64,000 nucleotides of DNA. Source: a virus. Where the stretch lies: IMG/VR virus record IMGVR_UViG_3300034063_001054, positions 124,001-188,000 of that record; one strand, given 5' to 3'. The stretch's first letter is position 1; each line of letters opens with the position of its first letter. The position numbers and the translations under genes are program-made. Below, one piece after another: positions 1 through 64,000 of this stretch. The notes beneath the pieces were generated by a model. It searched no databases, was not told the DNA's origin, and was given only the letters and a program-made list of their open reading frames with translations.

Positions 1-1380
1 TACTTGTCGGGTGTTAAAATAGGTGTAACAACAGAGATTAGAATTAATCATAAGTCGATTGGGATGACTAATTCTAAATGGGAGGAAAACAGAATTAAAT
101 TCACATCAAAATATGAAGATAATTTACCTGTATTCTTAAATAGAAAAATACACCCCAACGAGAAATTAAAAATATTAATTTCAACCACTAATTTTAATGG
201 GGAATCAAATAAAGAAAAATTCATTTTCGAATTTGTGAAGTCACTTAAAAACAAAGGTCATCATTTGTACATATGTTCAAATTTGGGAAATAGAATAACA
301 AGTTTAGCTAAAAGAGAAGGAATAAATTTAAGTTCCATAAATGAACCTTTCGGTTATAAATTAGGTGATGGTAAATGGCAAATTAACACACCAAATGGTC
401 TTCAACCAACACAAATAAATCAGTTGTATAAAATAAAAGAAATTGATTTTGATGTAATTCAACTTTTCGATGATGAATTAACTGATTTTATTCAAAAGTG
501 TTACCCAACAACACCAATTGAAAATTTTGAGTCGATTGGTAATGATAGTTTTTTATTTGACTTGAACTGGTTTCGTAATTTGAATAACATAGATAACATA
601 ATTGAAAAATATAAAAACAATATAACCCAACAAGTTTCTGAACAATTTAAACAAGAGAACTATCAAAAGAGTTTGAAATTTTTAACAGAAAAATACGTTA
701 AAAATTTAGGTCCTCTAGTTAGTATCATTATCCCTTGTTTTAACGATGGTCAATATTTACCTGAGGCAATAAAATCGGCTAAAGATTTAACATACTCAAA
801 TAAAGAAATTATCGTTATTAATGATGGGTCGAGTGATACAAAAACTTTGGAAATATTAAATAATTTAGATAGTGATATTAAAGTTTTACATCACGAAAGA
901 AATAAAGGACTTTCTGCAGCAAGAAATACAGCTATTAAATCCTCACAAGGATATTATATATTACCACACGATGTTGATGATACATTTGATAAAAACTATT
1001 TGTTATTTGCAATTTATGAAGCTGAGAAGAATGAGAATTTGAGTCCAATATATTGTGATACAAATCATATTGGTTTTATACAAGGTATGGAAAAAAGACC
1101 TGAATGGTCATTGAGTAGATTAAAAAGAGGGCCTTTTATTGTAAGTTGTTCTTTGTTCAGAAAAAAAGCTTGGGACGATGTGTTAGGTTATGATGAATCT
1201 ATGAAAGGGTGGGAGGATTATGATTTTTGGTGGAGAATAGGAAATAATGGGTATAAGGGAGTTAGAATACCTCTACCATTATTTAACTATAGACACATTA
1301 GACCAAGTATGATTCAAAACATCAAAAATGACGAAAGAAAATTATACGATTATATTATGAATAAACCTCTATCAAAATGA
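1..1380 (+). CDS. Glycosyltransferase family 2 protein, 5' end outside window
   Basis: The frame is open from the first base, so the start lies upstream. The C-terminal half (from about residue 235) is a GT-A fold family 2 domain: SIIIPCFNDG, INDGSSD, a GLSAARN segment, a DVDD metal-binding DxD-type motif and the GWEDYDFWWR acceptor-side motif. The N-terminal ~230 residues look like part of a GT-B type N-domain (LKILISTTNFNG) without clear donor-site motifs. It probably adds a sugar to a surface or virion glycan. Its stop overlaps the next start as ATGA, so the two are translationally coupled. Family confident; substrate unknown. Confidence 0.85.
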   Translation, partial: YLSGVKIGVTTEIRINHKSIGMTNSKWEENRIKFTSKYEDNLPVFLNRKIHPNEKLKILISTTNFNGESNKEKFIFEFVKSLKNKGHHLYICSNLGNRITSLAKREGINLSSINEPFGYKLGDGKWQINTPNGLQPTQINQLYKIKEIDFDVIQLFDDELTDFIQKCYPTTPIENFESIGNDSFLFDLNWFRNLNNIDNIIEKYKNNITQQVSEQFKQENYQKSLKFLTEKYVKNLGPLVSIIIPCFNDGQYLPEAIKSAKDLTYSNKEIIVINDGSSDTKTLEILNNLDSDIKVLHHERNKGLSAARNTAIKSSQGYYILPHDVDDTFDKNYLLFAIYEAEKNENLSPIYCDTNHIGFIQGMEKRPEWSLSRLKRGPFIVSCSLFRKKAWDDVLGYDESMKGWEDYDFWWRIGNNGYKGVRIPLPLFNYRHIRPSMIQNIKNDERKLYDYIMNKPLSK

Positions 1381-2036
1381 TGAAAACTTGTTGTATTTTA
1401 TATCACTCAAATATATTTTCAATCTACAAAAAAGAGTGGATTCAAAAGTGTTTAGATACAATTTTAAACCAAACTTATACTAATTTTGATATTTTTGAAT
1501 TGAATTATGGTGACGATAGTTCAAATTTGAAAGAAATATTTACTATCAATAAAAAACATTTTTTTTTCAAAGTTAAGATGAACAATCATGCCGAAGCAAT
1601 GAATTTTCTTCTTGACTTAGTGTTCAAAGAAGAAAACTATGATATTTGTTTTAATATAAATTTAGATGATTTTTATACTCTAAATAGATTTCAACAACAA
1701 ATTGACATTTTAAATGGAGATATTGATATAGTTTCCTCAGAATATGTTTTTACAAAAGAAACAAATGGGATTTATAGTTTTAGTGCCCCAGTTGGTTTAG
1801 GAAATCACGATTTAGAAACTTTATTTAATATGGATATCACACCATTAGCTCACCCTTGTGTTGCATATACCAAAAAGTTTTGGTTAGAATTCGGTCCTTA
1901 TATACCTCAAGAAATACCAAGAGAAGATAAAAATCTTTGGATTAGAAGTTACAGAAATGGTGCTAAATTACATATTATAAAAGAACCTTTGCTATTTTAT
2001 AGAATTCATGATAAACAAGTAAGTAAAACTAATTAA
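1377..2036 (+). CDS. Small GT-A (family 2-like) glycosyltransferase
   Basis: A 219-residue GT-A domain: the start has the usual helix and NQTYTNFDIFELNYGDD strand-turn, NINLDDF is the DxD-like metal site, and IPREDKNLW has the ED of the catalytic-base region. The length is that of a bare catalytic domain with no membrane anchor. It overlaps the preceding gene by 4 nt (ATGA) and is followed after 1 nt by a GT11 gene, so it belongs to the glycan operon. Donor and acceptor cannot be read from sequence. Confidence 0.8.
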   Translation: MMKTCCILYHSNIFSIYKKEWIQKCLDTILNQTYTNFDIFELNYGDDSSNLKEIFTINKKHFFFKVKMNNHAEAMNFLLDLVFKEENYDICFNINLDDFYTLNRFQQQIDILNGDIDIVSSEYVFTKETNGIYSFSAPVGLGNHDLETLFNMDITPLAHPCVAYTKKFWLEFGPYIPQEIPREDKNLWIRSYRNGAKLHIIKEPLLFYRIHDKQVSKTN

Positions 2037-2037
2037 T

Positions 2038-2814
2038 ATGGTTTCAAGTTTTTTACAAGGTGGGTTAGGAAATCAAATGTTTCAAATAGCTGCAGCATAT
2101 GCGTTAGCTTTAAGAAATAATGATAAAGCAGTTTTTGATTTTGATAAATGTTTCACACCTTTACAAGGGTTCAAATCTACGAAGTATCAAAACACTTTAT
2201 TCAAAAAAGTTACCAATATAAATAATTTTACCCCCTCCAAAATTTATTATGAACCAAAATTCAGTTATACTGAAATCGAATATCATAATAATATTCTTCT
2301 AAATGGATATTTTCAGAGTGAGAAATATTTTGAGGATTTTAAAAATGAAATTATAAATTTATTTGATTTTAATGAAGATATTATAAATGAACTTACAAAC
2401 TTCATAAATGAAATAAACTCCAATAATTTACCTACAAGTGTTATACATGTCAGACGTGGGGATTATCTTTTGAATTCTGAATTTCACCCACCTTGTTCAA
2501 ACGAATATTATTATGAGGGGATTGATATTTTAGGTAAATGTTGTTATATTTTTATATCCGATGACATCAATTGGGTAAAAAATGAGTTCATAGGTGAAAA
2601 CTTTTTTTATTATAGTGGTAGTAATGAAATTGTGGACTTGACCCTAATGACTCTTGTAGATAACATAATAATTTCGAATAGTAGTTTTAGTTGGTGGGGG
2701 GCATACCTAAATAAAAATCCAAATAAAAAAATAATAACACCAAAAAAATGGTTCGGGATAAAAGGACCAAAAGAAACCGAAAATTTAATCCCAACAACAT
2801 GGTTCAAAATTTAA
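2038..2814 (+). CDS. GT11 alpha-1,2-fucosyltransferase-like protein
   Basis: GT11 hallmarks are all present: GGLGNQMFQ near residue 8, HVRRGDY in the GDP-fucose-binding region, SDD, and NSSFSWWGA near the C-terminus. At 258 residues it is slightly shorter than typical bacterial FutC/WbwK enzymes (about 290). The family transfers L-fucose or a close 6-deoxyhexose from a GDP-sugar. It is the first of three GT11-like genes in this locus (others at 6855 and 16918). Fucose specificity is a family inference. Confidence 0.88.
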   Translation: MVSSFLQGGLGNQMFQIAAAYALALRNNDKAVFDFDKCFTPLQGFKSTKYQNTLFKKVTNINNFTPSKIYYEPKFSYTEIEYHNNILLNGYFQSEKYFEDFKNEIINLFDFNEDIINELTNFINEINSNNLPTSVIHVRRGDYLLNSEFHPPCSNEYYYEGIDILGKCCYIFISDDINWVKNEFIGENFFYYSGSNEIVDLTLMTLVDNIIISNSSFSWWGAYLNKNPNKKIITPKKWFGIKGPKETENLIPTTWFKI

Positions 2815-2833
2815 AAATTAAAAATAAAAAAAA

Positions 2834-4132
2834 ATGGAAATTCAAAATTTAGTAGACAATTTATCAGAGTACTTGAAGGATAATAAACCAAAATACTTAT
2901 ATAATCAGAAATTTGAAGCAGGTAGAGACCAAGTATTATATTCTGGACCATATTGGGACGAAAAAGAAATTATGGCAGCAATAAAATCTTTAATTTTTGG
3001 TAAGTGGGTTGTGACAGGCGAAAACGTTAGTAAATTCGAATACTATTTTAGTAGAAAATTTGGAGTTAAGTTTGCTCATATGGTCAACTCTGGTAGTTCT
3101 GCTAATTTAGTTTTAATTGCCGCACTTAAAAAATATTTTGGCTGGAATGATGGAGATGAAATAATCGTTTCTCCTGTTGGGTTTCCAACAACCATTTCAA
3201 CAATTGTTCAAAATAATTTAGTTCCAGTATTTGTTGATATTGAATATGATACCCTAAATTTTGACTTGACTCAAATTGAAAGTAAAATTACTGAGAAAAC
3301 TAAAGGTATTTTTGTTTCACCAGTTCTAGGTAATCCTCCGAATATGGATTTTTTATCTGAACTATGTAAAAAACATAATATACAATTAATTGGTGATAGT
3401 TGTGATAGTTTGGGGTCTAAATGGGATGGAAAAGATTTAAGTGATTATTATGTTGCTTGGTCAACTTCATTTTATCCTGCACATCATATTTCTACTGGTG
3501 AGGGTGGAATGGTTTGTACAAATAACCCTGATATAAAAAAACTATTTGTTTCTTTTTCGTGGTGGGGACGAGATTGTTATTGTGTTGGTTCGGCTAATTT
3601 ACTCTCTTGTGGTACTTGTGGTAAAAGATTTGATAATTGGTTAGAATCCTATGATGGTATTATTGACCATAAATATGTTTTTACAACAATGGGATATAAC
3701 TTGAAACCTATGGACTTACAAGGTGCAATAGGAATAGTACAATTAGAAAAATTTGACGAGATAGATAGTAGAAGAAAATCAAATAAGAAAAAAATGGAAG
3801 ACATCATTACAAAATATGTTGATGGTGTAAAAGGGGTTATCCAATTAGATAAAGCTGATACATGTTGGTTTGGAACACCACTAGTTTGCAACTCAAAAAT
3901 TATTAAAGATAAATTAGTTTCATTCTTGGAGGAAAATAAAATACAAACTAGAAATTACTTTGCGGGAAACATTCTATTACATCCAGGATATTCACACTTA
4001 GATTCTTTAGACAAATATCCTTTAGCTAATACAGTATTAGATAAAGTTTTTTTCTTGGGTGCTGCACCACACTATGATGATAAAGTGTTTGATTATGTTA
4101 AAAAAGTATTTGCGGAAAAGTGGACGAACTAA
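2834..4132 (+). CDS. rfbH: RfbH-type PLP/[2Fe-2S] sugar 3-dehydrase (E1-like)
   Basis: A DegT/DnrJ/EryC1-fold protein of 432 residues. The normal PLP lysine is replaced by histidine in YPAHHISTGEGG (H217/H218), and cysteines C248, C250, C259 and C262 form the iron-sulfur cluster region (RDCYC...CGTCGKRF). Both are diagnostic of CDP-6-deoxy-xylo-hexulose 3-dehydrase (RfbH/E1), which removes the C3 hydroxyl in 3,6-dideoxyhexose synthesis. D188 is the likely PLP N1 contact. The neighbours at 4120 and 8692 could supply the reductase and epimerase steps. No separate E3 ferredoxin reductase was seen in this window. Confidence 0.9.
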   Translation: MEIQNLVDNLSEYLKDNKPKYLYNQKFEAGRDQVLYSGPYWDEKEIMAAIKSLIFGKWVVTGENVSKFEYYFSRKFGVKFAHMVNSGSSANLVLIAALKKYFGWNDGDEIIVSPVGFPTTISTIVQNNLVPVFVDIEYDTLNFDLTQIESKITEKTKGIFVSPVLGNPPNMDFLSELCKKHNIQLIGDSCDSLGSKWDGKDLSDYYVAWSTSFYPAHHISTGEGGMVCTNNPDIKKLFVSFSWWGRDCYCVGSANLLSCGTCGKRFDNWLESYDGIIDHKYVFTTMGYNLKPMDLQGAIGIVQLEKFDEIDSRRKSNKKKMEDIITKYVDGVKGVIQLDKADTCWFGTPLVCNSKIIKDKLVSFLEENKIQTRNYFAGNILLHPGYSHLDSLDKYPLANTVLDKVFFLGAAPHYDDKVFDYVKKVFAEKWTN

Positions 4133-5490
4133 AAGTTTTAATATTAGGAGATGGATTGTTGGGGTCTGAATTAGAAAAACAAACTAATTGGGATTGTATA
4201 TCAAGAAAAAGAAAAAATTTTTCTATTAATACCTTTACCCATACAATCCCACCAAAAAAATATAACACAATTATTAATTGTGTTGCCAACACGAACACTT
4301 ATTTAGACAACCGAGAACCACATTGGGAAACTAATTGTGTTTTTTTGAAAAATTTAATAGAGTTTTGTAATACTAATCAAATAAAACTAATTCATATTTC
4401 TTCTGATTATGTTTATACATTTTCAATTGAAAACGCAAGTGAAGAAGATGTTCCTGTTCATTGTAGGAACTGGTATGGTTATACAAAATTATTAGGTGAT
4501 GGTTTGGTCCAATTAATATCAAACGATTATTTGTTAATAAGATGCACACATAAACCAAAACCATTTCCATATGAAAAAGCTTGGATTGACCAAGTTGGTA
4601 ATTTCGATTATGTTGATAAAATTGGTCAAATTATTATACAATTAATATACGAAAGAAAAAATGGAGTTTATAATGTTGGAACTGAAACTAAATCTATGTT
4701 TGATTTAGCACAACAAACTAAAAATGTAATTCCTATCAGTTCTCCTGATTATGTACCTAAAAATACAACGATGAACATAATGAAACTTGAAAACAAACCC
4801 TTTTTTTCAATTGCAATTCCCACCTATGGATATAATGGTAGAGGTTCTGAATTTTTAGAATTTAGTTTAAAAATTATCCATAATCAAACATTCAAGGACT
4901 TCGAGGTTATTATATCCGACCATAGTACTGACGATACTATACTAAACGTTGTAAACAAGTGGAAAAATAAATTAACTTTGAAATATCAAAAAAATGAAAA
5001 TGGTAGAGGTATAATATCACCAAATATCAATAATGCAATGACTTTGTGTGAAGGTAAATGGATTAAAATCTTATTCCAAGATGATTTTTTGTATGATGAA
5101 AAATCACTAAAAATTCAACATAATTTTATTACGACCTCAGGTGATGATTTAAAATGGTTAATGACAAAATTCTACCACAGTAATGATGGCGTAGCATTTT
5201 ATAGATTATACCATCCAATTTGGAACGATAGGATATGGACAGGTAATAATACTATGGGTTGTCCTAGTGGATTAACGTTAAAAAATGAAAACTTGATTTT
5301 TTTTGATGAGGGATTAAATTGGTTAATGGATTGTGATTATTATCAAAAAATGTTTTTAAAATATGGTGTTCCTAAAATTTTGAACGAAATCACAGTTGTC
5401 AATAGAACATGGGGTAATAGATTAACAGATACTACACCTCAAAGTTTAAAAGATAATGAATTTAAAATGTTAAAAGAAAGATATGATTGA
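4120..5490 (+). CDS. Fusion: RmlD-like sugar reductase + family 2 glycosyltransferase
   Basis: GTG start overlapping the rfbH-like stop. Residues about 1-210 are an extended short-chain dehydrogenase of the RmlD type: LILGDGLLG nucleotide-binding loop, ISSDYVY, and the YGYTK catalytic Tyr-x-x-x-Lys. Residues about 225-456 are a GT-A family 2 domain: SIAIPTYGYNG, ISDHSTDDT, and ILFQDDF as the DxD-like site. The fusion puts a deoxysugar 4-keto reduction and a sugar transfer in one polypeptide, suggesting the reduced sugar is passed to the transferase. The stop overlaps the next gene by 8 nt. Domain calls are firm; pathway linkage is inferred. Confidence 0.85.
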   Translation: MDELKVLILGDGLLGSELEKQTNWDCISRKRKNFSINTFTHTIPPKKYNTIINCVANTNTYLDNREPHWETNCVFLKNLIEFCNTNQIKLIHISSDYVYTFSIENASEEDVPVHCRNWYGYTKLLGDGLVQLISNDYLLIRCTHKPKPFPYEKAWIDQVGNFDYVDKIGQIIIQLIYERKNGVYNVGTETKSMFDLAQQTKNVIPISSPDYVPKNTTMNIMKLENKPFFSIAIPTYGYNGRGSEFLEFSLKIIHNQTFKDFEVIISDHSTDDTILNVVNKWKNKLTLKYQKNENGRGIISPNINNAMTLCEGKWIKILFQDDFLYDEKSLKIQHNFITTSGDDLKWLMTKFYHSNDGVAFYRLYHPIWNDRIWTGNNTMGCPSGLTLKNENLIFFDEGLNWLMDCDYYQKMFLKYGVPKILNEITVVNRTWGNRLTDTTPQSLKDNEFKMLKERYD

Positions 5491-6142
5491 TTTACCTAAC
5501 ATTACTTTAATTGCACTAACTAGTGTCCGTTTACCACAAACAATAAAAGCTTTAGAGTATAGTTGTAAAGGTATTAATTTTGGTAAAGTTAAAATAGCTT
5601 CAGATATAAAACCTGATAACTTACCTGACTTTATAATTCACGAATACACAGAAAAAAGTTCCAATATTGATGAATGGAACTACAATATTATTTATAATTT
5701 GACTAAACACATTGATACTGAATTTGCACTACTCATACACGACAATGGTTTTGTTGTACATCCAGAATCTTGGAGGAATGAATTTTTGGATTATGATTAT
5801 ATTGGTGCCCCTTGGCCATTACCTAAAGATAATTTTTCATACAGAGATATAAATGGAAACATCATTAGACAAGGAAATAGTGTCTCTTTAAGAAGTAAAA
5901 AACTATTAGATATACCCATAAAACTTAATTTAGAATGGAAACCTTTTTATGGTTTTACAAATGAGGATGGTTTTATTTGTGTAAACTATCGACACAAATA
6001 TTTGGAAGAAGGTTGTAGGTTTGCTGATATTGATGTTGCTAAATATTTTTCTAGAGAAACAGATTTACCCGAAAATGTGAGTATTAATCCTTTTGTTTTT
6101 CATAACTATTCAGGTACTAATAGCAAATATATCAAGTTTTAA
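5483..6142 (+). CDS. DUF5672-like putative glycosyltransferase
   Basis: A 219-residue protein with the layout of the DUF5672 family found in glycan loci: an early strand-rich region (ITLIALTSVR), LLIHDNGF with an acidic pair-like site, DYIGAPWP, and a serine/glycine segment GNSVSLRSKKLL followed by NEDGFIC. These resemble the donor and acceptor regions of GT-A enzymes. It overlaps the previous gene by 8 nt and is 2 nt from the next. Activity is unproven for most of the family. Confidence 0.7.
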   Translation: MIDLPNITLIALTSVRLPQTIKALEYSCKGINFGKVKIASDIKPDNLPDFIIHEYTEKSSNIDEWNYNIIYNLTKHIDTEFALLIHDNGFVVHPESWRNEFLDYDYIGAPWPLPKDNFSYRDINGNIIRQGNSVSLRSKKLLDIPIKLNLEWKPFYGFTNEDGFICVNYRHKYLEEGCRFADIDVAKYFSRETDLPENVSINPFVFHNYSGTNSKYIKF

Positions 6143-6144
6143 AA

Positions 6145-6816
6145 ATGGTAAAAGAGATAGTTATTTCAGCATATGATAAACCATTGGATTGGATTAAAGA
6201 AATTAGTCCTGAAATAAAAATTACGATTTATAGAAAAGGAAATGTTGTTCCGATTCAAAAAAACGAAATCAGTTTGAATCCAAACAGAGGAAGATGTGTA
6301 CATACTTTTTTTAACCACATTTACTTGAACTATGAAAACTTGTCGGATTATACTTTTTTTGTCCAAGATTTTCCATTTGACCATTGGGGTAACTTATTAG
6401 AGGTTTTGAATTCCGATATTAGTGAAATAGATAACAATGCTTCATTAATTATTGATGGGTATTTTGGATTTCATAATAACAATATCGGCACGGCATGGAA
6501 AATGAATCCATCAAATCAATTTGGTGGTGGATTTGTTTTATCTTGTCAATCTAATGGTTTTCCCCAAGATTTAAGTTCAAATATTAATGTAAACCAATAC
6601 TGGTCAATTTTATTTTCAGATGTACACACACCCCCAAACCAATACGAATTTATACCAGGAGGACATTTTGTAATAACAAAAGAACAAGCTTGGGTTAGGA
6701 GTAAAGAATTCTATAAAAAAATTGTTGAGTTTCTTTTAGAAAATGAAAATAGTCCTTGGATAATTGAAAGGTTAGAGTGTTATATCTTCAACAAAAATTT
6801 CGAAACCATACTTTAA
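6145..6816 (+). CDS. DUF3431-like glycan-locus protein
   Basis: The signature of DUF3431 is visible: NRGRCVHTFFNHIYLNYENL, FFVQDFPFDHW, a PGGHFVITKEQ segment and the C-terminal PWIIERLECYIF. The family occurs in polysaccharide clusters and is often described as glycosyltransferase-like without proof. There is no signal peptide or membrane segment. It lies in the operon between the DUF5672-like gene and a GT11 gene. Confidence 0.7.
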   Translation: MVKEIVISAYDKPLDWIKEISPEIKITIYRKGNVVPIQKNEISLNPNRGRCVHTFFNHIYLNYENLSDYTFFVQDFPFDHWGNLLEVLNSDISEIDNNASLIIDGYFGFHNNNIGTAWKMNPSNQFGGGFVLSCQSNGFPQDLSSNINVNQYWSILFSDVHTPPNQYEFIPGGHFVITKEQAWVRSKEFYKKIVEFLLENENSPWIIERLECYIFNKNFETIL

Positions 6817-6854
6817 TAAAATAACAAAAATAAAAAAATATATAAAATAGGTTA

Positions 6855-7784
6855 ATGATAACAACAAACTTGACTGGAAATTTTGGAAATCATATGTGGT
6901 ATTATACCATATGTCGTTTAGTTGCCGAAAAAAATAACTACGAATGGGGAGTCAATCCGAAACCAACACACGACTATTACAATGGTATGAATCAATTTTA
7001 CTTTTTAGATGTTAATTTTGGTAAAGAAGTTTTTGTTGATGGAAAAAACGAAAGAGGTCTAAACAAGTATCAAGGAATTCCGAATGAGTATTATGACTTT
7101 CACAAAGAACATATCTATAATGGTGATAGTTGTTTAATTAATATGTACGATGAAAATGTATGGAATGTTAGTGATAATACTATGGTTCATCTTATTAGTC
7201 AATCCGAAGATTATCTTTTAGAAAGAAGAAATGATGTAATTAGTTGGTTCAAATTTAAAAATGAATACGAAAATTCATACACCGAAAAACTTAAAGAATT
7301 AGGTATTGTACTTGATGATAATTTATGTGTGATTAATTTTAGAGGTGGGGAATATAAAAATGTGATGAATTTAATACCAAATAAAAAATACTGGACTGAT
7401 TCAATTAATCAAATGTTGACAATAAACCCAAATATGAAATTCATAATTGTAAGTGATGACCCCAATTATGCAAAAGGGTTCGTAGGTAATTTTCCTTGTT
7501 ACCATTTTGATATTGGTTTTGACTTTTATTTGGTAAACAATAGTAAATATTTGATAATCGCTAATTCTAGTTTTAGTTGGTGGGCGGCTTGGTTAAATAC
7601 TAAGTCCAAGTTAACTATAGCACCAATTTATTGGGCAAAACATAATGTAAGTAATGGTTACTGGTCTTTAGGTGATTCGTATTCTAAGTTTTTTTCTTAT
7701 ATGAATAGGGAAGGTGATTTGGTCAATTATGAGGAATGTAAAAATAACGCAATAAACTTTTATAAAGAAAACAACTTATTATAA
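6855..7784 (+). CDS. GT11-like glycosyltransferase (second copy)
   Basis: At 309 residues it keeps the GT11 frame in diverged form: TGNFGNHMW replaces the usual GGLGNQMFQ, INFRGGEY replaces HVRRGDY, and SDD and ANSSFSWWAAWLN are conserved. The changed RGD-like motif and the ~50-residue insertion after residue 30 suggest a different donor or acceptor from the first copy. The stop/start junction with the GT17-like gene is TAATG. Function inferred from family only. Confidence 0.78.
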   Translation: MITTNLTGNFGNHMWYYTICRLVAEKNNYEWGVNPKPTHDYYNGMNQFYFLDVNFGKEVFVDGKNERGLNKYQGIPNEYYDFHKEHIYNGDSCLINMYDENVWNVSDNTMVHLISQSEDYLLERRNDVISWFKFKNEYENSYTEKLKELGIVLDDNLCVINFRGGEYKNVMNLIPNKKYWTDSINQMLTINPNMKFIIVSDDPNYAKGFVGNFPCYHFDIGFDFYLVNNSKYLIIANSSFSWWAAWLNTKSKLTIAPIYWAKHNVSNGYWSLGDSYSKFFSYMNREGDLVNYEECKNNAINFYKENNLL

Positions 7785-8680
7785 TGAAATTATACGATTG
7801 CTTTCAGTTTTACAATGAATTAGATTTATTAGAAATTAGATTGACACTTTTGTACGATGTTGTTGATTATTTTGTGATTAGTGAAACAACTAAATCTCAT
7901 GCTAACAATCCCAAAAAACTATTTTTTGAAGAAAACAAAAGTATGTTTGACAAATTTTCTGACAAAATCATACATATTAAACATAATTTTCCTGAAGACA
8001 TTTTAAATATGGGAACAAAGATAGGAAATGATAAATATACACTTACGTATAATAAAATTTCCGAAAGATACGATATCGAAGAAAATGAAGGAGAATTGAA
8101 GAAACACCCAACATTCTGTCGAGATTATCTCCAAAAAGAATTTATTAAGTTTGGTCTTATGGATTGTGAGGATGACGACTTAATTATGATTTCAGACTTA
8201 GATGAGATACCAAAACCTGAAATTGTTAAAAAAATACGAGAAAATAACTTATACAATCATTGTTTAATGCAAGATTGTTTTTATTATTATATAAATCTTT
8301 TAGCTCATACTAATTGGTATGGAAACTATATAGTAAAATTTTCTGACACTAAAGAAGTATCATTAACCCATCTTAAGAACAAAAGAGTCAATTTTGAAAA
8401 GATATTCGATGGTGGTTGGCACTTGAGTTTTATGGGTGGAGTGGAAAGGGTAAAAACAAAAATTCAGAACTACGCACATCAAGAATTTAATAATGATTTT
8501 TACCTCAACAATGTTGCTACAAAAATCAAAAATGGTGTTGATGTTTACAATAGGTTTGGGTATTCTGAACCATTTCAGGAGTTCTTTTTTTCTAAAATGA
8601 AAGAAACTAGTTTGACACAATATCCTACAGAAATGTTAGATTTAATCAAAGAAAAATATAATTATTTAATAAAACAATAA
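7784..8680 (+). CDS. GT17-like beta-1,4-N-acetylglucosaminyltransferase family protein
   Basis: GT17 features: MKLYDCFQFYNELDLLEIRL at the start, a SETTKSHANNPK segment, DLIMISDLDEIP as acidic catalytic/metal site and GGWHLSFMGGVERVKTKIQNYAHQE near the end (motif within residues 205-230). GT17 includes MGAT3 in eukaryotes and many bacterial and phage proteins of unknown acceptor. Full length at 298 residues. The gene follows the second GT11 gene with overlapping stop and start. Confidence 0.82.
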   Translation: MKLYDCFQFYNELDLLEIRLTLLYDVVDYFVISETTKSHANNPKKLFFEENKSMFDKFSDKIIHIKHNFPEDILNMGTKIGNDKYTLTYNKISERYDIEENEGELKKHPTFCRDYLQKEFIKFGLMDCEDDDLIMISDLDEIPKPEIVKKIRENNLYNHCLMQDCFYYYINLLAHTNWYGNYIVKFSDTKEVSLTHLKNKRVNFEKIFDGGWHLSFMGGVERVKTKIQNYAHQEFNNDFYLNNVATKIKNGVDVYNRFGYSEPFQEFFFSKMKETSLTQYPTEMLDLIKEKYNYLIKQ

Positions 8681-8691
8681 AAAAAAAACTA

Positions 8692-11256
8692 ATGAAAATT
8701 ATTATAACAGGTGGATTGGGTTACATAGGAACTGAACTTTGTAAATTATACTCAGGTGAAGCAAGATACAAAGAAATTATTGTTATTGACAACAGATTTA
8801 TTTCCGAAAGAGTTAAACAACTACGAGATTGGGGTATAAATTACATTAATTGTGATGTTACGGATACTGATACAATGAAAAGGTTGTTAGAAAATTGTGA
8901 TATTGTTTTTCATTTGGCAGGTACAACCGATGTTGCCTACACTAAAACTGAATCTAATGACGAAAAAGATTTAACAATTAAAAGAAATGGTGTTGATGCA
9001 ACAAAAGTTCTACTCAAAAACTTGTCCAATAGTACAAAGTTGGTGTTCCCTTCTACACATGTTGTATATGAGGGCTTAACTGAAACAAAATTTGAGATTT
9101 CTGAAGAATTCCCACCTTGTCCTATGTTATCATATGCCAAAGGTAAATATGAGTCTGAACAAGATATTATTAATTCTGATTTAAACTATCTTATTTTAAG
9201 ATTAGGTACTGTTTATGGTTATTCTACCGATACGATGAGGATAAACATTATGCCAAATCTTTTTTCTAAAATTACCTCATCTAATGGGACAATTAAATTG
9301 TTTTCTGGTGGAGTTCAATACAAAAGTTTAGTTAACATATTAGATGTTGTGAGAAGTATGAAATTTTTAGCAGAATCGGAAATGAACAAAGAAATTTTTC
9401 ATATAACTAACGAAAACTTAACTATAAAGGAGGTCGCCGAAATTTGTAAAAAAATAAACCCTAAAGTTAATATTTTAGAAACAAACGATGAAATCCCTAA
9501 TTTGGGATATACACTTTCCAATAAAAAACTTTTATCAAAGGGATTTAATTTTCTTTACAATATTGAAAACTCAATAGATGAAATGGTAACCAACTGGAGT
9601 GAAAAGAAACCAGTTCAAGAGTTAGAATATTTCATCGAAGGAAACAAAGAATTTGTTGATAGTAGAGGAAGAATTTTAAACTATGAATTGACTGAACCAA
9701 TTAATTTAATTGGTTATATAGAATCCAAAGCTAATACAATTCGTGCAAATCATTACCATCCAATTCAAGAACAAAAATGTTTATTAATCTCAGGTAAATA
9801 TGTAAGTGTAACCAAAGACTTAGCTGATTCAAATTCAGTAATCGAAACTAGAATCGTTAATGCTGGTGACTTATCAGTAATTCGACCAAATGTTGCACAT
9901 ACAATGGTTTTTTTAGAGGATTCTGTTTTTTTAAATTTAGTTCGAGGTGAAAGAGAGCATGAAAATTATGGTATCACTCATACTATACCTTATATTTTAG
10001 TGGATGAAAAGTTAAAAGAAATAATCGTATCTAACTACAAGTATCAATGTAGAGTCTGTAATAATCAAAAACTAAATGATGTTTTGTCTTTAGGACTTTC
10101 TCCTTTGGCAAATAACTTATTAAGTTCAGAATCAGACATTGAAAAACTATATCCTCTTGAAATAAAACATTGTAACAAGTGTGAAAATGTACAATTATCT
10201 ATTGTTGCCCCTCCAACAGAAATGTTTAGTAACTACTTGTATACTTCGTCAACAACACAAACCTTCAAAAAACATTTTCAAAATGCAGCAAAACAATATG
10301 TCCAAGACTTTAAATTAAATTCAGATTCTATTGTTGTTGATATTGGTTCAAATGATGGTGTCTTCTTAAGTCCTTTGAAAGAAATGGGTATAAAAGTTAT
10401 TGGTATTGAACCTGCAACAAACTTGGCTAAACTATGTAACGATAATGGTATATATACAATAAATGATTTTTTTAATTCAAATGTTGTAAATACAATTTTA
10501 GAAAATTTTGGAAAAGTGTCTCTCGTTACAGCATCAAATGTTTTTGCACATAGTGATGAATTGGATGACATTGTAAATGGTGTCAAAAAAATATTAAAGA
10601 GTGATGGTACCTTTATAGTTGAAGTACAATACTTCATTAAAACAATGGAAGACCTAACATTTGACAATATATATCATGAACATGTAAACTATTGGACTAT
10701 TACTTCTCTAATTAAATTCTTTGATAGGTTTGGTTTATTTCTTAACAGGGTAGAGGAAATTAATACACATGGTGGTTCTATTAGGGTGTATGTAGGTAAA
10801 AACAACAACAAAGATTTTTCTGTAGAAAAATTTATAAAGTTGGAACAAGACTTTGGAATCCAAAATAAAACAATTTATAAAAATTTTGAGGTCAAGGTTT
10901 CTGAAATAAGAACAAATGTCAGAGAAAATTTTAATAAGTTGAGAAACAAATATAATAAAATTGTTGGTTATGGTTCACCAGCTAAAGCTACCACAAGTTT
11001 AAACTATTTTGGAATTGATTCAACTTACTTAGATTATATTGTCGAAGATAACAAACTTAAAGTTAACAAAATTATACCTGGAATTCGAGTTCCAATAAAA
11101 AGTATCAATGAACTTAAGACAGATAAACCTGATTTAGTGGTTGTTATGGCTTGGAATTTTTTTGATGAAATATTAAAAAATAACCAAGATTTAGTGGAAA
11201 TGGGGGTTAAATTTATTTCCATAATGGATTTACATAAAAAAGAATTGTTTAAATGA
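8692..11256 (+). CDS. Three-domain sugar enzyme: NAD epimerase + cupin + C-methyltransferase
   Basis: An 854-residue polypeptide. Residues ~1-305 are an extended SDR epimerase/dehydratase (TGGLGYIG; SYAKGKYE with Tyr-x-x-x-Lys). Residues ~310-440 are a cupin of the WxcM/RmlC-like kind (NHYHPIQEQKCLLISGKY, RPNVAHTM). Residues ~445-854 are a TylC3/NovU-type C-methyltransferase: N-terminal zinc-binding CRVC/CNKC, SAM-binding DIGSNDG, the YHEHVNYW active-site region, and the C-terminal GYGSPAKATT and VEDN segments. Three usually separate steps toward a C-methyl-branched deoxysugar are thus joined. Stop overlaps the next ATG. No internal frame break. Confidence 0.87.
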   Translation: MKIIITGGLGYIGTELCKLYSGEARYKEIIVIDNRFISERVKQLRDWGINYINCDVTDTDTMKRLLENCDIVFHLAGTTDVAYTKTESNDEKDLTIKRNGVDATKVLLKNLSNSTKLVFPSTHVVYEGLTETKFEISEEFPPCPMLSYAKGKYESEQDIINSDLNYLILRLGTVYGYSTDTMRINIMPNLFSKITSSNGTIKLFSGGVQYKSLVNILDVVRSMKFLAESEMNKEIFHITNENLTIKEVAEICKKINPKVNILETNDEIPNLGYTLSNKKLLSKGFNFLYNIENSIDEMVTNWSEKKPVQELEYFIEGNKEFVDSRGRILNYELTEPINLIGYIESKANTIRANHYHPIQEQKCLLISGKYVSVTKDLADSNSVIETRIVNAGDLSVIRPNVAHTMVFLEDSVFLNLVRGEREHENYGITHTIPYILVDEKLKEIIVSNYKYQCRVCNNQKLNDVLSLGLSPLANNLLSSESDIEKLYPLEIKHCNKCENVQLSIVAPPTEMFSNYLYTSSTTQTFKKHFQNAAKQYVQDFKLNSDSIVVDIGSNDGVFLSPLKEMGIKVIGIEPATNLAKLCNDNGIYTINDFFNSNVVNTILENFGKVSLVTASNVFAHSDELDDIVNGVKKILKSDGTFIVEVQYFIKTMEDLTFDNIYHEHVNYWTITSLIKFFDRFGLFLNRVEEINTHGGSIRVYVGKNNNKDFSVEKFIKLEQDFGIQNKTIYKNFEVKVSEIRTNVRENFNKLRNKYNKIVGYGSPAKATTSLNYFGIDSTYLDYIVEDNKLKVNKIIPGIRVPIKSINELKTDKPDLVVVMAWNFFDEILKNNQDLVEMGVKFISIMDLHKKELFK

Positions 11257-12191
11257 AGTTACTAGAACCCACTTTTTTTCATATTAATTGTGATTATTCA
11301 TTCGGTGACCAATCAGGATATCAAAATGGTTTAGTGTCAATAAAAGATGCAAATTTGTCAAATTTTGAGTTTTTAAATAAAGTCGATGAGTGTATCAAAC
11401 AAGGAAAAAAACATATGACTTTATTTATAGACAACATACGATTGTACAAGAGAGATGGTATAAAATACACAGCTGGTGAATTGAACAATGAACAATTACG
11501 CATCTATAAAGATAAAGTTGTTGCAGATTTTTTTTTAAAAAATGATTTGTTGTTCCTTTGTGGACAAATAAAAAATATGAATTTTATAATTTACACAGGG
11601 TTTGAGGACACACCAATAGATGATGAAATTTTTGATAAAATTCCAGAAAATGTGTTAAAAATTTATGCTTCTAATGCAATATCCTTTGGTGGAAAAGTAG
11701 TACCCATACCTTATGGTATAAAAAGGAAATTAAATCAATTTGACAATAATCATGAAATTCTTAAACAAACAATCAATGTTGAAATCACCCCAACGAAATT
11801 AGCTTATTTAAATTTTTCAATAACTAACCCAAATAGAAAAAAAATAATTGATTCTTTTCGAAATGAAAGTTGGGTAACGATAGAAATTAACAAATTAAAT
11901 TATTCTAATTATTTAATTAATTTAAAAAAACACAAATTTGTATTTTGTCCTGATGGTAACGCAATAGGTTGTGATTGTCACAGAGATTGGGAAACAATAT
12001 ATATGAAAAGGGTACCAATAGTTCTTGATACAAGTTATTTAAGAGAAATTTACAAAGATATTCCAGTACTTTTTGTGAAAGATTTTTCTGAAGTGACTGA
12101 AAAACTACTTTTAGATAATTCACATCTATTTGATGAGATGTCCAATTTTGATTTAAACAATTTAAAATATGAATTTATTTTCTCCAACTAA
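11253..12191 (+). CDS. Exostosin-like glycosyltransferase
   Basis: A 312-residue protein whose C-terminal part carries the exostosin-type nucleotide-binding pattern DCHRDWETIYMKRVPIVLD followed by LREIYKDIPVLFV. It is a paralogue of the N-terminal ~320 residues of the next gene: both have LFIDN(I/L)RLYKR, an acidic TG(F/L)(E/D)DT turn and the same WETIYMKRVP segment, so an in-locus duplication is likely. Its 3' end overlaps the next gene by 23 nt. Substrate unknown. Confidence 0.75.
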   Translation: MKLLEPTFFHINCDYSFGDQSGYQNGLVSIKDANLSNFEFLNKVDECIKQGKKHMTLFIDNIRLYKRDGIKYTAGELNNEQLRIYKDKVVADFFLKNDLLFLCGQIKNMNFIIYTGFEDTPIDDEIFDKIPENVLKIYASNAISFGGKVVPIPYGIKRKLNQFDNNHEILKQTINVEITPTKLAYLNFSITNPNRKKIIDSFRNESWVTIEINKLNYSNYLINLKKHKFVFCPDGNAIGCDCHRDWETIYMKRVPIVLDTSYLREIYKDIPVLFVKDFSEVTEKLLLDNSHLFDEMSNFDLNNLKYEFIFSN

Positions 12192-13905
12192 ATTGATGGA
12201 AATTTGTGACTATTGTTTTGGTTCACATACAAGTATAGATATATGGGAACTTAAAATAGCTAACGAACATAATTTGGAATTTTTACAAAAATGTGAAGAT
12301 TGGAAAAAAGAGGGTAGAAAGAATATAACTTTATTTATCGATAATTTAAGGTTATATAAAAGACAAAAAAATATATCTTCTATTTTTACAAATATGGAAG
12401 AATTTCCAAACAACAATTTTGAAGAACACAAATCGAAAAAATTAGAATTATACAATAACTTTTTTAATCAAGACTTGTTAAAATTATGTCAAGAACTTGA
12501 TTATTTAAACTTTATAATTTTTACTGGTTTAGATGATACAAATATAGATGAAGAAATATTTGAAAGAATACCTAAGAATGTTTTAAAAATTTATGTTTCA
12601 TCAGCGAATATTCATATAAATGAAATTGTAAGACCATTCCCATTTGGGCTACCAAGAAAAGTATCACAAAATGACAACAGATTAAATATAATAGAGGAAT
12701 ATATTAATAAAGTTGAGTCTCCACAAAACTTGTTATACATCAACCATAGTATTGGGTCTAATATTTTTAGAAACCAAGTTAATAATTATTTCAAACAATT
12801 TGATTGGTGTGACATCCAAACACCAAAATCAATTGGTGATGACGATTATAAAAATTATTTAGAAGAAATTAAAAAATCCTTTTATGTACTTTCTGTTGAT
12901 GGTAATGCTAAAAATTGTGATTGTTATAGAGTTTGGGAAACAATTTATATGAAACGCGTACCAGTACTTATTAAAAATAAAAATTTCGAGGAGCTATTTC
13001 AAAATATACCAGTATTATTAGTTGATAGTTATAATACAATTACAAAAGAATTTTTAGAATCAAATATTCACATTTTTGAGAAAATTAATAATTTTGATTT
13101 AAATAAATTAGATATAAAAAAAATTTACAACAAAATTTTGAGTGAGTTTGAATATTTAGAAATCATTGAGTGGATTAAAAACTACGCTACAAATATTAAT
13201 ATGTCTTTAGTTATTGGCATTTCTGGTGGTGTGGATTCTGCTGTTACATCTACATTGTGTGCTCTTACGGGACTTAAAACCTACGTAGTTTCGTTACCAA
13301 TTAATAGAAATGAAGAACAACTTTCATTAGCTCGAAAACATATTTCTTGGTTAAAAGAAAATTATAAAAATGTTGAAAGTTTGGAAATCGACTTAACATC
13401 TGTTTATAAAACTTTTTTAGATGACGTAAATATAAATAATAACTTTACTAAAAGTTTATCTTTAGCTAACACAAAATCACGATTAAGGATGGTTACTTTA
13501 TATCACATAGCTAGTAATTTGAATAGTATAGTTGTTGGAACTGGTAATAAAATCGAAGATTTTGGTATTGGTTTTTTCACAAAATATGGTGATGGTGGTG
13601 TTGATATTTCACCAATAGCTGACTTAACCAAAACTGAAGTGATTGAAATTGCAAAAAAACTTGAAATTAATAAAAATATTATCTATACAAGTCCCACCGA
13701 TGGTTTGTGGGAAGATAACAGAACTGATGAGGAACAAATTGGTACAACATATTCTAAATTAGAATGGGCAATGAATTTTCATGGCGATGAAACAAACTTG
13801 TCATTTGATGAAAAAAATACTTTAGAAATATTTAGAGATTTGAACAAAAAAAATAAACATAAAATGATACCAATACCAATGTATCAAAAAAAAATAATTG
13901 ATTAA
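12169..13905 (+). CDS. Fusion: exostosin-like glycosyltransferase + NAD+ synthetase (NadE) domain
   Basis: Residues 1 to ~325 match the preceding exostosin-like protein (DCYRVWETIYMKRVPVL at ~251-267). Residues ~330-578 are an ammonia-dependent NAD+ synthetase-type domain: PP-loop ISGGVDSAV (352-359), VVGTGNKIEDF (456-464) and FTKYGDGGVDISPIADLTKTEV (470-491), with TSPTDGLW downstream as in NadE. There is no N-terminal glutaminase domain. NadE adenylates and amidates nicotinate adenine dinucleotide. The key motifs look intact, so the domain may be active. The fusion and the glycan setting are unusual. The stop overlaps the next start. Confidence 0.85.
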   Translation: MNLFSPTKLMEICDYCFGSHTSIDIWELKIANEHNLEFLQKCEDWKKEGRKNITLFIDNLRLYKRQKNISSIFTNMEEFPNNNFEEHKSKKLELYNNFFNQDLLKLCQELDYLNFIIFTGLDDTNIDEEIFERIPKNVLKIYVSSANIHINEIVRPFPFGLPRKVSQNDNRLNIIEEYINKVESPQNLLYINHSIGSNIFRNQVNNYFKQFDWCDIQTPKSIGDDDYKNYLEEIKKSFYVLSVDGNAKNCDCYRVWETIYMKRVPVLIKNKNFEELFQNIPVLLVDSYNTITKEFLESNIHIFEKINNFDLNKLDIKKIYNKILSEFEYLEIIEWIKNYATNINMSLVIGISGGVDSAVTSTLCALTGLKTYVVSLPINRNEEQLSLARKHISWLKENYKNVESLEIDLTSVYKTFLDDVNINNNFTKSLSLANTKSRLRMVTLYHIASNLNSIVVGTGNKIEDFGIGFFTKYGDGGVDISPIADLTKTEVIEIAKKLEINKNIIYTSPTDGLWEDNRTDEEQIGTTYSKLEWAMNFHGDETNLSFDEKNTLEIFRDLNKKNKHKMIPIPMYQKKIID

Positions 13906-15146
13906 TGAATATAGGTTTTTTAGGTTTGGGTAAGTTAGGATTACCTTGTGCTTTAGCTATCGAAAAAAAAGGACATAAAATTTATGGTTTTGATATAGAT
14001 AAAAAAGTTAAAAAAATTCTTGATGAAAAAAAATTACCTTATAGAGAGGAGGGCGCCCAAGAACTTTTGGATACTCATAGTATTATATGGTCTGATATCT
14101 CTCAAGTAGTAAATAATTCAGATATTATATTTGTACCAATTCAAACCCCACATAATGAAAAATATGAGGGAGTTACCAGAATTCCTGAAGAAAGAGTGGA
14201 TTTTGACTATTCTTTTTTGATTGAGGGTATGAAAAACCTTTCCAAGGAAATAGACAATCAACCAAACGAAAAAATAGTTGTAATTATTTCAACAGTTTTA
14301 CCAGGAACGATTAGAAATCAAATAAAACCATTATTATGTGATAAACTTAAATTATGTTACAACCCATTTTTTATTGCTATGGGAACAACTATAAATGATT
14401 TTATGAACCCTGAATTTGTTTTGTTTGGTGTTGATGATGAAAATGCTTACAATGTAGTAACAAACTTTTATTCAACATTACATAATAAACCAATTTATAA
14501 ATGTACTATAGAGGAAGCTGAAATGATAAAAGTAAGTTATAATACGTACATCACTATGAAAATTTGTTTGGCTAACACAATTATGGAGTTATCACACAAA
14601 TTAAACAACATAAATTGTGACAATGTAATGAAAGGTCTATTTATGGCCAACCAAAGATTAATAAGTACAAAATACCTTTTAGGTGGTATGGGGGATGGTG
14701 GTGGTTGCCATCCAAGAGACAACATAGCTCTTTCTTGGTTAGCACAAAAAGAAAATCTGAGTTTTGACTGGTATAGTAATTTGATGGAATGTAGAGAAAA
14801 ACAAACAGAATGGTTAGCTGATTTACTTATTGAAAAAAGAAATCAACATAATTTACCAATAGTAATATTGGGAAAAACTTTCAAAAAGGAAACAAACTTG
14901 ATTGTTGGTAGTACAGCAATTCTTTTGAAGAATATTTTAGATGAAAAAAATATAATCGTTGAAATGTTTGACCCTTGGATTGATTCAGAAGAACCACCAA
15001 TCAATAAAAAATCAATATTTTTCATAGGAACGAATCACGATGCTTTTTTGGATTATCAGTTTCCATCAGGTTCAATAGTTATTGACCCATGGAGATTTAT
15101 GAAAGAACAAAATGAAGTCGAAATAATAAAAATCGGAATTTCTTAA
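13905..15146 (+). CDS. UDP-glucose/GDP-mannose 6-dehydrogenase family protein
   Basis: NAD-binding start MNIGFLGLGKLGLPCA, central helix region with the lysine-containing EAEMIKVSYNTY, catalytic-cysteine motif GGGCHPRD (family consensus GGxCxPKD; here HPRD), and the C-terminal domain with ILGKTFKKETNLIVGS. The family oxidises a nucleotide-sugar C6 alcohol to the acid in two NAD+-dependent steps. At 413 residues it is full length. It directly follows the NadE-domain gene, so an NAD+-using enzyme and an NAD+-making domain are adjacent. Exact sugar unknown. Confidence 0.85.
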   Translation: MNIGFLGLGKLGLPCALAIEKKGHKIYGFDIDKKVKKILDEKKLPYREEGAQELLDTHSIIWSDISQVVNNSDIIFVPIQTPHNEKYEGVTRIPEERVDFDYSFLIEGMKNLSKEIDNQPNEKIVVIISTVLPGTIRNQIKPLLCDKLKLCYNPFFIAMGTTINDFMNPEFVLFGVDDENAYNVVTNFYSTLHNKPIYKCTIEEAEMIKVSYNTYITMKICLANTIMELSHKLNNINCDNVMKGLFMANQRLISTKYLLGGMGDGGGCHPRDNIALSWLAQKENLSFDWYSNLMECREKQTEWLADLLIEKRNQHNLPIVILGKTFKKETNLIVGSTAILLKNILDEKNIIVEMFDPWIDSEEPPINKKSIFFIGTNHDAFLDYQFPSGSIVIDPWRFMKEQNEVEIIKIGIS

Positions 15147-15160
15147 AAAATTATAAAAAT

Positions 15161-15673
15161 ATGTGGAGTCAAGGTAAAATAGAAAAATTTTGGGATGACG
15201 AATTTAAAAATTTAAATTATAAACGAGAAATTTTTAACAACCAAAGTGATATCGAAAATTGGCGTAATTTAGGATATAAACAAGATGTTGAGTTATTTTC
15301 AGGCATGATGTGTCCATTTGGCGAGAACCATCCAATTTGGACAGATAAGTTTGTAAAATATGTAGAAGAAAATCTTGGTCTAAAAGACATTGGTGTTTGT
15401 TATTATCGTATGGAAACAGGGGTTATATTACCCACACATAGTGACCACTATAATGTGTATAGAAAAAAATTCAATTTGGAATTAAATCAAATCCATAGAG
15501 TTTTAATCTTTTTGGAGGATTGGAAAAGTGGACACTATTTTGAAGTTGATGGTCAACCTTTTTTTAACTATAAAGCAGGTACTTTTGTGGCATGGTATGG
15601 AAATACAAAACATATGGCGGCAAATATTGGACAAGATATGCGATATACATTACAATTAACAGGTTGGAAATGA
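15161..15673 (+). CDS. Putative 2-oxoglutarate/Fe(II) oxygenase-like protein
   Basis: A 170-residue jelly-roll protein. PTHSDHY supplies an H-x-D pair, GNTKHMAANIG a distal histidine, and MRYTLQLTG an arginine, in the spacing expected for Fe and 2-oxoglutarate binding; HRVLIFLEDWKSGHYF is the intervening strand region. Such small dioxygenases occur in phage and sugar loci and hydroxylate proteins or small molecules. The stop overlaps the next start as ATGA. Assignment is from motif arrangement only. Confidence 0.55.
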   Translation: MWSQGKIEKFWDDEFKNLNYKREIFNNQSDIENWRNLGYKQDVELFSGMMCPFGENHPIWTDKFVKYVEENLGLKDIGVCYYRMETGVILPTHSDHYNVYRKKFNLELNQIHRVLIFLEDWKSGHYFEVDGQPFFNYKAGTFVAWYGNTKHMAANIGQDMRYTLQLTGWK

Positions 15674-16197
15674 TAATAGGGCAAGATGTTATAATAGAAG
15701 ATGGGGTTGTAATAAAACGTCCTCACCTTGTGAAAATGGGTAATCATATTGCAATTGATAAAGGATTCTATTGTACAACTTCATTGACCTTAGGTAATTA
15801 TATTCATATATCACCCTATGTCACTTGTATAGGTGGTATAAATAGTGAGTTCATTGTAAAAGGATTTAATAATATTATGGCTGGTGTAAGGATAATTTGT
15901 TCATCAGACAGATTTGATGAAAGTGGACTATTTGGTGTACTAATCCCGAAAGAATTGAAAGGTAACCAAATAACAAAACCTGTAATTATGGAGGAATTTT
16001 CAAACATAGGTACTAACGCAATTGTTTTACCTGGAACAATATTAAGAAAAGGTGTTTTGTTAACTGCCGGTAGTTTATTGATGGGAGATACTGAAGAATG
16101 GGGTGTTTATAAGGGTAATCCAGCTAAATTAGTAAAAAAAATAAATCCTACAAAAATAATAGAAAACGCAAAAAAAATGGGATATAATAATGAGTGA
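15670..16197 (+). CDS. Left-handed beta-helix acyl(acetyl)transferase
   Basis: I chose the ATG at 15670, which overlaps the preceding stop (ATGA); longer in-frame versions only run back inside the previous gene. The 175 residues show hexapeptide-repeat periodicity (IGQDVIIEDGVVI, MGNHIAIDKG, IGTNAIVLPGTILRKGVLLTAGSLL) and a C-terminal YKGNPAKLVKKI, typical of sugar O- or N-acetyltransferases of the NodL/maltose acetyltransferase group. It overlaps the next gene by 8 nt. Likely decorates a sugar made in this locus. Confidence 0.85.
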   Translation: MIIGQDVIIEDGVVIKRPHLVKMGNHIAIDKGFYCTTSLTLGNYIHISPYVTCIGGINSEFIVKGFNNIMAGVRIICSSDRFDESGLFGVLIPKELKGNQITKPVIMEEFSNIGTNAIVLPGTILRKGVLLTAGSLLMGDTEEWGVYKGNPAKLVKKINPTKIIENAKKMGYNNE

Positions 16198-16915
16198 AAA
16201 CAAATATAAGTATAATGTTTGGCCTTTGGGGAAGATACCTAAAGAACTACAAAGACCTGAATTGGATTTAATTAAAAAATTAGGTTATGAATGGAGTGAC
16301 CCAAGAGAAGTAATCGATATTTTTGAGAAAAAAGTAGCTGACTTTTCTGCTTGTAAATATGCTGTGAGTGTAGATTGTTGCTCCAATGGTATTTTCTTAA
16401 GTCTCAAGTATCTACAACACATTGGGGAACTCGATGGTAAAAACAAAATAATAATACCTGATAGGACATATATTTCAGTCCCTATGCAAATAAAACATTC
16501 TGGTTTAGATTTTGAAATTGAAGATGTAGAATGGAAAGGGATTTATCAACTAAAAAATACTAGAATTTGGGATGGGGCAGGTAGATTCACTAAAAATATG
16601 TTTGTTGGTGGAGATGCACTACAAGTTTTATCTTTTCAAATTAAAAAGATAATTCCGATTGGTAAAGGTGGAATGATACTAACAAATGACGAGCAAGCCT
16701 ACAAATGGTTAAAACTTTCCTCTTATGATGGTAGAGATTTGACCACACCTTACACAAATAGTGAACATATAAAAATGTTTGGTTATCATATGTATATGAC
16801 TCCTGAAGATGCAGCAAGGGGAATAATTTTGATGGATGCTAAGGAAGAAATAAATGAGGATTCCCAAAATTTCACTATGTACCCAAGTATAAAAGAAATG
16901 TTAAAAGAATTTTAA
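16190..16915 (+). CDS. Short DegT/DnrJ-like aminotransferase fold protein
   Basis: Recognisable pieces of the DegT/DnrJ/EryC1 family: FEKKVADFSACKYAVSVDCCSNGI, IIIPDRTYISVP, an IWDGAGRF segment at the usual Asp position, and LSFQIKKIIPIGKGGMILT, where a lysine is positioned for PLP. At 241 residues it is much shorter than the usual ~370, lacking most of the C-terminal small domain. It could be a compact sugar aminotransferase or an inactive relative. Ends 2 nt before the third GT11 gene. Confidence 0.7.
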   Translation: MSENKYKYNVWPLGKIPKELQRPELDLIKKLGYEWSDPREVIDIFEKKVADFSACKYAVSVDCCSNGIFLSLKYLQHIGELDGKNKIIIPDRTYISVPMQIKHSGLDFEIEDVEWKGIYQLKNTRIWDGAGRFTKNMFVGGDALQVLSFQIKKIIPIGKGGMILTNDEQAYKWLKLSSYDGRDLTTPYTNSEHIKMFGYHMYMTPEDAARGIILMDAKEEINEDSQNFTMYPSIKEMLKEF

Positions 16916-16917
16916 AA

Positions 16918-17682
16918 ATGATTACAGTTGGTTTAAATAAAGTTTTTGTTGAGGAAAACATTGCTCTTGGTAACCATATGTTCCAATATTCAATTTGTCG
17001 TATAGTTGCAATGGAAAATAATTACAAATTTTATATACCATATAGTGGACATTTAAAAAAATGTTTTCCCAATATTGATTTAGGAGAATCTGATGGTTTT
17101 GTCAAATACAACTATTATGAAAGTTTTGAACAAAATTATGATGAAAATATTTTCAGGGTAAAAGATTTTACAAATTTAAATGGTTATTTCCAAACAGAAA
17201 AATATTACTCTAAGTATAAAAATTTAATAACTGAATGGTTCAAAATTGAAAGTTGTGAAAAAACTAATGAAATATTATCTAAATATCCTATTGACAAATT
17301 TTGTTATATTCACATCAGAGGAGGTGATAATAAAATAGGAACGAACAATTGGTTAATTCCTAAAAAATATTATGAAAAAGCAATTAACGAAATAAAACAA
17401 CACAATAAAAATTTATCTTTTGTTATTGTGACTGATGATGTCGAATTATCCAAATCGTATTTTGATAATATTGAGATAATATCTAATGATGTCATAACTG
17501 ATTTTAAAGTTCTATTTTTTTCAAAATATTGTATAATATCAGCATCAACATTTTCATGGTGGGCGGCATGGTTGAATAAAAAAGAATTAACAATAGCACC
17601 TAAATTTTGGTTAAACTATAATCAACCCGAAAAAGGTTGGTATCCAAATGAAATAAAATGTAAAAATTTTACTTACCTATAG
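16918..17682 (+). CDS. GT11-like glycosyltransferase (third copy)
   Basis: 254 residues with GT11 landmarks: ALGNHMFQYSICR, YIHIRGGDNK in place of HVRRGDY, IVTDD and SASTFSWWAAWLN. It is closer in length to the first copy and shares GNHM with the second. It is the last gene of the glycan operon, 15 nt before the PhoH gene, with no obvious terminator between them. Confidence 0.8.
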   Translation: MITVGLNKVFVEENIALGNHMFQYSICRIVAMENNYKFYIPYSGHLKKCFPNIDLGESDGFVKYNYYESFEQNYDENIFRVKDFTNLNGYFQTEKYYSKYKNLITEWFKIESCEKTNEILSKYPIDKFCYIHIRGGDNKIGTNNWLIPKKYYEKAINEIKQHNKNLSFVIVTDDVELSKSYFDNIEIISNDVITDFKVLFFSKYCIISASTFSWWAAWLNKKELTIAPKFWLNYNQPEKGWYPNEIKCKNFTYL

Positions 17683-17697
17683 TAAAAAAAAAGTTAA

Positions 17698-18423
17698 ATG
17701 ACACAAAGAAAAAAACCAACACAACCTCAGGAAACTGAAACAAAAAAAACTAAGAAAGAAATAATTTCTGAGATTATTAAAAAAAAGTCGAAAGAAAAAT
17801 TCCTGACTGAGAATCAAAAGTTTTATTATGATTTACTTAAAAAAAATCAAATAACAATTTGTTCAGGACCAGCAGGTGTTGGTAAATCATATATAGCAAT
17901 GAAGGCAGCAATTGACTTATTAGCTGACCCTCAGTCACCATATGAGAAAATAATTATCGTAAGACCAGCTGTAGAAGCGGAAGAAAAATTAGGTGCATTA
18001 CCTGGAAACGTAGAAGAAAAATTAGACCCATATATTTTTCCTTCATATTATTTGATGAACAAAATTATTGGGAAGGAAGCAAGAGAAAAACTTAAAGAAA
18101 ACGATATCATCGAAGTTTTTGCCTTGGCGTATATGAGAGGTATGAATATTGACAACTCAATCTTGATATTTGAAGAAGCTCAAAATTCGACTCCAAATCA
18201 AATGAAATTACTCTTGACAAGGATAGGTTTCAATAGTAAATTTTTCATAAGTGGTGACCTTGAACAAACGGATAGGTACAAAGATAAAACACATACAGGA
18301 CTTTATGATGCCATTAAAAAGTTTAAAGAACTTGATGATGTGGGTATTTTTGAATTCTCTAATCAAGACGTTGTAAGAAATCCATTAATTGGTAAAATCT
18401 TAAGAAGATACGAAGATAAATGA
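17698..18423 (+). CDS. phoH: PhoH-like ATPase
   Basis: A P-loop ATPase of the PhoH family: Walker A SGPAGVGKSYIA, the PhoH-specific IVRPAVEAEEKLGALPG, and Walker B-like ILIFEEAQN followed by the ISGDLEQTD sensor region. A lysine-rich N-terminal tail of ~40 residues precedes it. PhoH homologues are very common in T4-like marine and freshwater phages; their role there is not settled. The stop overlaps the next start (ATGA). Confidence 0.92.
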   Translation: MTQRKKPTQPQETETKKTKKEIISEIIKKKSKEKFLTENQKFYYDLLKKNQITICSGPAGVGKSYIAMKAAIDLLADPQSPYEKIIIVRPAVEAEEKLGALPGNVEEKLDPYIFPSYYLMNKIIGKEAREKLKENDIIEVFALAYMRGMNIDNSILIFEEAQNSTPNQMKLLLTRIGFNSKFFISGDLEQTDRYKDKTHTGLYDAIKKFKELDDVGIFEFSNQDVVRNPLIGKILRRYEDK

Positions 18424-19067
18424 GGATAGCTATAGATATTAATGGGGTTTTAAGAGATACTATTGGTAAATTTAAACAACTATACGAAAAACATTTAATT
18501 GATTCCCCACAAAGTGAGTACCTAAATCCAACGTATACAATTGATTTATCAGGTAATACAGAAATCCAAAATGTTTCAGAACCATTTGAGTACAAAATTT
18601 TATCGGATGTCAGTAGTTTGGATTTGAAGAACCATTTTGCGTTTCAAAATGAAGAGGAATATTATACATTTATGTATGAAGAATATTGTATGGAACTATT
18701 TGGTCATGCTCCCTCAATAGAAATGTCAACTTTCTATGATTTAAATGATGTTTATCATAATCTGAGACAAAATGTTGATTTTCTTTTGGTTTCAGATGAA
18801 ATTGGAAAATCTAAACCAGCGACTCTTTTCTTTTTATCTAAGTTTGGGTGTGAATTGGAAAAGATTGTCTTCTATTCTAATATCACAATAAATTCTTTGT
18901 GGGATGAATTTGATGTTTTACTTACAGCAAATCCTAACCTATTATTGAATCATCCAAAAGACAAAAAGGTAATCAAATTTAGTACTGATTATAATAAGGA
19001 TATAAATAAATATGACTCAATCACAAGTTTGAAAGAGTTAGAACCAATACTCAAACAAATAATATAA
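18420..19067 (+). CDS. HAD-like hydrolase (nucleotidase-type)
   Basis: The N-terminus IAIDINGVLRDT is a HAD motif I variant (DxNGV) and SDEIGKSKPATLFFLSKFG resembles the downstream motif II/III region with lysines. Similar phage proteins are predicted 5'-nucleotidases. 215 residues, no signal peptide. Coupled to phoH by a 4-nt overlap and to the next gene by TAATG. Substrate unknown. Confidence 0.6.
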   Translation: MRIAIDINGVLRDTIGKFKQLYEKHLIDSPQSEYLNPTYTIDLSGNTEIQNVSEPFEYKILSDVSSLDLKNHFAFQNEEEYYTFMYEEYCMELFGHAPSIEMSTFYDLNDVYHNLRQNVDFLLVSDEIGKSKPATLFFLSKFGCELEKIVFYSNITINSLWDEFDVLLTANPNLLLNHPKDKKVIKFSTDYNKDINKYDSITSLKELEPILKQII

Positions 19068-19336
19068 TGTTAAAAATATTAGGCGAAAATTATTATTTCG
19101 ATATAGATGCGATAGAAAATTACATAAACGTTGACCCCCCTAAAGATTATAGTGGTGTACCACAAAATCATATAAGTGTAGTAAAATACGAAATGGTCAA
19201 AATGATGACTGAAACACTTATTGTAGAAAACGAAGAAGCAGATGAAACATTAGGAATGAAAAGTACAGAACTTTCAATTCCTTTTAGATTAGCATTTAAT
19301 TCATTACTATATAAAAAATTAATAAATAAAATTTAA
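19067..19336 (+). CDS. Hypothetical protein, 89 residues
   Basis: Not recognised. A small, acidic-centred soluble protein (VENEEADETLG) with a hydrophobic C-terminal helix (LAFNSLLYKKLINKI). It sits between the HAD-like gene and a GT-B-like gene with 1-2 nt spacing on both sides, so it is part of the same transcription unit and very likely expressed. Confidence 0.7.
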   Translation: MLKILGENYYFDIDAIENYINVDPPKDYSGVPQNHISVVKYEMVKMMTETLIVENEEADETLGMKSTELSIPFRLAFNSLLYKKLINKI

Positions 19337-19337
19337 T

Positions 19338-20396
19338 ATGAATTCTGAACAAATACAAAAAGTAGAACAATCAATTAAAAATTTAAAAGACAAGAAGTCG
19401 AAAATTTATCTTTTAGTACAAGATACTAAAGGTAATGCAAAAGCATCAGTAGCTTACATTTATAATATGGGGTTAACATTGATGGAAGATGGATTTAATG
19501 TTATTATGTTACATGAAAAAAATGATTACTATGGTGTTGGTTCTTGGTTAGGTGAGGAATATATGAAAATTCCACACACATTCATTGAAGGACAAAACCT
19601 ATCTGTAGCTCCTGAGGACTTCATAGTTGTACCTGAAATTTATGGTTTTGTTATGGAACAGATAACTAAGTTACCTTGTGGAAAAATTGTTTTAACCCAA
19701 GCTTATGACCACATTTTAGAAACCTTACAACCAGGTCAATCTTGGACTCAATTAGGATTTTACAAATGTATTACAACATCAAATATGATTAAGGAATATT
19801 TGGAAAACACAATGAGAGGGGTTTCTTTTGATGTGTTAGAACCATTTATCTCAGAAAGTTTTACAAAACAAAAATTACCAAACAAACCGATTGTTGCAGT
19901 ACACACTAGAGACCAAAGAGACACTTTAAACCTAATCAAAAGTTTTTATCTAAAATTCCCTCAATATAGATGGGTGACCTTCAAAGACATGAGAGGTTTG
20001 ACTACTGAACAATTTGCCGAAGAACTAAAAAATTGTTTCATTTCTGTGTGGGTTGATGAAACCAGTTCTTATGGAACTTTTCCTTTGGAAAGTATGAAAA
20101 CTAATATTCCTGTCATTGGTTTAGTACCTAATATAGTACCTGAATGGATGAGTGAAGACAACGGTTTGTGGATAAATAACAAAACCCAAGTTGTTGATTT
20201 CTTGGCTGATTACATCCAAAATTGGTTGGAAGACAATACCAACCCAAAAATTATTTCTGAAATGGAAAAAACAGTTGAAAGTTTACCAACCAAAGAAAAC
20301 TTTACTAAAAAAGTTAAAGAATTATTTAACGAATACGTGGAAAAAAGAGCCATAACCTTTGAAGAACAACTAAACAAATTACAAGAAGTAGAATAA
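19338..20396 (+). CDS. GT-B fold glycosyltransferase-like protein
   Basis: 352 residues. A two-Rossmann layout is suggested by KIYLLVQDTKGNAKASVAYIYNMG early and the C-terminal KTNIPVIGLVPNIVPEWMSEDNGLWI, which resembles the donor-site loop of GT4-type enzymes (glutamate in TFPLESMK). It is separated from the main glycan locus by phoH and paired with a GT2 gene just before the late sigma gene, so it may act on a virion component or DNA rather than on cell-surface glycan. That is inference. Confidence 0.65.
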   Translation: MNSEQIQKVEQSIKNLKDKKSKIYLLVQDTKGNAKASVAYIYNMGLTLMEDGFNVIMLHEKNDYYGVGSWLGEEYMKIPHTFIEGQNLSVAPEDFIVVPEIYGFVMEQITKLPCGKIVLTQAYDHILETLQPGQSWTQLGFYKCITTSNMIKEYLENTMRGVSFDVLEPFISESFTKQKLPNKPIVAVHTRDQRDTLNLIKSFYLKFPQYRWVTFKDMRGLTTEQFAEELKNCFISVWVDETSSYGTFPLESMKTNIPVIGLVPNIVPEWMSEDNGLWINNKTQVVDFLADYIQNWLEDNTNPKIISEMEKTVESLPTKENFTKKVKELFNEYVEKRAITFEEQLNKLQEVE

Positions 20397-20397
20397 T

Positions 20398-21201
20398 ATG
20401 GAAAAATTTAATGTATCAGTAATATTACCAATAAAATCGGGTTCGGCTTTTGACTTTGACGAATACTTTGTAAAAGCAATCACATCACTTAAAGAACAAA
20501 AAACTCAAATCAATGAATTAGTTATTGTTCACACTGATGAAACAAAATTATTAGAAGTACTTGATACTTATGATTTTGGTGATTTAAATATTAAAAAAGT
20601 AAAGTGGGACTATGAACCTAACTTTTGTGAACAAGTTAACCTTGGTATCCAAGAATCAAGTTCTGAATGGATTTCTATTTTTGAATTTGATGATGAATAT
20701 TCTAAAATTTGGTTTGACAACGTAGAAAAATATTCATCAGTTTATAATGATGTTGACGTATTCCTACCAATCGTTGTTGATACTGATGAAAAAGGAAAAT
20801 TTGTTGGATTTACTAATGAGGCAACCTTTGCTTTGAATATTTCAAGTGAAATTGGTTTATTGACAAATGAAGTTCTACAACAATATCAGAACTTTCAAAT
20901 TTCGGGTATGGTTATTAAAAAATCAGCTTTAGAAAGTACTGGTTTATTCAAAGGAACTATCAAACTTACATTTGGTTATGAATTTTTACTAAGGGCTTCA
21001 CATTATGGTTTAAAAATTATGTCACTACCCAAAATTGGTTACAAACATACTAATTTCAGACCAGGTTCTATATTTTGGAACTACAAAAATGGAGATAGTC
21101 AACTTCAACCTGATGAAGTTAAATTTTGGATTGAGAGTGCAAAAAAAGAATATTTCTTCACTAGTGATAGAAAAATAAAGTATGAAGGACAAACAATTTA
21201 A
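20398..21201 (+). CDS. Family 2-like glycosyltransferase
   Basis: GT-A fold: VSVILPIKSGS start, LKEQKTQINELVIVHTDE, and FEFDDEYSK at the DxD position. The C-terminal part contains FGYEFLLRASHYG, the acceptor-side equivalent of WEDYDF. 267 residues. It forms a pair with the preceding GT-B-like gene (1-nt spacing), and its stop overlaps the sigma gene start. Substrate unknown. Confidence 0.72.
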   Translation: MEKFNVSVILPIKSGSAFDFDEYFVKAITSLKEQKTQINELVIVHTDETKLLEVLDTYDFGDLNIKKVKWDYEPNFCEQVNLGIQESSSEWISIFEFDDEYSKIWFDNVEKYSSVYNDVDVFLPIVVDTDEKGKFVGFTNEATFALNISSEIGLLTNEVLQQYQNFQISGMVIKKSALESTGLFKGTIKLTFGYEFLLRASHYGLKIMSLPKIGYKHTNFRPGSIFWNYKNGDSQLQPDEVKFWIESAKKEYFFTSDRKIKYEGQTI

Positions 21202-21953
21202 TGACCGAAACAAATATCATTTCAGGTGATACTATTTTAGATTCTAAAAAAAAGGGAAGAAAACCAAAACAAAAAAACTATTTCGATATACAAGAAGAAG
21301 TTGCTGTAGTCGATTATCTTAATGCGGAGACATCGGAGGAAAAAAACAAGATTTATAATGAATTCCTCCGAATTCCACTTGATAAAATGATTTCATCAAT
21401 TATTCGTAGGTACAAATTATATCGAAAGGATATGGATTTCGAAGAACTACATATAGATACACATTCATTTCTAATGACTAAAATAGACAAGTTTAAGCCC
21501 TCGAAGGAAAAGAAGGCTTATTCTTATTTTGGTACAATCTGTAAAAATTATTTGATGGGTCAAATAATTAAAGATGCTAAGGAAACCAATAGAAAAATAT
21601 CATACGAGGATATCTCCTCAGATTTAGAAAATGATGAAAATTTATCATACTCAATTGATAATGACACATTAGATTCTCAAAATATTATTCAGAGTTTTTT
21701 AATTGAACTAGAAAAAGTTTTGAAAGAAAAAAACTTATCAGAAAATGAATTTAAGTTAGGTCAAGCACTTATGGAATTGTTTGAAAACTATGACTCAATT
21801 TTTATTGGTAACTCAAACAATAAATTTAATAAAAATGTGATTCTTCTTTCCCTTCGAGAAATGACTAATTTATCAACTAAAGAAATTAGGGTTTGTATAA
21901 AACGATATAAAAATATTTATATTAGTATGCTTGACAAAATGATGCAAGAATAA
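21201..21953 (+). CDS. 55: gp55-like late RNA polymerase sigma factor
   Basis: 250 residues. The central segment EELHIDTHSFLMTKIDKF and KAYSYFGTICKNYLMGQIIKD matches region 2 of phage T4 gp55-like sigma factors, which recruit host RNA polymerase to late promoters with the sliding clamp. The N-terminus is basic (KKKGRKPKQK); the C-terminal LREMTNLSTKEIRVCIKRYKN (motif inside residues 215-240) looks like a helix-turn-helix, more than T4 gp55 itself has. It starts the run of virion genes, and it is the natural candidate for recognising the ATATTTATA elements seen upstream of late genes here. Confidence 0.8.
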   Translation: MTETNIISGDTILDSKKKGRKPKQKNYFDIQEEVAVVDYLNAETSEEKNKIYNEFLRIPLDKMISSIIRRYKLYRKDMDFEELHIDTHSFLMTKIDKFKPSKEKKAYSYFGTICKNYLMGQIIKDAKETNRKISYEDISSDLENDENLSYSIDNDTLDSQNIIQSFLIELEKVLKEKNLSENEFKLGQALMELFENYDSIFIGNSNNKFNKNVILLSLREMTNLSTKEIRVCIKRYKNIYISMLDKMMQE

Positions 21954-21964
21954 AACAAAAACCT

Positions 21965-22339
21965 ATGGCCAGACCTCACAAAAAAGAAATTAATTTAACG
22001 AAAGAATCAATGCTTTCTTTGATGCAAGAGATATATAACGAACTTGTAGAACAGAGAAACACAGCTATTCGTATACAAAATAAAATGTTGACTATGATGA
22101 AAGAACCTGAAGATATGACTCTCATAGGTCCTGTTATAGAAAAACAACAAAAGATAATAAATGATTGTGTTGAGAAAAAGTTGACACTTTCAAAGTTACA
22201 ATCCTCAATGTGGGAAAAAAGTAACAACACAAAAGAATCATTCTCAATTTCTGATATAGATGTTGATGATGATATTATAAAAGATTTATTAGAAAGAGAT
22301 GTTTCAAAAACTGATAATGTTTACAAAATGAAAAAATAA
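21965..22339 (+). CDS. Hypothetical coiled-coil protein, 124 residues
   Basis: Mostly helical with a long heptad-like stretch (LSLMQEIYNELVEQRN through KLTLSKLQSSMW) and an acidic tail (DIDVDDDIIKDLLERD). Position directly after the sigma gene would suit a gp33-like late coactivator or a small terminase subunit, but I see no diagnostic motif for either. The stop overlaps the next start (TAATG). Confidence 0.7.
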   Translation: MARPHKKEINLTKESMLSLMQEIYNELVEQRNTAIRIQNKMLTMMKEPEDMTLIGPVIEKQQKIINDCVEKKLTLSKLQSSMWEKSNNTKESFSISDIDVDDDIIKDLLERDVSKTDNVYKMKK

Positions 22340-24255
22340 TGTCATTAGACCTCAGTTTTGATTATGAATCAGCCAAGAAAAAAATTGCGGCTACGAGTGC
22401 TTATAAAGATTTAAAAGAAAAATTTGATAAAGCACAAGAAAAATCTGGTGATTCACAAGAGAAAGCTTTGGACGCAATCCAAAGTAAATTAGACCAAGTA
22501 AAAGAACAAACTAAAAGATATCAAAAAGATATAAAAAATCAATTTGAGCAACTTTTAGATTTGAATAACGTGACTGGTGGTAAAGGTTCTAATACAATTT
22601 CTTATATCAAACGTCTCTTAATCCAAACGCTTAAAAATATTGAACCAAGAATTGCTGAAATAATAAATGAAGAAGCGATTACGGCAATAGGTTGTGACCA
22701 ACAACAAACTTTTTCATCAAACCAAGGTGGTGCACCACTTTATATTAAAGTAAGTTCAATTGACTTAGGTGGATTATTAAAAAAGAATCCTACTGAAGGT
22801 GCTGGTAAAGTACTATATGAAAAATTACAAATAGACATTCAAAAGGCACCATTCTCTATGAATAGAGAACTATATCAAAGGATTCAAAGTGGTTCACCAT
22901 ATAATTCAGACAATGGTTCATATTATTTAGGTAAATCAGGACAACCCCTTTTTGATATCCAATTTGTTGACCAAACAATTTATGGACAAACTGGTGGTTT
23001 TTATGCTATCACGTTAGCCAATCGAGTTAATGGTGTTAATAAAGTTGGGGACTTTTTATTAGATTATTTTGGTACTATAAAAATGTTTGATTTTGAAACA
23101 GTTTTACCCGCAATATTAGAATCATTGTGTGGGGCTATATCAATTTCAGCAAACATTGGTTTCGCTCAAGCAGAAAACGCATCAAGATTTGAATTATTCA
23201 TACAAAGAATTTTAGGTCTTTGTTTTGATAATGTTTCAGAAATTGATGTACAAGGTACTGCAAAATTAGCAGAACTAGATGGTATAGATGATTCATTTTT
23301 TGAACTTACAGAATTGGATTTAAGGAAAATAGAGCAAAAAATAGCAAACATACAAAAAGGTGTTGTTACATTTGTTGAGTGTAATAATGTTGATTTACCA
23401 GTAGATGCTGATTCTATATTAAATGCTTTAGAAAATTTAAGATTTATACCTGATAGTGATTTGGTCGATGCCGCAGATAAAATAACACAAACCTTAACTG
23501 ACAATCCCCAATGGCAAGGTTTAGTATTAACAGGTGATATCAAAGCTACAGTGGACTTCAACTTTGTAAAACTTATTGTTCAAGGTTTAATATTTTCAAT
23601 ATTAACTCCGAAAGTATTATTACCAATATTCATTATCTTAAAAGCTTTAGGAAGAACTATCATTGACCAAATTAATAGTTGGAGGGATTTTATAACTCAA
23701 TTCAGAAAATTTATAATAAATTTCATATCCAAAGTTGGGGCTATATTTGTTGAGGAACTTTTCAATTTAATCAAAAAAGATATTCTCAATTTATTACAAA
23801 CTGTTATAAAAGATTTAGCTAAAGAAAAAGTAGATAAAAGATTAATAATGATTATTAAACTTGTACAATTACTTTTAGTAATAGCACAATTTATAAGGGA
23901 TTTCAGGAAGTGTAAAAGTGTTATTGATGAAATTCTTTGGCTATTGAAAATAGCGTTATCAGGATGGGGTGGTGAAATTCCATTACCTTTATTAGCGGTT
24001 TCTCAATTGTTGGATGGGTACTCTGAAACAAGAGCATTCATTGGTGCAATTGAAGAATTACAAAGATTAGGAATTCCAACAGGTGATTTACCAGATGGGA
24101 GTCCAAATTTGGGTATATTGAGTATATTAGCTCAAATGAAAGCTATGGCTAATGAAAATTCAGAAAATGGAAAAACACAAATATTTATTCCACCATTAGC
24201 AATTACACCAGCTGGAGTTACAACACCAGCAACAGGATTTGGAAAATCATATTAA
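22339..24255 (+). CDS. Putative virion structural protein, 638 residues
   Basis: N-terminal ~80 residues form a charged coiled coil; a mixed central domain follows, then two long hydrophobic helical stretches (about 405-445 and 500-545, e.g. IILKALGRTIIDQI and LIMIIKLVQLLLVIAQF), and a proline/threonine-rich tail (ITPAGVTTPATGFG). No enzyme motif. It lies among baseplate/tail genes, and the amphipathic helices could fit a tail or baseplate component or an injected protein. Family not recognised. Confidence 0.7.
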   Translation: MSLDLSFDYESAKKKIAATSAYKDLKEKFDKAQEKSGDSQEKALDAIQSKLDQVKEQTKRYQKDIKNQFEQLLDLNNVTGGKGSNTISYIKRLLIQTLKNIEPRIAEIINEEAITAIGCDQQQTFSSNQGGAPLYIKVSSIDLGGLLKKNPTEGAGKVLYEKLQIDIQKAPFSMNRELYQRIQSGSPYNSDNGSYYLGKSGQPLFDIQFVDQTIYGQTGGFYAITLANRVNGVNKVGDFLLDYFGTIKMFDFETVLPAILESLCGAISISANIGFAQAENASRFELFIQRILGLCFDNVSEIDVQGTAKLAELDGIDDSFFELTELDLRKIEQKIANIQKGVVTFVECNNVDLPVDADSILNALENLRFIPDSDLVDAADKITQTLTDNPQWQGLVLTGDIKATVDFNFVKLIVQGLIFSILTPKVLLPIFIILKALGRTIIDQINSWRDFITQFRKFIINFISKVGAIFVEELFNLIKKDILNLLQTVIKDLAKEKVDKRLIMIIKLVQLLLVIAQFIRDFRKCKSVIDEILWLLKIALSGWGGEIPLPLLAVSQLLDGYSETRAFIGAIEELQRLGIPTGDLPDGSPNLGILSILAQMKAMANENSENGKTQIFIPPLAITPAGVTTPATGFGKSY

Positions 24256-24256
24256 T

Positions 24257-24469
24257 ATGGGAAAAAAACAAGATGCTGAAAAAGTTTTAAATATAGTTAA
24301 AGATTACAAATCACAATCAAACAAAGATTTGGTTTTTGCTATGGATTTTATGAAAGAAGATTTTGAACAAACGAAAGAAACTTTAATAAAATTAACTCAT
24401 CATTTAGATAAGGTTGAACTAACCTATAACACAATTTTGAAAGAGTACGAAAGTAGAGTCAAAAAATGA
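24257..24469 (+). CDS. Small helical virion-cluster protein, 70 residues
   Basis: ATG at 24257, 1 nt after the preceding stop, is preferred over an upstream in-frame start that would overlap that gene. The sequence is almost entirely charged helix (KKQDAEKVLNIVKDYKSQ; EDFEQTKETLIKLTHHLDK), suggesting a short coiled coil. Stop overlaps the next ATG. Role unknown; context suggests a tail or baseplate assembly factor. Confidence 0.65.
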   Translation: MGKKQDAEKVLNIVKDYKSQSNKDLVFAMDFMKEDFEQTKETLIKLTHHLDKVELTYNTILKEYESRVKK

Positions 24470-26040
24470 ACATAAGTAATGAAAATATTCACCAGATAAT
24501 TTTTCCTGGTATTGTTTTGGACAATAAAGACCCAATGATGTTGGGTAGGTTAAGGGTTATCCCCGAAACTGAAAATTATCAATCATTAATCAATTCAGTT
24601 CCCGATTGGAATGAGGAAAAAGACAAATGGACAAGAAAAGACCCTTTAGTTTTTTTACCATTATTACCCTTCTTTGTAAGTCAAACTCCCAAAATACAAG
24701 AGTATGTTCATATTTTTTATCAAAACAAAAAATTTGATAAAGAAAATAGATTTTATATACAAGGGCCATTCTCAACCCCACTTACAACTAAGTACGAATA
24801 TTTCCAAGGGGCGAAAACTTATTTGGCTGCAGGTGTTCAAAACAAGGAAAGTTTTCCATTAAGAAATCCACAAGATGGAAGTTATAAAGAAAATGTTAAA
24901 GGTATATTTCCTGAACCTGGTGATAACGGATTTTTAGGTAGGGGTTCAGCTGATTTAATTCTTAAGGAAAATGAAGTTTTGATTAGAGCTGGAAAATCAT
25001 TAAACATTACAGCTCAGTCCTTACCTCAAGAAAATCAAAATAGAGCATTCATTCAATTAACAAACTTTACACAAGAAAAGGTTTTAGGTGAACCTGATAC
25101 ATCAACAACACTTAAAGAGGATGTACAACTTGTCAAAAAAATAATTATTTGGGATATTGAAAATCTTGAAAACCTATTTGATACATTCAATGGGTCAGTT
25201 TCAATTCATAATGTGATTCCATCTATCAAAACAAATACAAGAAACTTTAAAATAGATTCAATTAAAACTTTGAGTATGGGTACTGACTATGGTGCCGCTT
25301 TAGATACATTAACATTTTCAAACAAGAGTTATGATGATGCTGTATATTTAATTAATAAATTTATTGAGGGTACATTCAAAAGTGATATTGTTATAACAGG
25401 ATATAGTTTTAATCAACAAAACTTTAAAGACCAATTTCCTTTTATAGTTACTCCATCAAAAATTACATATGAAACAGGTATTAAAATATCACCTGATACT
25501 TTAGCTAGTGACTTCAAAGAAGGAATTAATTATTTGAGATTCAAACAAGGAATAAAACTTGTTCAAGGTAATTTAAAGAGTGGATTCTTTTTGGTTTCAG
25601 GTAATAAAGCAGGTAGTCCTGTGATAGGTCCTCAAGCAACACCAGTTCAAGAAACAACACAACCATCAATCTATACAGATAGACCAATAAGTTATGGCGT
25701 TATGGGAGCTCAAAGGATTTATTTATTATCACAAGATTCACCAAGTCCAAAAAGTAGAAAATTATCACTAAAAGATACAATCTATGGTATTCCTCAGGAT
25801 AGATTTATTGGAAGTAATGAAAACTCAATTGAGAATTTAACCTTCTCTGTTGTGAGAGGTGAAGAATTAATAAAATTATTAACCAAAATATACGCATTTC
25901 TTGAAGGTCATGTTCACCCATTCCCTGGTATGAAACCTGTACCAATCTCAACAAGAAGTGGGCAATCAATTACAGAAATAGGTCAATTATTAGCTGACGC
26001 ATCAAATACAATTCTAAATGGAAATATCCGAATTAATTGA
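24466..26040 (+). CDS. gp5-like baseplate hub protein with OB-fold
   Basis: The N-terminus IIFPGIVLDNKDPMMLGRLRV has the pattern of the gp5/VgrG OB-fold (GxVxDxxDPxxLGRVRV), which caps the tail tube and holds the spike. The remaining ~460 residues are beta-rich, with an EGHVHPFPGMKP segment close to the C-terminus similar to hub proteins of other T4-like phages. No lysozyme domain is visible, unlike T4 gp5. 524 residues. Hub assignment rests on the OB motif and the context. Confidence 0.7.
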   Translation: MNISNENIHQIIFPGIVLDNKDPMMLGRLRVIPETENYQSLINSVPDWNEEKDKWTRKDPLVFLPLLPFFVSQTPKIQEYVHIFYQNKKFDKENRFYIQGPFSTPLTTKYEYFQGAKTYLAAGVQNKESFPLRNPQDGSYKENVKGIFPEPGDNGFLGRGSADLILKENEVLIRAGKSLNITAQSLPQENQNRAFIQLTNFTQEKVLGEPDTSTTLKEDVQLVKKIIIWDIENLENLFDTFNGSVSIHNVIPSIKTNTRNFKIDSIKTLSMGTDYGAALDTLTFSNKSYDDAVYLINKFIEGTFKSDIVITGYSFNQQNFKDQFPFIVTPSKITYETGIKISPDTLASDFKEGINYLRFKQGIKLVQGNLKSGFFLVSGNKAGSPVIGPQATPVQETTQPSIYTDRPISYGVMGAQRIYLLSQDSPSPKSRKLSLKDTIYGIPQDRFIGSNENSIENLTFSVVRGEELIKLLTKIYAFLEGHVHPFPGMKPVPISTRSGQSITEIGQLLADASNTILNGNIRIN

Positions 26041-26060
26041 TATTTATTAATAAAAGATAA

Positions 26061-27527
26061 ATGTCAATTCATAATTCTTATTTCAGTAGAAATAATACAA
26101 TAATTTCCAATAGTTACACAAACACTGGAAGAAATCCTGTTACAGAACTATTTTTCGGAGCTACAGCTATATCACAATTTCCAAGTGGTTATAGTAGATT
26201 CATTTTTGATTTAGATTTGACTTTATTGAGACAAAAAATATCGAATGGTACAATTACTACTGGATGTACTAATAGTATGGTACATACCCTTAGAATGACC
26301 AATACATCAAATTTCAATAAAGAATTACTCAACACCACAACGTCACAGACTAGAATGAGAGCAACATCTTTTGATTTGTTCTTATTTAGAATACCTTATA
26401 TAGATAATGACCCAGCTCAACCACAATATTGGGATGAGGGTGTTGGTTATGATTTTGCTGACTTGTTATATGAATTCAGTGATTTAGATAGAAACTTTTC
26501 AGAAAGACCATCAAATTGGATTCAAAGAACCACTATAAATGATTGGGAAACACCAGGTTTATATAATAATAGAAATTCAGGAGCAACACCTTATAGTGGT
26601 CTCACAATTGTAGCAACCCAACATTTTGAATTTGGAGATGAAAACATATCTTTTGATATGACAAACGAAATCAACAATATTCTTAATGGAGCAATTACTG
26701 GTGTGACAGGTTGGGGGATTGCCTATTTACCTCAAGTTGAATTACTATCAGGATTAACAGATACTTATGAAGTTCAATTTTTCACAAGACATACTCAAAC
26801 TTTCTACGAACCATTTTTAGAAACGAATTACAATGATATTATTCAAGATGATAGAAATAGTTTCACTTTGGGTAAAGTTAACAAGTTATATTTGTATCTA
26901 TATGAAGATGGTAATCCAATTAATTTAGATTCAAATCCTATAGTTTCAATCTTAGACAATTCAGGTAATGTTATTCCAAGTTTATCAGCTATCACTGGTT
27001 GTCAAAGAACACAAGGTGTTTACGAAGTTGTTATACCGCCACTTATTGGTTACAAAACTCCTTGTACATTCTCTGATAGATGGACAAATCTATTTTATAA
27101 TGGATTCCCACTACCTAACGTACTTAATGACTTTACACTCCAACCATTCAAAAACACATTTACAATTGGAACAAACTCAGTTGACCCCAAAATATATGGT
27201 TTTGATTATTATGGTATCAAACAAGATGAAAAAATATTTAATACAGACATTAGAAAGGTTGGGGTTATTATCAAACAAGCATATACCACAAACAGATTAT
27301 TACCAAAAGTAAGTGCTTACTATCGTGTATATGTCAGAGAGGGACAAACAGAAGTCCAAGTTCAAGATTGGACAGCAATTAACAGAACTCCAAATGAATA
27401 CTACTTTATATTTGATACCAGAGATAAAATACCAAATGAATACTTTATTGATATTAAAGTTGAAAGTAGTAGGGAGGTTAATACTTATAAAAGACAAATC
27501 AAGTTCCAAATTGTGAACTATAAATAA
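26061..27527 (+). CDS. Putative virion protein, beta-rich, 488 residues
   Basis: Beta-rich, low-lysine protein with no enzyme motif. QFFTRHTQTFYEPFLET is similar to a motif in adhesin-like DNRLRE-type modules, and repeated Thr/Asn/Gly turns suggest an exposed virion or tail protein. It is preceded by TATTTATT at 26041 (7/8 match to the late element). Tail or adhesin role is inferred from position between the hub-like gene and the Cys-rich pair. Confidence 0.65.
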   Translation: MSIHNSYFSRNNTIISNSYTNTGRNPVTELFFGATAISQFPSGYSRFIFDLDLTLLRQKISNGTITTGCTNSMVHTLRMTNTSNFNKELLNTTTSQTRMRATSFDLFLFRIPYIDNDPAQPQYWDEGVGYDFADLLYEFSDLDRNFSERPSNWIQRTTINDWETPGLYNNRNSGATPYSGLTIVATQHFEFGDENISFDMTNEINNILNGAITGVTGWGIAYLPQVELLSGLTDTYEVQFFTRHTQTFYEPFLETNYNDIIQDDRNSFTLGKVNKLYLYLYEDGNPINLDSNPIVSILDNSGNVIPSLSAITGCQRTQGVYEVVIPPLIGYKTPCTFSDRWTNLFYNGFPLPNVLNDFTLQPFKNTFTIGTNSVDPKIYGFDYYGIKQDEKIFNTDIRKVGVIIKQAYTTNRLLPKVSAYYRVYVREGQTEVQVQDWTAINRTPNEYYFIFDTRDKIPNEYFIDIKVESSREVNTYKRQIKFQIVNYK

Positions 27528-27545
27528 TTATTATAACTAAAAAAT

Positions 27546-28187
27546 ATGGCAAATAGTATTCAGTGTCAGGATATATTAAGTACAGATTCAGTTTTTTTCA
27601 ATGGATTAGCATTGGTAAATGGTGATATAGTATCAGCGTGGAATGACCCAGACCCAAATTTAGCAACGAGGGTTTGTTTAACAATAACAGATGTTGATGA
27701 CCCTATGGCATCAATTACTGCAAATACAATATATAATTCTTGTTATGAATGTTTAGTTAATAATTATACGATTGTTCAATTAGAATCTTGTGATAGTGCA
27801 ACCATTTTGTCTGTTGACATATCAGAATTTGGGGAAATTCCAACTATTGAGAGTGCTTATTTTATTAGAGCAACAGGTAGATATGATAGTTTTGTTGGTT
27901 GTTTCAAAGTCAGAACCTTTGGTCAAATTTCACTTGAGGATTATCTTCTTACTACTTTCTATACATTAGAGTTTCTTAGTACAGCGTCTTTTCCTGATTG
28001 TGACACTTGTTTATATGGTTTTTCAGCAGGTACGGAATCGGCTATTTGTAATGTGTGTTACGATGGAAGTGGATATACAACTACGACCGTTACAGCACCA
28101 CACCCAACTTGGACAAATGGTCAAGGACAAGCAGTAATACAACTAAATGCAGTAACATTAGGAGGACATAATGGTCTTAATAATTAA
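27546..28187 (+). CDS. Cys-rich putative virion protein with shared C-terminal module
   Basis: 213 residues with about a dozen cysteines, many in spaced pairs (NSCYECL, FPDCDTCLYG, ICNVCYDG). The last ~33 residues (APHPTWTNGQGQAVIQ then LNAVTLGGHNGLNN) are nearly repeated at the C-terminus of the next gene. This suggests a common docking or trimerisation tail. Likely a tail-tip, fibre or decoration protein; no homologous family recognised. Confidence 0.7.
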   Translation: MANSIQCQDILSTDSVFFNGLALVNGDIVSAWNDPDPNLATRVCLTITDVDDPMASITANTIYNSCYECLVNNYTIVQLESCDSATILSVDISEFGEIPTIESAYFIRATGRYDSFVGCFKVRTFGQISLEDYLLTTFYTLEFLSTASFPDCDTCLYGFSAGTESAICNVCYDGSGYTTTTVTAPHPTWTNGQGQAVIQLNAVTLGGHNGLNN

Positions 28188-28194
28188 ACAACGA

Positions 28195-28202
28195 TATTTA
28201 TA
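28195..28202 (+). promoter_or_regulatory. Late promoter-like element
   Basis: TATTTATA in the context GATATTTATAAATAAAA, ending 10 nt before the ATG at 28213. It matches the element found before many late genes on the other strand. Confidence 0.55.
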
Positions 28203-28212
28203 AATAAAAAAT

Positions 28213-28398
28213 ATGCCTACATATACTTACCCATTAAGTGCCACAAGTGCAAACACAGAATATTTACTTTGTGTTGAGTGTTCTGGTACTACTCGTACAG
28301 TCCAAACACCTCATCCAGTTTGGTCTGATGCCCAAAATAAACCTGTCATCCAAATGAACGCAGTTGTTTTGGGAGGACCTAATGGATTAAATAATTAA
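28213..28398 (+). CDS. Small protein with shared GGPNGLNN C-terminal module
   Basis: 61 residues. The C-terminal half (TPHPVWSDAQNKPVIQ and MNAVVLGGPNGLNN) is a close copy of the tail of the preceding 213-residue protein; the N-terminal half keeps one Cys pair (LLCVECSG). It has its own late promoter-like element. Probably a minor virion protein using the same attachment module. Confidence 0.75.
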   Translation: MPTYTYPLSATSANTEYLLCVECSGTTRTVQTPHPVWSDAQNKPVIQMNAVVLGGPNGLNN

Positions 28399-28404
28399 AA
28401 AAAT

Positions 28405-28869
28405 ATGAGAATTACAGAATCACAACTTAACAACTTAGTTAAAAAAATAGTTAATGAAAAGGATTATGGACAAATCCAAAACTATATGTTCTTTTCAAAC
28501 TTAGAACAAATGATAAGACAAGCTCAATTATTATTAGAGTTAGACCCTATGGAAGTTGAAGCTATCCTAAAAGGTGGTCACGATTGGGCTGATGACCATA
28601 TAACAGTAGCAAAAGAAAATCTAAGTCAGGTATTTGATTTTATGATGAATGAAACTCAATATGATGACTATGAAGAAGACGAAGAAATGGTTATGATGGA
28701 AGGGAAAAAGAAAACTGGTACAAAACTATGTAGTCGAGGAAAAGCTGCAGCTAAATCCAAATTCAAAGTGTACCCCTCCGCTTATGCGAACGGTTTTGCC
28801 GTTCAAGTTTGTAAAGGTAAAATGAAAGGATTAGATGGAAAGAAACGTTGTTCCCCACCTTATTGTTAA
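28405..28869 (+). CDS. Phage protein with basic Cys-rich C-terminal domain
   Basis: 154 residues. The N-terminal helix ITESQLNNLVKKIVNE is a type seen at the start of many phage virion or internal proteins and may be a prohead-targeting peptide. An acidic linker (DDYEEDEEMV) leads to a basic domain KLCSRGKAAAKSKFKVYPSAYAN...VCKG, ending CSPPYC; I have the impression that similar short domains recur in T4-like phages. Function unknown. Last gene before the terminator at 28883. Confidence 0.75.
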   Translation: MRITESQLNNLVKKIVNEKDYGQIQNYMFFSNLEQMIRQAQLLLELDPMEVEAILKGGHDWADDHITVAKENLSQVFDFMMNETQYDDYEEDEEMVMMEGKKKTGTKLCSRGKAAAKSKFKVYPSAYANGFAVQVCKGKMKGLDGKKRCSPPYC

Positions 28870-28882
28870 ATTATAAATTATT

Positions 28883-28915
28883 AAAAAGGTAGAATTATTT
28901 TCTACCTTTTTTTTT
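28883..28915 (+). terminator. Intrinsic terminator of the plus-strand virion operon
   Basis: An 11-bp perfect stem AAAAAGGTAGA/TCTACCTTTTT with a 7-nt loop, followed by an unbroken T run. It ends the long plus-strand transcription unit. Confidence 0.9.
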
Positions 28916-28943
28916 GTTTTATCAAAACCTATCCATATATTTG
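28914..28943 (+). promoter_or_regulatory. Bacteroidetes-type promoter
   Basis: TTG (28914-28916), 19-nt spacer, TATATTTG (28936-28943), matching TTG/TAnnTTTG. It lies immediately after the terminator and 26 nt before the ATG at 28970, so it starts an independent transcript. Confidence 0.75.
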
Positions 28944-28969
28944 TACTCAATCAAAAAATAAACAATCAT

Positions 28970-29404
28970 ATGGAAAAGTTCATCAAACGAATCACAAAAA
29001 GAATCTATGTCAAATGGTTAACTTGGAATAGTAAAAGTGTAGCCAAAAAAGAAAAAATCTCAGAAACCCAAAAAATGTGTATGTCAATTGCTCGTTCACT
29101 TATTACACATCCCGAATCAAAATTCTTGTTAGCACCTTTAAGTGGAAAACGTTATATCAAAAATGCAGAATTAGATTTGTTTTGCATCTTAGACCACGGA
29201 ACAATCAGTATCACAAATCACGTGTACCACTATGATGTTGTTGTTGGTGATAGAAATTGGGAAAGATTATCAAAAATGTATGATGGAAAAGTGGAAACAA
29301 TTAGACAAGAGTACGAAGACCAAATAATGTCACAAATAGAACACTCATTAGAAAACATAATAAAAAAGGTTAAATCACTATCTGATTTAACCCCTTCTAA
29401 ATAA
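28970..29404 (+). CDS. Hypothetical protein, 144 residues
   Basis: Not recognised. Basic N-terminus (KFIKRITKRIYVKW), a central beta-like part (LDLFCILDHGTISITNHVYHYDVVVGD) and a helical C-terminus. No membrane segment. It has its own host-type promoter, so it may be expressed early, unlike the late genes around it. Its stop directly abuts the stop of the convergent minus-strand gene. Confidence 0.75.
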   Translation: MEKFIKRITKRIYVKWLTWNSKSVAKKEKISETQKMCMSIARSLITHPESKFLLAPLSGKRYIKNAELDLFCILDHGTISITNHVYHYDVVVGDRNWERLSKMYDGKVETIRQEYEDQIMSQIEHSLENIIKKVKSLSDLTPSK

Positions 29405-30343
29405 TTATTTTTTCTTTGGTTTGTATGATGTCATCGTAGGTTTGTTACCAGTACCTAACTTTGGGTCTTTCTTTTCAGCCCTACGTTTCTGAGCACAAGC
29501 TGCTTGTTTCTGAGATGCGCTCATTTTACCAGCAACACCAGCTGCTCTACATTTGGGATATCCTTTTGTATCAGCTTCACTTCTTCCACAAGGAGGATGT
29601 TTACCATCTACTTTTCTACATATGTTAACCCAAGGTCCTTTAGGTTGTTTTGACCCCTTGGGTTTTTTCTTTGTTCCAAACCATACGGCCAAATCTTCAG
29701 TCAAAATTGGGGCTTCTTCATAACTCCATTCATTCATTGTGTGAACATTGTGGGTATCAATCTTGTAAGTATTGTCATTACCCTTTTCCCACATTCCAAC
29801 TACACGTTTGATATTATCCTTGGTAGTTGATTTAATACTTTTGTTATTAACTTCAGTATCAACAAATTCTGTAAATGGGGCTAAAGATTCTTTTTTCCAT
29901 TTTTTCATACCCAATTCTATGGGTGCATTGTACTCACCACCATAACCTGAGGTTACCTCTTTAATTGTTTTGTTGAATGGTTGGTTAATTTCATTTTTTG
30001 ATGGTCTTTTGATTTTGTGACCTGGAAATGGATTAATTACATCACCATCATCATCATTTCTTACAGGATTATTTTTTGCATATATTGATACCTTTTTTGC
30101 GATTGATTCTAATTTTTTTATTTCTTTTTTTGGTGTCTCCATTGACCCATCATAACTATCTGTTGCCAATTTCTGACTAAAATATTTGGATGCGGGTTCA
30201 TTAAAAGGTGCAAGTTGTGATTTATCAAATATTCTTTTTCCTGGTCTCAATGGTACAACAAATGAACCACGAGCTCCACTTGAATCTGAAGTGGCTTCTT
30301 TTAAAATCTCTTGTTTTAATTTCTTGACAATCTTATCTATCAT
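29405..30343 (-). CDS. Putative internal virion protein with DUF5872-like C-terminal domain
   Basis: 312 residues. The C-terminus GPWVNICRKVDGKHPPCGRSE ... GYPKCRAAGVAGKMS ... QKRRAEKK (within ~220-300) resembles the small Cys/Lys-rich domain annotated DUF5872 in phages; that name is from memory. The N-terminus EILKE-ATSDSSGARGSF resembles the predicted processing site of the capsid protein (INE-ATSDGSSGSF), so this may be a processed head or internal protein. Basic overall. Divergent from the plus-strand gene at 30359 with only 15 nt between starts. Confidence 0.7.
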   Translation of the reverse strand: MIDKIVKKLKQEILKEATSDSSGARGSFVVPLRPGKRIFDKSQLAPFNEPASKYFSQKLATDSYDGSMETPKKEIKKLESIAKKVSIYAKNNPVRNDDDGDVINPFPGHKIKRPSKNEINQPFNKTIKEVTSGYGGEYNAPIELGMKKWKKESLAPFTEFVDTEVNNKSIKSTTKDNIKRVVGMWEKGNDNTYKIDTHNVHTMNEWSYEEAPILTEDLAVWFGTKKKPKGSKQPKGPWVNICRKVDGKHPPCGRSEADTKGYPKCRAAGVAGKMSASQKQAACAQKRRAEKKDPKLGTGNKPTMTSYKPKKK

Positions 30344-30358
30344 TTGTATATTATTTTT

Positions 30359-30583
30359 ATGGAAGAAAAAGAATTATTCGGTAAATTATTTAATAGTGTT
30401 CCTTTATTAACTGATGACCACTTACAAACATTACTCGATGTAATGGATAGAGAACAAGCAATCTTTATGTTAGTACAAGCTGTAAAATACGCATATATGT
30501 CAGGTGTATATTCAATTGGTGAAGTTGAAGTAATTTCAAAATCTATTAGAATACTCTCCAGTAAAGAAACTAAGGATTCTTAG
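30359..30583 (+). CDS. Small helical protein, 74 residues
   Basis: ATG at 30359 (MEEKELFGKLF) is preferred to the upstream in-frame TTG. All-helical, acidic at the start, resembling small uncharacterised phage proteins with a DREQAIFMLVQAVKYAYMSG core. It is a single plus-strand gene inside the minus-strand late block. Its 3' end overlaps the convergent gene at 30570 by 14 nt. Function unknown. Confidence 0.65.
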   Translation: MEEKELFGKLFNSVPLLTDDHLQTLLDVMDREQAIFMLVQAVKYAYMSGVYSIGEVEVISKSIRILSSKETKDS

Positions 30584-30980
30584 AATCTATAGCATCTGAA
30601 GCATTTTCCTCAGGTTTACCTTGAACTGTTGAAGTTGCGACCCCAGTCACTTTACCACCATCAGTAGTTAATGCCCCAACTTTCATTTGTGACATTTCTA
30701 TTGGTTTAATTTGTCCAAAGTCACTTGGTAAATCTGTTTTAGTTGTCTCAGTAGAACTTGTCGTTATAGTAGGTGTTGTTGTCACTTTATCAGGTTGTCC
30801 TAACTTAGTTTTAATTGCGGCTAAGGTTTGTGGCCCGAACTGATTATCATCTTTTAACCCCAAAAGTTTTTGAATATCTGCGATAGATTTATTTTCTGTT
30901 GTTTGTTCAGCCAAAATATTTTTGTTATGTAAACTTAATATTCTTAATTTATCATTTTTATCAATTCTTATTTGTTTCAT
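30570..30980 (-). CDS. Small protein with peptidoglycan-binding-like helix motif
   Basis: 136 residues. N-terminal segment KLRILSLHNKNILAE is similar to the start of the next upstream gene and ends in an L-x-E site. Residues ~32-60 (IADIQKLLGLKDDNQFGPQTLAAIKTKLGQ, motif split across two lines) resemble a peptidoglycan-binding type 1 repeat (Qxx LG-G-FGPxTxxAxxxFQ). A threonine/serine-rich linker follows. A virion or cell-wall-interacting role is plausible but unproven. Confidence 0.6.
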   Translation of the reverse strand: MKQIRIDKNDKLRILSLHNKNILAEQTTENKSIADIQKLLGLKDDNQFGPQTLAAIKTKLGQPDKVTTTPTITTSSTETTKTDLPSDFGQIKPIEMSQMKVGALTTDGGKVTGVATSTVQGKPEENASDAIDSKNP

Positions 30981-30983
30981 ATT

Positions 30984-31466
30984 CTATTTCTTTGATAATA
31001 TATCATAAAGTTTGTTTATGTTTTCCTGACTTAAATCGGTACCACTCAAACCTGCAAGTTTTAAAACTTCAGGTATTTGTGGTTTTACACTATTTATGAC
31101 TTTCCCCATTCCAATAATATTAGTTCCACTTGTTACTGGTGTAATCTGTATCTTTCCATCAGTACCACAATAATAAGTTGACATTTCTTTAGTTGTTTTA
31201 TTCATCCTTCTACCATTCCCAAACCATAAAAAACCACTTCCATCATACATAACTGTATTATCCTTTCTTAAAATTGGTTTAACATTTTTAGATTGTACAA
31301 CACACGGAAATTTTTCCCAACCTGTTGTAATAATACCTGTTCCTAAAGTTTTAAATAAGTCGGAAAAGATATTTTCAGTCAGATATTGTTTTTTGGTTCT
31401 GTTTTCGTGTAAATTCAAAATCCTTTCTCTTTCGGATTCATTCAAAAAATATAACTTCTTATTCAT
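30984..31466 (-). CDS. Late virion-like protein, 160 residues
   Basis: Not recognised by family. Starts with NESERERILNLHENRTKK then QYLTE-N, an L-x-E site like those cleaved by T4-type prohead proteases. A mixed domain (SGFLWFGNGRRMN; YYCGTDGKIQITPV) follows. It has its own ATATTTATA element 13 nt upstream, so it is late. Followed after 3 nt by the 136-residue gene. Confidence 0.7.
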   Translation of the reverse strand: MNKKLYFLNESERERILNLHENRTKKQYLTENIFSDLFKTLGTGIITTGWEKFPCVVQSKNVKPILRKDNTVMYDGSGFLWFGNGRRMNKTTKEMSTYYCGTDGKIQITPVTSGTNIIGMGKVINSVKPQIPEVLKLAGLSGTDLSQENINKLYDILSKK

Positions 31467-31479
31467 AAAAATCTTTCTT

Positions 31480-31487
31480 TATAAATA
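31480..31487 (-). promoter_or_regulatory. Late promoter-like element
   Basis: Sense strand reads GATATTTATAAAGAAAG, 13 nt before the ATG at 31466. Confidence 0.6.
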
Positions 31488-31495
31488 TCATTAAT

Positions 31496-32176
31496 CTATG
31501 AAAACTTGTTACCCTTTTTAATATTTTCTATTCCCCACATTGGTTGAAGATTTTCTAACGACCAACACTTCTTAAACTCATCATCTCCACTACTCTCAAA
31601 TATAAACGATGATATTGGTTTAATATGGTCAATATGCCACTCACCATAGTTATCCCAATTCATCCCATCGTTAAATTGTTTTTGTAAATGTACAATAAGT
31701 TCCTCAGGTGAGTAACCCAAGATATCAAAGTAGTGTCCGTACTTCTGTAAATTGTTTTCTTTAAGTACTATGTATATTGCAGTTCTAAAGTTAGAGATGA
31801 GTTTATAAATTGGGTCAGTATGTCTTTTGTGTTTTTGATATTCTCGTTTTTTTTCTCGATGTTTATTAATATTATTTTCTCTCCATTCTTTATGATATGA
31901 ATTTAATTTATCCCTATTATTTTTTTGCCATTCTTTGTGATAAATCGTTTTCTTCTCTTTGTATTTTTCATAAGTTCTTTTATATGTGGCTTTTTTACCT
32001 CCTTTGAACTTTTTACCAGGGACACCAACTTTCACATTGTTTTCTTTTAATATACGTAATACAATATGTTTATTAATACCCAATCTTTCGGATATACTGG
32101 GACTACCCAACATTTCGTCATTGTATAACCTTATTATTTCGTTAACTATTTGTTTATCTAATTGTATCTTTTTCAT
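31496..32176 (-). CDS. HNH endonuclease, homing-type
   Basis: 226 residues. N-terminal helix-turn-helix (SPSISERLGINKHIVLRILK), a highly basic helical linker (KYKEKKTIYHKEWQKNN repeated in altered form), and a C-terminal HNH domain: EWHIDHIKPISSF, then CWSLENLQPMWGIENIKKG with the conserved Asn and His. Such enzymes are free-standing homing endonucleases in T4-like phages. It lies directly downstream of the capsid gene's terminator, without a clean late element (GATAAATA at 32181 on the opposite reading). Insertion by homing is likely. Confidence 0.85.
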   Translation of the reverse strand: MKKIQLDKQIVNEIIRLYNDEMLGSPSISERLGINKHIVLRILKENNVKVGVPGKKFKGGKKATYKRTYEKYKEKKTIYHKEWQKNNRDKLNSYHKEWRENNINKHREKKREYQKHKRHTDPIYKLISNFRTAIYIVLKENNLQKYGHYFDILGYSPEELIVHLQKQFNDGMNWDNYGEWHIDHIKPISSFIFESSGDDEFKKCWSLENLQPMWGIENIKKGNKFS

Positions 32177-32220
32177 ATAAGATAAATATAAACATAAAGT
32201 TGATTATTTCAATAATCAAT

Positions 32221-32249
32221 AAAAAAAAAAGGGACAAAAACTTGTCCCT
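32221..32249 (-). terminator. Terminator after the major capsid gene
   Basis: On the minus strand AGGGACAA-GTTT-TTGTCCCT followed by a run of ten T. It lies 25 nt past the capsid stop and before the HNH gene. Confidence 0.88.
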
Positions 32250-32273
32250 CTCGTCAATATTAACTAAGATTGA

Positions 32274-34142
32274 TTATCTCAATTCTTGTAAGTCGAATGT
32301 TCTAACACCATCAACTGTAATTCTTCCATAGAACCTGTTGTTCACCATTTTTTTAGCGTATCTAGTCATGATACCTTTGATTGGTGTAAAGTTGAATGGA
32401 TTATACATTGTTGGAGTCAATTGAAGTGGAACATACGGAGCATAGATGTAACCAGTATCAAGAAGTGACGTACCTTTGTGTCCAATTAACACTTGGTTAG
32501 GTGGGAAGTAAGGGTCACGATATACTTGGTATCTACCTGCTAATGTACCTACTCTTTCAATACCCATATTGTATTGGTCTTGGTCAGGAGAAGCATTTGA
32601 TACGTGGAAGTATTCCAAGTCATCAAAGATTGCAGAAACCTCAGAAGACACAACAATCCAGTTAGCACCACCTCTAAGAGTTGATTTGTGGATTTGAGCA
32701 GAAAGTTGGTTGATAGCAGTAATCAACGTTTGATTCCAATCTTTTTGAGTGTAAGAAGTAGTAGCACTAATTCTTCTCCATCCGTTGTAATCCCATCTTA
32801 GATTCCAAGCAGCACCTTTTCTAAGGTCACGTAGGATTTCTCTATCGATTTCAGCTGCAACTTGCTCAGAAAGAAGAGCAGTTAATTCAGCTTCAGCATC
32901 GATGTTGTGGAATGCAGCAACGTCTTGTGCTAATTCAGGAGACCATTGAGCTCTTAATTTTCTTTCAGTTACAGAAACAGTTACTGATTCAAGGTCGAAA
33001 GAAACTTCACCAATTTTGTCTTCAAATTCTAATTCTTCGTATCTTCTAAATACTGTTGTGAATGCAGTACCTGAAAGTGTACCAGTCAAAGTTGTACCTG
33101 TGTAACCATCTAAAGAGTCAGAACCACAATCAGCACATATTGGACAAGAAAGGTCTACCTCTAAGTAGATACAACCATCTTGACTACAAATGTCATTGTA
33201 AGTACCACCACCATTTGAAGGCCAAGTAGTTTTAGTATTAGTTGAAGTTGGAGAAACGATACCTTTACCATATTGTTGAGTTACAACACGGAATAATAAT
33301 GAGTTTCTTGTACCAGCAGCATTGTAAATAACATTACAAGGAGTTGTTGCACTGAAAGGTGAAGATGCTTGAGCGGCTGTTGCATATACTCTTAAATCAG
33401 ATAAGAATGCCTCAGTATCAATTTCATTACCATCAGGTGCAATAAGTTTACCAACACCAGTGTCAGCAAATCCACACATTTTGATAATTACTTTTCTTAC
33501 GTTAGTTGTTGCTGGATATTGAGATGTTGCATCAGTAAGTAATCCACTACTCCAAACTTGAACAGTAGCTGTTTGAGTAATAGCAGACCAACGACCTTTT
33601 GAATAATCAAATAAACCAGGAGGGTCTAAAGCAGCTTCATTACCTTCATAGAATAAATCATAAAGATTTTTTGCATAAGCACCAGTACTTGTACCATAAC
33701 CAGCACTTGTATCACCAGGATAGTTACCAGGACTTCCTACAGGTGCGTAGTGTTGACCACTATCACCAGCATTGAAGTTACCTGAAGGGTAAGTAGCACC
33801 AGTGTAACCTTGGATTTTAGGTACGAAGTAGAACAATTTACCAATAGGTAAGTTCATAGCTTGTACAGATACGATATCGTTAGCTAACAATTTAGAGAAA
33901 ACTCTTCTTACGATAGGAAATACAACAGTTTCGAAAGAACCTGAACTTCCATCAGAAGTTGCTTCATTGATTAAGAAAGAAGCTTGGTTTTCATATAACT
34001 GAGCTACGTTTTCTTTTAGGTGGCCTCTAAGACCTTCAAGGAATCCTAATTTATCCCATTTGTTGATAGTATCTTCTTTGATAACTTTAAGGTGTTTCAA
34101 ACCAATATTACCAACAAGACCCGATTCTAATAATGCTCCCAT
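32274..34142 (-). CDS. 23: Major capsid protein, T4 gp23-like
   Basis: 622 residues. The segment FETVVFPIVRRVFSKLLANDIVSVQAMN (start ~72) followed by GKLFYFVPK is the gp23 N-arm signature, and the C-terminal part (EINREIL-type helix, DRSEVSAIF-type region, GHKGTSLLDTGYIYAPYVP) fits the HK97-like gp23 core. LINE-ATSD at residues 58-64 is a likely prohead protease site removing a ~60-residue propeptide, as T4 gp23 is cut after E65. Longer than T4 gp23 (521), with a Cys-rich insertion (CPICADCG). Second gene of the core-capsid operon. Confidence 0.88.
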   Translation of the reverse strand: MGALLESGLVGNIGLKHLKVIKEDTINKWDKLGFLEGLRGHLKENVAQLYENQASFLINEATSDGSSGSFETVVFPIVRRVFSKLLANDIVSVQAMNLPIGKLFYFVPKIQGYTGATYPSGNFNAGDSGQHYAPVGSPGNYPGDTSAGYGTSTGAYAKNLYDLFYEGNEAALDPPGLFDYSKGRWSAITQTATVQVWSSGLLTDATSQYPATTNVRKVIIKMCGFADTGVGKLIAPDGNEIDTEAFLSDLRVYATAAQASSPFSATTPCNVIYNAAGTRNSLLFRVVTQQYGKGIVSPTSTNTKTTWPSNGGGTYNDICSQDGCIYLEVDLSCPICADCGSDSLDGYTGTTLTGTLSGTAFTTVFRRYEELEFEDKIGEVSFDLESVTVSVTERKLRAQWSPELAQDVAAFHNIDAEAELTALLSEQVAAEIDREILRDLRKGAAWNLRWDYNGWRRISATTSYTQKDWNQTLITAINQLSAQIHKSTLRGGANWIVVSSEVSAIFDDLEYFHVSNASPDQDQYNMGIERVGTLAGRYQVYRDPYFPPNQVLIGHKGTSLLDTGYIYAPYVPLQLTPTMYNPFNFTPIKGIMTRYAKKMVNNRFYGRITVDGVRTFDLQELR

Positions 34143-34178
34143 TTTCTATTTTTTTTAGTTTAGTTTGCAGTTTATTGT

Positions 34179-35729
34179 TTATTTTAATTTTGACATTAAA
34201 TCTTTCATTCTAAGGAATTGAGGATTTTCGTAAGTTTTTGACTCAATCAAGTTAATTGATGAACCATTTGAAGGACTTTTTTGAATTGTTCTTTCGATTG
34301 ATTCATTAACTTGTTTTCCTGTAGAAGGAGTTAATTCGTCTTTAATAATTTTGTAAAGATTTTTTGATTCTTTAAGAGTTTCTACACCATCAAATCTTTT
34401 CAGAATGTTAATTTTTTCTTGTTTTGAAGTTGAATGTTCTGTAAACAATCTTGTCGCATAAGCTAAGTTTGAATTAAATATTGCAACTTCATTTAATTTA
34501 TTTCTGAAAACGTTTAATGCTTTTCTGTATTCCTCATTTTTTTCTCTAAGTAAATTTACTTCTTGAGATTCGATAGATTCTTTTCTGATATGACGTGGTG
34601 CTGCTTTTGGTTTTGGAAGACCTTCTCTACCCCAATATTTACCATTACCTAGTGTTCTTGAAGCTTCTTTAGTTTCCCTTTTTTCAAAATCTGAACCTTT
34701 GTGAGTTTTTGATTTCATACCTTTTTTTCCGGTATAATCTTCTTCACCTTTGTGAGTTTTTGATTTATCGCCTTTGTTCATACCATATTTACCCTCCTTA
34801 AATTCACCTTGTAAACTTGGTGATTTTTTGTCGAATTCATACTTCGGTCCTTTACCAGTATATGGTGCTTCATCACCCTTTTTCATTTTCTTTGTTGGGA
34901 AGTCCATAACCTTTCCATAGTTAAATTTAGGTCCGTGTCCAATACCAACTCCTTTCGGTTTTCTGGCTTTCTTTGCTTCCATTAAATCATCCATTTCCTC
35001 GTCCATAGAATCATCCATTTCCTCGTCCATTTCGATTTCATAGATTGGTTCATCCATTTCCATCATATCCATGTCATCCATTTCCATCATATCCATGTCA
35101 TCCATTTCCATCATATCTATGTCATCCATTTCCATCATATCCATGTCATCCATTTCTTCGTCAGTTTCCATTTCGAGTTCATAGATTGGTTCATCCATTT
35201 CATACATTTCTTCATCCATATCTAACCCTTCACGTACAATGTAATACTCTTTATTAGTCTCATCATCAGATAGTTCAATGTTACCTTCACCATCTTCAAC
35301 CACCGATATTTTGTCAGTATCTTTCATTCTTGAAAATACTTTCATTACGTTTTCGATTGGTTCATTTGTTAAATCAATTGTAACATCTTCATCATCTTCC
35401 ATTTCTTCATCGTCTTCAAATTCCATGTCTTCATCATCCATTTCGTCTTCCATGTCTTCATCATCCATTTCGTCTTCATCGTCCATTTCGTCTTCCATGT
35501 CTTCATCATCCATTTCGTCATCGAATTCAACATCAGCAATGTCAGATTCTTCTTCTTCTGAATCAACCTCTTCTTCGTCTTCTTGTTCGTTAAGAGATTC
35601 TTTTACTAATTCCTTGATTTCTTGTCTCATTACTGAACCAAGTATTCCTTTTGCATTCTCAGCAACCGCTTCTTCCAAATTTTTCATTTGAATGATTGCC
35701 TCTTCTAAAATGTTTTTTTCTTCAGCCAT
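34179..35729 (-). CDS. Acidic prohead core/scaffold-like protein with repeats
   Basis: 516 residues, immediately before the capsid gene and after the protease, the position of T4 gp22 scaffold. Residues ~50-260 are extremely acidic, with Asp/Glu/Met repeats (MDDEDMEDE units and MEMDDMDM units); a basic Lys/Gly region (GKGPKYEFDKK, KSKTHKG twice) and a helical C-terminus (NEEYRKALNVFRNKLNEVA; ENPQFLRMKDLMSKLK) follow. T4-like scaffolds end in a capsid-binding helix, as here. Two late elements precede it. Scaffold role is inferred from order and composition. Confidence 0.75.
   Translation of the reverse strand: MAEEKNILEEAIIQMKNLEEAVAENAKGILGSVMRQEIKELVKESLNEQEDEEEVDSEEEESDIADVEFDDEMDDEDMEDEMDDEDEMDDEDMEDEMDDEDMEFEDDEEMEDDEDVTIDLTNEPIENVMKVFSRMKDTDKISVVEDGEGNIELSDDETNKEYYIVREGLDMDEEMYEMDEPIYELEMETDEEMDDMDMMEMDDIDMMEMDDMDMMEMDDMDMMEMDEPIYEIEMDEEMDDSMDEEMDDLMEAKKARKPKGVGIGHGPKFNYGKVMDFPTKKMKKGDEAPYTGKGPKYEFDKKSPSLQGEFKEGKYGMNKGDKSKTHKGEEDYTGKKGMKSKTHKGSDFEKRETKEASRTLGNGKYWGREGLPKPKAAPRHIRKESIESQEVNLLREKNEEYRKALNVFRNKLNEVAIFNSNLAYATRLFTEHSTSKQEKINILKRFDGVETLKESKNLYKIIKDELTPSTGKQVNESIERTIQKSPSNGSSINLIESKTYENPQFLRMKDLMSKLK
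35051..35146 (-). repeat. 24-bp tandem repeat in the scaffold-like gene
   Basis: Four adjacent copies of a 24-bp unit with at most one substitution, encoding the eight-residue repeat MDDMDMME. Divisible by three, so copy number can change without breaking the frame. Confidence 0.9.
35422..35519 (-). repeat. Second acidic tandem repeat in the scaffold-like gene
   Basis: Three near copies of a 27-33 bp unit (GACGAAATGGATGATGAAGA core on the coding strand) encoding MDDEDMEDE-type repeats. In-frame, same likely slippage origin as the 24-bp array. Confidence 0.8.
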
Positions 35730-35753
35730 TTTTGGTTTTTTGTATTTTTATTC

Positions 35754-35761
35754 TATAAATA
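35754..35761 (-). promoter_or_regulatory. Late promoter-like element, proximal
   Basis: Sense strand ACATATTTATAGAATAAAA, 24 nt before the scaffold ATG at 35729; the nearer of two tandem elements for the scaffold-capsid operon. Confidence 0.62.
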
Positions 35762-35818
35762 TGTTAATACTTTAAAAAAACTTTTGTAGAGTTATAAACA
35801 AACCCAAAAAAGTTTATT

Positions 35819-35826
35819 TATAAATA
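35819..35826 (-). promoter_or_regulatory. Late promoter-like element, distal
   Basis: Sense strand GGATATTTATAAATAAAC, 89 nt before the scaffold start and just after the terminator at 35850. With the proximal copy it gives this operon two promoters. Confidence 0.58.
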
Positions 35827-35849
35827 TCCCCAAAATCTATAAAATGAAA

Positions 35850-35873
35850 AAAGGAGGAACAAAGTCCTCCTTT
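35850..35873 (-). terminator. Terminator after the 71-residue gene
   Basis: AAAGGAGGA/TCCTCCTTT, 9-bp stem with 6-nt loop and T run on the minus strand. It separates the protease unit from the scaffold-capsid operon. Confidence 0.85.
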
Positions 35874-35895
35874 ATTTTTTAATTAGATAAAAAAA

Positions 35896-36111
35896 TTATT
35901 CAATTACTTCATCTATTTTACTCTCGACTATTGCGGTAATACGCCAATCTTGTGTATAGTGCTCATAGATTTTAGTTACTTTTGCTTCAACATCTGTGGG
36001 ATTGTAACCAAGAACTAATTTTTCTAATTTTATTTTTTTTACTTTACCTGATTCTTCATCAACTAAATCCTCGGCAATTTTTGCTACAAAATACTTTTGT
36101 CCATCTTCCAT
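35896..36111 (-). CDS. DUF4494-like small protein
   Basis: 71 residues. KYFVAKIAEDLVDEESGKVKK then LVLGYNPTDVEAKVTKIYE and ITAIVESKIDEVIE follow the pattern of the small Bacteroidetes family DUF4494 (short beta-rich domain, function unknown). It follows the protease gene by 24 nt and probably shares its transcript. The family resemblance supports a Bacteroidetes host. Confidence 0.65.
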   Translation of the reverse strand: MEDGQKYFVAKIAEDLVDEESGKVKKIKLEKLVLGYNPTDVEAKVTKIYEHYTQDWRITAIVESKIDEVIE

Positions 36112-36135
36112 ATCTTAATGATTTTTTTAATTTAA

Positions 36136-36858
36136 CTAATACCCAAGTTTAGCCAATTTTTTCATTAAATCAAGAGTAGCGTTACCTTTTTCACCAACAT
36201 TTCTTTCTATAGCCATTTTTTTATCTTCGTCTAAGTTTTCAGCGTACATATCTCTATCCTCTTTATTTATAAAAAGGTAAGCCCCTGGTGTTGATGGTGA
36301 AGATACTAAGTCAAAACAAATTAACTCGAAGTCATCTTGTACTTCATTCTGTTCCCCAACCTTTTTAAGTGAACCAACACCACGAGATGAAATACCTAAC
36401 GTAACTCCTTGTCTGAGATAATTCGCAGCCATATCTCCTTTTGTTGAAACTATTCCCCTCTCGTGAAAACCTGGTGAGGTTAGTAATTTTAGTTTACCCA
36501 TCAATATAGGTCCTTCCCACCATACTTCAGTAATAATATGAGAAACTCTATCTAAATCTATCAAGGAGGACTCAGGGTGATTTAACTCAGACAATGAAGT
36601 ACCTTTAGCAATCATTTTTTTGTAGTTTTCTGCTTCTCTTTTTAAGATTCTTTCAGGATAAACTCTTCCATTACGATTTGGGGTGTTATATTTTTGTAAT
36701 ACAGCATAAAATTCGAATGGTTTGGAGTGGTCTAAAAAGTTTTTAGATTCTTTTATTATTTTGGCATTTTCATCCATTGAAGGAGAAACATAACCTGCAT
36801 CATATTCGATTAATATACCTTTACCCACGTGTCCTGGTTTGATTACTTCTAAGTTCAT
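36136..36858 (-). CDS. 21: Prohead maturation protease, T4 gp21-like
   Basis: 240 residues with the serine-protease signature of the gp21/U9 group: LNHPESS supplies the histidine (H94) and GISSRGVGS the nucleophile serine (157/158). KYNTPNRNGRVYP at ~57-69 is the typical N-terminal motif, and FDLVSSPSTPGAYLF the distal part of the fold. It would cleave head proteins after [L/I]-x-E. Gene order portal-...-protease-scaffold-capsid matches T4. Own late element 15 nt upstream. Confidence 0.88.
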   Translation of the reverse strand: MNLEVIKPGHVGKGILIEYDAGYVSPSMDENAKIIKESKNFLDHSKPFEFYAVLQKYNTPNRNGRVYPERILKREAENYKKMIAKGTSLSELNHPESSLIDLDRVSHIITEVWWEGPILMGKLKLLTSPGFHERGIVSTKGDMAANYLRQGVTLGISSRGVGSLKKVGEQNEVQDDFELICFDLVSSPSTPGAYLFINKEDRDMYAENLDEDKKMAIERNVGEKGNATLDLMKKLAKLGY

Positions 36859-36873
36859 ATTTGAATTTTACTA

Positions 36874-36881
36874 TATAAATA
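36874..36881 (-). promoter_or_regulatory. Late promoter-like element
   Basis: Sense strand TTATATTTATATAGTAAAA, 15 nt before the protease ATG at 36858. Confidence 0.6.
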
Positions 36882-36897
36882 TAAATCAAATATAGTT

Positions 36898-37353
36898 TTA
36901 TATTTCTGAAGAGTTATTTTTATCCTTTTTGGTTAAGGTAAATGAAAAATATTTGTTATTGTGAAAGTTTTCTCTGAAAACGTCTTTTGTGATGTTTTTC
37001 AAACAATCCTTTATTTCAGAAGATTTGAAATCTAAGTAAGGTTGTTTTGTAAAAAAGTTTATTTCTAAGTTGAGAAAAGATTTTTTATTTAAGTTTATAC
37101 CACTCGACCTTAAATCTAAGTCCACAATAAAATTTTCGTTGAATAATTCTTTGTTTATATTGTGATAAATTGTATGTTTGATACTTCTACTTAGATTCAA
37201 AACAACTCTATTCCAATTCTCTACGTCTTCTTTTGGTTCTACCCATGTTTGTATGTTTAGGTAAATGGAGTTCAATTCAAACGAATCTACAGTACCATAA
37301 ACAACTTTTGCAATTTTAAAACCTTGTATTTTTGAGGTTTTCCCTTTTTTCAT
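36898..37353 (-). CDS. Hypothetical head-cluster protein, 151 residues
   Basis: Not recognised. Alternating beta pattern (FKIAKVVYGTVDSFELNSIYLNIQTW across 12-37; KSFLNLEINFFTKQPYLDF) with no catalytic motif, basic C-terminus. It lies between the portal-side gene and the protease gene, where T4 has small core proteins, but it does not look like gp67 or gp68. Confidence 0.65.
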   Translation of the reverse strand: MKKGKTSKIQGFKIAKVVYGTVDSFELNSIYLNIQTWVEPKEDVENWNRVVLNLSRSIKHTIYHNINKELFNENFIVDLDLRSSGINLNKKSFLNLEINFFTKQPYLDFKSSEIKDCLKNITKDVFRENFHNNKYFSFTLTKKDKNNSSEI

Positions 37354-37447
37354 TAATTTGTAACATTTTCAGTTTATTTTTTCATAAAAATAGGGGATAT
37401 TTACTTAATAGTCAAAAATAAATTGTTTTAACAAATATTTGTATCAT

Positions 37448-37639
37448 ATGCTAATAATCAAAGTCGATAATAAAACACCAATAGAAAAGGCCTTGAAACT
37501 TTTTAAAAGTAAAGTTATCAAGACCAAATTGATGACTGAGTTAAAAAACAGAAAGGAATTTGTTAAAAATTCAGTCAAAAGAAGAACTGAATTGAACAAA
37601 GCAAAATATGTTCAAAAAATCAAAAATAAAATAGATTAG
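37448..37639 (+). CDS. rpsU: Ribosomal protein bS21 homologue
   Basis: 63 residues from ATG 37448 (an upstream in-frame TTG is less likely). LIIKVDNKTPIEKALKLFKSK matches the start of bS21 (VIKVxxxEPFDxALRRFKR), followed by the LMTELKNRKEFVKNSVKRR segment and a basic tail. bS21 binds the 30S platform near the anti-Shine-Dalgarno end of 16S rRNA. Some phages are known to carry it. Here it is a plus-strand gene within the minus-strand head block, its stop overlapping the convergent gene's stop. A near-consensus AATATTTG lies 7 nt upstream, without a clear TTG box. Confidence 0.82.
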   Translation: MLIIKVDNKTPIEKALKLFKSKVIKTKLMTELKNRKEFVKNSVKRRTELNKAKYVQKIKNKID

Positions 37640-38352
37640 ATACTATTATCCAATTCCTCCAATCTAAATAAATTCAATTTATCAAACTTTTCATTTGTAA
37701 TCTTCGAAATTGTTTCATCAATTTTGGTGACTACTTCTTCTTCTGAATTTTGTTTGATGTTACTTAGTTTATTTAAAACACTTTCTTTAACTACTTTGTA
37801 CTTAGATTCCATTTCAGTAACATCTGAAGAAAGAAATCTCAACAACTTACCCTTAGTGTTTTCGTCTAATTGTTGTACGTAGTTTTTGATTGTTTTATTT
37901 GCTATATTAACCATTGTTGATATTGGTAAATTAATTGATTCTTTTTCTTTTTTAACCTTTCTTTTAAGGGATTCTGTTATTTTCTTTCTACTATTAATTT
38001 TTTGTTCAATAGTTAGAACACTATCAGAAAACAAATTGTCAATGTCAGTATATTCGTTTTCAACATCAACACCCTCAACCCATAGTTCAAGTTTCCTCAA
38101 TTTCTTTGGGTTAATTTTGCTCACAATATTTTTGTATTGGTTAATAGTTTCATTAACATAGTCGTTAACAATCGTACTATCTATGTTTGATTTATTTTTT
38201 AATTCATCATAAATCCAAAATAATTTAGTAAGATTTTTATTTTCTAAAATTGTATTTTGAAAATTTTTAAGTTCAGATTTAAATTCATTTTTATTGGAAA
38301 ATGATTCCAACAAAATCTTATCAATTTTCGATTTAATTATACCAAATTTCAT
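37636..38352 (-). CDS. Helical core-like protein between portal and protease, 238 residues
   Basis: Almost all helix and strongly charged. The N-terminus FGIIKSKIDKILLE-S ends in L-x-E, a possible processing site. Position between portal and protease is that of T4 prohead core proteins gp67/gp68, which are cleaved inside the head. A 7/8 late element (AATAAATA on the plus strand at 38366-38373) lies 13 nt upstream of the start. No family recognised. Confidence 0.68.
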   Translation of the reverse strand: MKFGIIKSKIDKILLESFSNKNEFKSELKNFQNTILENKNLTKLFWIYDELKNKSNIDSTIVNDYVNETINQYKNIVSKINPKKLRKLELWVEGVDVENEYTDIDNLFSDSVLTIEQKINSRKKITESLKRKVKKEKESINLPISTMVNIANKTIKNYVQQLDENTKGKLLRFLSSDVTEMESKYKVVKESVLNKLSNIKQNSEEEVVTKIDETISKITNEKFDKLNLFRLEELDNSI

Positions 38353-38373
38353 AATTTTTTTTATTAATAAATA

Positions 38374-40161
38374 TTAATCTTTTAGGAGTTTACTTAGTTG
38401 ACTCTCCATTTCCCCCAAATAATTTTTGGCTTTGGACAAATCAATAAAACTCATTTCCTCAAATATCCCTTCGTTTTCCAACAATATGTTTAAATTATCT
38501 CTATTGTTAAATGTTTCACCCATACCTTCAGGACCACCTGCTGGTGGTGGAGTTCCCCCTTCAGCTCCTCCTGGAGGTGGTGGTGCCCCACCTGATGTTG
38601 TACCTGTTGTTTGAGTATATAATTTATCAACATTATCAAACACACCAGTATTTGTTATAATTGTTGCGGTATTTGTAAGCTCAGCACCTACAGCTTTTTC
38701 AATTCTCTGTTGTTGTAAATCAAGTTTGATTTCCTCATCAGAGAATCCCATAACGTGTTTCTTAGCCCATGAAACAGAAGTTGGTGCAATACCCTCAATT
38801 GATGTAACACATTCCTTATATAATGCGACCTTCTCTTTCCATATGTCAATTTTTAATAAATCTGCTTGACTCGATGGGTTTGTTAAACTTAAAGTAAAAT
38901 TGGATAATTCATCTTCAAAACCTAAAAGGAATAAATGTACAATCGCAATCTTATTTAACTCAGCAACCATAGATTTTTGGATTCTGTTAATTGTTCTTGC
39001 AAAACGAATATCAATTAATGATAAATTTTTACCATCACCAACTGGTTCTTCAAAACCTAAAAACGCTTTAGGTACACGTAAAGCAGTAAGTAGTTTCTTT
39101 TGGATGTATTCAATATCAGCAATCTCACCTAAGTTTTGACCACCAGGTAATGTATCAATCGGACTTGCCGCAGCGGCATCACGTACAGGAATGAAATAAT
39201 CTTGGTCAACAGCCATTTGATTAAATCTCATATCCACATTACCTGTTTGAGAATCAACAACCTGACTTCTTTTGAACTTGTTTGCAACACGTTGTACATA
39301 TGGTTCAACATCTTTATCATCCATATTACCAACGAATACTTTGAACACCCTTCTTTCAGGTGCACGTGATGTTCTATAAATTAACATCGCATCTTCAGAT
39401 AACAATAGTTGTTTCCAAATACGCCTTGCCTTTTCTAACATTGATGTACCATATGGTAACTTTCTATCATCACCTAATAATCTAAAGTGTGCTATTTCCC
39501 AAGAATTAAATTCCATATCTTTAGCTTTCCACTTGAATCTTAGTCCTTTGTTTTCAGCTGGCTCTTCTACGTTTTGTCTACTTGCTTGCGCTGGCATACC
39601 TCTTTCCAAACGTTCAATTTCGATATTTGGTAATTGCATACAACCAACAACTCCTTTTTCAGGGTCAAGTTTAAGATAGACAAAGTTATCACCATACTTA
39701 CAAGTATTTCTAGTCCACATTGGTAGATTTGTATTTAAATCTAAAACATTCAAAAATAAATCTATTAAAATACCCTTGATACGTTTTGATTCTGAGTATA
39801 TTTGTAACATATACCCATTCTGGTCAACCGTAGTAGATTCCTCACCATAAATGTCTAACGCAGCAGATATTTCGGGTGTATATTCCATAGATTCATAATC
39901 ATAAAACGAAGCCAATCTAGTTGGTTCGTAATATACAGCCTGAGTGTATAAGTTACTTTCAATCTTAGTCCATTGATTTGCTAAGTAGTAAGTTTGTTGT
40001 GCTTGGAGTAATTCCTTATCAAATTCTTGTTTTGATTTAGTTTTTAATAACTCCTTTCTATCGAAACTATAAGTTGGGTAATCTTGATTAAGTAAAGCAT
40101 TAGGACCGAATGCTTGTGTTAATCTTTGCCAAACTGTTAAATTATTTTGATTATTTTCCAT
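38374..40161 (-). CDS. 20: Portal protein, T4 gp20-like
   Basis: 595 residues. Characteristic gp20 stretches: YTPEISAALDIYGEES, RAPERRVFKVFVGNM (the gp20 RAPERRVF motif), GDGKNLSLIDIRFARTINRIQ and LLGFEDE. It forms the dodecameric DNA gateway at the head vertex. The C-terminal ~60 residues add a Gly/Pro-rich linker (GGAPPPPGGAEGG) and a helical tail not present in T4. Located between terminase and protease as in T4-like genomes. Confidence 0.9.
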   Translation of the reverse strand: MENNQNNLTVWQRLTQAFGPNALLNQDYPTYSFDRKELLKTKSKQEFDKELLQAQQTYYLANQWTKIESNLYTQAVYYEPTRLASFYDYESMEYTPEISAALDIYGEESTTVDQNGYMLQIYSESKRIKGILIDLFLNVLDLNTNLPMWTRNTCKYGDNFVYLKLDPEKGVVGCMQLPNIEIERLERGMPAQASRQNVEEPAENKGLRFKWKAKDMEFNSWEIAHFRLLGDDRKLPYGTSMLEKARRIWKQLLLSEDAMLIYRTSRAPERRVFKVFVGNMDDKDVEPYVQRVANKFKRSQVVDSQTGNVDMRFNQMAVDQDYFIPVRDAAAASPIDTLPGGQNLGEIADIEYIQKKLLTALRVPKAFLGFEEPVGDGKNLSLIDIRFARTINRIQKSMVAELNKIAIVHLFLLGFEDELSNFTLSLTNPSSQADLLKIDIWKEKVALYKECVTSIEGIAPTSVSWAKKHVMGFSDEEIKLDLQQQRIEKAVGAELTNTATIITNTGVFDNVDKLYTQTTGTTSGGAPPPPGGAEGGTPPPAGGPEGMGETFNNRDNLNILLENEGIFEEMSFIDLSKAKNYLGEMESQLSKLLKD

Positions 40162-40204
40162 AAAGAAATTTTAAATATATTTCTATTGTTTTAAATAGTT
40201 CTAC

Positions 40205-40369
40205 CTAATTTGATGTATTATTATTAGTTGTACTATTCGTATTATTGTTTTTGAATGGGACTTTATCAGGAGGACTAATTTTTGTAGTTGATATACCCTG
40301 ACCTGGAACATTCAATTTTGACCCATTGAATTTCTTATCTCCACTTTTTTTTCTGTTTACAAATCCCAT
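40205..40369 (-). CDS. Small Asn/Thr-rich protein, 54 residues
   Basis: ATG at 40369, stop at 40205. Basic N-terminus (MGFVNRKKSGDKKFNG) and a low-complexity Asn/Thr tail (NNNTNSTTNNNTSN). An exact ATATTTATA element sits 11 nt before the start, which is the best evidence for expression. It lies between terminase and portal. No family recognised. Confidence 0.6.
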   Translation of the reverse strand: MGFVNRKKSGDKKFNGSKLNVPGQGISTTKISPPDKVPFKNNNTNSTTNNNTSN

Positions 40370-40380
40370 AATCTTTTTTT

Positions 40381-40388
40381 TATAAATA
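40381..40388 (-). promoter_or_regulatory. Late promoter-like element
   Basis: Sense strand AATATTTATAAAAAAAAG, 11 nt before the ATG at 40369; may also drive the portal gene downstream. Confidence 0.6.
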
Positions 40389-42152
40389 TTATCTACCTCC
40401 GAATAACCAAGAGTATTTCATATAGTCCTCCTTACTTGCGTTTTGATTTCTTTGATTAATTCTCTCAGTTCCAAAAGGTATCACGGGATTGAAATCAATC
40501 TGTTTAGCTGCAGTTTCATTGTTAGTAACAGACCAAGATTCTAACATAGCTTTAGTTTGTTCGGTCACCTTTTCTAAACTACTGAATGATGATTCCGCAA
40601 CATAAGTTGCCATTGCAATTGACATAATTAAATCATCGTGTTGACCCTTTTGATGGTCTGGTCTTCCATTTACATATACGAATGTATTCATTTCATTGAA
40701 TAATCGTAAACTATAAATTTTAAACTGATGTCTCATAGCTTCCTCAAATGATGCTATAATTTGTACACGTTTGTTGTTGAAATTTAAACCCGGTATCTTT
40801 TCTAAAGCCTTTGGGTCATATTTCCACTTATTGGCTAAATCAATACCATCAACATATAAATTTTTGTAACCCATTTCTTGAAGTTTTCTAGATGTTGAAA
40901 CACCCATTCCTCCTGTTATATCTATTACAATGAAACAATTATACATATTACCCCACTTATAACAAATTTCTGCCATCGTATCAGGTGGAAGTTTACCCAC
41001 ATATTCCGCAACTTGTTCTCTTTCATCAAAGTCAATAATTTGAAATGAACTAAAGTCCTCACTATCCCCTCTACTCACATCCACACCCATCACATATTTG
41101 TGACCCATCACAGGTTCTTTCCAAATCCATAAAGAGTTACCAATCATTTTATTTTGGGGTTCTCTAATCATATTCTCTTTTACCCTTTGCATCAATAGTG
41201 AATCAAAAACGTTATCACCTGAACCAAGGAAGTTACACTCTAACTCTTGTGATACTTTTCTTTTATCATATTTCAATTTTTTAACCATACCTTCAAACCA
41301 AGAAGAACAAGGTTTATAACCTGAATCCATTATCAACTTGAGTTCCTCAAAATTTCTTTCTTCAAATGGTATAGTTTCCCAACTAATAATTTCATCTTTA
41401 GGATATTCTTCTTTGTTTAGAAGGTAGTGAATAGTATCTTGAGTTTTAACTAAAAATAAATCTTTTGTATATCTTGGGTCTCTGTACCAAAACATTTCAG
41501 ATATTTTGAAATCATTCATATTTCTATGTGCCTGATTATATATTTCATAATAAATTGGGTCATAACCATTTGGTGTTGACACCACAATAACTTTACCACC
41601 AGTAGAAAGTGAGGCCATACAAGCTGCCCAGAAGTCAGAATCTGCATCAATGAACGCAGCTTCATCAAATACAAGAATTGTTGGTGTGAAACCACGTAGG
41701 GCATCCTTAGAGGTAGCAACAGCTTTTACCTCACAACCATTATTTGTTTTATAGTGTTTTTGTGAATTTTTATCACTTGAAAAATCAATACCAACCCAAG
41801 ATGGCCATTGTCCAATAAACATCCTGATTTTATTGGCCATTTCCATAGAAGTATCTAGTTTATTTGCGATAATCAAAATCTTTTCAGGTTTTGTTTTTTT
41901 AGCAAACGCTATTCTTTTAGATATCCATGCTGCCGTAACTGTTGATACTCCTGCTTGTCTGTACTTCAAGGCAATATTTTCATTGTATTCCTCGTAGTCA
42001 TTTAATAATGATATTTGGTCAGGAAACAACTCTAGTGGGACATATTTTGAAACTGTGTTGTCATATGTTTCAAGGTATGTTCTTAATGCGTAAGGTGTAT
42101 CTTTCATACATCTTACATATTCTATCATTACTTGTTCTTTTGTTAAACTCAT
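40389..42152 (-). CDS. 17: Terminase large subunit, T4 gp17-like
   Basis: 587 residues. ATPase: Walker A-like KYRQAGVST (63-71), Walker B LVFDEAAF (160-167), coupling motif STPNG (192-196). RNase H-type nuclease: GVDVSRGDSEDFS (D358), a second acidic strand VIDITGG, and HDDLIMS near 518. Packages DNA through the gp20 portal. No intein or truncation. The late element is 13 nt before the ATG. No small terminase subunit was recognised nearby. Confidence 0.93.
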   Translation of the reverse strand: MSLTKEQVMIEYVRCMKDTPYALRTYLETYDNTVSKYVPLELFPDQISLLNDYEEYNENIALKYRQAGVSTVTAAWISKRIAFAKKTKPEKILIIANKLDTSMEMANKIRMFIGQWPSWVGIDFSSDKNSQKHYKTNNGCEVKAVATSKDALRGFTPTILVFDEAAFIDADSDFWAACMASLSTGGKVIVVSTPNGYDPIYYEIYNQAHRNMNDFKISEMFWYRDPRYTKDLFLVKTQDTIHYLLNKEEYPKDEIISWETIPFEERNFEELKLIMDSGYKPCSSWFEGMVKKLKYDKRKVSQELECNFLGSGDNVFDSLLMQRVKENMIREPQNKMIGNSLWIWKEPVMGHKYVMGVDVSRGDSEDFSSFQIIDFDEREQVAEYVGKLPPDTMAEICYKWGNMYNCFIVIDITGGMGVSTSRKLQEMGYKNLYVDGIDLANKWKYDPKALEKIPGLNFNNKRVQIIASFEEAMRHQFKIYSLRLFNEMNTFVYVNGRPDHQKGQHDDLIMSIAMATYVAESSFSSLEKVTEQTKAMLESWSVTNNETAAKQIDFNPVIPFGTERINQRNQNASKEDYMKYSWLFGGR

Positions 42153-42165
42153 AAATTGTATTTTA

Positions 42166-42173
42166 TATAAATA
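42166..42173 (-). promoter_or_regulatory. Late promoter-like element
   Basis: Sense strand TTATATTTATATAAAATAC, 13 nt before the terminase ATG, starting inside the T run of the preceding terminator. Confidence 0.62.
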
Positions 42174-42176
42174 TAA

Positions 42177-42206
42177 AAACCCCCACTTAATTATAAATGG
42201 GGGTTT
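42177..42206 (-). terminator. Terminator upstream of the terminase gene
   Basis: AAACCCCCA/TGGGGGTTT, 9-bp stem with 12-nt loop, then TTTTTATATTT on the minus strand. The T tract merges into the next late element, giving a compact stop-and-restart arrangement. Confidence 0.85.
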
Positions 42207-42211
42207 GTAAG

Positions 42212-43357
42212 TTAATCTTCATCTTCATCATCAAAATCGAATGTATCCCAATCATCGGGATTGAAATCGTCATCATCATCTTCTTTTTCCTCTGGTTCAA
42301 TTGGTTTCTTCTTTTCAAACTTCATTTTTTCTAATGGTTTTTCTTTTTTCTTTTCGTAATTAATATCATCTATAATTTCTTGTGACAAATCTAAAAATCT
42401 ATCGATTTGTTCTTTGTCATTTTTAAAAACCCCTAACATCATTTTATTGTAATCATCAGGTTTCCCCTCAAATTCTTGAGCCAACATCAATAATAAATCG
42501 GGTTCAATTTCATATGAATAACCATCAAGTTCCATATCCCATAAAAATCTTAATTGTTCTATTAGGGCTCTACCATAATTCATATTTTTGATTTCGTGTT
42601 TGTGGGCATCAGCTACACCCATAATTGTATCACCCACTTCTTTGTTTTTAGGTAATGTGAAAATAGAATCATAATATCTCGCCCCTTTAACCAATTCGTG
42701 CATAAGTAAAGGAAAATTTGGTGCGGCAGCATCAATAATCCAAACCCCATTTTTATCTAAATAGACATCACAATATGCGACTCTCCCTGTAACACTTTGA
42801 GCCATTCTTTCTAATTGTGCCGTGTTTTCCCAATAAAAACGAGAAGCCCCCGAACCGAACTTTTTGTATAAGTCAACTAATCTTGGGTCAATCGAATTTA
42901 ATTCATCCTCAATATTGTTAACAGCATTAAATCCATCCCTCCAAGCAGCTCCTTGTGTTAAAGCATTTTGTATATGTCTTTGTTTTATTCTTTCGTCAAA
43001 TGATGAATCTACTTGTTTTGCCTTTTCTATTTTTGTTGTAGGTATTTCTTGAGATAATCTTCTACCACCACTACCTTGACCTAAAATTGCATTTACCTTT
43101 ATTTTACCATTATCAACCCCATTTTTTATATGAGGGTACATATTAAAAAATGTAACTAAAGCTAAATCTTGTAAATCACTTTTGTGACTTGATTCTATAT
43201 TTGGTAACCCAAACATTAAAGATGTGAATTCTTGTGAACTTGGTGCTTTGTTTTCAGGATTGTCGTACAGATTTTTAGCTGTTCGTTCTATTCTGTTTTT
43301 TACATCATCAGGTAAGTAGTCACTAATCGGTGCTTCAAATAACCAATTTTTTTTCAT
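42212..43357 (-). CDS. Putative virion protein, 381 residues
   Basis: The N-terminus KKNWLFE-APISD has an L-x-E-A site compatible with prohead protease cleavage after residue 8. The middle contains FPLLMHELVKGARYY and a conserved-looking DAAAPNFP stretch; the HELVKG sequence is not a full HExxH metalloprotease motif. The C-terminus is Lys-rich then strongly acidic (DDDDDFNPDDWDTF). Late operon with the following three genes. Family not recognised. Confidence 0.65.
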   Translation of the reverse strand: MKKNWLFEAPISDYLPDDVKNRIERTAKNLYDNPENKAPSSQEFTSLMFGLPNIESSHKSDLQDLALVTFFNMYPHIKNGVDNGKIKVNAILGQGSGGRRLSQEIPTTKIEKAKQVDSSFDERIKQRHIQNALTQGAAWRDGFNAVNNIEDELNSIDPRLVDLYKKFGSGASRFYWENTAQLERMAQSVTGRVAYCDVYLDKNGVWIIDAAAPNFPLLMHELVKGARYYDSIFTLPKNKEVGDTIMGVADAHKHEIKNMNYGRALIEQLRFLWDMELDGYSYEIEPDLLLMLAQEFEGKPDDYNKMMLGVFKNDKEQIDRFLDLSQEIIDDINYEKKKEKPLEKMKFEKKKPIEPEEKEDDDDDFNPDDWDTFDFDDEDED

Positions 43358-44454
43358 TACTTCTTTTTTAATTTATTATAAAGTTTTTCCATCACAAAAT
43401 CAAATTCTTCTTTCCCTTGAGGTCTTGTTTCAGGATTTTCGTATGGCGTAATTCTTTCAGGTTTTCTTCTTGGTTTTTCTTTTGGTTTTTCTGTTGGGGT
43501 TTTTGGTTTGGTAGCAGGTTCTTTTACACCTGGTTCAGACATAAATTCAAAGTCCATCATATCCAAATCAAAATCTTCATCTTCCCCTTGAGGTCTTGTC
43601 TCAGGGTTTTCGTATGGTGTTTCACGTGATGGTTTTCTTCTTGGTTTTTCCTTAGGTTTTTCAGTTGGAGTTTTAGGTTTTGTTACTGGTTCTTTTACAC
43701 CAGGTTCTGCCATAAATTCAAAATCTTCTAACATTTCGGATTCACCGAAATAGAAATCCTCGTTAATTCTATTTTTTAATAAACCTAATAAATCCTTTTT
43801 AGTTATAGTTGGTTGTAATGATTCTTTAACCAATTTATCCAAATTCTTTTCTGTCATAAAATTTTCAAACGTTGGTCTCATCGACTTATTAACATTTTTT
43901 CCCATTTGAGATGCCGCAACAGAACCTATTTTTTCCAAATAGTTTGCCATCGTGAAATTCTCCTTAGTTTCCTTCTTTTTGTATTTTACTGTTTTTTCAG
44001 GATGTTTTTTTTCTGGCATATTTTTATATTGTTTCTTTGATGTACTCTTAGAAAATTCTTTAGCCATTTTACACCATTTACAATCATCACTTTTACATTT
44101 GTTACAACGAGCCCAAAATAATCCTTGTTGTGCTTTTGACTCGAATTTTTCATCTAACTTATCATCCTCCATCATTTCAACAGTAGTTTTCCCATCCTTG
44201 TTTGATACTACAGCGTTTTTTACGTCCATTGACCCACCAGGATTCAATGTGTAGATGTCAGTTGTCTTTGTTGATTTGGTCGCATTAATAGGTTGTGTTG
44301 TTTGTTCCTCAACCTTTTTTTTGTTCATTCTTTCATACAATGCGTTTATTGTACTTTCATTTAATGATACAATAAAATCAGGAGTGAGACCAATATCCAA
44401 TAAAAATCCAACTTTATTATTAAGATTCATAAGAAAATTTTTTTTCAAATTCAA
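43357..44454 (-). CDS. Repeat-containing putative internal head protein, 365 residues
   Basis: Contains a Cys cluster (CNKCKSDDCKWCKM) around residue 115 and two ~50-residue C-terminal repeats, each with EPGVKEP, TPTEKPKEKPRRKP and TPYENPETRPQG. The Pro/Lys/Glu-rich repeats are likely disordered. An IVSLNE site is near residue 34. It overlaps the preceding and following genes by 1 and 35 nt. No enzymatic motif; role unknown. Confidence 0.65.
   Translation of the reverse strand: MNLKKNFLMNLNNKVGFLLDIGLTPDFIVSLNESTINALYERMNKKKVEEQTTQPINATKSTKTTDIYTLNPGGSMDVKNAVVSNKDGKTTVEMMEDDKLDEKFESKAQQGLFWARCNKCKSDDCKWCKMAKEFSKSTSKKQYKNMPEKKHPEKTVKYKKKETKENFTMANYLEKIGSVAASQMGKNVNKSMRPTFENFMTEKNLDKLVKESLQPTITKKDLLGLLKNRINEDFYFGESEMLEDFEFMAEPGVKEPVTKPKTPTEKPKEKPRRKPSRETPYENPETRPQGEDEDFDLDMMDFEFMSEPGVKEPATKPKTPTEKPKEKPRRKPERITPYENPETRPQGKEEFDFVMEKLYNKLKKK
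43405..43726 (-). repeat. Two-copy ~155-bp direct repeat within a gene
   Basis: Approximate boundaries. Two direct copies encode the Pro/Lys-rich 50-residue repeat in the 365-residue protein; most differences are at third positions, so it is an older duplication than the 24-bp scaffold array. Confidence 0.75.
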
Positions 44455-44830
44455 GGACTATATCCCTTTCATATAATTTATTTTTTACATTCTCCTCAGT
44501 TTCACCAAATCTGAAAACTAATCTTTTAACTAAATCAAAATTAATTAACTCAGATTCATTTTCCCAACCTAAAGCTACAACATCATCTATTGCATCAATC
44601 ATTGAAAAATAATCTGATTTTTGTATGACTGATAGAGAAATTTTATCATTTTTTAAAACACCTACTTTTTTTATATGTTCTAAATCAGGTGGTAGTGGAT
44701 AACCATTAGATGGTTTTGATTCCCACATTTCACCCCAAACATCAGTAATATTATCACTAAATATAAACTCGTAAATGTTATCACCTTTATAATTCGGACC
44801 TAATTCATTAACATATATCAAATAGTTCAT
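44420..44830 (-). CDS. Hypothetical protein, 136 residues
   Basis: Not recognised. Starts MNYLIYVNELGPNYKGDNIYEFIFSD (positions 1-26), contains WGEMWESKPSNGYPLPP and a helical end. Overlaps the upstream gene by 4 nt (ATGA) and the downstream one by 35 nt, so it is translated in the same unit. Possible small phage-specific assembly factor. Confidence 0.65.
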   Translation of the reverse strand: MNYLIYVNELGPNYKGDNIYEFIFSDNITDVWGEMWESKPSNGYPLPPDLEHIKKVGVLKNDKISLSVIQKSDYFSMIDAIDDVVALGWENESELINFDLVKRLVFRFGETEENVKNKLYERDIVLEFEKKFSYES

Positions 44831-46074
44831 ATCAATCTACCACTTGTTGTTACGCCAAATTTTTCTCCTTCCATTTCAAAAACTAAAGTTCCCTTTTTGT
44901 TTTTACCAATAAGTTTAGCGGAGGGGTATTTGTTCAAAAATCTTTTTGAAGTTGATTCTTGTTTAAAGTTTTCGGATAACCTTTCCAACTTACTTTCATT
45001 AATATTTTTTGGAGTTTCATTGAAATACTTTTGTAATATTCTGTCAACTTTTGATTCAGATACACCATATCCCATTTCTTTCATCCTCATTTTGTGTTGA
45101 CGTTCCTCAAAACTTTCTCTTCTTCCGTGTCTTGGGTACATTTCAGCCATTTCACCTTCTGGTGCAACTGGTATTTCAGGTTCAGGTAATTCTTCACCAC
45201 CCATCTCAGGTTCAGGTAATTCTTCACCACCCATTTCAGGTTCAGGTAATTCCTCATCACTCATTTCAGGTTCTTCAATTTCTTCCCCCTCTTCAAATTT
45301 TGAAGTAATTTCTTCAATGTCGTCAGGTTCAAGTTTACTTAAGTCCAAAGCAGACAAAATTGAATTAATAACATATTTTACATCTTGGGATGACATATCA
45401 TTATCTTCATCAGTACCAAATGTTCTAAGTTTTTGAGCTAATTTACCAGTAAGTTTTTGAATACTTTTGAAAGTAACAACATCTTCCTCTTGTGGAGTTT
45501 CACCCTCACCATCCATAGGAACTTCATCATCCATTGGCATCTCATCTGTCATAGGTTCTTCAGCGGGTAATGGTTCTTCGATAGGCATTTCAGTTTCAGG
45601 TGTTGCTGGTACAGCTGGTGGTGTCGCAGGTGCTGCTGGTGCTGGTGGAATTTGAGTTTCTTCTTGTTCATTGGTTTCACCACCTTTTACTAAAAAATAT
45701 TTTTTGTCATCAATATTTTCTTGTTCGTTAAATAATGACAAGTTTCCTCTATAACCCTCATTTACATTTACCTCTTTCACAATAAGGTTTAAACGTTTCA
45801 ATGCTTGTGAATAAGACGAATAATACTTTCTATTTTTCATCGGCTCAATATATTCACTAACTGATTCGGTCAACCCTTTTTTAATAACATATCCATTTTT
45901 TTCTTTTGTGATATGATATGTATTTCCATCAGCTAATGTTTTTGAATATTCTAAAGATTCACTCTCGTTAATTGACTGAGGAGTATTTAAATTATATTTA
46001 GAAATTTCCAAAATCCTTTGAATTTTTTCCATTCCTCCTAATTTTTCACTACCAATAGGTTTTAATTTTCCCAT
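44827..46074 (-). CDS. Acidic proline-rich putative core protein, 415 residues
   Basis: N-terminal helix (MEKIQRILEISKYNL...SINE), a long Ala/Pro/Glu/Met-rich low-complexity middle (PAAPATPPAVPATPE; GEELPEPEMG repeated), then a folded-looking C-terminus with KRFLNKYPSAKLIGKNKK and FGVTTSGRLI. Acidic repeats like these mark scaffold or internal head proteins of large T4-like phages. A late element lies 30 nt upstream. Function unproven. Confidence 0.65.
   Translation of the reverse strand: MGKLKPIGSEKLGGMEKIQRILEISKYNLNTPQSINESESLEYSKTLADGNTYHITKEKNGYVIKKGLTESVSEYIEPMKNRKYYSSYSQALKRLNLIVKEVNVNEGYRGNLSLFNEQENIDDKKYFLVKGGETNEQEETQIPPAPAAPATPPAVPATPETEMPIEEPLPAEEPMTDEMPMDDEVPMDGEGETPQEEDVVTFKSIQKLTGKLAQKLRTFGTDEDNDMSSQDVKYVINSILSALDLSKLEPDDIEEITSKFEEGEEIEEPEMSDEELPEPEMGGEELPEPEMGGEELPEPEIPVAPEGEMAEMYPRHGRRESFEERQHKMRMKEMGYGVSESKVDRILQKYFNETPKNINESKLERLSENFKQESTSKRFLNKYPSAKLIGKNKKGTLVFEMEGEKFGVTTSGRLI
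45174..45274 (-). repeat. 30-bp tandem repeat, three copies
   Basis: Three adjacent 30-bp units encoding PEPEMGGEEL-type decapeptides in the acidic core-like protein. In-frame. Confidence 0.85.
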
Positions 46075-46104
46075 ATTTCGATTTTTTTGTTATTATTTTT
46101 TATA

Positions 46105-46112
46105 TATAAATA
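46105..46112 (-). promoter_or_regulatory. Late promoter-like element
   Basis: Sense strand ACATATTTATATATAAAAAA, 30 nt before the ATG at 46074. Confidence 0.55.
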
Positions 46113-46135
46113 TGTACAATTAATCAATTCTACAT

Positions 46136-46936
46136 TTACTCAATAGAAAGTTTATTATCTATAAGTTTTAAAGGCGTTTTATATAATTTGTCAATATACC
46201 CATTTCTTCGTAATACTTTAAAAACCAAATTTTCCAAGCTCATTTCACCACCCCCTTTTAAACCACTTAATCTAAACTTTTTAAGTTTATTTTTAAATTG
46301 ATTTAGTGTTTTTTCGATTGTGTCAATATCTTGGTCTTCCATATTTTTTATCGAAGAATCAATAGTTCTCATCCATTGTTTAGATTTATTTTTTACATCT
46401 TTCAAATCCACTTTAAAATCAAACCTTTTGGGTGTTTTTAACCATTCATCATTCAGTAACGAATAAACACCTCCACTGATACCTTGCATATCAGTATCCT
46501 CAATGAAAAACTCAACATCAAAACCAAACATTTTTACATCTCTTTTTTGATTGAAAATTACTTTTTTCAAATCAAAATATTCAACGTACATATCTTTAAG
46601 TTCATTGGAAAATTGTTTGTAATCAACTAATATGTGCACGTCAATGTCTGAGAACTTAGACCAATTATAGTTAGCTATTGAACCAACTACAATAATGTCT
46701 TCAATAACAACGTCAATGTCCAAACTTTCAATAAATTGGTAAGTTATCTCAAGTAAATTTTTTCTAACCTTTGGGTTTATTTTATATTTCTGACCTTCAG
46801 GGTCACCCATATGTTTTTCATTTGGTAGATACCATATTTTTGGATACAACTGGTCTTGTACCTCGAAACTACTTAAAATATTTTCAATATTATCCATGTC
46901 TGATAAATATTCACATACATTGGAAATATACATCAA
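46136..46936 (-). CDS. Nucleotidyltransferase-fold protein
   Basis: 266 residues. IIVVGSIANYNWSKFSDIDVHILVDY is the pol-beta superfamily signature: GS followed by D-x-D about ten residues on (motif spans ~82-107), and a later DVEFFIED supplies the third acidic residue. The helical C-terminus is unassigned. Such proteins add nucleotides to RNA, protein or small molecules; phage copies are common and uncharacterised. Overlaps the upstream KTSC gene by 4 nt. Confidence 0.78.
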   Translation of the reverse strand: MMYISNVCEYLSDMDNIENILSSFEVQDQLYPKIWYLPNEKHMGDPEGQKYKINPKVRKNLLEITYQFIESLDIDVVIEDIIVVGSIANYNWSKFSDIDVHILVDYKQFSNELKDMYVEYFDLKKVIFNQKRDVKMFGFDVEFFIEDTDMQGISGGVYSLLNDEWLKTPKRFDFKVDLKDVKNKSKQWMRTIDSSIKNMEDQDIDTIEKTLNQFKNKLKKFRLSGLKGGGEMSLENLVFKVLRRNGYIDKLYKTPLKLIDNKLSIE

Positions 46937-47175
46937 ACCTTTTTGTACTTGTAATTTTTAGCGATGGTGGAACTAAAAAACTTACCTTGGGATTCCGATA
47001 ACCTGAATCTAGTGTAAATTGTGTGCGGTACTTCATCATATTCATATTTAGTTCCATTTTTGAATTCAACAATCATTTTTTTAGTTGCTGTATCATACTC
47101 ACTTCTTACTAAATTACTTGATTGTACTTCATTTATAATTTTTGTACCTACTATTTCTTCTTTTAATATTGCCAT
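46933..47175 (-). CDS. KTSC-domain protein
   Basis: 80 residues matching the KTSC domain: SSNLVRSEYD, MIVEFKNGTKYEYDEVP, and LSESQGKFFSSTIAKNYKYKKV at the end (KFFSSTIAKNY core). The domain is named for a Lys-Thr-Ser-Cys tail region of bacterial lysyl-tRNA synthetase-associated proteins and is often found alone in phages. Function unknown. ATGA overlap with the nucleotidyltransferase gene suggests co-expression. Confidence 0.8.
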   Translation of the reverse strand: MAILKEEIVGTKIINEVQSSNLVRSEYDTATKKMIVEFKNGTKYEYDEVPHTIYTRFRLSESQGKFFSSTIAKNYKYKKV

Positions 47176-47191
47176 TTTTTTAAATTTAAAA

Positions 47192-47214
47192 AACCCCCAT
47201 TTATATCGGGGGTT
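47192..47214 (-). terminator. Terminator after the UVR-motif gene
   Basis: AACCCCC/GGGGGTT with 9-nt loop and a T-rich tail on the minus strand, 5 nt past the stop at 47219. Confidence 0.8.
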
Positions 47215-47218
47215 AATG

Positions 47219-47656
47219 TTAATTAATTTTTTTTAATTCATCTCTAATTTCTATAGCCCTTTCGAAATCTTGTTTTTCAATAGCTATTTCCATTTCTTTT
47301 TTGAGAGTTTCAATTTTCCCTTTGTTTTTCTGAAGTTCTTTTATTTCGTCTCTGATTTTAGCCGCCTGTTCAAAATCTTGGTTTTGGATACATTCGTTTA
47401 ATTTAGTTTCCAAATCCCTCTTTGTATTTGAATTAGATGCTGACCATTTTGTGTTAGGGTTAATCACAAAATGAATCGAAGTAATAATTCCATCCTTTGT
47501 CTTTCTAACTGAATTTCTTAGTTTACTAAAATCAGTATCAATGTCATCATACTTTAAATTCTCCAAGAAACTTTCAAATGGAATTGTTGGTTTATGTTTT
47601 CCACCGAAAATCTCATCCAAAATTTTCTCAAATTTTTTATAAAAATCGTTATCCAT
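47219..47656 (-). CDS. UVR-motif protein, McsA-like Clp adaptor candidate
   Basis: 145 residues. Two consecutive UVR motifs in the C-terminal half: CIQNQDFEQAAKIRDEIKEL and AIEKQDFERAIEIRDELKKI. UVR motifs mediate UvrB-UvrC contact and, in McsA and ClpC, adaptor-unfoldase contact. No CxxC zinc fingers of McsA are present; the N-terminal ~85 residues are of unknown fold. It is divergently transcribed from the ClpC-like gene, across a 166-bp region with inverted repeats, which supports a ClpC-partner role. That link is inference. Confidence 0.72.
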   Translation of the reverse strand: MDNDFYKKFEKILDEIFGGKHKPTIPFESFLENLKYDDIDTDFSKLRNSVRKTKDGIITSIHFVINPNTKWSASNSNTKRDLETKLNECIQNQDFEQAAKIRDEIKELQKNKGKIETLKKEMEIAIEKQDFERAIEIRDELKKIN

Positions 47657-47740
47657 AATAAATTGTTTGTTATTAAGTTTATTTTACTTAGTATTGTACG
47701 AATTATATACCAATTAATTAAGATAATCAATAATGTCACT

Positions 47741-47775
47741 TTGTAATTAAAAATACTGACATTTTGTCATTACAA
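47741..47775. promoter_or_regulatory. Nested dyad in the UVR/ClpC divergent region
   Basis: Inner palindrome TGACA-TTT-TGTCA (47757-47769) framed by TTGTAAT (47741-47747) and ATTACAA (47769-47775). A likely repressor operator or RNA hairpin. It lies 48 nt before the ClpC-like start and 85 nt from the UVR gene start. Confidence 0.55.
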
Positions 47776-47822
47776 GATTGTTGAAAATACCAAATAAAAC
47801 ATTATTATTAAATAAAAAAGTT

Positions 47823-49853
47823 ATGATAGAATCTAAAGATGGAGATTACTCAAGTAAAGGTAAGGGCGACACACCAGTATTAAATAATTTTGCAAAAGAT
47901 TTGGTTAAACTTGCGGAGGAGGGAAAATTAGACCCTGTTGTAGGTAGAGATAGAGAAATAACAAGAATAGCCCAAATATTATCAAGAAGAAAGAAAAATA
48001 ATCCAATTATAATCGGTGAACCAGGTTGTGGAAAAACCGCTATAGTAGAAGGTTTGGCCTTGAAAATATTGAATGGAGATTGTCCAAGAAATCTAATGGA
48101 TAAAAGAATTATGTCCTTAGATATGACCTCAATTGTTGCAGGTACAAAATATAGAGGACAATTTGAGGAAAGAATGAAGGTGATTATAGAAGAACTACAA
48201 GCCGCCCCAAATATCATTTTGTTTATCGATGAAATCCATCAAATTGTTGGTGCAGGTAATTCATCAGGTTCATTGGATGCCTCTAACATATTTAAACCAG
48301 CCTTAGCAAGAGGGGAAATCCAATGTATTGGTGCAACCACTTTGGATGAATATAGAAAGAATTTTGAAAAAGATGGGGCATTAGAAAGACGATTCCAAAA
48401 AGTAATTGTTGACCCATCAACTAAAGATGAAACATTACAAATTTTATTAAATGTCAAAGACAAATATGAAAATTACCATAAAGTAAATTATAGTGATGAT
48501 GTACTTAAACTTTGTGTTGATTTAGCAGAAAGATATATTACAGATAGAGAATTTCCGGATAAGGCATTTGACATTATTGATGAAGTCGGAGCAAGAAGTC
48601 AGGTTGAAATTAAAATGCCCCAAATTGTGGAGGATTTGAAAACACAAGCCCAAGAAATAAAAAAACAAAAAATAGATGTTGTAAAAAGTCAAAACTATGA
48701 ACTGGCTGCAGATTTAAGAGATAAGGAAACAAAAATATTAGATAAGTTAGAAGAGGAAAAAAAGAAATTCGAATTTGATTTATTAAACAAAAAGAAAGAA
48801 GTTAGTGTGGAACTAGTTTATGAAGTTGTATCTAATATGACTAAGATTCCTGTCTCAAAAATGGATTCTGATGAAACTAATAAACTTTCATCTCTTGATA
48901 ACAATTTGGCTTCGAAAGTTATTGGACAATCAGAAGCTGTTCTTAAAATCGCAAAAGCAATAAGGAGAAATAGATTGGGGATTAAAGACCCTAATAAACC
49001 AATTGGTTCATTTATTTTCTTAGGCTCAACAGGTGTGGGTAAAACTTATTTAGCCAAACAATTAGCTAAGGAAATATTTGGTAGTGAAGAAAATCTAATC
49101 CGTGTTGATATGTCAGAATTCCAAGAAAAACATTCAATATCAAGATTAATTGGTTCACCTCCAGGTTACGTTGGTTACGATGAAGGGGGACAACTTACCG
49201 AACAAGTGAAAAATAAACCATATTCAGTTATTTTATTCGATGAAATTGAGAAAGCAAATAAAGACGTGTTTGCAACGTTACTCCAAGTTTTAGACGATGG
49301 ACATCTTACTGATGGTCTTGGAAGAAAAATTAATTTCAAGAATTGTATCATTATTATGACCTCAAACCTTGGTGTCAAAAAACTACAAGATTTTGGTACT
49401 GGTGTTGGATTCAAAACAAACGCGAATGTTTACATTGAAGAGGAACATAAAAGGGATATGTTAAAAAAGGAATTGCAGAAATTCTTTGCCCCTGAATTCC
49501 TTAATCGTATTGATGAAATTATTGTTTTTAATACATTGAAGGAAGACGAAGTAAAACAAATTGTTAAATTAGAGGTCGATAAACTAATTAAAAGATTAGA
49601 AGGTTTGAATTATAATATTTCTTGTGATGATTCAGTTTTAGAATTAATTTCTAAAGTTGGTTTTGATGAAACATATGGTGCCAGACCAATCAAAAGAGCA
49701 ATTCAAGATAAAATTGAAGATTTTGTATCAGAAGAGGTGTTAAATGGTAAAATTATAGAAAATGAACAATACATTCTAACCGTAGATAATGAAAGTATAA
49801 TTTTCAAAGAAAAGGAAACCAAAAAAACCAAAAAGAAAAAAGGGACTGAATAG
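47823..49853 (+). CDS. clpC: ClpC-like AAA+ unfoldase lacking the N-domain
   Basis: ATG at 47823 chosen over an upstream in-frame TTG. 676 residues, two AAA+ modules: Walker A GEPGCGKT (~65-72) and B LFIDEI; second Walker A GSTGVGKT (~401-408) and B ILFDEIEKA. The middle region has a UVR-like SQNYELAADLRDKE (~289-302), as in ClpC and unlike ClpB. The second module keeps the ClpP-docking tripeptide VGF (~528-530). The ~150-residue Clp_N domain that binds adaptors is absent. It would unfold substrates for a host ClpP. Divergent from the UVR-motif gene. Terminator overlaps the stop. Confidence 0.88.
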   Translation: MIESKDGDYSSKGKGDTPVLNNFAKDLVKLAEEGKLDPVVGRDREITRIAQILSRRKKNNPIIIGEPGCGKTAIVEGLALKILNGDCPRNLMDKRIMSLDMTSIVAGTKYRGQFEERMKVIIEELQAAPNIILFIDEIHQIVGAGNSSGSLDASNIFKPALARGEIQCIGATTLDEYRKNFEKDGALERRFQKVIVDPSTKDETLQILLNVKDKYENYHKVNYSDDVLKLCVDLAERYITDREFPDKAFDIIDEVGARSQVEIKMPQIVEDLKTQAQEIKKQKIDVVKSQNYELAADLRDKETKILDKLEEEKKKFEFDLLNKKKEVSVELVYEVVSNMTKIPVSKMDSDETNKLSSLDNNLASKVIGQSEAVLKIAKAIRRNRLGIKDPNKPIGSFIFLGSTGVGKTYLAKQLAKEIFGSEENLIRVDMSEFQEKHSISRLIGSPPGYVGYDEGGQLTEQVKNKPYSVILFDEIEKANKDVFATLLQVLDDGHLTDGLGRKINFKNCIIIMTSNLGVKKLQDFGTGVGFKTNANVYIEEEHKRDMLKKELQKFFAPEFLNRIDEIIVFNTLKEDEVKQIVKLEVDKLIKRLEGLNYNISCDDSVLELISKVGFDETYGARPIKRAIQDKIEDFVSEEVLNGKIIENEQYILTVDNESIIFKEKETKKTKKKKGTE

Positions 49854-49865
49854 TCCCTTTTTTTA
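49839..49865. terminator. Bidirectional terminator overlapping the ClpC stop codon
   Basis: AAAGGGACT-GAAT-AGTCCCTTT with T runs on both sides; the TAG stop is in the loop and descending arm. It serves the plus-strand ClpC gene and the convergent minus-strand gene at 49866. Confidence 0.9.
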
Positions 49866-50537
49866 TTATTTTATTAATTGTTTGAATCTATCAATTTCCT
49901 CTTTTAAATTTTCTTCTTTTTTCTTTTCCTCTGTACCCTTTGTTTCACCTGTACTTGTTAAAGGACTTGTTGACTTCTTAGTTGTTGTAGTTGTTGTAGT
50001 ATCAAAATCAACCACTTCAGGTTTACTCAAATCTTCTTCAGGACTCATTTCATCCTTTGACATCATCAAATCTTTACCTATTTGCGCTCTCTTTGAACCA
50101 GGAACAACATCTAATCGTTGTCCACTCAATTTTTCAGTAGATAAAAGATTTATTTCACCTAAAGCTTTTTTGTAACCAGGAAAAAATGGTTCCCACTTTG
50201 TAATAACAAAATCCAAAAGTTTTAACAATCTCATTTTTTTCTCAGGTGCGATTGATAACTTATCAACTCTTGGTTTTAACTCCTTGAGTTCTTCCATAAA
50301 TTTTTCAATGTCATCAAGTTCTTTAATTACTTTTTGACTTCTATTTTTAATTTTACTCAAAAATTTAAAATAACCAAAACTTTCACCTTTCATAAAACCT
50401 CTTACACCTTGGAAAAAGTCACTAGCTTTAGTACCACTTAGAATTTCGTCTAATTCTTCTGTTTGAGATTCAGTTTCTAAAATTATATTAGATAATCTTT
50501 CGATGTCACTTTCATTAATATTTCTATACTTACTCAT
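49866..50537 (-). CDS. Putative late internal protein, 223 residues
   Basis: N-terminus MSKYRNINESDIERLSNIIL is of the short targeting-helix type seen in other late genes here. A helical middle (FKFLSKIKNRSQKVIKELDDI) is followed by a Thr-rich linker and the C-terminal EENLKEEIDRFKQLIK, which closely resembles the end of the LytM-like protein at 54817. Late element 12 nt upstream. Family unknown. Confidence 0.65.
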   Translation of the reverse strand: MSKYRNINESDIERLSNIILETESQTEELDEILSGTKASDFFQGVRGFMKGESFGYFKFLSKIKNRSQKVIKELDDIEKFMEELKELKPRVDKLSIAPEKKMRLLKLLDFVITKWEPFFPGYKKALGEINLLSTEKLSGQRLDVVPGSKRAQIGKDLMMSKDEMSPEEDLSKPEVVDFDTTTTTTTKKSTSPLTSTGETKGTEEKKKEENLKEEIDRFKQLIK

Positions 50538-50549
50538 AATTTTTTTATT

Positions 50550-50557
50550 TATAAATA
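50550..50557 (-). promoter_or_regulatory. Late promoter-like element
   Basis: Sense strand CTATATTTATAAATAAAAAA, 12 nt before the ATG at 50537. Confidence 0.6.
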
Positions 50558-50578
50558 TAGTAATATATGAAAAAAAAA

Positions 50579-51370
50579 TTATTTTTTAGTGTATTTTTTT
50601 GTACCCAACTCAGATATCATTTTCTTAGCAATATCCAAAGTATTATATACATCATCAACAATTACATATTCGTGTTCTGTGTGATAGTTGTAATAACCAA
50701 CAGCAAAGTTTATACAGGAAAAATCAAATAGTTGTTTAAGTGCGTAAACATCAGTATAAGGGTGGGATTGGTATTTGTTTCGACTATTAAAACCCTCCGT
50801 TAATACTTTGTCACATTTATCGAAGAAATCACTACCCTTATCAAATAGTTTGACACCCATACAATACTCACTGACCATCCAATTACCAGGAGCATCAAAT
50901 TGCATAACATAACCAACATTTGAGAAGAAATCTTTATCGGCTTTTTTTGACCCATGACATCCTGTTTCTTCCGATACAAAGAAAGCTGCTTTGACATTTG
51001 GTAATTGTTTTAATAACTCCAAACAAACATAAACACCACATTTGTCATCACCCCCAATTCCAGTGGGTAATCCTTGGTCATTAAAAGCCTTTAAGGCCAT
51101 CTTTAATTCGTTTTGGTCATTGGGTAACATCATCTCACGAATATTGATTGTATCGAGCTCGTGAACGGTATCTGTGTGGGCAACGACACAAGGAAAATAT
51201 TCAACCTCATCAGTTTGTTTGGTTGCATAAACATTTCCCATCTTATCAACAAAATAAGGAATATTATTTTCAACCAACCATTCGGTTAAAAATTGAATCA
51301 TTAAATCCTCTTTATATGTTTTTGTGGGGACAGATAAAACCCTTTTTAAAAAATTGATATTTTGTTCCAT
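50579..51370 (-). CDS. M20/M42-type zinc peptidase
   Basis: 263 residues with the two-metal ligand set: VVAHTDTVH (His, Asp nearby), GIGGDDKCG (bridging Asp), VSEETGCHG (Glu pair), FDAPG (Asp) and YHTEHEY (distal His). The family contains cytoplasmic aminopeptidases and tripeptidases (PepT, M42). It is shorter than PepT because the dimerisation domain is reduced. A phage peptidase next to a Clp-type unfoldase could finish peptide recycling; that link is inference. 8 nt from the upstream 464-residue gene. Confidence 0.82.
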   Translation of the reverse strand: MEQNINFLKRVLSVPTKTYKEDLMIQFLTEWLVENNIPYFVDKMGNVYATKQTDEVEYFPCVVAHTDTVHELDTINIREMMLPNDQNELKMALKAFNDQGLPTGIGGDDKCGVYVCLELLKQLPNVKAAFFVSEETGCHGSKKADKDFFSNVGYVMQFDAPGNWMVSEYCMGVKLFDKGSDFFDKCDKVLTEGFNSRNKYQSHPYTDVYALKQLFDFSCINFAVGYYNYHTEHEYVIVDDVYNTLDIAKKMISELGTKKYTKK

Positions 51371-51379
51371 AGAACAATA

Positions 51380-52774
51380 TTACATAATTCTTTTCAATCT
51401 TTTTACTAAACTTTCAAAAAGTTCTGGTGAATGTAAATAATTAACAAACTCTTCTATTGTGTAACTTCTTCTTTCTCCCCTTCCTGATGATTTATTCCAA
51501 TGAACTATTACTACTTTTGAGTCGTCTTTTCTAATTTCGTCAATTCTGAATGAATTTTCCGTGTTTGGTAATTTATATTGACCACCAATTTGGTAACCCA
51601 TATCATTAAGTTTTTTCAATACATCGGCATAGTTTTTGAAGGCCTCAAACTTTTCAGGTTCATCTTCTATTTCTTCTAATATTGTATCCAATTGGTCACC
51701 AACAACATCATTAAATTGTTCAAAATCAAAATCCCAACTATCCATAGCCACTTCATTATAATAACCAATATCTAAGTCCATTTCTTCACCCAATTCCTTA
51801 AATAGTTCAACAATTGTTGCTTGTTTACTTTGAGTTTTTTTATATAAACTTAATAGGATATTTACGGTTGTCACATAATTTGTAAAAACACCTGATTTTC
51901 TGAAAACCCCATATTGTTGGAATACATCCGCAATATCTTTTATACCAATTTCTTTGATTTTTTCTACTGCGGATTCGTTTCTTAATGAATTGTACTCATC
52001 AGCAATCCTTTCACCAACCACCGGAAAATTGGTATCTAAGAACTGAACAACACTCTTATTATATTTATCCTCATCTTTGTCTTTTAAATCTTTTACACCA
52101 GGAATTAGAAATGAAACAATATCATCCAACTTTTTTTTGTTTTTATCATCAAATGAACCAAACATATAACCTTCTTTCCAATCGTCCCAAGTCATATCAC
52201 TAGGTATCAAATCAAAAGAACTACCATAATAACTATTTCCAAATATAGACCCCAATATCCTTGCATCCCATTCACCTTCTTTATAGTCAAAAAAAGATAT
52301 ATATTCATCAGCATCAAACATAAGTTGAATCATACTCTTACCAGGATTCTTTTCGTTAAGTGTCATCCCATTTAAAGATTCATCAATGCTTCTCATATCC
52401 CATTTATCATATTTTTTACCCGCCTTAATTAATAACAACATTTCATAAGGGTTCTCAGGTTTAATGAACTCAACAAGTTTCGATTCTAATTGTGGATAAT
52501 CCTCAATTACATCCATAAAGTTATTTACCATCCCATCAAAATCCAACACATCAGTATAGCCATTTCTTACTTGATTCAATACATAACTATTCTCACCATC
52601 TTTATCAACGATTAAATAGACATCACCATATCTATTGAACTTATTATATTCTCTCTTCAATTTTTCAGAAGCGTAGTAGTCCATAGCGTCATACCCTTTC
52701 ACTTTGATAAATAAAACCTTATCATCCTCAAATTTAATCTCTGATTCTTCATCAGCTAATTCCTTCGGTGTCAT
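51380..52774 (-). CDS. Large hypothetical late protein, 464 residues
   Basis: Acidic, soluble, not recognised. It has several Asp/Tyr-rich stretches (FDYKEGEWDARILGSIFG; DMTWDDWKEGYMFGSF), a central helical part and a C-terminal SH3-like segment (GGQYKLPNTENSFRIDEIRKDDSKVVIVHW across ~405-435), ending LFESLVKRLKRIM. The late element is 16 nt before the ATG. Co-transcribed with the peptidase gene. Virion or infection-stage role unknown. Confidence 0.65.
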   Translation of the reverse strand: MTPKELADEESEIKFEDDKVLFIKVKGYDAMDYYASEKLKREYNKFNRYGDVYLIVDKDGENSYVLNQVRNGYTDVLDFDGMVNNFMDVIEDYPQLESKLVEFIKPENPYEMLLLIKAGKKYDKWDMRSIDESLNGMTLNEKNPGKSMIQLMFDADEYISFFDYKEGEWDARILGSIFGNSYYGSSFDLIPSDMTWDDWKEGYMFGSFDDKNKKKLDDIVSFLIPGVKDLKDKDEDKYNKSVVQFLDTNFPVVGERIADEYNSLRNESAVEKIKEIGIKDIADVFQQYGVFRKSGVFTNYVTTVNILLSLYKKTQSKQATIVELFKELGEEMDLDIGYYNEVAMDSWDFDFEQFNDVVGDQLDTILEEIEDEPEKFEAFKNYADVLKKLNDMGYQIGGQYKLPNTENSFRIDEIRKDDSKVVIVHWNKSSGRGERRSYTIEEFVNYLHSPELFESLVKRLKRIM

Positions 52775-52790
52775 AAAAAATATTTTTCTT

Positions 52791-52798
52791 TATAAATA
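52791..52798 (-). promoter_or_regulatory. Late promoter-like element
   Basis: Sense strand GGTATTTATAAAGAAAAAT, 16 nt before the ATG at 52774, back to back with the tmRNA promoter. Confidence 0.6.
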
Positions 52799-52800
52799 CC

Positions 52801-52831
52801 TTGGTTTATTCATTATTTATATTTATCCTTG
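52801..52831 (+). promoter_or_regulatory. Host-type promoter of the tmRNA gene
   Basis: TTG (52801-52803), 20-nt spacer, TATCCTTG (52824-52831; one mismatch to TAnnTTTG). Expected start is about 15 nt before the mature tmRNA 5' end. Confidence 0.6.
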
Positions 52832-52852
52832 TATAAAGTTAATTGAAAATAT

Positions 52853-53231
52853 GGGGGTAATCTGGAATCGACTGACGTTGTTAGTTATTCGGGGCATGCC
52901 GGACCTGAACTAAGTCCGTTAAACTGGTTTGAAACGATACACGGCAACGTTATCAACAAACTTTCTGCAGTAGGTTTAATCCGTGCTGAAGAAGCGGTAG
53001 TAGCCTAGTCAATAGGATATTACTTTCGAGTCGGGGTGCATTAACTCAGGAACAGGAGCACTGAAGGGTTGTCTAACTAATTCTCATCCCTAAAAATGAA
53101 TTGGCTGATTTTGTTGGTTTTGGTAGTAATTAAAATCAAATAGCTCGGAGCACTGCGAATAATGTTGTCCTAAGCATGTAGTCCTTAATAGTTAAGATGG
53201 ACAGGAAAGGGTTCGACTCCCTATACCTCCA
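52853..53231 (+). ncRNA. ssrA: tmRNA (transfer-messenger RNA)
   Basis: A complete one-piece tmRNA. The acceptor stem pairs GGGGGTA (52853-52859) with TACCTCC (53224-53230; one G-U), discriminator A at 53231, and the CCA end is not encoded (CCG follows). Conserved tmRNA blocks are present: AATCTGGAATCGACT, GCATGCCGGACC, TAAGCATGTAGTCC and the T-arm GGGTTCGACTCCC. The reading frame from GGC at 52943 encodes 21 residues, GNVINKLSAV then GLIRAEEAVVA, stopping at TAG 53006-53008. Typical Bacteroidetes tags are shorter and end ALAA. Host SmpB would be needed; none was seen here. It rescues stalled ribosomes and tags the product. Confidence 0.95.
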
Positions 53232-53245
53232 CCGCAGAAAAAAAT

Positions 53246-53270
53246 AAACCCCTCTTTTTAGGAGGGGTTT
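53246..53270. terminator. Bidirectional terminator between tmRNA and a membrane protein gene
   Basis: AAACCCCTC-TTTTTAG-GAGGGGTTT, 9-bp stem. The T-rich tail is stronger on the minus strand (TTTATTTTTTT), so it mainly ends the minus-strand gene but also lies 15 nt after the tmRNA. Confidence 0.82.
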
Positions 53271-53274
53271 GTTG

Positions 53275-53643
53275 TTATAATACTTCTTTTTGATTTAATG
53301 ACTTATCAATTCTTTTGTCTGTGTAACGAATTGAATCATCATATCTATCATTCATCATTCTCACCAAGTTATCGGTATTCAACCTTGAATTCTCCTCGAT
53401 TGTTTCAAACCTACGAAACACGGATTCAAATTCGTGTCTGTAATCATCCCTTTGACTATCGATACCACGATAAACATTTTCAAATTGTCGTTGAACGTTG
53501 TCAAACTCGAATCTATCGTTTTGTTTTATGACAGCAATTTGTCTTTCAATTTTACTGACCCTGAACAAACCCCAAACAACAACTCCAACAAATGTTAAAG
53601 CAACCATCGAAAGCATACCCAAAGCAAAATAAGTAATTTCCAT
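53275..53643 (-). CDS. Membrane-anchored coiled-coil protein, 122 residues
   Basis: One N-terminal transmembrane helix (FALGMLSMVALTFVGVVVWG) followed by ~95 residues of charged helix with heptads (FDNVQRQFENVYRGIDSQRD). No family assigned. Position next to the spanin-like pair suggests an envelope or lysis role; it could also be a membrane anchor of unknown purpose. Confidence 0.7.
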   Translation of the reverse strand: MEITYFALGMLSMVALTFVGVVVWGLFRVSKIERQIAVIKQNDRFEFDNVQRQFENVYRGIDSQRDDYRHEFESVFRRFETIEENSRLNTDNLVRMMNDRYDDSIRYTDKRIDKSLNQKEVL

Positions 53644-53695
53644 AATAATAAATTATTTAATCTTTATGTCCTAAGACATAAAAAATATAATATGA

Positions 53696-54190
53696 TTACT
53701 TAAGAAGTAAAAGGATAATTGAAGTGAATCCTACTGTAACCCCACCAATACTTAATCCTGTTAACCACTTGTTTCTGTTCTTAGCTTTCTTAAATTCAGT
53801 ATTCAGTTCTTTGTACATAGCTTGTTGAGATTCATCAATCTTTTTGTAACTACCAATAATTTTGTCCTTCTTTTCAATTTCTTTTCTCAACATATCACTC
53901 ACACCTTGGGATTGGTCTAATGCAGTTTTGTACTGATTTTTAACCTCAAGACAATAATCTAATACACCATTACATTCTTTCAATTTACTTGTTACGATTT
54001 CTAAGGAATCATGTTCAATTGCTATTTGTATTGCAACCTTTCTATTGATTGTAAAAAGTGTATCTCCATCTATAACAACTAAATCTATTTTAGGACTTAC
54101 GGAATCTTTGTTACTTTTTGCCAAATCTTGTGCGTAAACCATCGAGCAGCTCATCATTAGTACTATTAGTAATAGCTTCAATCTTAACAT
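53696..54190 (-). CDS. Exported coiled-coil protein with C-terminal membrane helix, outer-spanin-like candidate
   Basis: 164 residues: signal peptide (LKLLLIVLMMSCSMVYA, a weak lipobox-like MMSC or cleavage after VYA), a periplasmic coiled coil (KNQYKTALDQSQGVSDMLRKE), and a C-terminal hydrophobic helix (TGLSIGGVTVGFTSIILLLL). Its start lies inside the 3' end of the preceding gene in another frame, the layout of overlapping Rz/Rz1 spanin pairs. An outer spanin would normally be a lipoprotein without a second membrane helix, so the call is tentative. Confidence 0.55.
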   Translation of the reverse strand: MLRLKLLLIVLMMSCSMVYAQDLAKSNKDSVSPKIDLVVIDGDTLFTINRKVAIQIAIEHDSLEIVTSKLKECNGVLDYCLEVKNQYKTALDQSQGVSDMLRKEIEKKDKIIGSYKKIDESQQAMYKELNTEFKKAKNRNKWLTGLSIGGVTVGFTSIILLLLK

Positions 54191-54467
54191 TGTTTTGAAT
54201 TTTTAGTTGGTTTATTTTTGTTGATAAGTTTGACTCACTAATTCTAATACCAGTAGTAAGTGCATTTAGTTGGGATTCCATAGTTTCCCTTTCAGTTTTC
54301 ATAACTTCCAATTCTTTATATAAAGAATCAATAGCTTTTCTTTCAGCATCTATTAGTTGTTGGTGGAGATTTCTAGTTTCCTTTGCGTTATAACTTATCA
54401 AATAACCCAAACCCATTCCAATAAACAAAATAGACACCACAATAATCAAGGTGTGTTTCCAATTCAT
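54111..54467 (-). CDS. Inner-spanin-like (Rz-like) protein
   Basis: 118 residues: N-terminal membrane anchor (HTLIIVVSILFIGMGLGYLI) and a long charged coiled coil (IDSLYKELEVMKTERETMES), the architecture of an i-spanin. The last 80 nt overlap the next gene in a different frame. Spanins fuse inner and outer membranes during lysis. No endolysin or holin is recognisable next to it. Confidence 0.6.
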   Translation of the reverse strand: MNWKHTLIIVVSILFIGMGLGYLISYNAKETRNLHQQLIDAERKAIDSLYKELEVMKTERETMESQLNALTTGIRISESNLSTKINQLKIQNNVKIEAITNSTNDELLDGLRTRFGKK

Positions 54468-54600
54468 ATTATTTAGTTTTTTTATAATTATAATTTTAAC
54501 AAAAAATTTTTCAACACCATTTGACTTATTAAAGTTTAATGCGTATTTATTAAGTGTTTAATAACTAAATCAAATTAAAATCTTAAATTTTTTAGACAAA

Positions 54601-54765
54601 ATGAGAAAATTACTTTTTGGAACAATCGTTGTTCTTAGCACTGTTCTTGCTTCTTGTGGAACTACTGCAGCTACTGAAGAAAAAACTACAACTACAGATT
54701 CTACAGCCGTTGAAACTACTACAGTTACAACTCCATCTGTTGATTCAGCTAAAGTTGAGAAATAG
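54601..54765 (+). CDS. Small Thr-rich lipoprotein, 54 residues
   Basis: MRKLLFGTIVVLSTVLASC is a signal peptide with lipobox LASC; the remaining 36 residues are Thr/Glu/Ser/Ala-rich and disordered (TTAATEEKTTTTDST). Would be acylated and exposed on an envelope face. It is a lone plus-strand gene with its own hairpin terminator. Candidate for superinfection exclusion, by analogy with other phage lipoproteins; not shown. Confidence 0.72.
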   Translation: MRKLLFGTIVVLSTVLASCGTTAATEEKTTTTDSTAVETTTVTTPSVDSAKVEK

Positions 54766-54786
54766 TTATAATTTCTTACAAAAAAT

Positions 54787-54814
54787 AAATCCCCACTTTT
54801 TAAGATGGGGATTT
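54787..54814. terminator. Bidirectional terminator
   Basis: AAATCCCCA/TGGGGATTT, 9-bp stem, 10-nt loop, T run on the plus strand; also lies just after the stop of the minus-strand gene at 54817. Confidence 0.85.
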
Positions 54815-54816
54815 TT

Positions 54817-55461
54817 TTATTTTATAAGTTGTTTAATTCTTTGCACTTCCTCTTCTAAATTTTCTTTTTCTGCTTTTTTCCTTTTCATTCTATTTTGAAG
54901 ATAAGTACCAGCCATTCCTAATAAATGAAAGGGGACTAAACCAACATCTAGTAAAGAAAGTTTACCAGGTTCATAAGTTTTTAAACCAGGTACATATTTT
55001 TCTTTCTTATTTTTTTCTTTTTGTTTTTCGAATTTATCTGAAGTTTCTTTGTCTTTAATTTGGATTTCCTTTTCTTTTGATACATTTTTTTCTTGTTTAG
55101 GTTCTGTTCTAAGATTTACACTACCAGTGAAGAATGGTGTTATCAATTGTTCCAAATTACCTGAATCTACAATTTCCATACTGAAAGGACTTGAACTTGT
55201 TTTACCTATAATTTCCCCCATTCTTACAGTATCCCCATTAGATTTATATATGTCACCTAATTCATAAAATTTAGTAGTATAAGTGTCTTTTGAAAAAAAG
55301 TGTTTAATTTTAACTAGTCCCTTCTTCTTATCAACACCATAAATCTTTCCATCAAAAGGGGCGTAAACATCAACACCATTTCTATAAGGGGTATAAGTCC
55401 ATCTTTTGAATTTACTTGTATCTAAATTAGCATCTGTTGTTGGTGGATAAAATTTTACCAT
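54817..55461 (-). CDS. LytM/M23-like domain protein, probably inactive
   Basis: 214 residues. Residues ~20-105 resemble the M23 beta-barrel (YRNGVDVYAPFDGKIYGV, GLVKIKHFF, YELGDIYKSNGDTVRMGEIIGKT), but the first metal-binding histidine is Asn (RNGVD) and no later HxH is seen, so catalysis is unlikely. A Lys/Glu-rich linker, a short hydrophobic helix (LDVGLVPFHLLGMAGTYL) and the C-terminal EEEVQRIKQLIK follow. May bind cell wall or be a virion tail protein. Confidence 0.65.
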   Translation of the reverse strand: MVKFYPPTTDANLDTSKFKRWTYTPYRNGVDVYAPFDGKIYGVDKKKGLVKIKHFFSKDTYTTKFYELGDIYKSNGDTVRMGEIIGKTSSSPFSMEIVDSGNLEQLITPFFTGSVNLRTEPKQEKNVSKEKEIQIKDKETSDKFEKQKEKNKKEKYVPGLKTYEPGKLSLLDVGLVPFHLLGMAGTYLQNRMKRKKAEKENLEEEVQRIKQLIK

Positions 55462-55465
55462 AAAT

Positions 55466-56071
55466 TTATTGTTTCAGGTGATTCATTAACACCCCACCTA
55501 AAGAACTTGCATGAACTGCGAGGTGATTTATGGTTTCCATATCCAATTTTGTTTTTCTTTTGGTAAAATCAATTCCTAGTGTACCAATGAATTTGTTATC
55601 AATTGTTTTGATGGCAAATATATATTGAGATTTACAAGCCGTTTCTTCGGCAATATACTTCAACCCATAAGTTGCAATTGTTTCATCCTTAAAATCAACA
55701 ATTTCAATAACATCATTTTCGAATAACTGATTGATTGATTTTGTGAAGAGGTTTACAGGTAGGTTTTTGAAGGTATTTTGTTTTGAGGTAGCATTAGGAC
55801 CGACAGCTTCATAAATCATACTGAATTTGGCCATAGATTTGCCCGTAGGATAAAAATTACCACCATTGTGGAACTGAGTAACCCAAACTCTATCACAATT
55901 GATTTCTTCCCTGATGTGTTCGATTTTTGACATTACCAATTCCCCAACTTTCAGGGCATCGTGTAACATATCGGGTTTTTTCTTTTTCTTATCTAATAGA
56001 TTTTTAACATATAACAATGTCACAGGTCCCATCACCCCTGTTATAAACGCTACAATAATATCTGATGACAT
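55466..56071 (-). CDS. Membrane-anchored GAF-like domain protein
   Basis: 201 residues: one N-terminal membrane helix (IIVAFITGVMGPVTLLYV), a basic stretch, then a domain with GAF-like features (CDRVWVTQFHNGGNFYPTG, IFAIKTIDNKFIGTLGIDF). GAF domains bind small ligands. Similar proteins occur in phage genomes near lysis genes without known function. A TATTTATA element lies 22 nt upstream. Fold assignment is moderate. Confidence 0.6.
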   Translation of the reverse strand: MSSDIIVAFITGVMGPVTLLYVKNLLDKKKKKPDMLHDALKVGELVMSKIEHIREEINCDRVWVTQFHNGGNFYPTGKSMAKFSMIYEAVGPNATSKQNTFKNLPVNLFTKSINQLFENDVIEIVDFKDETIATYGLKYIAEETACKSQYIFAIKTIDNKFIGTLGIDFTKRKTKLDMETINHLAVHASSLGGVLMNHLKQ

Positions 56072-56093
56072 AAGGTTAAATATTTTTAGTTAT

Positions 56094-56101
56094 TATAAAT
56101 A
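56094..56101 (-). promoter_or_regulatory. Late promoter-like element
   Basis: Sense strand TATTTATAATAAC, 22 nt before the ATG at 56071. The 5' flank differs from the other copies. Confidence 0.45.
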
Positions 56102-56148
56102 ATAAATATTGACCTTTAACAAAAAAAGTACAACACTATGTTGTACTT

Positions 56149-56562
56149 CTATAATTTTGATTGGAAATCACTTAATAATTCTTTTGTGAACTCAATTCCA
56201 TGTCGTTCTTGGAATGTACTTGTTAATCTATCTGTTGACAATCCTTGTTTTTTTAGTAGAAGATATGCCATTAAATCTGCATCAATTTCATCTTCATCGT
56301 ATCTTATTCCACCAGTGTGTCCTAATAATAAATGAGAAACTTCGTGTGCCTCAACAAATCGTAAATCATCAAATGTCAAATCTGTATCAACAAAAAGTTC
56401 ACCATCAATCATAATGGTTTTGGTCTTTGGGTAATAAAAACCAAAACCATATTTGTCAAATAATCTTGTCATCATATCGTAATTCTCATTTTCTTTGAAA
56501 ATTACAGAGATGGTAACATCATCAACAAAAACACTCGGATATGATATGATATCTTGATTCAT
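56149..56562 (-). CDS. IrrE/ImmA-like (M78) metallopeptidase
   Basis: 137 residues. EAHEVSHLLLGHTG carries HExxH, and DEIDADLMAYLLL supplies the downstream acidic ligand helix, the pattern of ImmA/IrrE peptidases. There is no N-terminal HTH and no repressor partner nearby. In mobile elements ImmA cleaves a repressor; in a lytic phage the target could be a host regulator. Activity likely, target unknown. Confidence 0.78.
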   Translation of the reverse strand: MNQDIISYPSVFVDDVTISVIFKENENYDMMTRLFDKYGFGFYYPKTKTIMIDGELFVDTDLTFDDLRFVEAHEVSHLLLGHTGGIRYDEDEIDADLMAYLLLKKQGLSTDRLTSTFQERHGIEFTKELLSDFQSKL

Positions 56563-56638
56563 TTCTATTTTAATTTACACCACCCAAAACAAACTTTACC
56601 GAATGTTATTTTGGAAATGAAATTACAGATAAATTTTT

Positions 56639-56944
56639 TCATAATTCTTTTTCTTGATAAATATTATGGTCTGCGAATTTCAAACCATAATTCAAACCAA
56701 TCATTGCCATTTGTCTCTTAGCAAAATCTTCGGTCATCTTCATCTTTTTCTTAACTTCTTTCACACCCCACTTTTGCCATTGGTCATATTGGTCTTCAGT
56801 TATTGTCCATTGAGCATACCAATCATCTTTTCTATCTTTGATATCTTCGAATGTAACATTATGACCAGCAAATTCGAACATCTTGTTGATGATGTCTATT
56901 AGTAATTGTTCTTTTTTTTGTTCGTATGATAATCTCTTAGCCAT
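56639..56944 (-). CDS. Hypothetical protein, 101 residues
   Basis: Not recognised. Fully helical and charged, with a Trp-rich centre (DDWYAQWTITEDQYDQWQKWG). No signal peptide. It lies in a series of short minus-strand accessory genes with little spacing. Confidence 0.65.
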   Translation of the reverse strand: MAKRLSYEQKKEQLLIDIINKMFEFAGHNVTFEDIKDRKDDWYAQWTITEDQYDQWQKWGVKEVKKKMKMTEDFAKRQMAMIGLNYGLKFADHNIYQEKEL

Positions 56945-56964
56945 AGTAATAATTATTTTAATTG

Positions 56965-57444
56965 TTATGAAAAATCAGTATAAGGTGCAACTCTTAAACC
57001 ATCAATATATTGTTCTTTTTTTTCAAAATCGTGGGAGTATTGACGAGGATGTTGTCTACGATATGTTTCCCCATCCAATCCATCAGGTTGTCCCCATTCT
57101 AAGGCCATTTTGATGAACTCCTCAACATCCATTTCTTCACCATATTCATCAACTATTCTACCAGTTCGTATAAAGTTAAATAATTCCTCTTTGTTTGAGT
57201 AATAATTGTTATCGTGAAAATTCCATAAGAATTTCCAACCACTACTTCTTTTACCCAAATGTATTGAAGTCCCCATAGTGAATATGTCCCAAGCAGAATA
57301 TCTATCAAATCCTACCTCAAAATTTGTGAACTTACGTTCAATCATATATGGTGAGACTACTAAGTTGGTAACATTCTCAATTAACTTAGCTTTTTTTTGT
57401 TCCATTTCTTGGACACTTGGTATTCTGTAGTAATTTGTTCCCAT
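56965..57444 (-). CDS. Phage accessory protein, MGTNYY-type, 159 residues
   Basis: Starts MGTNYYRIPS and contains SIHLGKRSSGWKFLWNF, which is the recurring HIGKxSxGWxFLF-type motif of a small phage protein family of unknown function. The zinc-binding Cys pair often found near the start of these proteins is missing. A host-type promoter lies 24 nt upstream. Confidence 0.7.
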   Translation of the reverse strand: MGTNYYRIPSVQEMEQKKAKLIENVTNLVVSPYMIERKFTNFEVGFDRYSAWDIFTMGTSIHLGKRSSGWKFLWNFHDNNYYSNKEELFNFIRTGRIVDEYGEEMDVEEFIKMALEWGQPDGLDGETYRRQHPRQYSHDFEKKEQYIDGLRVAPYTDFS

Positions 57445-57467
57445 TGTGATATTGTTTTATTGTCTTA

Positions 57468-57497
57468 CAAAAATAGAAAACCCCATTCTAATTTCAA
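57468..57497 (-). promoter_or_regulatory. Bacteroidetes-type promoter
   Basis: Sense strand TTG, 19-nt spacer, TATTTTTG, ending 24 nt before the ATG at 57444. It overlaps an imperfect hairpin (CCCATT/AATGGG) that may end the preceding gene. Confidence 0.65.
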
Positions 57498-57523
57498 AAT
57501 CAAAATGGGTTTTTTTTTAAATT

Positions 57524-57829
57524 TTATTGGGAAACTCTGAAAGACCAATCTATTTCCCACTCTCTTTGACCACCACCATAACCTGTGTCGAAATAGATAC
57601 CAACCATACTACATAAATGTTCAATTTCACGAACTTTACCTAAGTCACCTTCACACTGAAGACCTAAACAAATAGTTTTCCATTCTGTTGAGGGTAATCT
57701 ATCTGGTCTGTTATATTTTTCTTTTGTGTCAGGTGTTACTATAGAATCTTTGATTAATACTTCTATTCCTTGTTCTTTTAGTTCATCAACTTTCTTCATT
57801 AGAAAGTCATATGCTTCATTGATATTCAT
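57524..57829 (-). CDS. Hypothetical protein, 101 residues
   Basis: Not recognised. Helical N-terminus (INEAYDFLMKKVDELKEQG) and a C-terminal part with TGYGGGQREWEIDWSF. Overlaps the upstream gene by 14 nt, so it is in the same unit. Confidence 0.65.
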   Translation of the reverse strand: MNINEAYDFLMKKVDELKEQGIEVLIKDSIVTPDTKEKYNRPDRLPSTEWKTICLGLQCEGDLGKVREIEHLCSMVGIYFDTGYGGGQREWEIDWSFRVSQ

Positions 57830-58085
57830 TTTTCTTTAAAATTTCTATTAAACTATCTAAATTACTACTATTAAAAAAATGTTTTTCAAACCCCTCATTT
57901 TCGAAATGTATAAATAACAATACTTCATCTTGTGGAAAAACATCTAAGACAATCTTTCCGTTCCCAAAACTAAAGTTTATCTGTAGTTCATCATCGAAAT
58001 TGATTTGAGTACCATATTCCTCTTTGAGGTGTGGTTTGATTTTATTCCAAACTTCGAGCTGAAACTTTGTTAAGTTGTGTATCAT
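57816..58085 (-). CDS. Hypothetical protein, 89 residues
   Basis: Not recognised. Looks like a small alpha/beta protein (LEVWNKIKPHLKEEYG, LQINFSFGNGKIVLDVFP). Start overlaps the stop of a 29-residue membrane peptide gene (ATGA), which supports this start codon. Confidence 0.65.
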   Translation of the reverse strand: MIHNLTKFQLEVWNKIKPHLKEEYGTQINFDDELQINFSFGNGKIVLDVFPQDEVLLFIHFENEGFEKHFFNSSNLDSLIEILKKNEYQ

Positions 58086-58171
58086 GCTTTTCTGTTATTT
58101 CTAATTCGTAAAGCTAAAATTATAAAAAGGGATGTAAGAATGCTTGCCATAATAATGTTGTAGGTATCCAT
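58082..58171 (-). CDS. Membrane micropeptide, 29 residues
   Basis: ATG at 58171, TGA at 58082. One predicted membrane helix (IIMASILTSLFIILAL) and a basic tail (RIRNNRKA). The stop overlaps the next start as ATGA, the usual coupling seen throughout this genome, which is the main evidence that it is real. Confidence 0.55.
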   Translation of the reverse strand: MDTYNIIMASILTSLFIILALRIRNNRKA

Positions 58172-58176
58172 AAATA

Positions 58177-58437
58177 TTATAATTTATCGAAATCTTCTCT
58201 CATTTTTGAGAGTTGATATTCCGTTGTTTTTCTTTCACTATCTAAGATTGATTTGATAAAATCATCACCACCTAACTTGATAAAACGATTGATTTTAAAG
58301 TTACAAGTTGATGTCCCCTTTATCTCCATTTCCAATTTTTTTGACTCAATTAAGTTATTGATTGTTGATAACTTGAACTCCAAATTAACTATTGTTTCTT
58401 TGAGTTTTTTTATCTCATTGTATTTTTCTTCTGTCAT
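58177..58437 (-). CDS. Coiled-coil protein, 86 residues
   Basis: Two helical coiled-coil segments (YNEIKKLKETIVNLEFKL and RKTTEYQLSKMREDFDKL) around a short GTSTCNFKINRFIKLGG turn. No family recognised. 6 nt from the upstream gene. Confidence 0.65.
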   Translation of the reverse strand: MTEEKYNEIKKLKETIVNLEFKLSTINNLIESKKLEMEIKGTSTCNFKINRFIKLGGDDFIKSILDSERKTTEYQLSKMREDFDKL

Positions 58438-58443
58438 AATATT

Positions 58444-58935
58444 TTATACTAATTGTAAGTTATTTTCTTCACAAAACCAAGAGGGAACATCACGATTTTT
58501 CCAAGAAACAAAATCTTTTTTTGCACCAATATAATAGTTTCTATATGATTGAATTACATCCTTAACCTTATATTCATCAGGCATTGCTTTGGGTGGTTCA
58601 GTGAAATCCTTATCTTTTACATTAATTGGATTCATCACACACCATTCAATAACATCTTGTGATTTATGTCTTTTACCATAACGATAAGTGTATTCTTTAC
58701 ACAACTCCAACCCCAATTCACATAGGTAATAATAGTTAGATAATGACTCTCTAACCCATATTGAACAGGGGTGGTTTTTGTGTGATAATTTATATGGAAT
58801 ATCTAAACCTGAGTTTGTAACATGGTGAGCACCACACAAAAGTTGAGCCGCCTCCAATAGTTGTTTAACACAATGTTTATCACAATGATATCTTGCACAC
58901 TTGATGACATCATAATCTAAAAAGAAGATATTCAT
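58444..58935 (-). CDS. Pyrimidine-dimer-glycosylase-like phage protein
   Basis: 163 residues. MNIFFLDYDVIKCARYHCDKH, VKQLLEAAQLLCGA, NHPCSIWVRESLSNYYYL and YRYGKRHKSQDVI form the pattern of a phage family often annotated as pyrimidine dimer DNA glycosylase. Catalytic equivalence to T4 endonuclease V is not clear from sequence. It overlaps neither neighbour but is spaced by 2-6 nt. Confidence 0.7.
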   Translation of the reverse strand: MNIFFLDYDVIKCARYHCDKHCVKQLLEAAQLLCGAHHVTNSGLDIPYKLSHKNHPCSIWVRESLSNYYYLCELGLELCKEYTYRYGKRHKSQDVIEWCVMNPINVKDKDFTEPPKAMPDEYKVKDVIQSYRNYYIGAKKDFVSWKNRDVPSWFCEENNLQLV

Positions 58936-58937
58936 TA

Positions 58938-59360
58938 TTATTTTTCTTGAATGGTGAACGGATGAACTTTCAATTTTGCGGTTTGTTCCTTATCCAAATG
59001 TTTTAAGAAACCATTAATATAATTAACAATATTAGCAGCTCCAACAGGATTGGCGGAGTGAACATATATTTGAGGGAAAGGACTTGTAAAGTTGTCCATA
59101 TAGTGACCAACCAACCATTTTGCTGCATCATATCCAGTTTTTTCTTCGATGTTATCATAATCCAATATTCCTTTTTTAATTACATTTCTAAAATATTCCT
59201 CAACCGCAGTATCACCCAAATCGTGGTCAAATGAAATAACATCAACATTGTCCAAACCAAGTTCGTTGATTTTTTTGATGAAAGCCCCATAGTTTCTAAC
59301 AACAATCCAATCCTTGTCATTAGGTGTTCTTTCATCATCCAAATAGATTTTATATTTCAT
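58938..59360 (-). CDS. Receiver-like cREC domain protein
   Basis: 140 residues. IYLDDERTP, ISFDHDLGD and the C-terminal IYVHSANPVGAANI match the cyclic-phosphate-processing receiver (cREC) family described in nucleotide-signalling contexts, with acidic residues DDE and DHD where response regulators bind metal. Common in phages; possibly acts on cyclic nucleotides. Its start lies inside the 3' end of the 54-residue gene (11-nt overlap). Confidence 0.72.
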   Translation of the reverse strand: MKYKIYLDDERTPNDKDWIVVRNYGAFIKKINELGLDNVDVISFDHDLGDTAVEEYFRNVIKKGILDYDNIEEKTGYDAAKWLVGHYMDNFTSPFPQIYVHSANPVGAANIVNYINGFLKHLDKEQTAKLKVHPFTIQEK

Positions 59361-59514
59361 AGACCAGTTTTTTGTTTTTACGAGAATATTGTTTTGAACT
59401 CTTATGAACTTTAGTCACAGCTGAAAAACCGTGGGGGTTCTTCTCTAAATATACCAATCGAGCACCATTACCAATGGCATTCAGGGTTATATTGATTTTA
59501 TTCTTCGTTTTCAT
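59350..59514 (-). CDS. Small basic protein, 54 residues
   Basis: ATG at 59514, TAA at 59350. Basic beta-like sequence (INITLNAIGNGARLVYLEKN; KSSKQYSRKNKK). It is preceded by a good TTG-N20-TATATTTG promoter 20 nt upstream and overlaps the next gene, both of which support it. No family recognised. Confidence 0.65.
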   Translation of the reverse strand: MKTKNKINITLNAIGNGARLVYLEKNPHGFSAVTKVHKSSKQYSRKNKKLVYEI

Positions 59515-59534
59515 AGTGTTCTTTGTTTGTCCAA

Positions 59535-59565
59535 CAAATATAAAAACAATTTTTTATTCGTACAA
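59535..59565 (-). promoter_or_regulatory. Bacteroidetes-type promoter
   Basis: Sense strand TTG (59565-59563), 20-nt spacer, TATATTTG (59542-59535), matching the consensus. It lies partly within the end of the upstream gene. Confidence 0.75.
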
Positions 59566-59868
59566 CTTTTTTCGAACAAACTCTCCCAAATCTGCATCAT
59601 TTGGATGACTCAAGATTTCTTCCCTATTCACACAATGTAAATCTTTAGAAGGTAAGTCAATTGCATCAATACCATAGAAATCGAGTAGTTCAATAACTTT
59701 CATAAGTTTGTGAGTTGTTTCATCAGTTTCACCCCACTCACTTATGATATGGTATCTTTGTTCCCATCCTGAACGAAATATATAAACTACATATGGCTCA
59801 GATATTCCGTGGGGATATATTGTGGTTATATTTGGTTTCTTTTTAACTACAAGTTTGTCATTTTTCAT
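59554..59868 (-). CDS. Hypothetical protein, 104 residues
   Basis: Not recognised. Beta N-terminus (ITTIYPHGISEPYVVYIF) and helical C-terminus (HKLMKVIELLDFYGIDA). Overlaps the upstream membrane protein gene by 11 nt. Confidence 0.65.
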   Translation of the reverse strand: MKNDKLVVKKKPNITTIYPHGISEPYVVYIFRSGWEQRYHIISEWGETDETTHKLMKVIELLDFYGIDAIDLPSKDLHCVNREEILSHPNDADLGEFVRKKLYE

Positions 59869-60073
59869 TGAAGAAGTGTTTTGATATTAGATATGAAAAT
59901 ATAAGAATTATAACCTCACAGGTCAACAAGAAACAAAATGAAGTATCTGCATGTGAGTAATTCATAATTATACTTTTAACCTCCTCAAACTCGAAAATAT
60001 TAAAAGTACCAAAATGATAAGCACCCAACATATAAAACATTAGGTGTAAAACAAGTAAAACACGGATATTCAT
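59858..60073 (-). CDS. Small two-helix membrane protein, 71 residues
   Basis: Two hydrophobic helices (VLLVLHLMFYMLGAYHFG and CFLLTCEVIILIFSYLI) separated by an acidic loop with HADTS. Could be a holin by size and topology, but nothing specific supports that. Overlaps the next gene by 11 nt. Confidence 0.6.
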   Translation of the reverse strand: MNIRVLLVLHLMFYMLGAYHFGTFNIFEFEEVKSIIMNYSHADTSFCFLLTCEVIILIFSYLISKHFFNEK

Positions 60074-60099
60074 TTGAAAAAATTATTGTGGTAAATAAA

Positions 60100-60279
60100 T
60101 CAATCTCTGTTTCTCATATGGATTGGTAACATTCTATGTGTACTTCCCCTCTTTTTGAGATTTGGACTTTTCATTTTGTGTCTTAAGCTCGCTTGTGGAT
60201 AAGAATGACAAGAGGGTCTTTGAAATACAACACAAGATGAAAGTGTAAAAAATAAAAATAATATTAATATCTTTTTCAT
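60100..60279 (-). CDS. Small lipoprotein, 59 residues
   Basis: ATG at 60279 gives MKKILILFLFFTLSSC, a signal peptide with lipobox LSSC; an in-frame ATG two codons upstream is less likely. The mature part is basic and His/Ser-rich without predicted fold. Sense strand GATATTTATGA just upstream is a 7/8 late-element match. Likely envelope-localised. Confidence 0.6.
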   Translation of the reverse strand: MKKILILFLFFTLSSCVVFQRPSCHSYPQASLRHKMKSPNLKKRGSTHRMLPIHMRNRD

Positions 60280-60374
60280 TATCATAAATATCCTAAATGT
60301 CAGTATCTAAAAATCCCAACATATAAAATATTAATAGTACAATTAACATTACATAAAGCATAAGATAATTTTTG

Positions 60375-60451
60375 TACCCCCTGAGAGAATCGAACTCTCA
60401 ATCAAAACATCATCCTAAATGATGCGCGTCTACCTATTCCGCCAAGGGGGT
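60375..60451 (-). tRNA. tRNA-Leu(TAG)
   Basis: Acceptor ACCCCCT/AGGGGGT, D-arm GGCGGAATAGGTAGACGC, anticodon stem-loop CATCA-TTTAGGA-TGATG (anticodon TAG), T-arm GAGAG-TTCGATT-CTCTC. The variable region is only ~8 nt, unlike the long arm normal for tRNA-Leu. CCA not encoded. Confidence 0.85.
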
Positions 60452-60460
60452 ATTTTTGTA

Positions 60461-60542
60461 GTCGGGATGAGACTCGAACTCATAAGGTCTTACTGACCAC
60501 AACGGTTTAAGTGTTGCGTGGATACCAATTTCACCACCCGAC
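60461..60542 (-). tRNA. tRNA-Leu(TAA)
   Basis: Acceptor GTCGGG/CCCGAC, Leu-type D-arm GGTGAAATTGG, anticodon loop CTTAAAC (TAA) on stem CAACA/CGTTG with one A-C mismatch, long variable arm GGTC-AGTAA-GACC, T-arm ATGAG-TTCGAGT-CTCAT. CCA not encoded. Confidence 0.88.
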
Positions 60543-60547
60543 CTACA

Positions 60548-60679
60548 TTACAAACCAAATCCCAACTTAATGAGATATACCAAACCCAGTACAATTAAAG
60601 CTAACATCGTACCTGCAAACATCTGTAAAGAAAACTTAACTTGTTCTTCACTTTTTCCTTGATTCTTGTTCTCCATCAT
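60548..60679 (-). CDS. Single-pass membrane peptide, 43 residues
   Basis: ATG at 60679 overlaps the preceding stop as ATGA. Charged N-terminus (NKNQGKSEEQVKF) and a C-terminal hydrophobic helix (MFAGTMLALIVLGLVYLI). Likely inner-membrane; function unknown. Confidence 0.58.
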   Translation of the reverse strand: MMENKNQGKSEEQVKFSLQMFAGTMLALIVLGLVYLIKLGFGL

Positions 60680-60918
60680 AAAAATTTTTGATAATCCATA
60701 AAATGTTTATTTACCCACATTTTACCTGTTACTTGAGTTGGATGTTCTCGTTTACTTAGGTCGAAAATTTCAACCATCGTTTTTCTTTCATTATCTAACT
60801 CATCCCAAAGATAAGATATCGCCAAGTTTAATTTCCGTTTTTCCTCAGTACCAACCTCGGACTCTCTGACAAGTTTTTCTAACTTTGCTATAACATTTTG
60901 AATGGGGGTGTTTTTCAT
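60676..60918 (-). CDS. Hypothetical helical protein, 80 residues
   Basis: I chose ATG at 60918 (MKNTPIQNVIAKLEK); the open frame upstream begins inside the previous gene and has a poor sequence. Helical and charged, with a KREHPTQVTGKMWVNKHFMDY tail (positions ~57-77). Coupled to the membrane peptide by ATGA. Confidence 0.6.
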   Translation of the reverse strand: MKNTPIQNVIAKLEKLVRESEVGTEEKRKLNLAISYLWDELDNERKTMVEIFDLSKREHPTQVTGKMWVNKHFMDYQKFL

Positions 60919-60934
60919 CACAACTTTAATTTTT

Positions 60935-61111
60935 TTAATTGTTAATGTCAAGTTCCAACTGACTCTCACTAAATATGTGCAACATTCCATTGTCGATTAA
61001 TTCAGCAACAATTCTTGTTTCACCTGATGTGGTTTGAAATACCGCCACTACGATACCAGGGAACTTATACCCTTTTGGTTTGTAAACCTTGTCTCCTACT
61101 TTGAACTTCAT
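60935..61111 (-). CDS. Small KOW/SH3-like protein, 58 residues
   Basis: ATG at 61111, TAA at 60935. KFKVGDKVYKPKGYKFPGIV looks like a KOW-type beta motif at the start of a small SH3-like barrel, with a second strand block (TRIVAELIDNGMLHIF). Common as small phage nucleic-acid or structural modules. Function unknown. Confidence 0.6.
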   Translation of the reverse strand: MKFKVGDKVYKPKGYKFPGIVVAVFQTTSGETRIVAELIDNGMLHIFSESQLELDINN

Positions 61112-61117
61112 TTTTTT

Positions 61118-61522
61118 CTATTTTAAATAATTAACATGTATTGAATGAAAACCCTCACTCCTATTTATTTTTAATTCCATCCTTGAACCAGTAACATAAT
61201 CAACCCAAACATTTTCACCAACTTTCACATATGGCTCCAAATCTTTATAAGATTTGTTTAACATCTTGATTGGTCTGTAAACACTCCAATTTGCACAATA
61301 TTCTACCCCATTACTTTCAACAAAAATGAACCCATAACTTTCCAATTGTTTCTCGTCCATATACACAATATCATAATAATAAGTAAAAATCTTTAATCCA
61401 TCAATGAATTCGGTTTTGTGATTTGTACCTAGATTTTTTTCAATTTGTTGGGGAGATAAACCTAGTTGTGCAAATGTTAAAAATGGTAAAAATAATAATA
61501 GAAATAAAATCGTTTTTTTCAT
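61118..61522 (-). CDS. Secreted hypothetical protein, 134 residues
   Basis: N-terminal signal peptide (KKTILFLLLFLPFLTFAQ, cleavage after TFA). The mature part has mixed strands (IFTYYYDIVYMDEKQLE; GFIFVESNGVEYCANW) without a recognised domain. Would be periplasmic. Expression could come from the tRNA-side upstream region. Confidence 0.68.
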   Translation of the reverse strand: MKKTILFLLLFLPFLTFAQLGLSPQQIEKNLGTNHKTEFIDGLKIFTYYYDIVYMDEKQLESYGFIFVESNGVEYCANWSVYRPIKMLNKSYKDLEPYVKVGENVWVDYVTGSRMELKINRSEGFHSIHVNYLK

Positions 61523-61536
61523 AATTTTTGTTTTAG

Positions 61537-61610
61537 TACACCCATTTGGATTCGAACCAAAGACCTACTGCTTAGAAGGCAGTTGCTCTATCCAGCTGAG
61601 CTATGGGTGC
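61537..61610 (-). tRNA. tRNA-Arg(TCT)
   Basis: Acceptor GCACCCA/TGGGTGT (first pair G-U), D-arm AGCTCAGCTGGATAGAGC, anticodon stem-loop ACTGC-CTTCTAA-GCAGT, T-arm TTTGG-TTCGAAT-CCAAA. Reads AGA codons, frequent in this AT-rich genome. Confidence 0.95.
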
Positions 61611-61651
61611 ATAATTTCCCCACCTTGAGATTACTGGTGAGTAGTTATTTC

Positions 61652-61674
61652 GGTTTTTTCCTATTCAAAAAACC
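61652..61674 (-). other. Conserved hairpin with GAATAGG loop, copy 1
   Basis: Minus strand GGTTTTTT-GAATAGG-AAAAAACC, followed by GAAAT. It lies 42 nt upstream of tRNA-Arg. A second copy with a shorter stem precedes another tRNA at 62706. Possible processing or control element. Confidence 0.55.
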
Positions 61675-61829
61675 TGTTGGGCATCCCCACTGAAAAAAGT
61701 CACACATACGAAGGAGGGGGTGTGCTGCCGCCTTTAACCCTAAGAATCGGCATTCCGTTGTCCGATTTGAACGAGTTCATTGTTAAATGAGTCTTGAACC
61801 AAAGACTGCTGAGTATCTCTTACTCATTG
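61675..61829 (-). other. Non-coding stretch with decayed tRNA-like sequence
   Basis: No open frame above ~20 codons. Minus-strand GCAGTCTTTGGTTCAAG resembles the 3' half of the tRNA-Arg at 61537 but cannot complete its T-stem; an AATGAGT/ACTCATT pair encloses it. Possibly a tRNA relic. Confidence 0.4.
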
Positions 61830-61936
61830 TAGTCAGGACAGGATTCGAACCTGTAAAATCTTTTATCTGGTTTAGGGTAGGTTCTATTCCTATCTCCTTC
61901 CAAAACATATAGCGTCTACCATTCCGCCACCTGGCT
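61830..61936 (-). tRNA. Unusual tRNA-like gene, isotype unclear
   Basis: Acceptor AGCCAGG/CCTGACT (one mismatch), Leu-like D-arm GGCGGAATGGTAGACGC, perfect T-arm ACAGG-TTCGAAT-CCTGT and discriminator A. The middle is about 20 nt too long and I cannot form a normal anticodon arm; CTAT/ATAG pairs leave a large loop. The 3' part is nearly identical to the tRNA at 62606. Either an inserted/intron-bearing tRNA or a pseudogene. Confidence 0.5.
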
Positions 61937-61941
61937 AAATT

Positions 61942-62202
61942 TTAATTCAGTGCATCTATTTCCATACAATACAAACCGAACTCTTGTATTTCATCACCAT
62001 ATCTATACTTGTAAGTTCCCTCATATATGTCGGGATAACTACTATCATAAGGAAAATAACCCAAGTATTCAACATCCTTATCTTCAAAGTAGGGTGGTAA
62101 TCCCATATACTCATCCAAGAGTTGTTTGACCTTTTCAACTGTCGTTGCAGTTAGTACTGGGATTTTATCTTCCCTATCTACTATAAGATATATTAGTGCC
62201 AT
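61942..62202 (-). CDS. Hypothetical protein, 86 residues
   Basis: Not recognised. Begins ALIYLIVDREDKIPVLTATT, then a helical VEKVKQLLDEYM and an acidic/Tyr-rich end (YRYGDEIQEFGLYCME). Overlaps the upstream gene by 10 nt. Its stop is 5 nt from the tRNA-like gene. Confidence 0.65.
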   Translation of the reverse strand: MALIYLIVDREDKIPVLTATTVEKVKQLLDEYMGLPPYFEDKDVEYLGYFPYDSSYPDIYEGTYKYRYGDEIQEFGLYCMEIDALN

Positions 62203-62573
62203 TGTTGTAAACTTTTATTTATATTAATTTTTGTCAATTTTTTTTTTCTTTTTTTTTTATTTTTTTCTTTTCCTTTTTTTTCTTTTATTTTTTTTTCTTT
62301 TGTTTTTACGACTTCCACCAAATCCATTTCTGGGTCAGATAATTCTTGATAACCAAACATTGAAAAGTCAGAAATATAAGACCACCACTTTCCATCAAAA
62401 ACATATCTTTCATGGTCTATTTTTGGTTTTTTATTGTCAATGCTTTTACCAAAATAAATTCCATCCCATCCATCTCTTTTCCCTTCTATTGGTGGATTAC
62501 CCTTGATAATTTTTACTAATCTACCATCTCTACTCTTGTAAGTTTTACCTACTTCTAAAATTATATTTTCCAT
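62193..62573 (-). CDS. Hypothetical protein with poly-Lys tail, 126 residues
   Basis: ATG at 62573; the longer open frame runs through the tRNA at 62606 and is rejected. The N-terminal ~80 residues look folded (ILEVGKTYKSRDGRLVKIIKG; DGIYFGKSIDNKK; WWSYISDFSMFGYQEL). The last ~40 are a lysine-rich tail (KEKKIKEKKGKEKNKKKRKK) from a near homopolymeric A tract, where slippage or a sequencing indel could alter the true end. Confidence 0.6.
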   Translation of the reverse strand: MENIILEVGKTYKSRDGRLVKIIKGNPPIEGKRDGWDGIYFGKSIDNKKPKIDHERYVFDGKWWSYISDFSMFGYQELSDPEMDLVEVVKTKEKKIKEKKGKEKNKKKRKKKLTKININKSLQQWH

Positions 62574-62605
62574 ATTTATAATTTTTATTTTTTTAAATAA
62601 GTTAG

Positions 62606-62686
62606 TAGTCAGGACAGGATTCGAACTTGTGACGATAAACGCAGATGTGTACCTCATCTTGGCAGCTCCAATTCTGCCACCTGACT
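62606..62686 (-). tRNA. Class II tRNA-like gene, anticodon GTA by position
   Basis: Acceptor AGTCAGG/CCTGACT is perfect, D-stem GCAG/CTGC, anticodon stem AGATG/CATCT with loop AGGTACA (GTA, Tyr), a variable arm GCG-TTTAT-CGT, and T-arm ACAAG-TTCGAAT-CCTGT with one mismatch. Position 33 is G instead of T, which is abnormal. Isotype tentative. Confidence 0.6.
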
Positions 62687-62705
62687 TTGTTTGTTTAAAC
62701 TTTTC

Positions 62706-62724
62706 GGTTTTCCTATTCAAAACC
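62706..62724 (-). other. Conserved hairpin with GAATAGG loop, copy 2
   Basis: Minus strand GGTTTT-GAATAGG-AAAACC followed by GAAAA, 19 nt upstream of the class II tRNA. Same loop and flank as copy 1 at 61652, with a shorter compensated stem. Confidence 0.55.
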
Positions 62725-62786
62725 TTAACGTCAGGCAACAATCTAAGTGTCAGCCACTACTTGTGAATTATTAGGTGTCACAACCA

Positions 62787-63014
62787 TTAGAAATATTTTC
62801 TTGTCGCCCATTCATATGTATAAAACTCAGGAGCATTACCATTAGGTAGAGATAAAAACATAAAACCATTGTAAGCATTAGATTTATGTAAGATATGTTC
62901 AATCATTGTAATAACCCCCATTTTTTCATCCAAAGATATATTGGTGTTACTGAGTACCAAGTTAGCATAATCTTTTATTTCTTGAACTTGGATTGTTTTT
63001 TTCTCTTTTGCCAT
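62787..63014 (-). CDS. Hypothetical protein, 75 residues
   Basis: Not recognised. Basic start (AKEKKTIQVQEIKDYANLVL), a helical middle and an aromatic end (PEFYTYEWATRKYF). Has its own host-type promoter, so probably early. No family recognised. Confidence 0.68.
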   Translation of the reverse strand: MAKEKKTIQVQEIKDYANLVLSNTNISLDEKMGVITMIEHILHKSNAYNGFMFLSLPNGNAPEFYTYEWATRKYF

Positions 63015-63036
63015 TGTGTTTCCGTTTAAGTGTTCA

Positions 63037-63067
63037 CAAATATAGAAATAGATTTTTAATTACACAA
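63037..63067 (-). promoter_or_regulatory. Bacteroidetes-type promoter
   Basis: Sense strand TTG (63067-63065), 20-nt spacer, TATATTTG (63044-63037), 22 nt before the ATG at 63014. Confidence 0.78.
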
Positions 63068-63097
63068 CCTTTGATGAATATTTTTGGGAAAATATTT

Positions 63098-63170
63098 GAG
63101 CGGATAGTTGGTACCGCCCCAACTTATCTAGTTTGGAAGACTAGAACATTACTTTTATGCTATACCCGCT
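63098..63170 (-). tRNA. tRNA-Gly(TCC), non-canonical D- and T-loops
   Basis: Acceptor AGCGGGTA/TATCCGCT can form 8 bp; anticodon stem-loop CTAGT-CTTCCAA-ACTAG is canonical (TCC, Gly). The D-loop AAAAGTA lacks the GG pair and the T-arm GTTGG-GGCGGTA-CCAAC lacks TTC, so the usual D/T-loop contact cannot form. Either a specialised or a non-functional tRNA. Confidence 0.65.
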
Positions 63171-63173
63171 AAT

Positions 63174-63404
63174 TTACCTTAGATTCCAAATACCACCAGC
63201 AAAACACTTGAAGTCATTGTAACTTGTAACTCTTATAGGGTTTTCTTCATATTTCCACCTATTACAAGTTATATAGATTTCTCCTGTCCATTTATCCTTT
63301 TTGAGAAAGGTATAAATACCATTACGAGATTTGATATGGATTTTATCCCCATTTTTGAGGTTCTTAAACTGAGACAATCTTATTTGTTCCATAAGTGATT
63401 CCAT
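63174..63404 (-). CDS. Hypothetical protein, 76 residues
   Basis: Not recognised. A likely small beta-barrel (NLKNGDKIHIKSRNGIYTFL; GEIYITCNRWKY). An in-frame Met at residue 5 is an alternative start. It sits between two tRNA genes, 3 nt before the tRNA-Gly(TCC), so its transcript could include the tRNA. Confidence 0.6.
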   Translation of the reverse strand: MESLMEQIRLSQFKNLKNGDKIHIKSRNGIYTFLKKDKWTGEIYITCNRWKYEENPIRVTSYNDFKCFAGGIWNLR

Positions 63405-63424
63405 AGTATTTGAATAAAAAGTGG

Positions 63425-63496
63425 AGCCGGTATGAGGAATCGAACCCCATTATCTTGATTACAAGTCAAGTACATCACCACTTATGCTTTACCGGC
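63425..63496 (-). tRNA. tRNA-Thr(TGT)
   Basis: Acceptor GCCGGTA/TACCGGC perfect, D-arm GCAT-AAGTGGTG-ATGT, anticodon stem-loop CTTGA-CTTGTAA-TCAAG, T-arm TGGGG-TTCGATT-CCTCA. CCA not encoded. Canonical in all arms. Confidence 0.95.
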
Positions 63497-63513
63497 ATTT
63501 ATAATTGGGTGGT

Positions 63514-63599
63514 AGGGACTTCCACCCATAGACTTAAGGTTTTTTAGTTATTTTACAATAACCTGCCCGTGTGTCCTTCACCTTAAAACGGGAGTCCCT
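63514..63599 (-). ncRNA. Structured tRNA-like element
   Basis: A perfect 7-bp closing stem AGGGACT/AGTCCCT, an inner CCCGT/ACGGG arm at the D-arm position, and GTTAT-TGTAAA-ATAAC, which resembles a tRNA-Tyr anticodon arm (TTGTAAA) but with a 6-nt loop. No TTC T-loop. Lies between two real tRNAs. Possibly a degenerate tRNA. Confidence 0.45.
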
Positions 63600-63604
63600 T
63601 ATGG

Positions 63605-63677
63605 AGCGATAGACAAGATTCGAACTTGCGACTTTAATCTTGGCAAGATTATGCTCTACCTACTGAGCTACTATCGC
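63605..63677 (-). tRNA. tRNA-Gly(GCC)
   Basis: Acceptor GCGATAG/CTATCGC perfect, D-arm AGCTCAGTAGGTAGAGC, anticodon stem-loop TAATC-TTGCCAA-GATTA, T-arm GCAAG-TTCGAAT-CTTGT. The 5' end overlaps the end of the preceding gene by 7 nt. Confidence 0.95.
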
Positions 63678-63943
63678 TTTTTATAAACATAAGTTATTGT
63701 ATCACCAATCTTATAAACATCATTTCTCTTGGTTATAACAAACTCATCACAATCTGTTGAATAATGATATCTTTTCCCATATTCAATGGTGGATGGTGAT
63801 TCTGTAACATAAAATGTGTCTATAACACATCTTTTAACAATATCCCCATCTTCAATTTCATTATAGTTTGTTCTATTTAGAATTGAAGCTAATAAAACAA
63901 ATGAAACAAAAAATAAAAACAAACAAGGAATTAAATATTTCAT
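63671..63943 (-). CDS. Exported or membrane-anchored protein, 90 residues
   Basis: N-terminal hydrophobic segment (IPCLFLFFVSFVLLASIL) as signal anchor, then a short beta-rich domain with two cysteines (VKRCVIDTFYVTES; YHYSTDCDEFVI) and an end GDTITYVYKKR. Not recognised. Its stop codon lies in the acceptor stem of tRNA-Gly(GCC). The frame is open further upstream to the window edge, but the ATG at 63943 follows a likely stop of another gene by 2 nt. Confidence 0.65.
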   Translation of the reverse strand: MKYLIPCLFLFFVSFVLLASILNRTNYNEIEDGDIVKRCVIDTFYVTESPSTIEYGKRYHYSTDCDEFVITKRNDVYKIGDTITYVYKKR

Positions 63944-63945
63944 CT

Positions 63946-63999
63946 TTAAACTTTTAACAAATAAATTAATAATGAACCCAAAGTATAACCAATACTGGA
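63946..63999 (-). CDS. Partial 3' end of a membrane protein gene
   Basis: The frame ending at TAA 63946 reads SSIGYTLGSLLIYLLKV, a hydrophobic C-terminus, and continues past the window edge. Stop-to-start spacing of 2 nt to the next gene fits the local gene packing. Too short for a firm call. Confidence 0.4.
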   Translation of the reverse strand, partial: SSIGYTLGSLLIYLLKV

Positions 64000-64000
64000 T

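Follow-up and report, generated by a model that had tools for sequence, protein, structure and literature searches.

A candidate phage island for trans-translation and proteolysis, marked by a virus-specific 21-residue tmRNA tag

Among the described systems closest to the locus reported here is that of bacterial tmRNA (SsrA), which works with SmpB and Clp proteases and whose commonest tag length is 10 residues (PMC11915505). Lists of tmRNAs in phages go back years, with no agreement on their purpose. Phages with ssrA are listed in PMC4131195, tmRNA and SmpB are reported in huge phages (PMC7162821) and a recycling role was suggested earlier for the tmRNA of phage Melnitz (PMC9004378); the excerpts of these three papers mention no link between phage tmRNA and ClpC. 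The other relevant systems are those of ClpCP with the adaptors MecA, McsA, plastid CLPF and other UVR proteins, for which a residue of the UVR motif was found to control ClpC assembly (PMC6274998) and UVR proteins were trapped on CLPC1 (PMC8889267). Phages are known to modulate Clp proteolysis, as is proposed here: SPO1 encodes Gp53, an adaptor-like partner of ClpC (PMC6873191), and pf16 encodes an SspB analogue, an ssrA-tag adaptor, reported without a tmRNA (PMC5587285).

The window, meaning the whole stretch of DNA that was analysed (64,000 nucleotides of the IMG/VR record IMGVR_UViG_3300034063_001054), derives from a lineage of large T4-like, uncultured phages, probably of Bacteroidota. 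The preliminary description had placed a UVR gene, a ClpC-like ATPase, a peptidase and a tmRNA in it, and profile and covariance matches located all four where they had been claimed (Table 1). As in Melnitz, the huge phages, the mycobacteriophages and phage G, ssrA is phage-encoded, but it is in one piece, whereas the Melnitz tmRNA is in two. Unlike its bacterial counterparts, this tmRNA sits by ClpC and peptidase genes, and while SPO1 and pf16 supply an adaptor only, the phages studied here encode the unfoldase and the tmRNA. No description of a phage combining tmRNA, ClpC, UVR protein and peptidase was found among the open-licence papers listed, judged mostly by titles and abstract openings.

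Table 1. Features of the island, with positions in the window
Feature	Position	Strand	Basis
UVR protein, 145 residues, divergent from ClpC gene	47219..47656	-	PF02151, alignment of 15
ClpC-type AAA+ unfoldase	47778..49853	+	PHROG 4871, Pfam, structure match
ORF of unknown function, flanked by ClpC and peptidase	49866..50537	-	ORF; tblastn
M20/M42-type metallopeptidase, 263 residues	50579..51370	-	PHROG 4191, Pfam M42
ORF of unknown function, flanked by peptidase and tmRNA	51380..52774	-	ORF; tblastn
Candidate Bacteroidota-type tmRNA promoter	52801..52831	+	TTG, 20 bases, TATCCTTG
One-piece tmRNA gene	52853..53234	+	Rfam RF00023 95.4 bits and sequence
Tag reading frame GNVINKLSAVGLIRAEEAVVA, GGC 52943 to stop TAG 53008	52943..53008	+	frame comparison with relatives
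Terminator-like hairpin AAACCCCTC/GAGGGGTTT, 3' of tmRNA	53246..53270	+	direct sequence reading

The match of the tmRNA to RF00023 covers the full model, with an E value of 6.3e-36 and a score well above the gathering score of 47; ARAGORN did not detect a tmRNA at this place. The acceptor stem reads GGGGGUA/UACCUCC with an alanine-type G3-U70 pair, and a T arm is present. The fold, the G3-U70 pair and the place of the tag frame are those of bacterial tmRNA, and a Clp unfoldase is a further point in common with the bacterial system. Since the genomic 3' end is ACCG, the final CCA needs completion. Upstream, the TATCCTTG element of the candidate promoter differs from TAnnTTTG by one base, and the exact Bacteroidota-type motif precedes the tmRNA in 47 of 68 distinct relatives. 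Across the island this signal is clear before the tmRNA and the peptidase, weak before ClpC and not above chance before the UVR gene, as judged against 100 shuffles that ignore the kinship of the sequences. The record itself gave no match to SmpB or ClpP; some relatives encode SmpB and some ClpP, and in 7 of the 9 IMG/VR records with SmpB its gene lies 91-1082 bp from the tmRNA. BLAST searches of 50,697 phage records with the tmRNA and with its tag returned no match.

The tag had been given as AEEAVVA, which was wrong: the relatives place a tag of 21 residues, GNVINKLSAVGLIRAEEAVVA, and AEEAVVA is its C-terminal third only. That these seven residues form the entire tag was ruled out by the single frame common to the relatives, which is open from GGC 52943. 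This frame is shared by 20/20 tmRNAs of a set of relatives found with the terminase as bait (19 by script and one, L100, by eye), and tag length in relatives is 21-22 residues. A DNA pattern for the tag matched at least 119 viral stretches, the frame continuing in all of them, and had 0 matches in genomes from 84,980 species of bacteria and archaea. Two parts can be distinguished, GNVINKLSAVGLIR and AEEAVVA. The first 14 residues are the conserved part, with the element GNxxxKxxxxGLx(R/K), which is new compared with bacterial tags; the small hydrophobic C-terminus, a feature in common with the bacterial system, is found in 115/115 tags, 104 of which end in -VA. Bacteroidota tags are 9-10 residues long (20/20 tmRNAs from 20 genomes), and the host end YA(L/M)AA is absent from the phage tag. 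The tags of phage G and LR756511 are short, unlike the island tag. Mycobacteriophage Bxz1 has a long tag. No earlier description of this tag was found among the open-licence papers listed, again judged mostly by titles and abstract openings.

Substitution patterns in 11 distinct sequences, not selected by tag, gave a pN/pS of 0.52 in the tag frame versus 0.98 and 1.03 for the two alternative frames, which argues that the tag is under protein-level selection in the relatives. For codons 15-21 alone the lowest value was not in the tag frame (0.289/0.465 in frame 0, the tag frame, and 0.216/0.516 in frame 2).

The ClpC-like ATPase matched PHROG 4871 (E 1.7e-242), and its nearest solved structure is S. 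aureus ClpC (E about 2e-222), to which it aligns from residue 155 onward only. Because the alignment begins there, the phage ClpC has no N domain; Clp_N does not occur among the 25 of 45 Pfam matches listed. Two AAA+ modules and a UVR-type (ClpC-type) M domain are present, the latter in common with the ClpCP systems. The ClpP-docking VGF loop reported previously was confirmed as GTGVGF, and a (V/I)GF loop occurs in 67 of the 68 distinct ClpCs of relatives. A motif string for the UVR motif of the M domain found it in 0/68 viral ClpCs because the string was too strict; the Pfam profile detects it. ATG 47823 is the likelier start of the gene, since relatives begin at the matching methionine. The 80 closest bacterial ClpCs are all from Bacteroidota. 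In the ClpC tree, the 18 phage rows group together (100/98) and two huge-phage rows stand on very long branches; its bacterial rows are Bacteroidota only, by choice of scan, and the tree points to no donor.

The UVR gene matched PF02151 in two stretches (E 2.3e-22), corresponding to two UVR repeats with DFE cores. McsA carries zinc fingers and CLPF a YccV domain; neither is among the Pfam matches listed for the phage protein, and since it has a single cysteine it lacks zinc fingers of the McsA type. AlphaFold modelled it poorly, at a mean pLDDT of 60.6, with most of the N-terminal half below 55. The gene adjoins ClpC in 27/45 records and is missing beside it in the other 18, which rules it out as an obligatory adaptor. 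The likeness to the ClpCP systems extends to a UVR protein beside ClpC; the differences are a ClpC without N domain and a UVR protein that is optional.

The peptidase matched PHROG 4191 (E 1.8e-42) and, narrowly, Pfam M42 (24.1 bits, cut-off 23.2). In 24 sequences H65, D67, D109, E134, E135, D159 and H230 are invariant, residues that we take to be candidate metal ligands and catalytic acids. The predicted structure (pLDDT 93.2) had its best match in PepT (TMq 0.78), with M42 TET enzymes at TMq about 0.6-0.7, and its 263 residues compare with 304-490 in the structure targets among the matches listed.

The expected co-occurrence of the four genes in relatives held for tmRNA, ClpC and peptidase, which are found together wherever a searched contig of the lineage covers the place, and in part for the UVR gene. 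In the set baited with the terminase, 20/34 records have the tmRNA, and true absence from the remaining 14 was ruled out, as they end before or inside its place. In the set baited with the tag, ClpC occurs in 30/31 and the peptidase in 31/31 records; the exception for ClpC (G047) begins between the two genes and is not a true absence either. ClpC and tmRNA are on the same strand in 43/43 records with both, the tmRNA lying about 2.0-4.3 kb downstream, and in 42/43 the peptidase stands between them on the opposite strand; in a deeper branch it follows ClpC by 51-52 bp on the same strand. In LR756508 and LR756504, tmRNA and ClpC are far apart.

We favor, with a probability of about 0.55, the reading that these genes form a phage-borne trans-translation and proteolysis island whose tag is read by the phage ClpC with ClpP. 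The module proposed in the preliminary description is retained for the co-occurring tmRNA, ClpC and peptidase, with SmpB or ClpP in some relatives; its UVR component is optional and its tag had been misdelimited. The phage tmRNA would rescue ribosomes stalled during infection with host SmpB, or with phage SmpB in some relatives, and add the phage tag to the rescued chains. ClpC would recognise the tag through the GNxxxKxxxxGLx(R/K) part and the small hydrophobic end, mostly -VA, helped in some phages by the UVR protein contacting its UVR-type M domain, and feed host (or phage) ClpP, while the peptidase would trim the short products. We infer from this a route from stalled ribosome to amino acids, by which the phage would gain its own degradation address beside that of the host. 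The virus-specific tag is probably read by the phage ClpC with host ClpP. A narrower version, to which we give somewhat less than even odds, is that the two-part, virus-only tag is a private language, read by the ClpC without N domain, whether or not the UVR protein takes part, and inefficiently by host ClpX.

These genes could also be adjacent through shared ancestry yet act separately: the tmRNA would rescue ribosomes, its tag leading to host ClpXP, and ClpC would serve virion assembly, takeover or the removal of host proteins. We consider this less likely. All island synteny comes from one phage lineage and could therefore be explained by shared descent; in a second phage lineage ClpC occurs apart from the other island genes, with a tmRNA nearby in 0/18 loci, and promoter signals differ between the island genes. 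Engineered LVA variants are general Clp degrons, which the prevailing -VA end would fit. Against independent functions, order and strand are nearly fixed down to about 69% ClpC identity, and the conserved part of the tag is its first 14 residues, which a simple C-terminal degron does not need.

The length of the tag, twice the usual, together with its conserved N-terminal part and the missing host end, would suit an address, not a degron, by which rescued chains are shielded or directed to some structure or partner of the phage. This is improbable in our view, given the invariably small hydrophobic C-terminus and the unfoldase and peptidase adjoining the tmRNA. Far less credible still is a decoy tmRNA blocking host trans-translation, for which the precedent is the tRNA-like-domain-only form of mycobacteriophage DS6A (PMC4131195, PMC11915505): the full-model match, the selected tag frame, the promoter and leader motifs and the SmpB genes beside the tmRNA of relatives all speak against it.

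A tag seen only in viral sequences, which the lineage keeps at the protein level and which is linked with an unfoldase and a peptidase, makes the purpose of a phage tmRNA directly testable. These viruses may run their own protein-disposal route inside the host. If the tag is private to the phage ClpC, the two would be an orthogonal degron pair and shed new light on how infected cells control protein quality; if the private language is real, the virus would govern both the rescue of ribosomes and what becomes of the rescued proteins during infection, independently of the host system.

T4-type late promoters might drive genes of the island: exact TATAAATA sites precede both genes of unknown function, and [TA]ATAAATA occurs some 62 nt upstream of the tmRNA in 55/68 relatives, but also on the other strand in 43/68. 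The gene between ClpC and peptidase is variable, with tblastn matches in 7 of the relatives' loci, and that between peptidase and tmRNA has matches in 14.

The preliminary description had reported a UVR gene, a ClpC-like ATPase, a peptidase and a tmRNA together in the window, and this observation was right, all four being located by gene calls, Rfam and profile matches in an IMG/VR virus record of 194,498 bases. ARAGORN made no call of the tmRNA at 52853-53234. The tag, the peptide encoded by this RNA, adds interest beyond what had been stated. As the most economical reading, we infer a route leading from the tag to ClpC, then to ClpP and finally to the peptidase. A recycling role for phage tmRNA was previously suggested in the article on Melnitz (PMC9004378), and in the articles listed by our literature searches we found no description joining phage tmRNA with phage ClpC, nor any of this family of 21-22-residue tags.

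Features of the island and its surroundings (window positions)
Feature	Position	Strand	Remarks
T4-like head and packaging genes	32-42 kb	-	major head protein, maturation protease, portal, terminase
Nucleotidyltransferase-like gene	46136-46936		beside island
KTSC-domain gene	46933-47175		beside island
UVR gene	47219-47656	-	
UVR-ClpC intergenic region	47657-47822		inverted repeat AATGTCA...TGACATT, possible operator
ClpC-type ATPase	47778-49853	+	
Function-unknown gene 1	49866-50537	-	
Peptidase	50579-51370	-	
Function-unknown gene 2	51380-52774	-	
tmRNA	52853-53234	+	Rfam 95.4 bits (gathering score 47), full model covered
Tag frame	52943-53008		GNVINKLSAVGLIRAEEAVVA, stop included
tRNA genes	60374-63677		begin 7 kb past tmRNA; ARAGORN 6 (Leu, Leu, Arg, Tyr, Thr, Gly), Rfam 7 matches

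The KTSC-domain and nucleotidyltransferase-like genes had tblastn matches in 34 and 35 loci of relatives, respectively.

Relatives were collected with the window terminase as bait, and among the best 80 of 590 loci the records of 33, mostly longer ones, were searched together with the window's own record. The tmRNA model RF00023 matched 20 of these 34 records. The 14 negative ones hold only 1.1-13.8 kb upstream of the terminase (less than 10 kb in 11), and by arithmetic G008, G028 and G003 stop before or within the place occupied by the tmRNA in the window or its nearest relatives (G020, G002). Since all 14 are too short at this place, no terminase-baited record spans it without a tmRNA. In the 31 records of at least 60 kb baited with the tag DNA pattern, ClpC was present in 30 and the peptidase in 31, the sole record without ClpC (G047) beginning between the two genes. 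The proposed check on co-occurrence in relatives thus came out positively for tmRNA, ClpC and peptidase within the lineage. After pooling 50 records (own, 14 terminase-baited, 31 tag-baited and four huge phages), each protein was found in 49. All 43 records having both ClpC and tmRNA carry them on one strand, at a spacing of 1,971-4,336 bp, with the peptidase between them on the opposite strand in 42 (same strand in G045). The UVR gene, also proposed as a module part, stood in part: it lies divergently next to ClpC in 27 of 45 records, but the rest have no such neighbour. On a deeper branch, whose ClpC is about 69% identical to that of the window (L495, L498), nine loci (L492-L499, L540) have peptidase and ClpC co-directional, the peptidase coming second; 51-52 bp separate the two genes in the four loci measured, and L498 encodes a related tag, GNTLNKLQAVGLLRTEEVTVA.

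The tag had been given as AEEAVVA; this is superseded by a longer frame common to the 20 terminase-baited tmRNAs, own record included, whose first codon comes roughly 90 nt after the 5′ end of the RNA. Read by script, the tag has 21 or 22 residues in 19 of them; the twentieth (L100, on the other strand, read by eye) has GGA as first codon and the tag GNVLNKMALVGLVRQDELVNVA. For 11 distinct 21-residue sequences, pN/pS was 0.52 in the tag frame versus 0.98 and 1.03 in the others. Codons 1-14 gave pN/pS of 0.161/0.382 in frame, and 0.193/0.282 and 0.245/0.142 out of frame; for codons 15-21 the values were 0.289/0.465, and 0.414/0.169 and 0.216/0.516, so that the short C-terminal part by itself does not pick out the tag frame. 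Arg-14, coded CGT, AGA or CGC, occurs in all 32 distinct 21-residue tags of the larger set, and Lys is possible at this place in 22-residue tags.

A degenerate DNA pattern was built on tag codons 1-13, part of which the pattern itself fixes; it matched at least 119 stretches of viral_contigs and none of genome_contigs (one genome per species, 84,980 species). The frame stays open onward in 119/119. Counted to the stop in 115 (in three the locus ends first, and the script's length rule excluded one), the tags have 21 residues in 84 and 22 in 31, end in Ala in all 115 and in Val-Ala in 104. An Rfam tmRNA match at E <= 1e-15 was obtained for 30 of the 31 pattern-found records of at least 60 kb, above the cut-off in 29; only G036 had none. 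BLAST with tag and tmRNA against 50,697 phage records gave no match. Among 22 Bacteroidota genomes compared, 20 have a tmRNA; the 15 tags read by script (G-codon start, hydrophobic end) all have nine residues, G(E/D)xNYA(L/M)AA, and the other five, with the start picked by eye, have 9-10 residues and an AA end. The commonest bacterial tag length is given as 10 in PMC11915505. Tag length differs among other phages: it is short in phage G and LR756511. Other long tags were read by eye in two huge phages (loci L244 and L245): 36 residues in LR756508 (92434-92880), and 24 in LR756504 (280507-280863), likewise beginning xNV.

The own record had no SmpB and no ClpP match, and each was found in 4/34 terminase-baited records. 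In a second set of 35, SmpB occurred in eight (5/31 IMG/VR, 3/4 huge phages) and ClpP in 12 (8/31 and 4/4). Of nine SmpB-bearing IMG/VR records, seven have this gene at a distance of 91-1,082 bp to the tmRNA and oppositely oriented; in G029 and G039 the distance exceeds 100 kb. Every case of fixed gene order falls in one lineage. A second ClpC-bearing phage lineage, found by a scan with the LR745206 ClpC, had no Rfam tmRNA in the 18 loci examined (at most 6 kb around each ClpC); tblastn over all 32 loci found no SmpB, one weak peptidase match and no UVR gene, the last a weak test because UVR proteins vary. In L462 (3247-3654), a contig of this lineage, a GOLLD RNA (270 bits) is encoded some 2.3 kb away from ClpC. 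LR745206 and LR756502 have ClpC and SmpB with no tmRNA call under stricter large-input filters, and in LR756508 and LR756504 the tmRNA is distant from ClpC. In LR756504, SmpB is 3.7 kb from ClpC (534503-536428 and 540105-540527) and the tmRNA far off. Phage immuto, which among isolates infecting Flavobacterium is the closest by terminase (27% identity), has no tmRNA.

The window ClpC has no N domain; the ClpP loop is kept in 67 of 68 distinct relatives and a UVR motif lies within the M domain. Phage ClpCs form a single group in a 42-row tree, and the best 80 of at least 587 confirmed bacterial candidates, all Bacteroidota by title, show 55-59% identity. According to PMC6274998, a UVR-motif phenylalanine of ClpC governs assembly and adaptor response, and ClpC1 without its N domain still responds to ClpS; UVR proteins are reported as enriched in a plastid CLPC1 trap (PMC8889267). 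Together with the DFE core that each of the two phage UVR repeats contains, these data make a putative UVR-UVR contact with the ClpC M domain plausible. The predicted peptidase structure (pLDDT 93.2) is nearest to tripeptidase PepT and M42 aminopeptidases, with candidate catalytic residues invariant in 24 sequences. In L007 (1-3106), L008, L134 and L205, ClpC is interrupted at the Walker A motif (GEPG|CGKT), resembling a fractured split intein, with a C-part of about 135 residues ahead of CGKT; the N-part is short (about 24 residues) in L007, L008 and L205, and a separate endonuclease-like ORF of 400 residues accompanies the break in L007 and L205. In G002, G036 and G062 the ClpC match is likewise shortened in this way.

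Upstream of long-tag tmRNAs, TTG-N15-23-TAnnTTTG was found in 47/68 distinct regions, against a mean of 1.0 and a maximum of 4 after shuffling; its end lies a median of 24 nt ahead of the RNA. The leader carries GTTCTTT(A/G), which resembles boxA, in 44/68 (shuffled mean 0.6, maximum 3). In the window, the promoter copy deviates at one base (-7), and the leader has no GTTCTTT(A/G). The counts are not independent, as the sequences are related: upstream of the peptidase the full motif occurs in 31/68 regions (shuffled mean 0.7), upstream of ClpC in 10/63 (0.4), of the UVR gene in 2/42 (0.3) and of the terminase in 0/35 (0.3); seven of the 42 UVR upstream regions carry it on the ClpC-directed strand, and these copies may be ClpC promoters. 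The motif agrees with the Bacteroidota promoter described in PMC7366714. These counts are consistent with the phages having a Bacteroidota host and with tmRNA and peptidase being transcribed in the host manner, but fall short of proving one expression programme. Before the peptidase of relatives, TAnnTTTG ends a median of 4 nt ahead of the chosen ATG (51/68 distinct regions), which would suggest near-leaderless transcripts.

Many window proteins, among them those of 49866-50537, 54817-55461, 51380-52774, 28405-28869 and 30984-31466, carry short helix-like C-terminal (e.g. NLKEEIDRFKQLIK, NLEEEVQRIKQLIK) or N-terminal peptides, which we take to be candidate likenesses of T4 capsid-targeting sequences. 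Two of these tails show 81% DNA likeness.
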